The position numbers and the translations under genes are program-made. Positions 1 to 20,174 of a stretch of DNA of 20,174 nucleotides are shown here, in pieces. Where the stretch lies: the IMG/VR virus record IMGVR_UViG_3300033154_000077, positions 1 through 20,174 of that record; one strand, written 5' to 3'. This DNA comes from a virus. Each line of letters opens with the position of its first letter. Positions within the stretch are counted from its first letter, which is position 1. Below the pieces are notes generated by a model, which saw only the letters and a program-made list of their open reading frames with translations, had not been told where the DNA came from and made no database searches.

Positions 1-532
1 TGTCCTCGCAAACTTCGCACTGGAACACCAGGGACTGGGCGAACTCGTTCACGCCACCCGGTGGAGTAGCGGTCTTGTCGCAGCTTCCGTCTGGGCCGAA
101 GGACAGCTGGGGCGCGCTCCCGCTATAAAGATCAATGCAGGTAGACGTGACGGTGTAGATCACCTGGGTGTCTTCCGCGTTGTCGAAGTCGTAGATGTCC
201 GCCCTTATAGGGGTGCTCTGCGTCGTCCAGTTTGAGGCCGCGTCGGCGTCGCAGAGGTTGTCGCCGAGCTCCGTCACGAGGGTGTCGTCGTAGTCGCACT
301 TCTCGTCGCGGCATGGGTAGCTGGTCGAGCACGACGTCTGCACCGGGCTTCCCGTGTTGTACACGTCCGTGCAATCCACCCGCTGCGGCGCGTCACGAAC
401 GCCCGACGTCGCGTCGCTGTCGCAGAGGTCGTCAGGGAAGCCGCTGCACTGGGCATCGTTTCCGCAGGTTGATACTGGTCCCTTCGGGTTGTCGTAGATG
501 TCTACGCAGTGTTGCTGGTAGAGGTCCGAACA
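1..532 (-). repeat. Coding Cys-rich repeats in the left-edge protein
   Basis: Residues 541 to the edge contain degenerate repeats, each opening with Cys-x-Asp-aliphatic-Tyr. Units start at residues 549 (nt 508), 594 (nt 373) and 672 (nt 139), with a short half unit at 541. The first two full units share the order C-x-D-x-Y, a PV(S/Q)T segment, two further Cys, then LCD(S/A)DA(T/A)S. The third is cut by the window edge. Unit lengths are unequal (about 45 and 78 residues), so this is a protein repeat rather than a clean DNA tandem repeat. Such spacing suggests disulfide-bonded modules, consistent with the signal peptide. Confidence 0.6.
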
Positions 533-2152
533 CTTCCACGAGAAGAACACGACACCGTCGGTCACCGCCGGGCTTACGTCGTCTTCCTCAAACCACTCCG
601 CCAGGCCGAGCGCGAGGAACCCGCGCAAGCTGATGTCGTCCGCGTTCATCGTCCCGTAAAGTCGGGGGTTGTCCTGTGCAGCGTTGAGCTGTTGGTAACT
701 CTGGTCGCGCTTGATGGGCGGGCTGATAAGCCGAGGCGCCCGAGGATCCATTCCCATCCACACGGTCAATTCGTCGGCGCCGATCTCCATGTTTCTCGAG
801 CCGCAATCCAGGCCCCCCGATGTACACAGGAAGGTGAGCTTTGGGGACTGGCTCTCGACGTAGAATATCTTCCCTCTCGGGACGGGGACGCCGGTCCCGT
901 TGTCGAACCCTGAGATCACCAGCCCGTTGGTGGTGCTCGTCTCCCAGTAGGTGCTGCCCCTGACGTCGGGCACCGGGAGATCGATGTCCAGGAACGTCTC
1001 CGTCGTGGCGCCGTCGTCGATCTGGAACTCGCCGCCGATGACCAGGTCGTCGAGCCCCATGCTCCCCGTGTAGCCGGCGATGGCGGCGCCGACTTCCGCG
1101 TCGAAGTCGATGTGGTCGACGGCCGGGTCGTCGTCGGGGGTGAAGTTGTCGCCTCCAGGTGCGGTGTCCGAGGTGTGGTCGTGCGAATCGTTTACAACGT
1201 CGCCATCGATGTCGAGGTCGTTCGCGTTGTCGAAGTCGATGATCTCGCCAGCCGCGTCGAGGTCGTGTGCGTTCGAGAAGTCCTCGATCAGACCAGCGAT
1301 GTCACCGTAGGCGGCGTAACGCTTTGTCCCGAAAGAGTTCCCGCCGCAGTACGACAGCGGCTCGGCGTCGTTGACAGCCATCCGCCCTGATACGCCAGGG
1401 AAGCAACCGAGCACACCGACACCGAGATCCTCGATAAACCCAGCCTCGTCGCTCTTGGTGTCGACAAACCCACCGACGACCTCGAGGCCGGTGCGGATGT
1501 CGCCCTCGGTGACGATGTCAGCGGGGACTGGCGGGACCGTGTCAGAGGTGTGGTCGTGAGAGTCGGCGACGATCTCGGGGTCCATCCAGGTAGACCCTGG
1601 GCCAGCGAGATCTCCGCCAGGGGTCGCGCCGGCCAGAACCTCGGCGGTGAGCTGGGGGTTGTTGACGTCGGTCGCGAGGATGTACTCGGCATCGAGCGGG
1701 GAGGGCTCACCCTGGTATGTGTACACCCATTCCGAACCGTTGTAGGTCTTGTTCTCGATCCGGTTGCACTGGAAAGTGATCGTCCCGCCACTCTCGGGTG
1801 TCAATACCCGGAAGCTCACGAACCCTCTGGTGAACTGTGCCTTGTGCGGTTCGGCGTCGGAGATGCTCAGGATCTCTTTGCAGTCGCTGCCCACGCCCCC
1901 GTAGTTGTTGTAGCAGTCGTTGACCGCAACGGTCGGGCTGGCGGCTACGGGAGTGATCGTGATCGTGGAAGACGTGTAGCAACCCGTGATGTCCTGATGC
2001 GGTGGCGCGGACTCGAGCGGCGACGCTCCGAACGCGTAAGAGAACGCCTGGTCGTAGTCGGCGTGGACAAACGCGATAGGATCCGCATCCACCCACTGCG
2101 CGCTGGCGGGAAAGGCGAGGAGCAGCCCAGCCAGCAGTGCCAGCCGCTTCAT
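1..2152 (-). CDS. Secreted-looking Cys-rich fibre-locus protein, runs off the left edge
   Basis: I read one uninterrupted minus-strand frame from the ATG at 2152-2150 to the window edge, 717 codons with no stop, so the 3' end is missing. The stop of the upstream collar gene overlaps this start by one base (TGATG). Residues 1-18 look like a Sec signal peptide: Lys-Arg at 2-3, hydrophobic run 4-14, then Ala-Ser-Ala before Gln19. Two near-identical DSHDHTSDT segments lie at residues 197-205 and 322-330, of a kind common in phage tail-fibre stalks. The C-terminal part from residue 541 is Cys-rich, with C-x-D-(L/I/V)-Y at 541, 549, 594 and 672 and LCD(S/A)DA at 576-581 and 633-638. Position after a collar fibre suggests a fibre or surface protein, but an export signal is odd for a virion protein assembled in the cytoplasm. 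No specific family is recognised. The open frame is certain; the function is not. Confidence 0.85.
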   Translation of the reverse strand, partial: MKRLALLAGLLLAFPASAQWVDADPIAFVHADYDQAFSYAFGASPLESAPPHQDITGCYTSSTITITPVAASPTVAVNDCYNNYGGVGSDCKEILSISDAEPHKAQFTRGFVSFRVLTPESGGTITFQCNRIENKTYNGSEWVYTYQGEPSPLDAEYILATDVNNPQLTAEVLAGATPGGDLAGPGSTWMDPEIVADSHDHTSDTVPPVPADIVTEGDIRTGLEVVGGFVDTKSDEAGFIEDLGVGVLGCFPGVSGRMAVNDAEPLSYCGGNSFGTKRYAAYGDIAGLIEDFSNAHDLDAAGEIIDFDNANDLDIDGDVVNDSHDHTSDTAPGGDNFTPDDDPAVDHIDFDAEVGAAIAGYTGSMGLDDLVIGGEFQIDDGATTETFLDIDLPVPDVRGSTYWETSTTNGLVISGFDNGTGVPVPRGKIFYVESQSPKLTFLCTSGGLDCGSRNMEIGADELTVWMGMDPRAPRLISPPIKRDQSYQQLNAAQDNPRLYGTMNADDISLRGFLALGLAEWFEEDDVSPAVTDGVVFFSWKCSDLYQQHCVDIYDNPKGPVSTCGNDAQCSGFPDDLCDSDATSGVRDAPQRVDCTDVYNTGSPVQTSCSTSYPCRDEKCDYDDTLVTELGDNLCDADAASNWTTQSTPIRADIYDFDNAEDTQVIYTVTSTCIDLYSGSAPQLSFGPDGSCDKTATPPGGVNEFAQSLVFQCEVCED
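1163..1189 (-). repeat. His-rich nonapeptide repeat, second copy
   Basis: This encodes residues 322-330 (Asp-Ser-His-Asp-His-Thr-Ser-Asp-Thr), the same nine residues as nt 1538-1564. The DNA differs at several bases while the protein is unchanged, so selection on the peptide or an older duplication is likelier than a recent copy. Short HxHT segments of this kind are common in trimeric phage fibre stalks. Confidence 0.7.
1538..1564 (-). repeat. His-rich nonapeptide repeat, first copy
   Basis: This encodes residues 197-205 of the left-edge protein, identical in sequence to residues 322-330 encoded at 1163-1189. The two copies are 125 residues apart and each is followed by a Pro/Gly-rich stretch and then an Asp-rich stretch, suggesting two repeated stalk segments. 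Confidence 0.7.
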
Positions 2153-3213
2153 CACAGGACACCCGAGTAGATGAGGTAGCCCGAGACGATCGAGGCCTGC
2201 CGGTTCTCGTGACCGTCACCGAGACCAGAGTTCGAGATCGTGTGAGTGTGGTTCCCTTCGGTGCCGATGGGGGCGCTCTGGGTAGAGCTGGGGCTGTCGT
2301 TAGCTCCCTCCTTCAGGGTCGTCGGGTCTCCGCCTCCGGTGTTGTGCGTCCTGACCGTATGGTCATGGGCGCCGTCGCCCCCGGTGGCTCCGCCATGGTT
2401 GTGCTGCGGCCCTTCGTCCTCGGTGAGCACATGCTTCTTCTCGCCGACCCAGGTGTCGTTGTTGTCCCCCGTGATGAAGTTGTAGTCGCCATCGGGCTCT
2501 TCGTCGTCGGGGTGCGCCGCGTCCCAGAAGCCCACCGGCACGCGACCAGCAAAGTCCGGCACTCGGAAGTAGTTGTTTGTTGGGGCTCCGAGGCTCGGGT
2601 GCTCGTCGTAATAGCCGTCGCCTGCCCCGGTTGCACCCATCGCAGCTGCCAGCGCGGGGTAGCTGGCGACCAGGTACTCGTCCCCGTCGCACTGGAGCCA
2701 TCCGTTGATCGCTGCCGCGGACTGGAGCGTGGCGGTCATTTTCAGGTCGCCGACCGCGGGCTGCGGAGCGAAAGCGCCGGGGTCGATGCTCTTCGCGAAG
2801 TAGACATCGGCGCCATCGTCGACGAATGTCAGCGGCACGTTAGTACCGATGATGGTCACGATTGTGTCGGACGCACTGTAGTTCACAGAGAGAACGTGCG
2901 ACTCCACATACGGAGGCCCGCCACCAGGTCGCATCCGAACGCGTCGCCCTACGGTGAAGTAGGCAGTCGCGTCGCAGTCCTCGACGCGGAACGAGCTCGC
3001 GTCGATCTTTGAGACCGTCTTCGGCCCGCGCACTGTGAGGTCTCGAGTGATCGAGAGCCACTCGGGATCGTCGTACCAAGTGCGGACCACCGTCATCACT
3101 TCGCGGCCCCACTCGTTGACGTCCGCCCCTTTCCAGCCGACCTCGGCTCCGTCCGGTACCGGGAACCCGTTGGTCGCCGGGGTCACCGACCACTCTTCAA
3201 GAAGGATCGTCAT
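2152..3213 (-). CDS. Tail-collar domain fibre protein
   Basis: A 353-residue protein, likely a distal tail fibre or collar that contacts the host surface. Residues 25-60 contain DVNEWGREVM and WYDDPEW, resembling the N-terminal attachment part of many podovirus fibres, followed by a beta-rich region to about 150. Residues 154-230 match the phage tail-collar pattern: GDLKMTATL, GWLQCDGDEY, then YFRVPDFAGRVPVG. The C-terminal part has three His-x-His motifs (271-273, 283-285, 322-324), which in T4 gp12-type tips bind metal along the trimer axis; metal binding here is inferred. The end (GHENRQASIVSGYLIYSG) fits the usual collar-protein terminus. The ATG shares one base with the preceding TGA, so it is translationally coupled. 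Family assignment is confident; receptor unknown. Confidence 0.88.
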   Translation of the reverse strand: MTILLEEWSVTPATNGFPVPDGAEVGWKGADVNEWGREVMTVVRTWYDDPEWLSITRDLTVRGPKTVSKIDASSFRVEDCDATAYFTVGRRVRMRPGGGPPYVESHVLSVNYSASDTIVTIIGTNVPLTFVDDGADVYFAKSIDPGAFAPQPAVGDLKMTATLQSAAAINGWLQCDGDEYLVASYPALAAAMGATGAGDGYYDEHPSLGAPTNNYFRVPDFAGRVPVGFWDAAHPDDEEPDGDYNFITGDNNDTWVGEKKHVLTEDEGPQHNHGGATGGDGAHDHTVRTHNTGGGDPTTLKEGANDSPSSTQSAPIGTEGNHTHTISNSGLGDGHENRQASIVSGYLIYSGVL

Positions 3214-5024
3214 CAGCCATCTCCTCCGAGCTCGTCCTCTGTCATAAGGCCGCGCCTAATAAGCGTTTGCCCGAGCCGCACCGCAGCGGCCTCGGCATTT
3301 CCGACCGTCGCGCCGAGCACCACCTGGCGGTAGATGTCCGGGTCGACCAGGGCGGAGAGTCCGAGGTTGGCCACCGCCTCCTTGCCGTTCTGGCGCATGA
3401 AGGCCTCGGCCACGCCGCCCAGCGCGAGCACCGCGCCGGCTACCTTTGCACCCGACGAGTCGCCGGCCATGCCACCTGCACCAGCGCCGCCGGCCAGAAT
3501 CATCAGCAGCCGGCTGGTCCCTCGACCGCCAGGGAACCGCGGCGCTCTGCGGCCGGGGCTCGCGACGTCGTCAAGGATGTCCATCAGGTTGCCGTAGCCG
3601 CGGGTGCCGAGGATCTCGGTCAGCCCAGCAGCCTCTGCGGAGGCCTTCCCGATCGCGCTCGAGCCAGCCTGCCGGTTCGAAGCCACGGCGTCCGCGGCCA
3701 TGCCGAGCCGGCGCTGGAGGACGTGAACAACCGCCACCCGCCGCAGCGCCAGGTCGTCGCCGACCCCGGCCATCATGCCGCGGATCTTCTTGACCTCGGC
3801 CACCGCCATGTCGCTCGAGAGGATCCGGTCGAGCGCCTTTTGCGCGTTGTCCATCCGCCCTTGGCCGATTATGTAGCGGTGCATCAGCCCGGTCTCGGGC
3901 GCCTTCTCGTGCATCGCCTTCCGCGCTTCCCGCATCTTGCGAGTGGCACCCACGGCCCGCTCGCCCTGCTCGGAGTGCGCCGCGACGTCCTCGAGCACAT
4001 CGTCGAGCGGGTCGTAGAACTCCTTCATCCGCGAGTAGTGAGGGATGCGCCCAGCGTTACTCTGCGGCAGCTGGCTCTTCGCGTAGGCCGACCCGACGCC
4101 CTTCCGGATGTTCTCGGCCTCGCGCAGCGTCATCTCACCAGGGAGCCCGGCCGCGTTCCTGAGCACTGAGGGAATCTCATCCATGTGCGCGAAGTCCTCG
4201 AGGAGCTCGTTGGCCTTCCGGACCACCCCCTCGGTCGACCCGTAGCTGCCCATCGTCTCCTTCTCCGCCTGGCGCCGCGCGGACTGGTAGACGTCGTCCA
4301 TCATCTGGTGCCCGCTGCGGATCGACTCGGCGACTTCGACCGCGGGGTTGTGGCTGGTCGGCGAGGGCGTGGGAAGGTCGGTGATGAGCTTAGCCGCCTG
4401 CCTCTCCGAGGTACCCGTCGCCTCGGCTGCCCAGTTGCGGCTCAGGAAGCGTTTGAAGACGCCCCCCTTGCCGAGGGCCTCGATGCCCCGCTCAGTGAGC
4501 TCCTGGGCGCCTGGGATGCGCCGCATCAGACCGGCGCTCGGACGGCGCAGCGCGATCGATGTTCCCACGTCTGCGGCCATGCCGCCCGCGAACGACCCGG
4601 CTCCGCCCACGCCCTGCTCCTCGAGGCCCATCGTGGCCAGCTCGCCCACCATCCCAGCGGGAGCTCCAACCAGCGAGCCCGTTGGCCCGCCGAACGGGAA
4701 CCCCATGCCGGCGCCCATCGTGGCCCCCCGGATGCCGCCGCGGACATAATCGCCGGCCGAGTAGTCGGGAGTGACGTCCTTGATCGTCATGCCGGCCTGC
4801 GCCGCGTACTCCGAGATCGCCTCATCCGCGCTCGAGGCGCCACCCACATCGAACCGCTGCTTGTCGTGAATGACGGTGAAGCCCGCGCCCTGGGATCCCG
4901 TGACCCGGAACCCGCCGCCGCCCTCGACTGCGACGATGTACCCGTTCGCGGCGGACGTATCCATCACGTTGAAGTCCTGGGCGTTGCTCCTGATCTTCTG
5001 GCCAGACCGTCCGCCGAATTTCAT
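3213..5024 (-). CDS. Putative internal virion / DNA-ejection protein (603 aa)
   Basis: A 603-residue Ala/Gly-rich protein. Residues 91-160 form a long glycine-rich weakly hydrophobic region (GGIRGATMGAGMGFPFGG and following), and residues about 497-542 form a second one (LLMILAGGAGAGGMAG, then AGAVLALGGVAEAF). The middle, about 180-450, is predicted helical, charged and rich in Glu, Arg and Lys. This composition, and position between the tail genes and fibres, fits a podovirus ejection protein that is packed in the head and inserts into the host envelope at infection. No catalytic motif was seen, so a muramidase role is not supported. The ATG follows the previous stop by three bases, with GGAGTAG just upstream. 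Family name is not certain; the functional class is an inference from composition and synteny. Confidence 0.72.
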   Translation of the reverse strand: MKFGGRSGQKIRSNAQDFNVMDTSAANGYIVAVEGGGGFRVTGSQGAGFTVIHDKQRFDVGGASSADEAISEYAAQAGMTIKDVTPDYSAGDYVRGGIRGATMGAGMGFPFGGPTGSLVGAPAGMVGELATMGLEEQGVGGAGSFAGGMAADVGTSIALRRPSAGLMRRIPGAQELTERGIEALGKGGVFKRFLSRNWAAEATGTSERQAAKLITDLPTPSPTSHNPAVEVAESIRSGHQMMDDVYQSARRQAEKETMGSYGSTEGVVRKANELLEDFAHMDEIPSVLRNAAGLPGEMTLREAENIRKGVGSAYAKSQLPQSNAGRIPHYSRMKEFYDPLDDVLEDVAAHSEQGERAVGATRKMREARKAMHEKAPETGLMHRYIIGQGRMDNAQKALDRILSSDMAVAEVKKIRGMMAGVGDDLALRRVAVVHVLQRRLGMAADAVASNRQAGSSAIGKASAEAAGLTEILGTRGYGNLMDILDDVASPGRRAPRFPGGRGTSRLLMILAGGAGAGGMAGDSSGAKVAGAVLALGGVAEAFMRQNGKEAVANLGLSALVDPDIYRQVVLGATVGNAEAAAVRLGQTLIRRGLMTEDELGGDG

Positions 5025-5027
5025 GGC

Positions 5028-6263
5028 CTACTCCTGGATCGGTGTGAACGTGACGTTCCCTGTGGAACGACCACCAGGTGCGGGTGCGGGTTGGGCTCTC
5101 CCCACATCTTCTTGCGACCTTGCGTAGTTCTCGTAGAACTCTTTGTAGGCGCGCTGCGCCGCGGGCCGCTCGCCTGCCTCCATGTTGGACAGGACGTAGT
5201 CGATCGATCGCGAACGCCACTCGGCGATCTTGGCCGATGCCGTATCCGAGATCTGCCCGTTTTCGTCGATCAGCTCTGCGATGTTCGGGAACAGGCCGGT
5301 GAGGAACGCGCGCTCCTTGTCACTGGCCTGCGCTCCAGACATCGCCTTGACGAACTCGGCCACGGCGAGCTCCTTCACGTTGGTGTAGTTTTCGAGAGCA
5401 GGAGAGGCGGCGCCCGTCATCATCCTCTCTACCCACGCAGCGAACTGAGTTCCGCGACCCGTCTCGCCATGCTCGTTGGCCACGCGAATGGCCGCGTCCG
5501 TGATCCGGTTGATGGTTTCCTGAAACGACACCAGGCCGAGGATCTTCTCCTTGAAGGCCCCCTTCCCTCGGACGTACCGACCCAGCATGGGAACGTGGAA
5601 CGCCTCCTTGTTCACCACATCGCGAGCGAGTGACTGATCCATCCCGCCAGCAACGAGCGCCTCGTACTGGCTGGCCTCGCTCTTCTCCTCCCAGCCGACA
5701 GGCATGCCGACGTTGACCGTCGACCCGCTCGCCGGAGCTCCCAGGTGCGGACGGTCTGCGAGGACCCCGGTCTGGCTCTCTTGGCGAGTGGCTCTGATGG
5801 GATTGCCATCCGGACCGATAACCGTCTCGGAGGCGTACTGGTAAGGCTCCGCGACCGGATACATCTGAGAGAAGATGGTGCTCGCCTTCTCCGCGAACTC
5901 GAACGCGCCCTGGCCCATCAGGTACTGGATCGCCGCCTGGCGCTGGTTCGGGTCGCTCATGTCGGAGAAGTTTTTCTGCATGTGGCTCATCAGCTGCTGC
6001 TCGCGCCGCTTCGACTCCAGCTGCGAGGCCATCTGCATCTTTCTCATCTCTTGATCCACGCCATGCTTCCGCAGCTGCGCGAGAGCCTGAGGGCCAGCCC
6101 ATGGGTTCTGCGCGGCACCCGACACGCCCGCCGCGTAAGCGGCTCCGCCTAGCACTCCAGCGAGCGAGCGCATCACCCGCATAGCCTTCTGCCCGCCAGT
6201 CTCTTCCTCGACGGGCTCTCCGTACTCGTCTGTCTGTCGAGGGTCCATCATTCTGGGTTCCAT
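5028..6263 (-). CDS. Putative internal virion / ejection-associated protein (411 aa)
   Basis: A 411-residue protein with an acidic start, a small hydrophobic segment at residues 33-51 (SLAGVLGGAAYAAGVSGAA), then a Gln/Met/Lys-rich helix about 62-105 (QEMRKMQMASQLESKRREQQ). The middle is mixed helical and the end is Pro/Gly-rich. It sits between two other Ala/Gly-rich proteins, the usual place for podovirus ejection proteins, so it probably travels in the virion. The ATG at 6263 has GGGGAAG eight bases upstream. The region GTAGACAATGG around the start is repeated exactly at the next gene upstream (7014), so the two may be translated at matched rates. I do not recognise a named family. Confidence 0.7.
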   Translation of the reverse strand: MEPRMMDPRQTDEYGEPVEEETGGQKAMRVMRSLAGVLGGAAYAAGVSGAAQNPWAGPQALAQLRKHGVDQEMRKMQMASQLESKRREQQLMSHMQKNFSDMSDPNQRQAAIQYLMGQGAFEFAEKASTIFSQMYPVAEPYQYASETVIGPDGNPIRATRQESQTGVLADRPHLGAPASGSTVNVGMPVGWEEKSEASQYEALVAGGMDQSLARDVVNKEAFHVPMLGRYVRGKGAFKEKILGLVSFQETINRITDAAIRVANEHGETGRGTQFAAWVERMMTGAASPALENYTNVKELAVAEFVKAMSGAQASDKERAFLTGLFPNIAELIDENGQISDTASAKIAEWRSRSIDYVLSNMEAGERPAAQRAYKEFYENYARSQEDVGRAQPAPAPGGRSTGNVTFTPIQE

Positions 6264-6279
6264 TGTCTACTTCCCCATG

Positions 6280-7014
6280 CTATGCGAACAGAGAACCGAC
6301 TCCGCCAACGAGGGCCTGCCCCCACTGGAACGGTTGTTCGGCGACGTTAATGCTGGTGCTCTCACCCATGAGCGGGTTGCCGGTCAGGTACGACTGGAAC
6401 TGCTCGAGCTTCGAGTAGGGATACTGGTGTTGCCGCAACGCCTCGGCCTGCTGGCCCGCCTGGTCCTGCTCGTACTCCATTCCGATCTTTCCGAGCATCG
6501 TCGCATCGGCGTACTGCTGCTGCTGCATCTGACCCGTCTGCCCCATCGCGGACATCATGTTCGCGCGTTCCATGTTGTAGTTGCCGCCCCAGAGTCGCGA
6601 TGCCGTGGCTTGGCCGGCGTTGGCCATCGCGCTGGCCATCGCTCCACCGCCGAACCGACCGCCGGCCGCGTACCCCGACTGCGGCCCGCTCATCGCCGAG
6701 CCCACGGAACGGTCGACGATGTCCTGCATCCACGGGTTGGAGTTGGGATCCAGGTACGCCCCGCTCATAATCTTTTGCCACTCGTCGAGCCCTGTCTCGC
6801 TGACTGCCCCGGCGTTGGCGATGTTGGTCATCTGCCCGAGGGCCTGCTCCCGCTGTTCGGAGATCGGGACGTACTGCGACGGGAGCGGAGTGTCGTCGTC
6901 GTAGAGGTTGCGCGCCTCGCCTAGCGCGTACTTGCCTTCCTTCCGGATGAGTTTGTGTGCGCGCGTCTTGCCGATGTTCTCTTGTCGCCCGCCCAGTGTG
7001 CTCTGGAAACCCAT
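6280..7014 (-). CDS. DNA-transfer-like virion protein (244 aa)
   Basis: A 244-residue protein whose middle section resembles a conserved podovirus protein often called DNA transfer or injection protein: YLDPNSNPWMQDIVDRSV at 87-104, then a Gly/Ala segment AAGGRFGGGAMASAMANAG (116-134), a Gln-rich stretch (159-168) and an EYEQDQAGQQAEALRQ helix (180-195). The last 15 residues are hydrophobic (WGQALVGGVGSLFA), which could insert in a membrane. It is probably packed in the head or tail and released with DNA; this is inferred from pattern and synteny. The ATG has the Gly-rich leader's ribosome-binding site GGGAGGGGGAG nearby. Tail assembly protein is the main alternative. Confidence 0.75.
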   Translation of the reverse strand: MGFQSTLGGRQENIGKTRAHKLIRKEGKYALGEARNLYDDDTPLPSQYVPISEQREQALGQMTNIANAGAVSETGLDEWQKIMSGAYLDPNSNPWMQDIVDRSVGSAMSGPQSGYAAGGRFGGGAMASAMANAGQATASRLWGGNYNMERANMMSAMGQTGQMQQQQYADATMLGKIGMEYEQDQAGQQAEALRQHQYPYSKLEQFQSYLTGNPLMGESTSINVAEQPFQWGQALVGGVGSLFA

Positions 7015-7017
7015 TGT

Positions 7018-7518
7018 CTACTCCCCCTCCCTGACAGGACCGTCGTCAAGATCCATCGCGTAGAATGTCGCTATCTCTTTCGCTCCCGGTATGAACCGGC
7101 CCCACCCTCGGCGACCGACCATCTCGATCTGGTTGAACCCTTGCGCGCGTGCAACCTGCTGCAGCGCCGGCCACATGCGCTCGGCCCAGAGCTCGATCTT
7201 CTCGCCGCCGAAGAGCCCGATGCTGTAGACCCGGCGGTCGGGATAGATCTTCGCCTCGGCCACGATCACCGCATAGATGCGATGGATGCTTGGATCCCAG
7301 ATGAGCAAGACGCCGGCCAGCCCATCCGCCACGATCTTTTTGGCGCCTTCCATTTCGATCCTGCCCGCTGAACGCTCGAAGACCTTCTCGAGGTAGGGGA
7401 CCAGGAGCTCCCACCCGTCGATCGCCTGCTTCGCCGTGAGCTCGGTGAGCTTGATGCGGCTGACGTCGATGATCGGGATCACCGGGGCGAGCTCTTCTGC
7501 GACCGCTGCTTCGCTCAC
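7018..7518 (-). CDS. GNAT-like phage virion-associated protein (166 aa)
   Basis: A 166-residue protein that fits a small phage family seen beside tail and ejection genes: WELLVPYLEKVFERSAGRIE (36-55), then a beta strand pair around GVLLIWDPSIHRIYAVIVAE, then KIELWAERMWPALQQVARAQ and the end motif IEMVGRRGWGRFIPG (about 130-144). The strand-helix order and the R/GRxGW ending resemble a GNAT fold without an obvious acetyl-CoA loop, so enzyme activity is doubtful. The start is GTG, overlapping the previous TGA by four bases (GTGA). Role: probably virion or maturation factor. The family resemblance is from memory of the motif pattern and would need a profile search to settle. Confidence 0.7.
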   Translation of the reverse strand: MSEAAVAEELAPVIPIIDVSRIKLTELTAKQAIDGWELLVPYLEKVFERSAGRIEMEGAKKIVADGLAGVLLIWDPSIHRIYAVIVAEAKIYPDRRVYSIGLFGGEKIELWAERMWPALQQVARAQGFNQIEMVGRRGWGRFIPGAKEIATFYAMDLDDGPVREGE

Positions 7519-7970
7519 GCGATCTTCCTCCAGCGTTCGGTGGTCGGGTCGTACCAGAACAGCATCGAGTCATCCTGCAGGAGCGACGCCGAGCCAGGCC
7601 CCATCTCGAAGCGGTTGGCGACGTCAGAAAGGCCGCTCTGGTCGATCAGCGTCAGGGTGTTCGCCCCGACGTTGATGAGCACCAGGAACCGGCCTGGGTC
7701 AGCCACTATCCCACTGAGATCCCAGCTTCCGCTGTCCGTGTCGAGTCGCACTACCGTGTACCCGGTCAGGTCGAGATTGTCAGTGTCACCCGTGATCGCG
7801 ACGTCCGTGCTGCCGAACCCAAGCATCGTCGAGAGCTCGCTGCCGTCCTTCGGGACCGTCGCGTTCGCACGGTCGCCCGTGGCGGCAATGTAGTCGGCCA
7901 TCTGGCGGCGGTGTTCGACGTCGTCCTCGTTGAACGCGGGCGGCTTGTGGGCTCCGATCTGATCGGTCAT
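7515..7970 (-). CDS. Small tail-fibre-like protein (151 aa)
   Basis: A 151-residue protein. Its C-terminal half, about 85-148, has a pattern frequent in phage fibre or decoration modules: FLVLINVGANTLTLIDQSG, SDVANRFEMG, then DDSMLFWYDPTTERWRKIA. This is expected to be a beta-rich fold. The N-terminal 40 residues are charged and helical, perhaps for attachment to another virion part. The ATG overlaps the preceding nozzle-like gene by four bases (ATGA), so the two should be made together and probably act in the same tail structure. It could instead be a separate tail knob subunit. No enzyme motif was seen. Confidence 0.7.
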   Translation of the reverse strand: MTDQIGAHKPPAFNEDDVEHRRQMADYIAATGDRANATVPKDGSELSTMLGFGSTDVAITGDTDNLDLTGYTVVRLDTDSGSWDLSGIVADPGRFLVLINVGANTLTLIDQSGLSDVANRFEMGPGSASLLQDDSMLFWYDPTTERWRKIA

Positions 7971-9559
7971 CGCTTGCCCATCCTCCCGATCGTGTAATCG
8001 AACCCGATGAAGTCTTCGATCGGCCCAGCCGTCGTGAAGTCCGAGTAGATGTACTTGCCTGCAACACGAGCCGGGATAACTCCGCTCGGGACCATGGCGC
8101 GAGACGACGTCGACGTAGCGGGGCCCCGCGCGACGTTGCGCCCGAACATGGCCCCCGTGATCTCGGCAGCCTCGCCGCTAAACACCGGGCGCACCGAGCG
8201 AATCATGCTGCGCCGGCTGTCCGGCATCTCGTAGTCCCCGGTGATGATCCTGCCGACCCTGATGTTGCCGCTCGTAAATGACGCAAGGTTGTGCTGGGTC
8301 GTGAAGACCGAGAGCACGTCGCGCGGCGAGGTGCCCGCGCCAAGCGTGTCCATGTCTACGCCGCCCAGGTCCGGCAGCCCGACGGTGTCCATGAGCAGGT
8401 CGCCGTAGGTGGCACCATCCAGTGCGAGATCTTCCGTGAAGGGCGGCGAGTTGAGCACCCACTCGTTGTCTTCCGGAATCGTCCACCACTGTTTGAGCTC
8501 GTAGTTGTACCCGAACAGCGAGTTGCCATCGCCAGGCGTTCCGCCAGTGGGCGGGTTGTTCCGGGTTCCCCTGGTGCCGCCTTCGAGCGGGCCAGTGCCG
8601 CGCTGCGGCAGCGACCAGACGATCGATCGCAGCTGGGCCGCGTGAGCGACGGAGCAGCGGGAATCGGCCTCTTCCCAATTCATATTGCCGAGGATTGTCT
8701 TGTCGACCTTCTCGAACCCGATGGGCGAAGTGCGAGCGCCATCGAAAACCAGGAACCCCTCCGCAGAGAGAAAGAAGACATTGTTCCCGACAGCGATTGC
8801 TGTACCAGGGACGATCGCGCCGCGCGAATCGTCGCGCTTGCGGAACGCGAAGAAGAGCGGAGCGCCGACATAGTCCATGCGCCATACCTGGCGCCTCCGG
8901 AACACTGCAGTGTAATCGGCTGCCGCGACGATCTGAGTCACCGGGCCGGCGTCGCCCTGCAGTATCTGGAAGTCGGATTGCCCGTTGATCGCTGTCGGGC
9001 TGGCGATGTCAGGCCAAAGTGTCGGGTCGCCCTGGACGCACCAGTGGATTCCGCCCTCCTGGGTACCGATGGCCCCACCGTTGACGGCCCCCTGGCCGAC
9101 GATGTTGCCGAGCACCAGGAACTCGCCGACCACCTCCATCGCGCCGGCAAGCGATGCGTTCGCGTTTAGGTCTGCGAATTGGACACCGGGCCCGGTGCTG
9201 ATTTGCACTGGGTCGGACTTGTTGGTCGCGAATCGCGCGTTGCCGTAGACGTTGAGCTCCCAGTGGTCGGTGGGGCTGAGCGTGTAGCCCGCCGCCCTCG
9301 AGATCTCGGGCATCGTGAAGCCGCTGCTCTCGTAGAGCTCCGCGGCCGTGCCGGCCAGCGTGACGTCCGAGCCGGCCTGGGTTCGAAGGCGCCTTGCGCC
9401 GCGGCACTCTGCAATCAGAGCGAGGAGCTCGGAGTTCTCCAGCGCCGGCATGCCCTGCCAGCCGGCGAGCGATGGCGTGAGATTGGACACGACGCGCAAG
9501 CCAGGAGACGCCACCTGCTTCTGATCGGGCAGCCACTCCCCGAACGCAATATCGGGCAT
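7967..9559 (-). CDS. Tail nozzle-like protein (P22 gp10-type position)
   Basis: A 530-residue beta-rich protein placed directly after the adaptor, the position of the P22 gp10-type nozzle in short-tailed phages. The opening, MPDIAFGEWLPDQ through NLTPSLAGWQGMPA, resembles such proteins, and the interior holds repeated strand-loop units (GEFLVLGN, VAAADYTAVFRRRQVWRM, AVGNNVFFLSAEGFLVFDG) that look like beta-propeller blades. A low-complexity Gly/Asn/Pro loop occurs about 333-348. One base separates the ATG from the adaptor stop. It would form the tube at the portal end, through which DNA leaves. Assignment rests on synteny and pattern, with no direct search. Confidence 0.78.
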   Translation of the reverse strand: MPDIAFGEWLPDQKQVASPGLRVVSNLTPSLAGWQGMPALENSELLALIAECRGARRLRTQAGSDVTLAGTAAELYESSGFTMPEISRAAGYTLSPTDHWELNVYGNARFATNKSDPVQISTGPGVQFADLNANASLAGAMEVVGEFLVLGNIVGQGAVNGGAIGTQEGGIHWCVQGDPTLWPDIASPTAINGQSDFQILQGDAGPVTQIVAAADYTAVFRRRQVWRMDYVGAPLFFAFRKRDDSRGAIVPGTAIAVGNNVFFLSAEGFLVFDGARTSPIGFEKVDKTILGNMNWEEADSRCSVAHAAQLRSIVWSLPQRGTGPLEGGTRGTRNNPPTGGTPGDGNSLFGYNYELKQWWTIPEDNEWVLNSPPFTEDLALDGATYGDLLMDTVGLPDLGGVDMDTLGAGTSPRDVLSVFTTQHNLASFTSGNIRVGRIITGDYEMPDSRRSMIRSVRPVFSGEAAEITGAMFGRNVARGPATSTSSRAMVPSGVIPARVAGKYIYSDFTTAGPIEDFIGFDYTIGRMGKR

Positions 9560-9560
9560 C

Positions 9561-10211
9561 TCAGTATCTCACCCCGCCCCTGTGCTCCACCGGACCCGAG
9601 CGCGGGCGCATCACGGCGCCGGGCCGGAACTTCCCGCGAGAGTCTGCGGAGACCAGGCTTCCGACGGCCCGCTCGTACATCTTCACCCAGGTGCCCAACC
9701 GCTCATCGTCGATCACATACGGCATCGCCTCGAGCAGCGAGCCGTAGAGGTAGATGTCGGGCGCCTGGACGAGCAGCCAGTTGGTCGTATTGGTCGCCGA
9801 GAGCGCCGGGATCTTGGCCAAGTACTCGAGCGCGGATGTGTAGGTCCCCGCGGCCACTCCGGTGGGATCTGGGCGCCAGAGTGCGTTCGTCCCCACGATG
9901 GCGTAGGCACGAGGCGGACCACCCGACTTGGACATTCCGAGGAGTTTAAGCGCGGAGACGCACTCCGCGGTGTAGGGCTGACCCGCGGTGGTGATCTGCC
10001 AGGCGATGGCCTCGATGTAGTCGACCGGCAGCGGCACCGCCTCGGCGTCGATGTCTGGCGTGGCAGCGTTGTGCATCCACCGGACCGAGACCTCGCGGTT
10101 CACCCTGGCCTCGCAGAGGGTGATGAAGTCCGTGATCTTTCCGGTGACCTCCTCCTGCTCGAGGTAGTCTTCGATGGTGGTCTGGAGCTCTGAGTAGTTA
10201 CCGAACGGCAC
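9561..10211 (-). CDS. Head-to-tail adaptor protein (SU10/P22 gp4-like)
   Basis: A 216-residue protein matching the phage adaptor pattern: YSELQTTIEDYLEQEEVTG and ITDFITLCEARVNREVSVRW near the start, a PVDYIEAIAW segment, PPRAYAIVG, then the strong LEYLAKIPALSATNTTNWLL and APDIYLYGSLLEAMPYVIDD motifs (about 130-170). It would dock twelve copies below the portal and bridge to the nozzle. The GTG start abuts the upstream TAG with no gap, so coupling is likely. Length and order (before the nozzle-like gene) agree with the family. Confidence 0.87.
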   Translation of the reverse strand: MPFGNYSELQTTIEDYLEQEEVTGKITDFITLCEARVNREVSVRWMHNAATPDIDAEAVPLPVDYIEAIAWQITTAGQPYTAECVSALKLLGMSKSGGPPRAYAIVGTNALWRPDPTGVAAGTYTSALEYLAKIPALSATNTTNWLLVQAPDIYLYGSLLEAMPYVIDDERLGTWVKMYERAVGSLVSADSRGKFRPGAVMRPRSGPVEHRGGVRY

Positions 10212-10568
10212 CTAGATTCTCCCCGGCGCTGTCCTCAAGTCGCTCCACGAATTGTCGTTGAGGCGGCGCATGATTCGTGCCTTGTCCTCGTCGTTCCAGC
10301 GGTAGAAGTTGATGTCCTCTTCCTTCGCCCACTTCTCGATCAGCGCGACCGGGATCTGCGCGACGCGCACCCACTCCTGCCCGTTCCAGAGCGACCCGGA
10401 AGAGTTGTCCACGTTCCGGAGCGCCTTGTTGATGTCGAGGATCTCTTCGCATTCCTGCTCGACGGAAAACTCGATCGTGTGTTTGCCGTGCGTGTTCAGG
10501 CGCATCTTTCGAGACACGCCAGTGCCTGGCGTCGAGATGTCTTCCCATGGCGTGTAGGCGCCCGGCAT
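10212..10568 (-). CDS. Conserved small phage protein between capsid and adaptor genes (118 aa)
   Basis: A 118-residue protein. The start is the ATG at 10568, overlapping the TGA of the upstream gene by one base; a longer in-frame reading to 10694 has no better site and would overlap that gene heavily. The pattern ECEEILDINKALRN, VAQIPVALIEKWAKEEDI, and MRRLNDNSWSDLRTAPGRI is one I recognise as recurrent in phage head-neck regions, but I cannot name it. No membrane segment or signal is visible. Position suggests a head or head-tail joining accessory. Confidence 0.77.
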   Translation of the reverse strand: MPGAYTPWEDISTPGTGVSRKMRLNTHGKHTIEFSVEQECEEILDINKALRNVDNSSGSLWNGQEWVRVAQIPVALIEKWAKEEDINFYRWNDEDKARIMRRLNDNSWSDLRTAPGRI

Positions 10569-10900
10569 CAGGCGACCTCCCGAATGCCCTCGAACCAGAT
10601 GCCGTCCATGTCTTGGATCGTCACGTCGAACCGGATCCACTGGGCAGACAGACGGACGGCGACCGCAATTTGCGCGTTGCTCCCAACCGTCCACACGTAC
10701 TGGTCAGCGTCGTCCTGGTCGAAGTAGGTATGCCAGTTGGTCCCGTCTGGCGACACCTCCATCGCTACTACCGCGCCGCTTACGGCGGCTCGGTCCAGGT
10801 AGACGATCCCCTTGGTGAACTCGGAAACCTCGAGTGCGTCCGACTGGTTGCCGGCTGCTACCGCTCCGAACGCGTGTATGCTGTGTCTGCGATTCGGCAT
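10568..10900 (-). CDS. Small capsid-adjacent paralogue (110 aa)
   Basis: A 110-residue beta-rich protein. I place the start at the ATG at 10900 because GGGAGG lies nine bases upstream; a TTG at 10909 would leave no spacing. It shares its first residues (MPNRRHxI), the SEFTKGI segment, a SPDGTNWHTYF motif and the ending EGIREVA with the 179-residue protein next to it, so these are tandem paralogues. Location just after the capsid gene suggests a capsid decoration, head fibre or other virion accessory role; that is inference. The ending is coupled to the next gene by TGATG. Confidence 0.75.
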   Translation of the reverse strand: MPNRRHSIHAFGAVAAGNQSDALEVSEFTKGIVYLDRAAVSGAVVAMEVSPDGTNWHTYFDQDDADQYVWTVGSNAQIAVAVRLSAQWIRFDVTIQDMDGIWFEGIREVA

Positions 10901-10901
10901 G

Positions 10902-11441
10902 TTAGGCAACCTCCCTGATGCCTTCGATGTACACGTAATTGCAATCCGCCGTGTCTACGAGCATCCTGACGTGCTTTGGCAAGATCTCGATCTGGTACGA
11001 CTCGAGCGCCGTAGTGAGCGTGTATCTGCCCCTGACGCCATTTGGCCGATACAGGATGAACCATGAGACGCCACCGTTAGGCGAGCAGAACACCTCGACG
11101 CGCGTCCCTATCCCGCTGATGTGAAGGATCCCTTTCGTGAACTCGGACAGGTGAATCTCCGGCGTGAGTGTTTGGACGACCGTCCCGGTTTCCGTCGCAA
11201 CCCAGGTGTCTGTGAAGTCGAAGGTGTTCGGTCCGGTAGCCGTGACCAACCTGTTCGAGCCGTTGTAGTTCGTCGTCCCGCTGATCGTGACTCTTCCGCC
11301 AGTGCTGATCGTGTGGCCAGCTACGGTGGCTCTGACATCACCGGCTGCTCCGCCGAGTAGGCTTGCATCGGCGAATGCAGTGATCGAGTCGGTAAGCGTG
11401 GTCGCGCCCAGGAACTTGATCCCGTGTCTTCGATTCGGCAT
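10902..11441 (-). CDS. Capsid-adjacent paralogue with inserted FCCH-like domain (179 aa)
   Basis: A 179-residue protein started at the ATG at 11441, which has GAGGGGAG upstream; the longer in-frame extension to 11594 overlaps the capsid gene and is not credible. Residues about 35-90 (HTISTGGRVTISGTTNYN, then NTFDFTDTWVATETG) fit the beta-barrel pattern that profile searches on phage proteins often label as ubiquitin-activating E1 FCCH-like; no ubiquitin function is implied. The flanks match the 110-residue neighbour: MPNRRHxI at the start, SEFTKGI at 99-105, a SPNGGVSWF motif at 120-128 and EGIREVA at the end. It is probably a virion surface protein. The domain name is from memory of the motif; the paralogy is directly visible. 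Confidence 0.78.
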   Translation of the reverse strand: MPNRRHGIKFLGATTLTDSITAFADASLLGGAAGDVRATVAGHTISTGGRVTISGTTNYNGSNRLVTATGPNTFDFTDTWVATETGTVVQTLTPEIHLSEFTKGILHISGIGTRVEVFCSPNGGVSWFILYRPNGVRGRYTLTTALESYQIEILPKHVRMLVDTADCNYVYIEGIREVA

Positions 11442-11461
11442 GCACAACTCCCCTCGCAAGA

Positions 11462-11520
11462 TGGGCGGCTCCTTGGAGCCGGGCGGGCTGAGAACCTGAC
11501 GGTTTCCCAGAAGCCGCCCA
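11462..11520 (-). promoter_or_regulatory. Structured spacer after the capsid gene
   Basis: The 92-bp gap between the capsid stop and the next start holds a perfect 9-bp inverted repeat, 11462-11470 with 11512-11520. Nested inside is a second palindrome at 11466-11481, CGGCTCCAAGGAGCCG on the minus strand. Both use the same bases near 11466-11470, so they are mutually exclusive. There is no T run, so it is not a standard terminator. It could slow read-through, protect the capsid message, or tune the next gene; this is inference. Confidence 0.5.
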
Positions 11521-11533
11521 CTTGCTGCGACCG

Positions 11534-12526
11534 CTATCCCTTCAGGTCGTAGACCGCGCCGTGTGCGAGCTCGTTGCACATCTCGAGCGTCCACTCGACC
11601 AGCATCTCGCGCTTGATCGAGTCGCCGACCTTGGCGAGATCGAACTGCTGCCAGGGCCGCAGATACGCCATCTTCATGTACTCGGGATCGAGTGCGAAGA
11701 CGATCGAGTCGAGCGTCGGCGATGCGGCGAGCGGGTAGATGTGCCGCGAGGGCACAACCCGGAGCTCACCGAAGTTGCTGACGTAGAGATCGACCGTGGC
11801 GTAGATCGTGCGCGCCGCCCTGTCCGAACGAGTGACACCGGAGGCGCCCACCGTCCCGACACCGTCCATCAGCGAGATGTTCGTCTTCTGCGTCGGACCG
11901 ACCAGCAGCACCGAGGGCTTCGCGCCCGCGGCCCATGCCAGCTGGATCACGCTGTCGACCATCCCCTGGGTGATCGTGCGTCCCGTGCCGTCCACTCGGA
12001 CGGTGGTGACACCGCTCGAGTACCCACCACCGGAGCCCACCGTGCTGATGTTCGTCTTGATCCAGGTCATCAGCGCCCCGGACTGTCGCGGTGTGTCCGC
12101 GTCCGTGACCTGAGCCTGGCTCGGCTGGTTCAGCCCCGTCATCGCGAAGTCGACGTCCTTCTTCAGCTCCCGCGCGGCCTTTGCAGCCTGGTACGCGAGC
12201 TCCGAGTCACGACCGTACTTCTCGGTGACTTCGAGCGTCCCCGTGACGTTGAACAGCTTGATCGAGATCTGCGTGTAGTTCTGCAGCAACGTGGTGGCGC
12301 CGACCGCGACATCCGTCGCGTCCTCGCCTTCGTTGTGAGCATTGGCAGCCGGATCTTCGAGAGCATCCGTCTGCCACTGGTGAAGCGTGCTGCCGGAAGA
12401 CGTCGTCCCAATCATGCTCAGGAGCGGAGTCTCCGTCGGGCTGATGTTGTGAATCAGATCGGAAACGTCTTCACGTTGTCCGTTCGCCTCGAGACTGTCG
12501 TAGAGATTGGCCGGAATGCCTGCCAT
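11534..12526 (-). CDS. Major capsid protein (SU10/DUF5309-type, HK97 fold)
   Basis: A 330-residue protein that matches the DUF5309/SU10-type capsid family: REDVSDLIHNISPTETPLLS at 18-37, HQWQTDALEDPAANAHNEGE about 49-68, then LLQNYTQISIKLFNVTGTLE, ELAYQAAKAARELKKDVDFA, and near the end SNFGELRVVPSRHIYPLAA and LRPWQQFDLAKVGDSIKREM. These proteins have the HK97 fold and form the icosahedral shell. It follows the scaffold gene, as expected. The ATG has GAGG in the preceding stop region (GTATGAGG), so coupling is likely. Size and segment order are normal for the family. Confidence 0.93.
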   Translation of the reverse strand: MAGIPANLYDSLEANGQREDVSDLIHNISPTETPLLSMIGTTSSGSTLHQWQTDALEDPAANAHNEGEDATDVAVGATTLLQNYTQISIKLFNVTGTLEVTEKYGRDSELAYQAAKAARELKKDVDFAMTGLNQPSQAQVTDADTPRQSGALMTWIKTNISTVGSGGGYSSGVTTVRVDGTGRTITQGMVDSVIQLAWAAGAKPSVLLVGPTQKTNISLMDGVGTVGASGVTRSDRAARTIYATVDLYVSNFGELRVVPSRHIYPLAASPTLDSIVFALDPEYMKMAYLRPWQQFDLAKVGDSIKREMLVEWTLEMCNELAHGAVYDLKG

Positions 12527-12538
12527 TTGAGAAAGACC

Positions 12539-13690
12539 TCATACGCGGCTCGCCCCAGCTGAAGCTCTGGACCTCTTCGCCCGTTCCTTCGCGAGGAACA
12601 CCGCTGCTGCGGCATCGCGAGAGTCCGGATGCTTCTCGAGGTTCGCCATTGCGACATCGACCTCTGACCGTTGCGTCTCCCCGGTATCGCGTGGCGATCC
12701 GGAACGTACTGGTCTCGGTTTCTTTGCCAGTGCTCTGCGGACTGCAGGTGCGGTCTTCCGTGTCGCCTTGTCGTATTCCTGTGCTTTCCACACAAGAGTG
12801 ACGTAGCGGTGGTCGTCGACCTGATCCCACTCCTCCGGACTGAGACCACCCCCGTCCGAAGCCAACGCGTAGCGACTGAGAGCGTCGTACTCTCTGTCGA
12901 AATTCTTCTTGAATCGCGGAACCTTGGCCGCGAGCGCCTCGCGCTCTGCAGGTACCCGAGCGGCCCGCTGCTCGTCGACTCTGCGAGCGGCCTCGGCCTC
13001 GGCGTTCTGCCTGAGCTGCGTGGCCTGGGCGATCGCGCCCTGCTTGCGCCGCATGTCTTCCATGCGCGCGGCGTACTCGCCGGGGTCGACAGCGCGCAGC
13101 TTCTCCATCTCCTGGGTGCTCGGGAGCACGCTCTGAAGGTGTGCCTGGAGCTCCGTAGCGAGTGCGGCATTCTGGGCCACCTGCTTCTCGAACGCCTGGT
13201 AGGCGCCGCCGACCTTGTCTTCGAACAGCCGGCGCTGCTCGCCGAGCTCCGTCGTCTTGGCCGTGTAGTCCTGCTGCCGCATGTAGCCTTCTTGGAGGTC
13301 CTGAAAGCTGACCTCGACGTCGTTCGGCAGCGTGATTCTGGCCTCGAGAGGGATTTCCAGGTCCTGGGGATCGCCCTGTGGCTCCGCCTGGCCAGGATCA
13401 GCCTGCGGCTCGGGTGCTTGGGCGTCCGGGTCGGCGTTCGGCTCTCCTGAGGGATCCTCGTCGGCCTTCTTGGGCTCGGGCTCGCCGTCGGCCTCTACGA
13501 GCTCGTCGAGCGACGTTTCCAGGGTCGTCGGCTCTCGCTGGGGCTCGGCGTCCGGATCCAGGGCCGGAAGGCCCGCAGCCGCGCGCACCTTGGCCTTGCG
13601 CGCCTGCTCCATGTCGAAAAAGGCTTTCGCGGCTTCGTCAACGCCTGCTGTAGGACTGTTTTGGCTCTCGAACGCGGGATCGGGCGGCAT
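12539..13690 (-). CDS. Capsid scaffolding protein
   Basis: A 383-residue, highly charged protein directly before the capsid gene, the normal place for a podovirus scaffold. Residues about 45-112 are Asp/Glu/Pro-rich. Then comes the motif ITLPNDVEVSFQDLQEGYMR (119-138) followed by RQQDYTAKTTELGEQRR, a signature of this scaffold type. Residues about 155-280 are Ala/Gln/Arg-rich coiled coil, and the basic C-terminal end would bind the coat protein. I start at the ATG at 13690 because GGAAAGG is five bases upstream; a GTG at 13696 leaves no spacing. The ribosome-binding site lies in a perfect hairpin, so its translation may be restrained. It is removed or released after assembly in the family. 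Confidence 0.86.
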   Translation of the reverse strand: MPPDPAFESQNSPTAGVDEAAKAFFDMEQARKAKVRAAAGLPALDPDAEPQREPTTLETSLDELVEADGEPEPKKADEDPSGEPNADPDAQAPEPQADPGQAEPQGDPQDLEIPLEARITLPNDVEVSFQDLQEGYMRQQDYTAKTTELGEQRRLFEDKVGGAYQAFEKQVAQNAALATELQAHLQSVLPSTQEMEKLRAVDPGEYAARMEDMRRKQGAIAQATQLRQNAEAEAARRVDEQRAARVPAEREALAAKVPRFKKNFDREYDALSRYALASDGGGLSPEEWDQVDDHRYVTLVWKAQEYDKATRKTAPAVRRALAKKPRPVRSGSPRDTGETQRSEVDVAMANLEKHPDSRDAAAAVFLAKERAKRSRASAGASRV

Positions 13691-13695
13691 ATTCA

Positions 13696-13713
13696 CCTTT
13701 CCGGGGGGAAAGG
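13696..13713 (-). promoter_or_regulatory. Hairpin covering the scaffold ribosome-binding site
   Basis: On the minus strand the sequence CCTTTCC, CCCC, GGAAAGG forms a perfect seven-base-pair stem with a four-base loop. The 3' arm is the predicted ribosome-binding site of the scaffold gene, five bases before its ATG. When folded, this would hide the site; ribosomes arriving from the upstream gene, which stops about 50 bases earlier, do not reach it. Sequence is visible; the regulatory role is inferred. Confidence 0.55.
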
Positions 13714-13742
13714 GAACGATTCGAGCCTAGTTTGCCTATTTT

Positions 13743-14096
13743 TCAGCCATCCGCAACTTTTTGTTGCGATTCGACGTACTTGGCACGCTCTTCTCTGGCC
13801 GTATTGAGGTACTCGACCACCGATTCGCGCCTCTTCCTGCGTTCGCTGAGCTTGTCGTGTTTTGCGACCAGCTGGTCCGTGGCGTTGCGCCCCAGAGTGA
13901 TCACGGCCAGCAGATAGGCCACAAACTCCTCCACCGCATGCGCTCGAAGCCGGGCGTTCCAGGCCTCATCGGCGTTGGTGGCTCCATGGAAGCTCTGCAG
14001 GGCCCACTCCTGCGTCGCGCCGATCGCGTCCTGCAGGATCGGGTTCTTCGAGACCGCGATGGCCTCCGCGCCGCGCTGTTCCGGTGTCCTGGGCAT
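13743..14096 (-). CDS. Small conserved-looking protein between portal and scaffold (117 aa)
   Basis: A 117-residue, mainly helical protein: NPILQDAIGATQEWALQSF, ADEAWNARLRAHAVEEFVAY, a short hydrophobic run AYLLAVITLG (residues about 59-68) and a charged tail KLSERRKRRESVVEYLNTAR. Similar small proteins often lie beside the portal in temperate and metagenomic podoviruses, but I do not know a name. It starts by the TGATG overlap with the portal stop, so it is coupled to it. It might be a packaging or scaffold accessory; no enzyme motif is present. Confidence 0.75.
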   Translation of the reverse strand: MPRTPEQRGAEAIAVSKNPILQDAIGATQEWALQSFHGATNADEAWNARLRAHAVEEFVAYLLAVITLGRNATDQLVAKHDKLSERRKRRESVVEYLNTAREERAKYVESQQKVADG

Positions 14097-16363
14097 CAGG
14101 CGAGACCTCCCGCTTGCGGTTGAGCCGGCGGCGGACCCTGCGGTGTCGCCGGAGGCGGCTCGATCGAGTTGGCCGTGGCGCCGGGCGGCGTGATGTGCCA
14201 GCCGAGATCGACGAGGGCCTGGTAGCCCTCGGCGCGGATCTTCTGGATGTCGACCTCGTGGCTGAGCTCTGTCTTCTTGATCTCGAGCATCAGCTTGTCG
14301 CGATCGAGCTCCACCTTCTGGCGCTCGAGCTCCACCCGCATGTACTCGACCTCGGCCGCGGCCTTCACGGCCTCCTCGGTCGGATCAGGCTTGGGCTCGG
14401 GCGGATCCACCGTCGACGGGTCGGTGAAGTACTGCTCCGGCGATCGGAACCCGAGGGCCTCGACCAGGTCGGAGACCGTGTTGAAGAAATTGCTGTCCGA
14501 GACCATGTGCGTGAAGCCCATCTCGGCAATCGCCTTCTGCACCTCGGCGATGGTCTGCAGGTTCATCGACTTCTCCATCTTCGAACCGTGGCCCAGCCCC
14601 ACCGTCACCTGGCAGTCGACTTCGGTCGCCCAGGCGGTCGGGTCGACGTGGACGTACTCGCCGCGCACCCGGATCATCATGCCGCGCGTGTCGTGCTGCA
14701 TGAGCAGCATGTAGATCTTCTCGAACAGGTGCTTTACCCCGGTGTCGGCGAAGATCCGCGCGTAGAGCGTGATCCTGGTCGCCGCCGCCGAACTCTGCAC
14801 CATCGTCCCGTAGACGTGCTTGCTGATCGAGTCCGGGTTGATGCCCATCGCCTCGGGCGAGATTCCGGTACGCGCCTCGCGCATCTTCAGGTGCGCGTCG
14901 AACGCCGGCAGGATGTCCGCGGCGTTGCTCTTCTGCTCGTAGGGTCGCAGCGCGTTCGGCTCGTACTCCTCGATATAGCCGCCGGCCGCAGCATCGAGCA
15001 GCTGCGTGAGGTTGACCATCGGCGTCGACGCGTCGGCCTGGCCTCGAGAGAGCACGATGTTGCGCGGGTCAGTCGCAAGATAGAGGCAGTCGAGGAACTG
15101 ACGCCACAGTGTGGTGTTGATGTCCTGCAGGTCCTTCGTCGCATCGGCCAGAGAGAGGCCATGGAAACGGTGCGGGACCGGGATCGGCGTTACCGATACG
15201 AACGGATGCCCGTTCGCCGGCTCGGTGTGGAGAATGACTTGTGCGTAGTCCCCCCCGGTAACCACCTTCCACCATTCGCTCACGCCATCACCGTCCCGGT
15301 CCACTAGGACGTAACACTCGGAGATGTACACCGTTCTCTCGGAATCCTTCCGGTCTGCGAACACCAGCGGGAAAGAGTCGTCCTGGCTTGCGCGGATGAT
15401 CGAGTCCTGGTCGGTGCTGTAGACCGAGTGCGCGCTCGGAATCGACTTCACGATTTCCGGGTCGTAGCCCAGGCCGATCAGCTTGCTTTCGCTCGCGCGG
15501 ATCCGCTCGCCAACGAACCGACAGGTCGGGTCGTAGAGGCTTCGCGCGTCGCGGTTGATGATAAACTCCTCGGGCGGCACGTTCTCGAGTGCGATCTTGC
15601 CGGCGCGCTTGTATCGCACGCCCTCGATGTCGTACCGGACCCGCATCGGGTCATGGTTCTCGGGAAGCATGCTCTCTTCGTCGAGGACCTCGCGCTCGCC
15701 CGTCTTCTGGTTGATGTGCCACGCCTCGACGGCGCGGATCTCGTAGTCTTCGTCGTCGAAGATGGCCTGCAGCTCGATGAGCGGCTTGCCCTCGTAGTTC
15801 TCGAAGGTGACCGCGCTCGAGTCCTCGAACCAGACCTTCACGATGCCGTTTTTCTGTATCAGCGCGTCCTTGAACATGGTGTAGAGCACCATGAAGCCGT
15901 CTTCGCGGCCGAACACATGGTTGACCATCTCGGTGGCCTGCTCGGCTGACTGGATGTCGTCATCGTTTTTCGGAACGAACCGCACGACGCGCGGCCCGCT
16001 GCAGAAGATCTCCATCAGGCTCGGAAGCAGCCACTCCACCTGCTCGAAGATGTCGCGCGTGACCACCTGGCTGCGGCCTTCGCGCTCGTCGCCTCGAGGA
16101 TTGCCGAAGTACTGCGCCATCGAACTGCGACGCGTCTCGGCCAGGCGAGTGCCTGTCCACCCCAATCCAGAGTCGATCTCGCGCTGGACGATTCCGAGCA
16201 GCTGGCGCTCGTCGATCACAAACTCGTCGCCGGCACCCTCCTGCGGCTGCCTGTCTTCGGGGAAGTCCTCTGATGTCGGGAGCTCTTCGAACCCGTCGAC
16301 CGAAGGGAACACCGCGCCTTGTTCTTCGTCGGGATCTTGCCCGCCCACTCGATAGTCGTCCAT
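14096..16363 (-). CDS. Portal protein (P22-type)
   Basis: A 755-residue protein that builds the dodecameric vertex for DNA packaging and exit. It has the P22-type features QVVTRDIFEQVEWLLPSLME (99-118), VRFVPKNDDDIQSAEQATEM (127-146) and VFGREDGFMVLYTMFKDALI (150-169), followed by KNGIVKVWFE. Residues about 671-720 are a long charged coiled coil, consistent with the barrel seen in P22 portal, then a Pro/Gln-rich end. It follows the terminase by 13 bases with GAGGGGG nine bases before the ATG. The long acidic N-terminal extension (1-50) is not part of the conserved core. Length is at the upper end of the family. Confidence 0.92.
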   Translation of the reverse strand: MDDYRVGGQDPDEEQGAVFPSVDGFEELPTSEDFPEDRQPQEGAGDEFVIDERQLLGIVQREIDSGLGWTGTRLAETRRSSMAQYFGNPRGDEREGRSQVVTRDIFEQVEWLLPSLMEIFCSGPRVVRFVPKNDDDIQSAEQATEMVNHVFGREDGFMVLYTMFKDALIQKNGIVKVWFEDSSAVTFENYEGKPLIELQAIFDDEDYEIRAVEAWHINQKTGEREVLDEESMLPENHDPMRVRYDIEGVRYKRAGKIALENVPPEEFIINRDARSLYDPTCRFVGERIRASESKLIGLGYDPEIVKSIPSAHSVYSTDQDSIIRASQDDSFPLVFADRKDSERTVYISECYVLVDRDGDGVSEWWKVVTGGDYAQVILHTEPANGHPFVSVTPIPVPHRFHGLSLADATKDLQDINTTLWRQFLDCLYLATDPRNIVLSRGQADASTPMVNLTQLLDAAAGGYIEEYEPNALRPYEQKSNAADILPAFDAHLKMREARTGISPEAMGINPDSISKHVYGTMVQSSAAATRITLYARIFADTGVKHLFEKIYMLLMQHDTRGMMIRVRGEYVHVDPTAWATEVDCQVTVGLGHGSKMEKSMNLQTIAEVQKAIAEMGFTHMVSDSNFFNTVSDLVEALGFRSPEQYFTDPSTVDPPEPKPDPTEEAVKAAAEVEYMRVELERQKVELDRDKLMLEIKKTELSHEVDIQKIRAEGYQALVDLGWHITPPGATANSIEPPPATPQGPPPAQPQAGGLA

Positions 16364-16376
16364 CGCTCCGTCCCCC

Positions 16377-17360
16377 TCAGGTCATCCAGCGTGTGTTCGG
16401 TTTTGGTCTCGCGACGTTTGGCATCGCGCGTAGCCCCAGCGCGAGGTACCGGAACGCATCCGCTCCATGCGACGACCAGTGGTCGTGCCGCGGCACGTCC
16501 GTGAGCTCGCCAGTCGATCGGTTCTTCTTGCGGCTGTAGTTCTCGAGACACGCAATCCCATCGCCCGTGTGCTCTTCGTCAAAGTTGCAAAGCGACAGGA
16601 TCCGCCTGACCGCGTCGATCCCTTCCGCGAGCTCGCCGCCGAGCTTCACGAGTGTCCTGTCGAGGATCCGGAAGTGGATGCCGAGCTCCTGGGCCACGGC
16701 CGTGCGCGCGACACCGGGCGACCAGTCACGCACTTTGATGTCATGCGGCGCGATGTGCTCGCGGTAGACGTAAGGCTTCTCCTGCAGGATCTTCGCGTAG
16801 TGCGGCAGGCCCTGCCCGGTCGCCTCGTAGTAGTCGATCAGGTTGACCCGGCTGCCGAGCTGCTGGAAGAACCAGATTGCGGTGGCGTCGCGCATGCCGA
16901 TGTCCCAGGACGTGTTCACCGGATACTGCGGGTCGTAAGGGAACACGCCGATGCGTCCCTCTTCGCGCGCCTTGGCCATGAGCTCGCCGTAGTAGGCGCC
17001 CTCGACTACTTCTGGGAACAGGCCGCGGACCCGTGTCTGCCAAGCGTTGGAGTCGACGCCCCAGATCTCGAGGCGCTCGGCTACCCATGCCGGTGTAATG
17101 AGCTCGGGGTGCGGCATCTTCTTGTCGCCGATCTTCTTCTCCCACTCTCCGCTGATCATGTCCTCTTCGGTGATGCCGAAGGCCAGGAAGTTGGGCGTGT
17201 CCCAGGCGGCAATCGGGCTGGACTCGCAGTCTCGCTCGAAGCTACAGCCGCTGATGACGGGGTTGCCGATCAGGAGCTTGCGCGCATGACCGCCGGCCAG
17301 GAGCGAGTCGATCTGATCCATCAGTGCCGCGCTGATGCCGGAGGCCTCGTCGACCACCAC
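16377..17360 (-). CDS. terL: Large terminase, C-terminal fragment (broken gene)
   Basis: This 327-codon reading holds the rest of the terminase. Its frame is open upstream to about 17408, without a normal start; GTG at 17360 is only the first possible start. It has the Walker B-like ILVVVDEASG (the first three residues lie before the GTG, VVDEASG within), then the nuclease core: NTSWDIGMRDATAIWFF with metal-ligand Asp residues, NLIDYYEATGQGLPHY, PHDIKVRDWSPGVAR and the late SHGADAFRYLALG. The family cuts concatemeric DNA and drives packaging. The ATPase Walker A is in the other fragment, so this piece alone cannot package DNA. The C-terminal part is intact. Confidence 0.9.
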   Translation of the reverse strand: MVVDEASGISAALMDQIDSLLAGGHARKLLIGNPVISGCSFERDCESSPIAAWDTPNFLAFGITEEDMISGEWEKKIGDKKMPHPELITPAWVAERLEIWGVDSNAWQTRVRGLFPEVVEGAYYGELMAKAREEGRIGVFPYDPQYPVNTSWDIGMRDATAIWFFQQLGSRVNLIDYYEATGQGLPHYAKILQEKPYVYREHIAPHDIKVRDWSPGVARTAVAQELGIHFRILDRTLVKLGGELAEGIDAVRRILSLCNFDEEHTGDGIACLENYSRKKNRSTGELTDVPRHDHWSSHGADAFRYLALGLRAMPNVARPKPNTRWMT

Positions 17361-17707
17361 CAGGATGTGTGGCGCGTGAAAGCCCTGAAAGCGCGACTCG
17401 TCCCTGCGCGATGTATCTCACCCCAGAGCACGCCCTTCACCTGACGTTCTGTCGGCGCCGTCGTGATGACCTTTGCTCCGGGGTGACACGAGCCGAACCA
17501 CAAAGAGATCCGCCCGGCCGTCCACGACTTCCCGCTCGAGTGGCACGAGGGAACCGCCGTCACGCGGTTGTCGCGCACCGACTCCATGATCGCCACCTGC
17601 GTGTTCCACGGGTCGTCGCCGAGGACCTCGCTCACGAAGAACTCGGGGTCCTTCTGGCAGCGGCCGTAGATGACGGCGGCGTCTCTTTGCGAGAGCGAGA
17701 GGCTCAC
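17321..17707 (-). CDS. terL: Large terminase, N-terminal fragment (broken gene)
   Basis: A 128-codon reading from the GTG at 17707 (GTGA overlap with the upstream gene). It carries VTAVPSCHSSGKSWTAGR, a Walker A-like site around residues 54-61, and KVITTAPTERQVKGVLWGEI, both typical of phage terminase ATPase domains. True similarity ends at about residue 101; the last 27 residues are out-of-frame readings of the sequence that encodes FQGFHAPHILVVVDEASG in the next fragment. Family members usually have roughly 40 more residues here, so the two fragments cannot be joined by a simple one-base correction. The lesion is about nt 17390-17425. It is either an inactivating deletion or an assembly fault. 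Confidence 0.88.
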   Translation of the reverse strand: MSLSLSQRDAAVIYGRCQKDPEFFVSEVLGDDPWNTQVAIMESVRDNRVTAVPSCHSSGKSWTAGRISLWFGSCHPGAKVITTAPTERQVKGVLWGEIHRAGTSRAFRAFTRHTSWWWSTRPPASARH

Positions 17708-18024
17708 TCGGATGGCCCCTCCGCAAGGCCGCGCTCGAAGCCGGCAGCGAATGCGGCGCGCGACTCCTTCTCGGCGTTCTCTTGGAGCATGCGCCGAAAG
17801 CGGAGCTCCTCTCGAGCACCGGACAGGTTCGCGAGAAGCTCCGCGGTCCCGAGCTCACCGTACTTCGGATAGCGGTACCGATGCCAAAGTCGGCGCCCCC
17901 AGCCGATGAACAGGTGGAACGGGATCGGCGCGAAGTAGATCTCCGCCTTGTAGAACGAACGCCAGGCGAGCCCGTAGCCACGGGGCGCGCAGCCGCCTTC
18001 CTCCACTGCCTCGATGAATTTCAC
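17704..18024 (-). CDS. Small protein before terminase (106 aa), possible small-terminase position
   Basis: A 106-residue protein starting at GTG (GTGA overlap with the upstream gene) and overlapping the terminase start by four bases. Residues 29-43 (IYFAPIPFHLFIGWG) are hydrophobic, followed by Arg/Tyr-rich WGRRLWHRYRYPKY, then an amphipathic helix LRFRRMLQENAEKESRAAFA (about 74-93). Small terminase usually sits here, but I see no helix-turn-helix and the hydrophobic stretch is unlike it, so I do not assign it. Tight coupling to terminase suggests a related packaging role or merely operon packing. Confidence 0.72.
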   Translation of the reverse strand: MKFIEAVEEGGCAPRGYGLAWRSFYKAEIYFAPIPFHLFIGWGRRLWHRYRYPKYGELGTAELLANLSGAREELRFRRMLQENAEKESRAAFAAGFERGLAEGPSE

Positions 18025-18257
18025 GACGTCTTCTTCGCGACCGCCGTCTTCTTTTTCACCGGAGCCTTGGACTCGCCAGCGGGCTGACCGCCACCAGGCG
18101 GACCACCAGCGGGCGGACCATCAGCGGGCGGCTTCGCCTTCTTCGGCGGGTCGCACTGAGCTCTGAGCAGCTCAACCTGCTGCCACTGCGCCTGCGTGCT
18201 GGCCTTGCTATGGAGAATCGCCCTGGTCTTCGAGCCGACCTCTGCGTCTGTGAGCAT
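18021..18257 (-). CDS. Pro/Gly-rich small protein with basic tail (78 aa)
   Basis: A 78-residue protein: helical, polar first 35 residues (MLTDAEVGSK, STQAQWQQVELLRAQC), then low-complexity PPKKAKPPADGPPAGGPPGG, ending in KAPVKKKTAVAKKTS, a Lys/Ala-rich tail like that of DNA-binding histone-like peptides. DNA binding is inferred from composition only. The ATG has GTAGGTG upstream. It overlaps the next gene by four bases. The DNA of the Pro/Gly part (about 18066-18135) has short GGCGGACCA-like repeats, prone to slippage. No family is recognised. Confidence 0.68.
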   Translation of the reverse strand: MLTDAEVGSKTRAILHSKASTQAQWQQVELLRAQCDPPKKAKPPADGPPAGGPPGGGQPAGESKAPVKKKTAVAKKTS

Positions 18258-18264
18258 GACGCAC

Positions 18265-18486
18265 CTACCGACGCTGCGGATCGCGTTGCCGCGCGCCGCT
18301 CATCTGCTTGGGCATCTTGCCCAGCCCGTCGACCTTCAACGGTGTGTGAGTGATCGGGTTCGACTTCATGTTCTGCGGCATCTTCGACCGCGGAATGTCT
18401 ACCCGAGCCACCTCTCCGCCGTTGGGGTGCGGCTCTTTCCGCACCCTTCCGCCCGGCTGCTCTGCTCTGCCACTACCTTGTCGCAT
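18265..18486 (-). CDS. Small basic protein (73 aa)
   Basis: A 73-residue Arg/Lys/Pro-rich protein with no hydrophobic segment. ATG at 18486 has a strong GAGGGGGGG upstream, which supports that it is translated. It ends seven bases before the next gene's ATG. Composition and size give no function; it may be a disordered virion or packaging peptide. Coding status rests on spacing and ribosome-binding site rather than homology. Confidence 0.58.
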   Translation of the reverse strand: MRQGSGRAEQPGGRVRKEPHPNGGEVARVDIPRSKMPQNMKSNPITHTPLKVDGLGKMPKQMSGARQRDPQRR

Positions 18487-18525
18487 GGTGTCACCCCCCC
18501 TCTATGAAACCATTGCGCGAGACTC

Positions 18526-18810
18526 CTACGTCAGCAACCCCCGCGTTACGATCATTTCAAACTCGACATCAAGGCGCTGCCGGTTCTCACCCAGCCAGCC
18601 CTCGTCGTGTTCCTCAACGAGCTCCTGCTCCCACTCGCGCTTCAGGTTGCGGAGCGTCGTGGGCGTCGGATCCACATCCGAGACGTCGGTCACATAGTCC
18701 CAGTTGATGATCACGTCGCCGTTCTCGCCCCGGCGCCAGGGCATTTCTGCATCGCTCAGCAGCGGCAGATCGTGCCCGAACTCGGGATTTAGCGACTTGG
18801 ATTTGCTCAC
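18526..18810 (-). CDS. Small hypothetical protein (94 aa)
   Basis: A 94-residue acidic protein starting at GTG (18810), overlapping the previous TGA by four bases. It contains WRRGENGDVIINWDYVTDVS (about 25-44) and a charged helix LRNLKREWEQELVEEHDEGW. No signal, membrane segment or known motif is visible. The coupling to the GNAT-ended gene and a normal position in the operon support it as real. Function unknown. Confidence 0.68.
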   Translation of the reverse strand: MSKSKSLNPEFGHDLPLLSDAEMPWRRGENGDVIINWDYVTDVSDVDPTPTTLRNLKREWEQELVEEHDEGWLGENRQRLDVEFEMIVTRGLLT

Positions 18811-19301
18811 TTTCTCAGTCCTCCGGCCTTCTTGCGCTTCCGAGGCTTCCGAACAACAGCCTCCTTAGCGTCCCCCATAGGGCCAGTGTACTCCATGTTG
18901 ACCACATCGGGTTGGCCGAACCGATCATAGTTCCAGTCCTCTGGCGCGTAGGCGTCGTCCCAGCCCATCCGGGAGGTCTCTTCGAAGCCGTTCTTTCGAT
19001 AGAGCTTCACCAGAAAGCCGTCATAGGCGTCCAGGGTCTTCCCTCCCTGGGCCTTAGCGTGTGAGAGTATCTTCGTCCCGGCGCCGCGCCTTCTTGAGGT
19101 GTTGAAGGCGTGCCTGACGTCCCCGTCGCGGGTGATCGCGTAGCCGATCTTCGAGTCGTGGCTCAGGAAGGTCAGGGCCTGGTTGTCCATCAGCGCATCG
19201 GTGGTGGTGGGCGCCAGGAACCCGCCGTACTTGCCGGTCCTCGCGGCCTCGAGCGCACCAACGAAGTCCTGGTGCGGGGCTGAGCTCACGAGGTACTCCA
19301 T
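18807..19301 (-). CDS. C-terminal GNAT-like fragment of a broken gene
   Basis: The real coding part of this frame runs from the 35-bp duplication to the TGA at 18807. I give 19301 as the first ATG after the break; a longer in-frame reading to 19517 is an out-of-frame shadow of the upstream fragment. The segment has TDALMDNQALTFLSHDSKIG, GAGTKILSHAKAQGGKTLDA, YDGFLVKLYRKNGFEETSRM and WDDAYAPEDWNYDRFGQPDV, a pattern I recognise from GNAT-like domains in long phage proteins, with the Tyr-x-x-x-Gly-Phe signature typical of GNAT motif B. The basic end (VVRKPRKRKKAGGLRK) may bind nucleic acid. Removing one duplicate joins it in frame to the next fragment. Confidence 0.78.
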   Translation of the reverse strand: MEYLVSSAPHQDFVGALEAARTGKYGGFLAPTTTDALMDNQALTFLSHDSKIGYAITRDGDVRHAFNTSRRRGAGTKILSHAKAQGGKTLDAYDGFLVKLYRKNGFEETSRMGWDDAYAPEDWNYDRFGQPDVVNMEYTGPMGDAKEAVVRKPRKRKKAGGLRK

Positions 19302-19340
19302 CGATGGTGCGGGGCTGAGCTCACGAGGTACTCCATCGAG
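19271..19340 (-). repeat. 35-bp tandem duplication breaking the gene
   Basis: Two copies of a 35-bp unit lie end to end at 19271-19305 and 19306-19340, identical except for the last base (t versus g). Since 35 is not a multiple of three, the second copy shifts the frame and creates a stop at 19286-19288. With one copy removed the reading continues cleanly as PDSMEYLVSSAPHQDFVGAL. The near-perfect identity means it is very recent or an assembly product. Confidence 0.95.
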
Positions 19341-20174
19341 TCGGGAATCTGCGGCATCCGCATCGCGCCGGCCGGGAGCTCGCCGCGGGCCCACCGGCTG
19401 AAGAACTCCGAGTCGGACAGCCCCATGCGCTGGGCAGCCTTGCCGATCTCGTCGTTGAAGATGTCCATCAGGCCTCGAGGATCTCGGATCCCGGTCTGCT
19501 CGGCGCCGCCAACCCACTGCGCCGCCATCGACTGGATCGGCTCCATGTCGTACTCGGGCCCGAGGATCTCCTGGTGCATCTTCTCGATCGAGCGCCGCTG
19601 GTAGGCGTTCGGCTTCTTGGTGTCAAAGAACTGCGTACCCATGTGCATGTCGGGCGGGGTGTTCTGGTAGTTGCCCGATGCGCCCTCGCTCATCCGCCTG
19701 GTCTTGAACTGCGACACCGGATCGAGCGCCTCGAGCACGTTGCCGCCGACGCGCTCCGCCTCTTCGATTCGCCTGAGCCCCGGCAGCATGCCGCCGTAGT
19801 AGCGCGGGTGTCCCATCAGCTTCCACGGGGCCGAGTTCGAGGGGTCCAGGCTGGAGATCGGGATCCCGGCGTTGGCGCCGTGCTGCGCGAACAAGGTCCT
19901 GGCGATCTCTTCCGGCACTGTCGACCCGCTCGACGTTGGGCCGAGCCGTGCGGCTGTTCCCTTGAACCGCAGCCCGCCGAGCTCTTCGCCGAGCTCGTCA
20001 ACCAGGCCCTCACGGAACGGTGTCAGGTTGAACCACTCCTCGCCTTCCGGAATTGCTCGATCGATGTTCTCGCGCGCCATCGGCAGTCGGCTCTCGGCCT
20101 GGGCGTCGGCTGCCTCCTGCGCGATGCGCTGGTTCTCGGGCAGCGTGCGCCCGGTCTCTCGTGCGATGCGCGAC
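19286..20174 (-). CDS. Long phage protein, N-terminal part, partial at right edge
   Basis: The frame is open through the right edge, 31 codons beyond the first visible ATG at 20080, so the true start is probably outside. Visible residues include ARETGRTLPENQRIAQEAAD before that ATG, then WFNLTPFREGLVDELGEELG, PWKLMGHPRYYGGMLPGL, PPDMHMGTQFFDTKKPNAYQ and MEPIQSMAAQWVGGAEQTGI. These are like parts of long multidomain phage proteins carried near the packaging genes, but I cannot name the domain. It ends prematurely at 19286 because of the 35-bp duplication; the intact form would continue into the GNAT-like part at 18807-19301. The last few residues of this fragment (HRWSTS) are out-of-frame. Confidence 0.75.
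   Translation of the reverse strand, partial: SRIARETGRTLPENQRIAQEAADAQAESRLPMARENIDRAIPEGEEWFNLTPFREGLVDELGEELGGLRFKGTAARLGPTSSGSTVPEEIARTLFAQHGANAGIPISSLDPSNSAPWKLMGHPRYYGGMLPGLRRIEEAERVGGNVLEALDPVSQFKTRRMSEGASGNYQNTPPDMHMGTQFFDTKKPNAYQRRSIEKMHQEILGPEYDMEPIQSMAAQWVGGAEQTGIRDPRGLMDIFNDEIGKAAQRMGLSDSEFFSRWARGELPAGAMRMPQIPDSMEYLVSSAPHHRWSTS

Follow-up and report, generated by a model that had tools for sequence, protein, structure and literature searches.

A predicted Sec-exported, Cys-rich fibre-like protein encoded behind the collar fibre of uncultured phages

Gene and protein layout

The window, meaning the whole stretch of 20,174 nucleotides analysed here, is a complete IMG/VR record with its genes on the minus strand. 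The phage encodes an SU10-type portal (Pfam, E 1e-167) as well as a major head protein and virion proteins. A second assembly, IMGVR_UViG_3300033153_007667 (41.5 kb), was 99.9% identical to the window over 17.4 kb; the two were assembled separately and represent near-identical phages. They disagreed at the right end of the window (17391-20174), where they were offset by about 80 bases at both 17.4 kb and 19.3 kb and shared just 96% identity over 19386-20174, reflecting either a population variant or an assembly difference. Behind the major head protein, two related small proteins are encoded side by side (10571-10909 and 10905-11441); they are probably decoration or head proteins and have likely counterparts in the contigs L008 and L009.

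The gene under study occupies positions 1..2152 (minus strand). Directly upstream of it lies a collar fibre gene (2152..3213, minus strand), which was assigned by PF07484 and several PHROG tail and tail-fibre families. The frame (2..2152) was open to the window edge, with 717 codons counted from the ATG at 2152 and a GTG one codon upstream. The preliminary description had given at least 717 codons running off the edge and had proposed a leftward extension to find the stop. The frame is open because the contig ends there; the longer contig completes it (L002:6001-9969) as a protein of 1323 aa, designated P0001.

The protein starts with a predicted Sec signal peptide (residues 1-18, positions 2099..2152, minus strand), followed by a conserved N-terminal beta domain (residues 19-148, 1709..2098, minus strand) supported by alignment A7 and by AlphaFold2. 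The AlphaFold2 model of this N-domain, built from four sequences, had a mean pLDDT of 74.6 and was nearly all beta. Fold searches returned generic jelly-roll matches only (TM about 0.4-0.5; best PDB TM-score about 0.4), and thus no fold family is claimed. Neither a descent of the N-domain from these phages' own small decoration proteins (A6) nor its equivalence to the exported 154-aa protein of the contigs L010 and L012 (A5) was supported by hhalign, and both ideas were rejected.

Behind the N-domain lies a poorly conserved, fibre-like body (residues 149-540, 533..1708, minus strand). In the orthologue P0002, body residues 204-295 match tail-fibre families, and a unit at about 387-480 of the window protein is shared with the phage encoding that orthologue, phage B. 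The Cys-rich part (residues 541-717, 2..532, minus strand) continues beyond the window to about residue 751. Further along, residues 824-956 showed a weak match to phrog_16509 (unknown function, E 0.0024) and, by eye, possibly resemble a C1q/TNF-like module, although this call is weak. A Pro/Thr linker of about 185 residues (about 966-1152) and an end domain of 170 residues with four Cys complete P0001. An AlphaFold2 model of residues 1-965 from two sequences was unusable (pLDDT 28), and PDB sequence searches with the whole protein, the N-domain, the C1q-like part and the end domain gave nothing significant.

The motif Cys-x-Asp-x-Tyr occurs five times in P0001 (residues 541, 549, 594, 672 and 715) against 0.08 expected from composition, which bears out the Cys-rich repeats noticed at the visible end of the frame; four copies lie wholly inside the window. 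P0001 contains 28 Cys. The Cys content was about 2-3.6% in the exported fibre-like proteins and mostly 0-1.1% in the other virion-cassette proteins of the window phage, with 1.9% in one 160-residue reading. The repeat corresponded to no Pfam or NCBIfam family and had no informative PHROG match. It occurs twice in P0002, and phage B, the sole relative with comparable repeats, has it as part of a repeating fibre-body unit.

Orthologues and the conserved signal peptide

A search with the collar fibre identified three more distinct phages, namely phage B (contigs L016 and L017), L033 and L034. All four gene-bearing phages come from metagenomes and belong to an uncultured group of short-tailed phages. 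Collar-fibre identity to the window phage was 51-57% for phage B and 46-47% for L033 and L034, and the Collar domain was kept in the collar proteins of the three phages tested with Pfam. A relative of the protein is encoded directly behind the collar fibre in all four phages, where the collar stop and the gene start overlap by 4 (ATGA, in the window), 1, 0 and 1 nt. The junction frames differ between phages; therefore, the signal peptide is not an internal part of a frameshifted fusion with the collar fibre, and this candidate was rejected.

The first 150 or so residues of the other three proteins aligned with the window protein at 31-44% identity, and four Cys of the N-domain (58, 80, 91 and 129) were invariant in the four phages. 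Behind the N-domain the proteins diverge; the window protein and that of phage B still shared 27% identity over the repeat and paired-Cys region. A conserved head with a variable tail is the pattern of fibres. The phage B protein, P0002 (1404 aa), matched phrog_972 (T4-type proximal tail fibre; residues 214-272, E 5e-7) and phrog_910 (tail collar fibre; residues 204-252, E 2e-6), and by tblastn it also matched gp34 of Aeromonas phages. No significant tail-fibre family match was obtained for P0001 or the L033 and L034 proteins. In tblastn searches of GenBank phages, P0001 had no match and the L034 N-domain no significant one. Two pattern-based scans of 84,980 genomes detected no bacterial relative, and distant ones could escape such scans.

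The preliminary description had proposed a Sec-type signal peptide with ASA before Gln19, and this proposal was borne out. The N-terminus of the window protein, MKRLALLAGLLLAFPASA/QWVD, has a basic n-region, a hydrophobic core of at least eight residues and an A-x-A motif before Gln19. Scored by a rule that looks for a basic n-region, an uncharged hydrophobic core and small residues at -3 and -1 (cut-off 4.2), this protein obtained 5.17; among 50,000 codon-shuffled N-termini, just 26 came up to the cut-off. The same rule fired on 10 of 582 ORFs in ten named phages, which were taken from portal search matches and are mostly relatives by the SU10 portal; none of the ten ORFs was a recognised fibre gene. 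The N-termini of the other three phages' proteins are MRRLLLLAAILFALPASA/QPW, MRKLLLLLASILLLPAISSG/QPW and MRKVLLFLALILLLPGISSG/QPW, so that the small residues at -3 and -1 and the Gln at +1 are kept in all four phages. Over the 19 codons of the signal and Gln, the window and phage B showed five synonymous and six amino-acid differences, indicating a retained protein sequence rather than recent copying. Conservation is a stronger argument for the signal than the rule-based score, and the predicted export of the fibre-like protein is well supported by sequence.

Neighbouring genes and known systems

In the longer contig, the P0001 gene is followed by a small protein with one hydrophobic stretch and then by an M15-type endolysin (phrog_465, E 9e-29), which is a separate gene. 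Phage B carries a protein similar to this endolysin behind its fibre-like gene. The endolysin gene of the window phage is followed by a putative lipoprotein and then by a second small exported Cys protein. The latter (L002:11321-11704; 127 aa, MRTLLLVAALLIAAPALA/Q) is coupled to a 93-aa protein with a possible lipobox, also behind the endolysin.

In phage B, a Pro/Thr linker is found on a separate exported protein of 352 aa, P0003. In L034, two more proteins with Pro/Thr linkers are encoded at 12197-15966, one of them with a Laminin_G_3 lectin-type domain; the C-terminal parts of this pair are 33% identical and resemble secreted lectins. P0003 and the L034 neighbours therefore suggest that one to three genes between the collar fibre and the lysis genes make up an exported adhesion module.

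More distant relatives, all lacking the gene, were also compared. In L036 a beta-helix is present on the collar protein itself, and a collar-type fibre of L039 (8992-10221) ends in a Pgp3 C-terminal domain (PF05475, E 3.9e-6). In L035, L037 and L038, neither a large exported protein behind the collar gene nor a recognised tip was found. These relatives are consistent with an exported protein taking over the role of the tip, in a small sample and with tip homology unproven.

Signal-peptide-like starts were also seen elsewhere. L012 (1793-5389) and its equivalents in L010 and L011, which are relatives of the window phage, have three to four consecutive genes with such starts between the major head protein and a head-completion gene. 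One gene of this type encodes a sulfatase (PF00884, E 1.6e-12), in which a CAATR stretch resembles the formylglycine motif. In the named uncultured podovirus L044 (MW202481), an exported Cys-rich protein annotated as 'transport protein tonB' (35869-36975) lies between structural and lysis genes.

T4-type gp34 and tail collar fibres are cytoplasmic and have neither a signal peptide nor Cys-rich repeats. The likeness to these fibres (phrog_972, phrog_910) consists of the P0002 match, the adjacency to the collar fibre and the conserved head with a variable distal part, whereas neither family was significantly matched by the window protein itself. As in tailed-phage fibres, the gene lies in the morphogenesis cassette beside the collar gene (four phages), but its conserved signal peptide departs from cytoplasmic synthesis without an export signal.

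By analogy of layout, the closest known system is the mosaic adhesive trimer (MAT) fibres of Bdellovibrio bacteriovorus (Caulton et al. 2024, PMC10769870). MAT proteins, which are themselves phage-fibre-like, have a signal peptide, a conserved beta domain of about 130 aa, a fibre and an adhesive tip (PMC10769870), and a similar arrangement is predicted here from sequence and AlphaFold2. The likeness drawn here is one of layout. MAT fibres are encoded by the bacterium and shown on its surface, whereas the present gene lies in a phage morphogenesis operon. MAT fibres have a trimeric beta-helical or beta-prism shaft, and their tips include S74, TNF-like, C-type lectin and beta-sandwich types; here there was no S74 or other Pfam match, and the phrog_16509 match was weak (E 0.0024). 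Signal peptides are also carried by other tailed-phage proteins, such as the endolysin Lys44 of fOg44, for which Sec export was shown (PMC6116005), and the esterase gp40 of PBR31 (PMC10975493), but these are lysis-linked enzymes without fibre architecture.

A literature search on signal peptides on tail fibres, with subscription papers mostly outside its reach, found no described exported fibre, and no earlier description of this type of exported phage fibre or adhesin was found. The protein would work, as we read it, in the manner of MAT fibres or of phage fibres, yet is filed as neither: its predicted export departs from the cytoplasmic synthesis usual for virion fibres, and its likeness to MAT fibres is drawn from layout.

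Predicted maturation and site of action

We conclude from these features that the protein is a Sec-exported phage fibre or adhesin, probably with disulfide bonds. Synteny with the collar fibre and the tail-fibre family matches in P0002 both speak for the putative fibre nature. The preliminary description had left a choice between a host-surface protein and an unusual exported fibre; the conserved signal, Cys residues, synteny and P0002 support export and a fibre nature, with virion and envelope both as candidate locations.

Our preferred explanation, held at a little under even confidence, is a modular fibre-type adhesin that has shifted to the secretory pathway and docks on virions at lysis. 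Late in infection, the protein would be translated together with the collar fibre, exported by Sec and cut before Gln19. It would fold, perhaps as a trimer, in an oxidising envelope compartment, in which paired Cys could form disulfides in the N-domain and the repeats. The variable C-terminal modules (Cys repeats, possible C1q/TNF-like module, Pro/Thr linker and end domain) may bind a surface glycan or another ligand, and the conserved N-domain would be the dock, most likely for the collar or tail of the virion. Cytoplasmic virions, freed by the endolysin whose gene lies a short way downstream, would then enter the space holding the exported fibres, allowing the two to join. The virion is preferred as the docking partner because the gene overlaps the collar fibre, tail-fibre sequence is present in P0002, and structural parts of phages are able to assemble when extracts are mixed, as known from in vitro complementation (PMC9576892).

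Rather more doubtful is the claim that the protein is a true virion fibre matured outside the cytoplasm, through Sec export and periplasmic oxidation, and attached only at lysis; the wording assumes a diderm host. If true, the fibre together with P0003-like and L034-like neighbours would form an entire adhesion module that is exported. Tailed phages normally make their virion fibres in the cytoplasm, and this usual route may count against docking on virions, as may the finding of only four phages and, in P0001, the lack of a significant tail-fibre match and the weakness of the C1q-like call. In addition, the collar fibre could plausibly serve as the receptor-binding tip, so that a second one is not required, and the long Pro/Thr linkers, P0003 and the L034 neighbours look like secreted proteins rather than virion parts.

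Close behind virion docking ranks a phage-made host-surface or extracellular adhesin, a tentative reading in which the protein leaves the cytoplasm late, stays on the envelope or is released, and is never a stoichiometric virion part. It could act in a MAT-like manner, as a decoy for receptors on debris, as a block to superinfection, or as a glue of virions and cells to polysaccharide. The signal peptide and paired Cys fit such an adhesin. It owes its rank just below virion docking to the Pro/Thr linkers, the exported lectin-like neighbours with signal-like N-termini and the same layout described for MAT proteins (PMC10769870). On the other hand, the gene either lies within and overlaps the morphogenesis operon or directly abuts it in four of four phages, so that late expression is expected and exclusion would then bring little benefit; the match of the P0002 body to tail-fibre families and the failure of the pattern-based genome scans to detect a bacterial relative also argue against it.

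It is unlikely that the hydrophobic N-terminus stays uncleaved and anchors a fibre that is otherwise cytoplasmic to the membrane or the virion. Cleavage was called from sequence rules only, which leaves room for an anchor, but the small -3/-1 residues with Gln at +1 in four phages, the four invariant Cys directly behind and the exported neighbours in the same operons speak for cleavage. An annotation artefact, whether a chance hydrophobic start or an assembly chimera at the single contig edge of the window, is highly improbable and is refuted by the orthologues, since independent assemblies and four diverged phages share the start, the signal and the domain.

Two further candidates were rejected. 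A superinfection-exclusion lipoprotein would be small with a lipobox Cys at +1, whereas this protein has 1323 aa, is cleaved at A/Q by prediction and has no Cys before residue 58. An exported (SP or SAR) endolysin does not fit, as no Pfam, PHROG or NCBIfam enzyme domain was found in the protein and the endolysin is the separate downstream gene.

The standard teaching is that tailed phages assemble entirely in the cytoplasm. An export signal conserved on a protein of the fibre locus implies either extracytoplasmic maturation with late docking or a phage-made, MAT-like surface adhesin, and either a late-docked virion part or such an adhesin would be new biology. Disulfides would lend fibres a stability beyond the reach of cytoplasmic folding, and screens for receptor-binding proteins that drop proteins with signal peptides would miss real ones.
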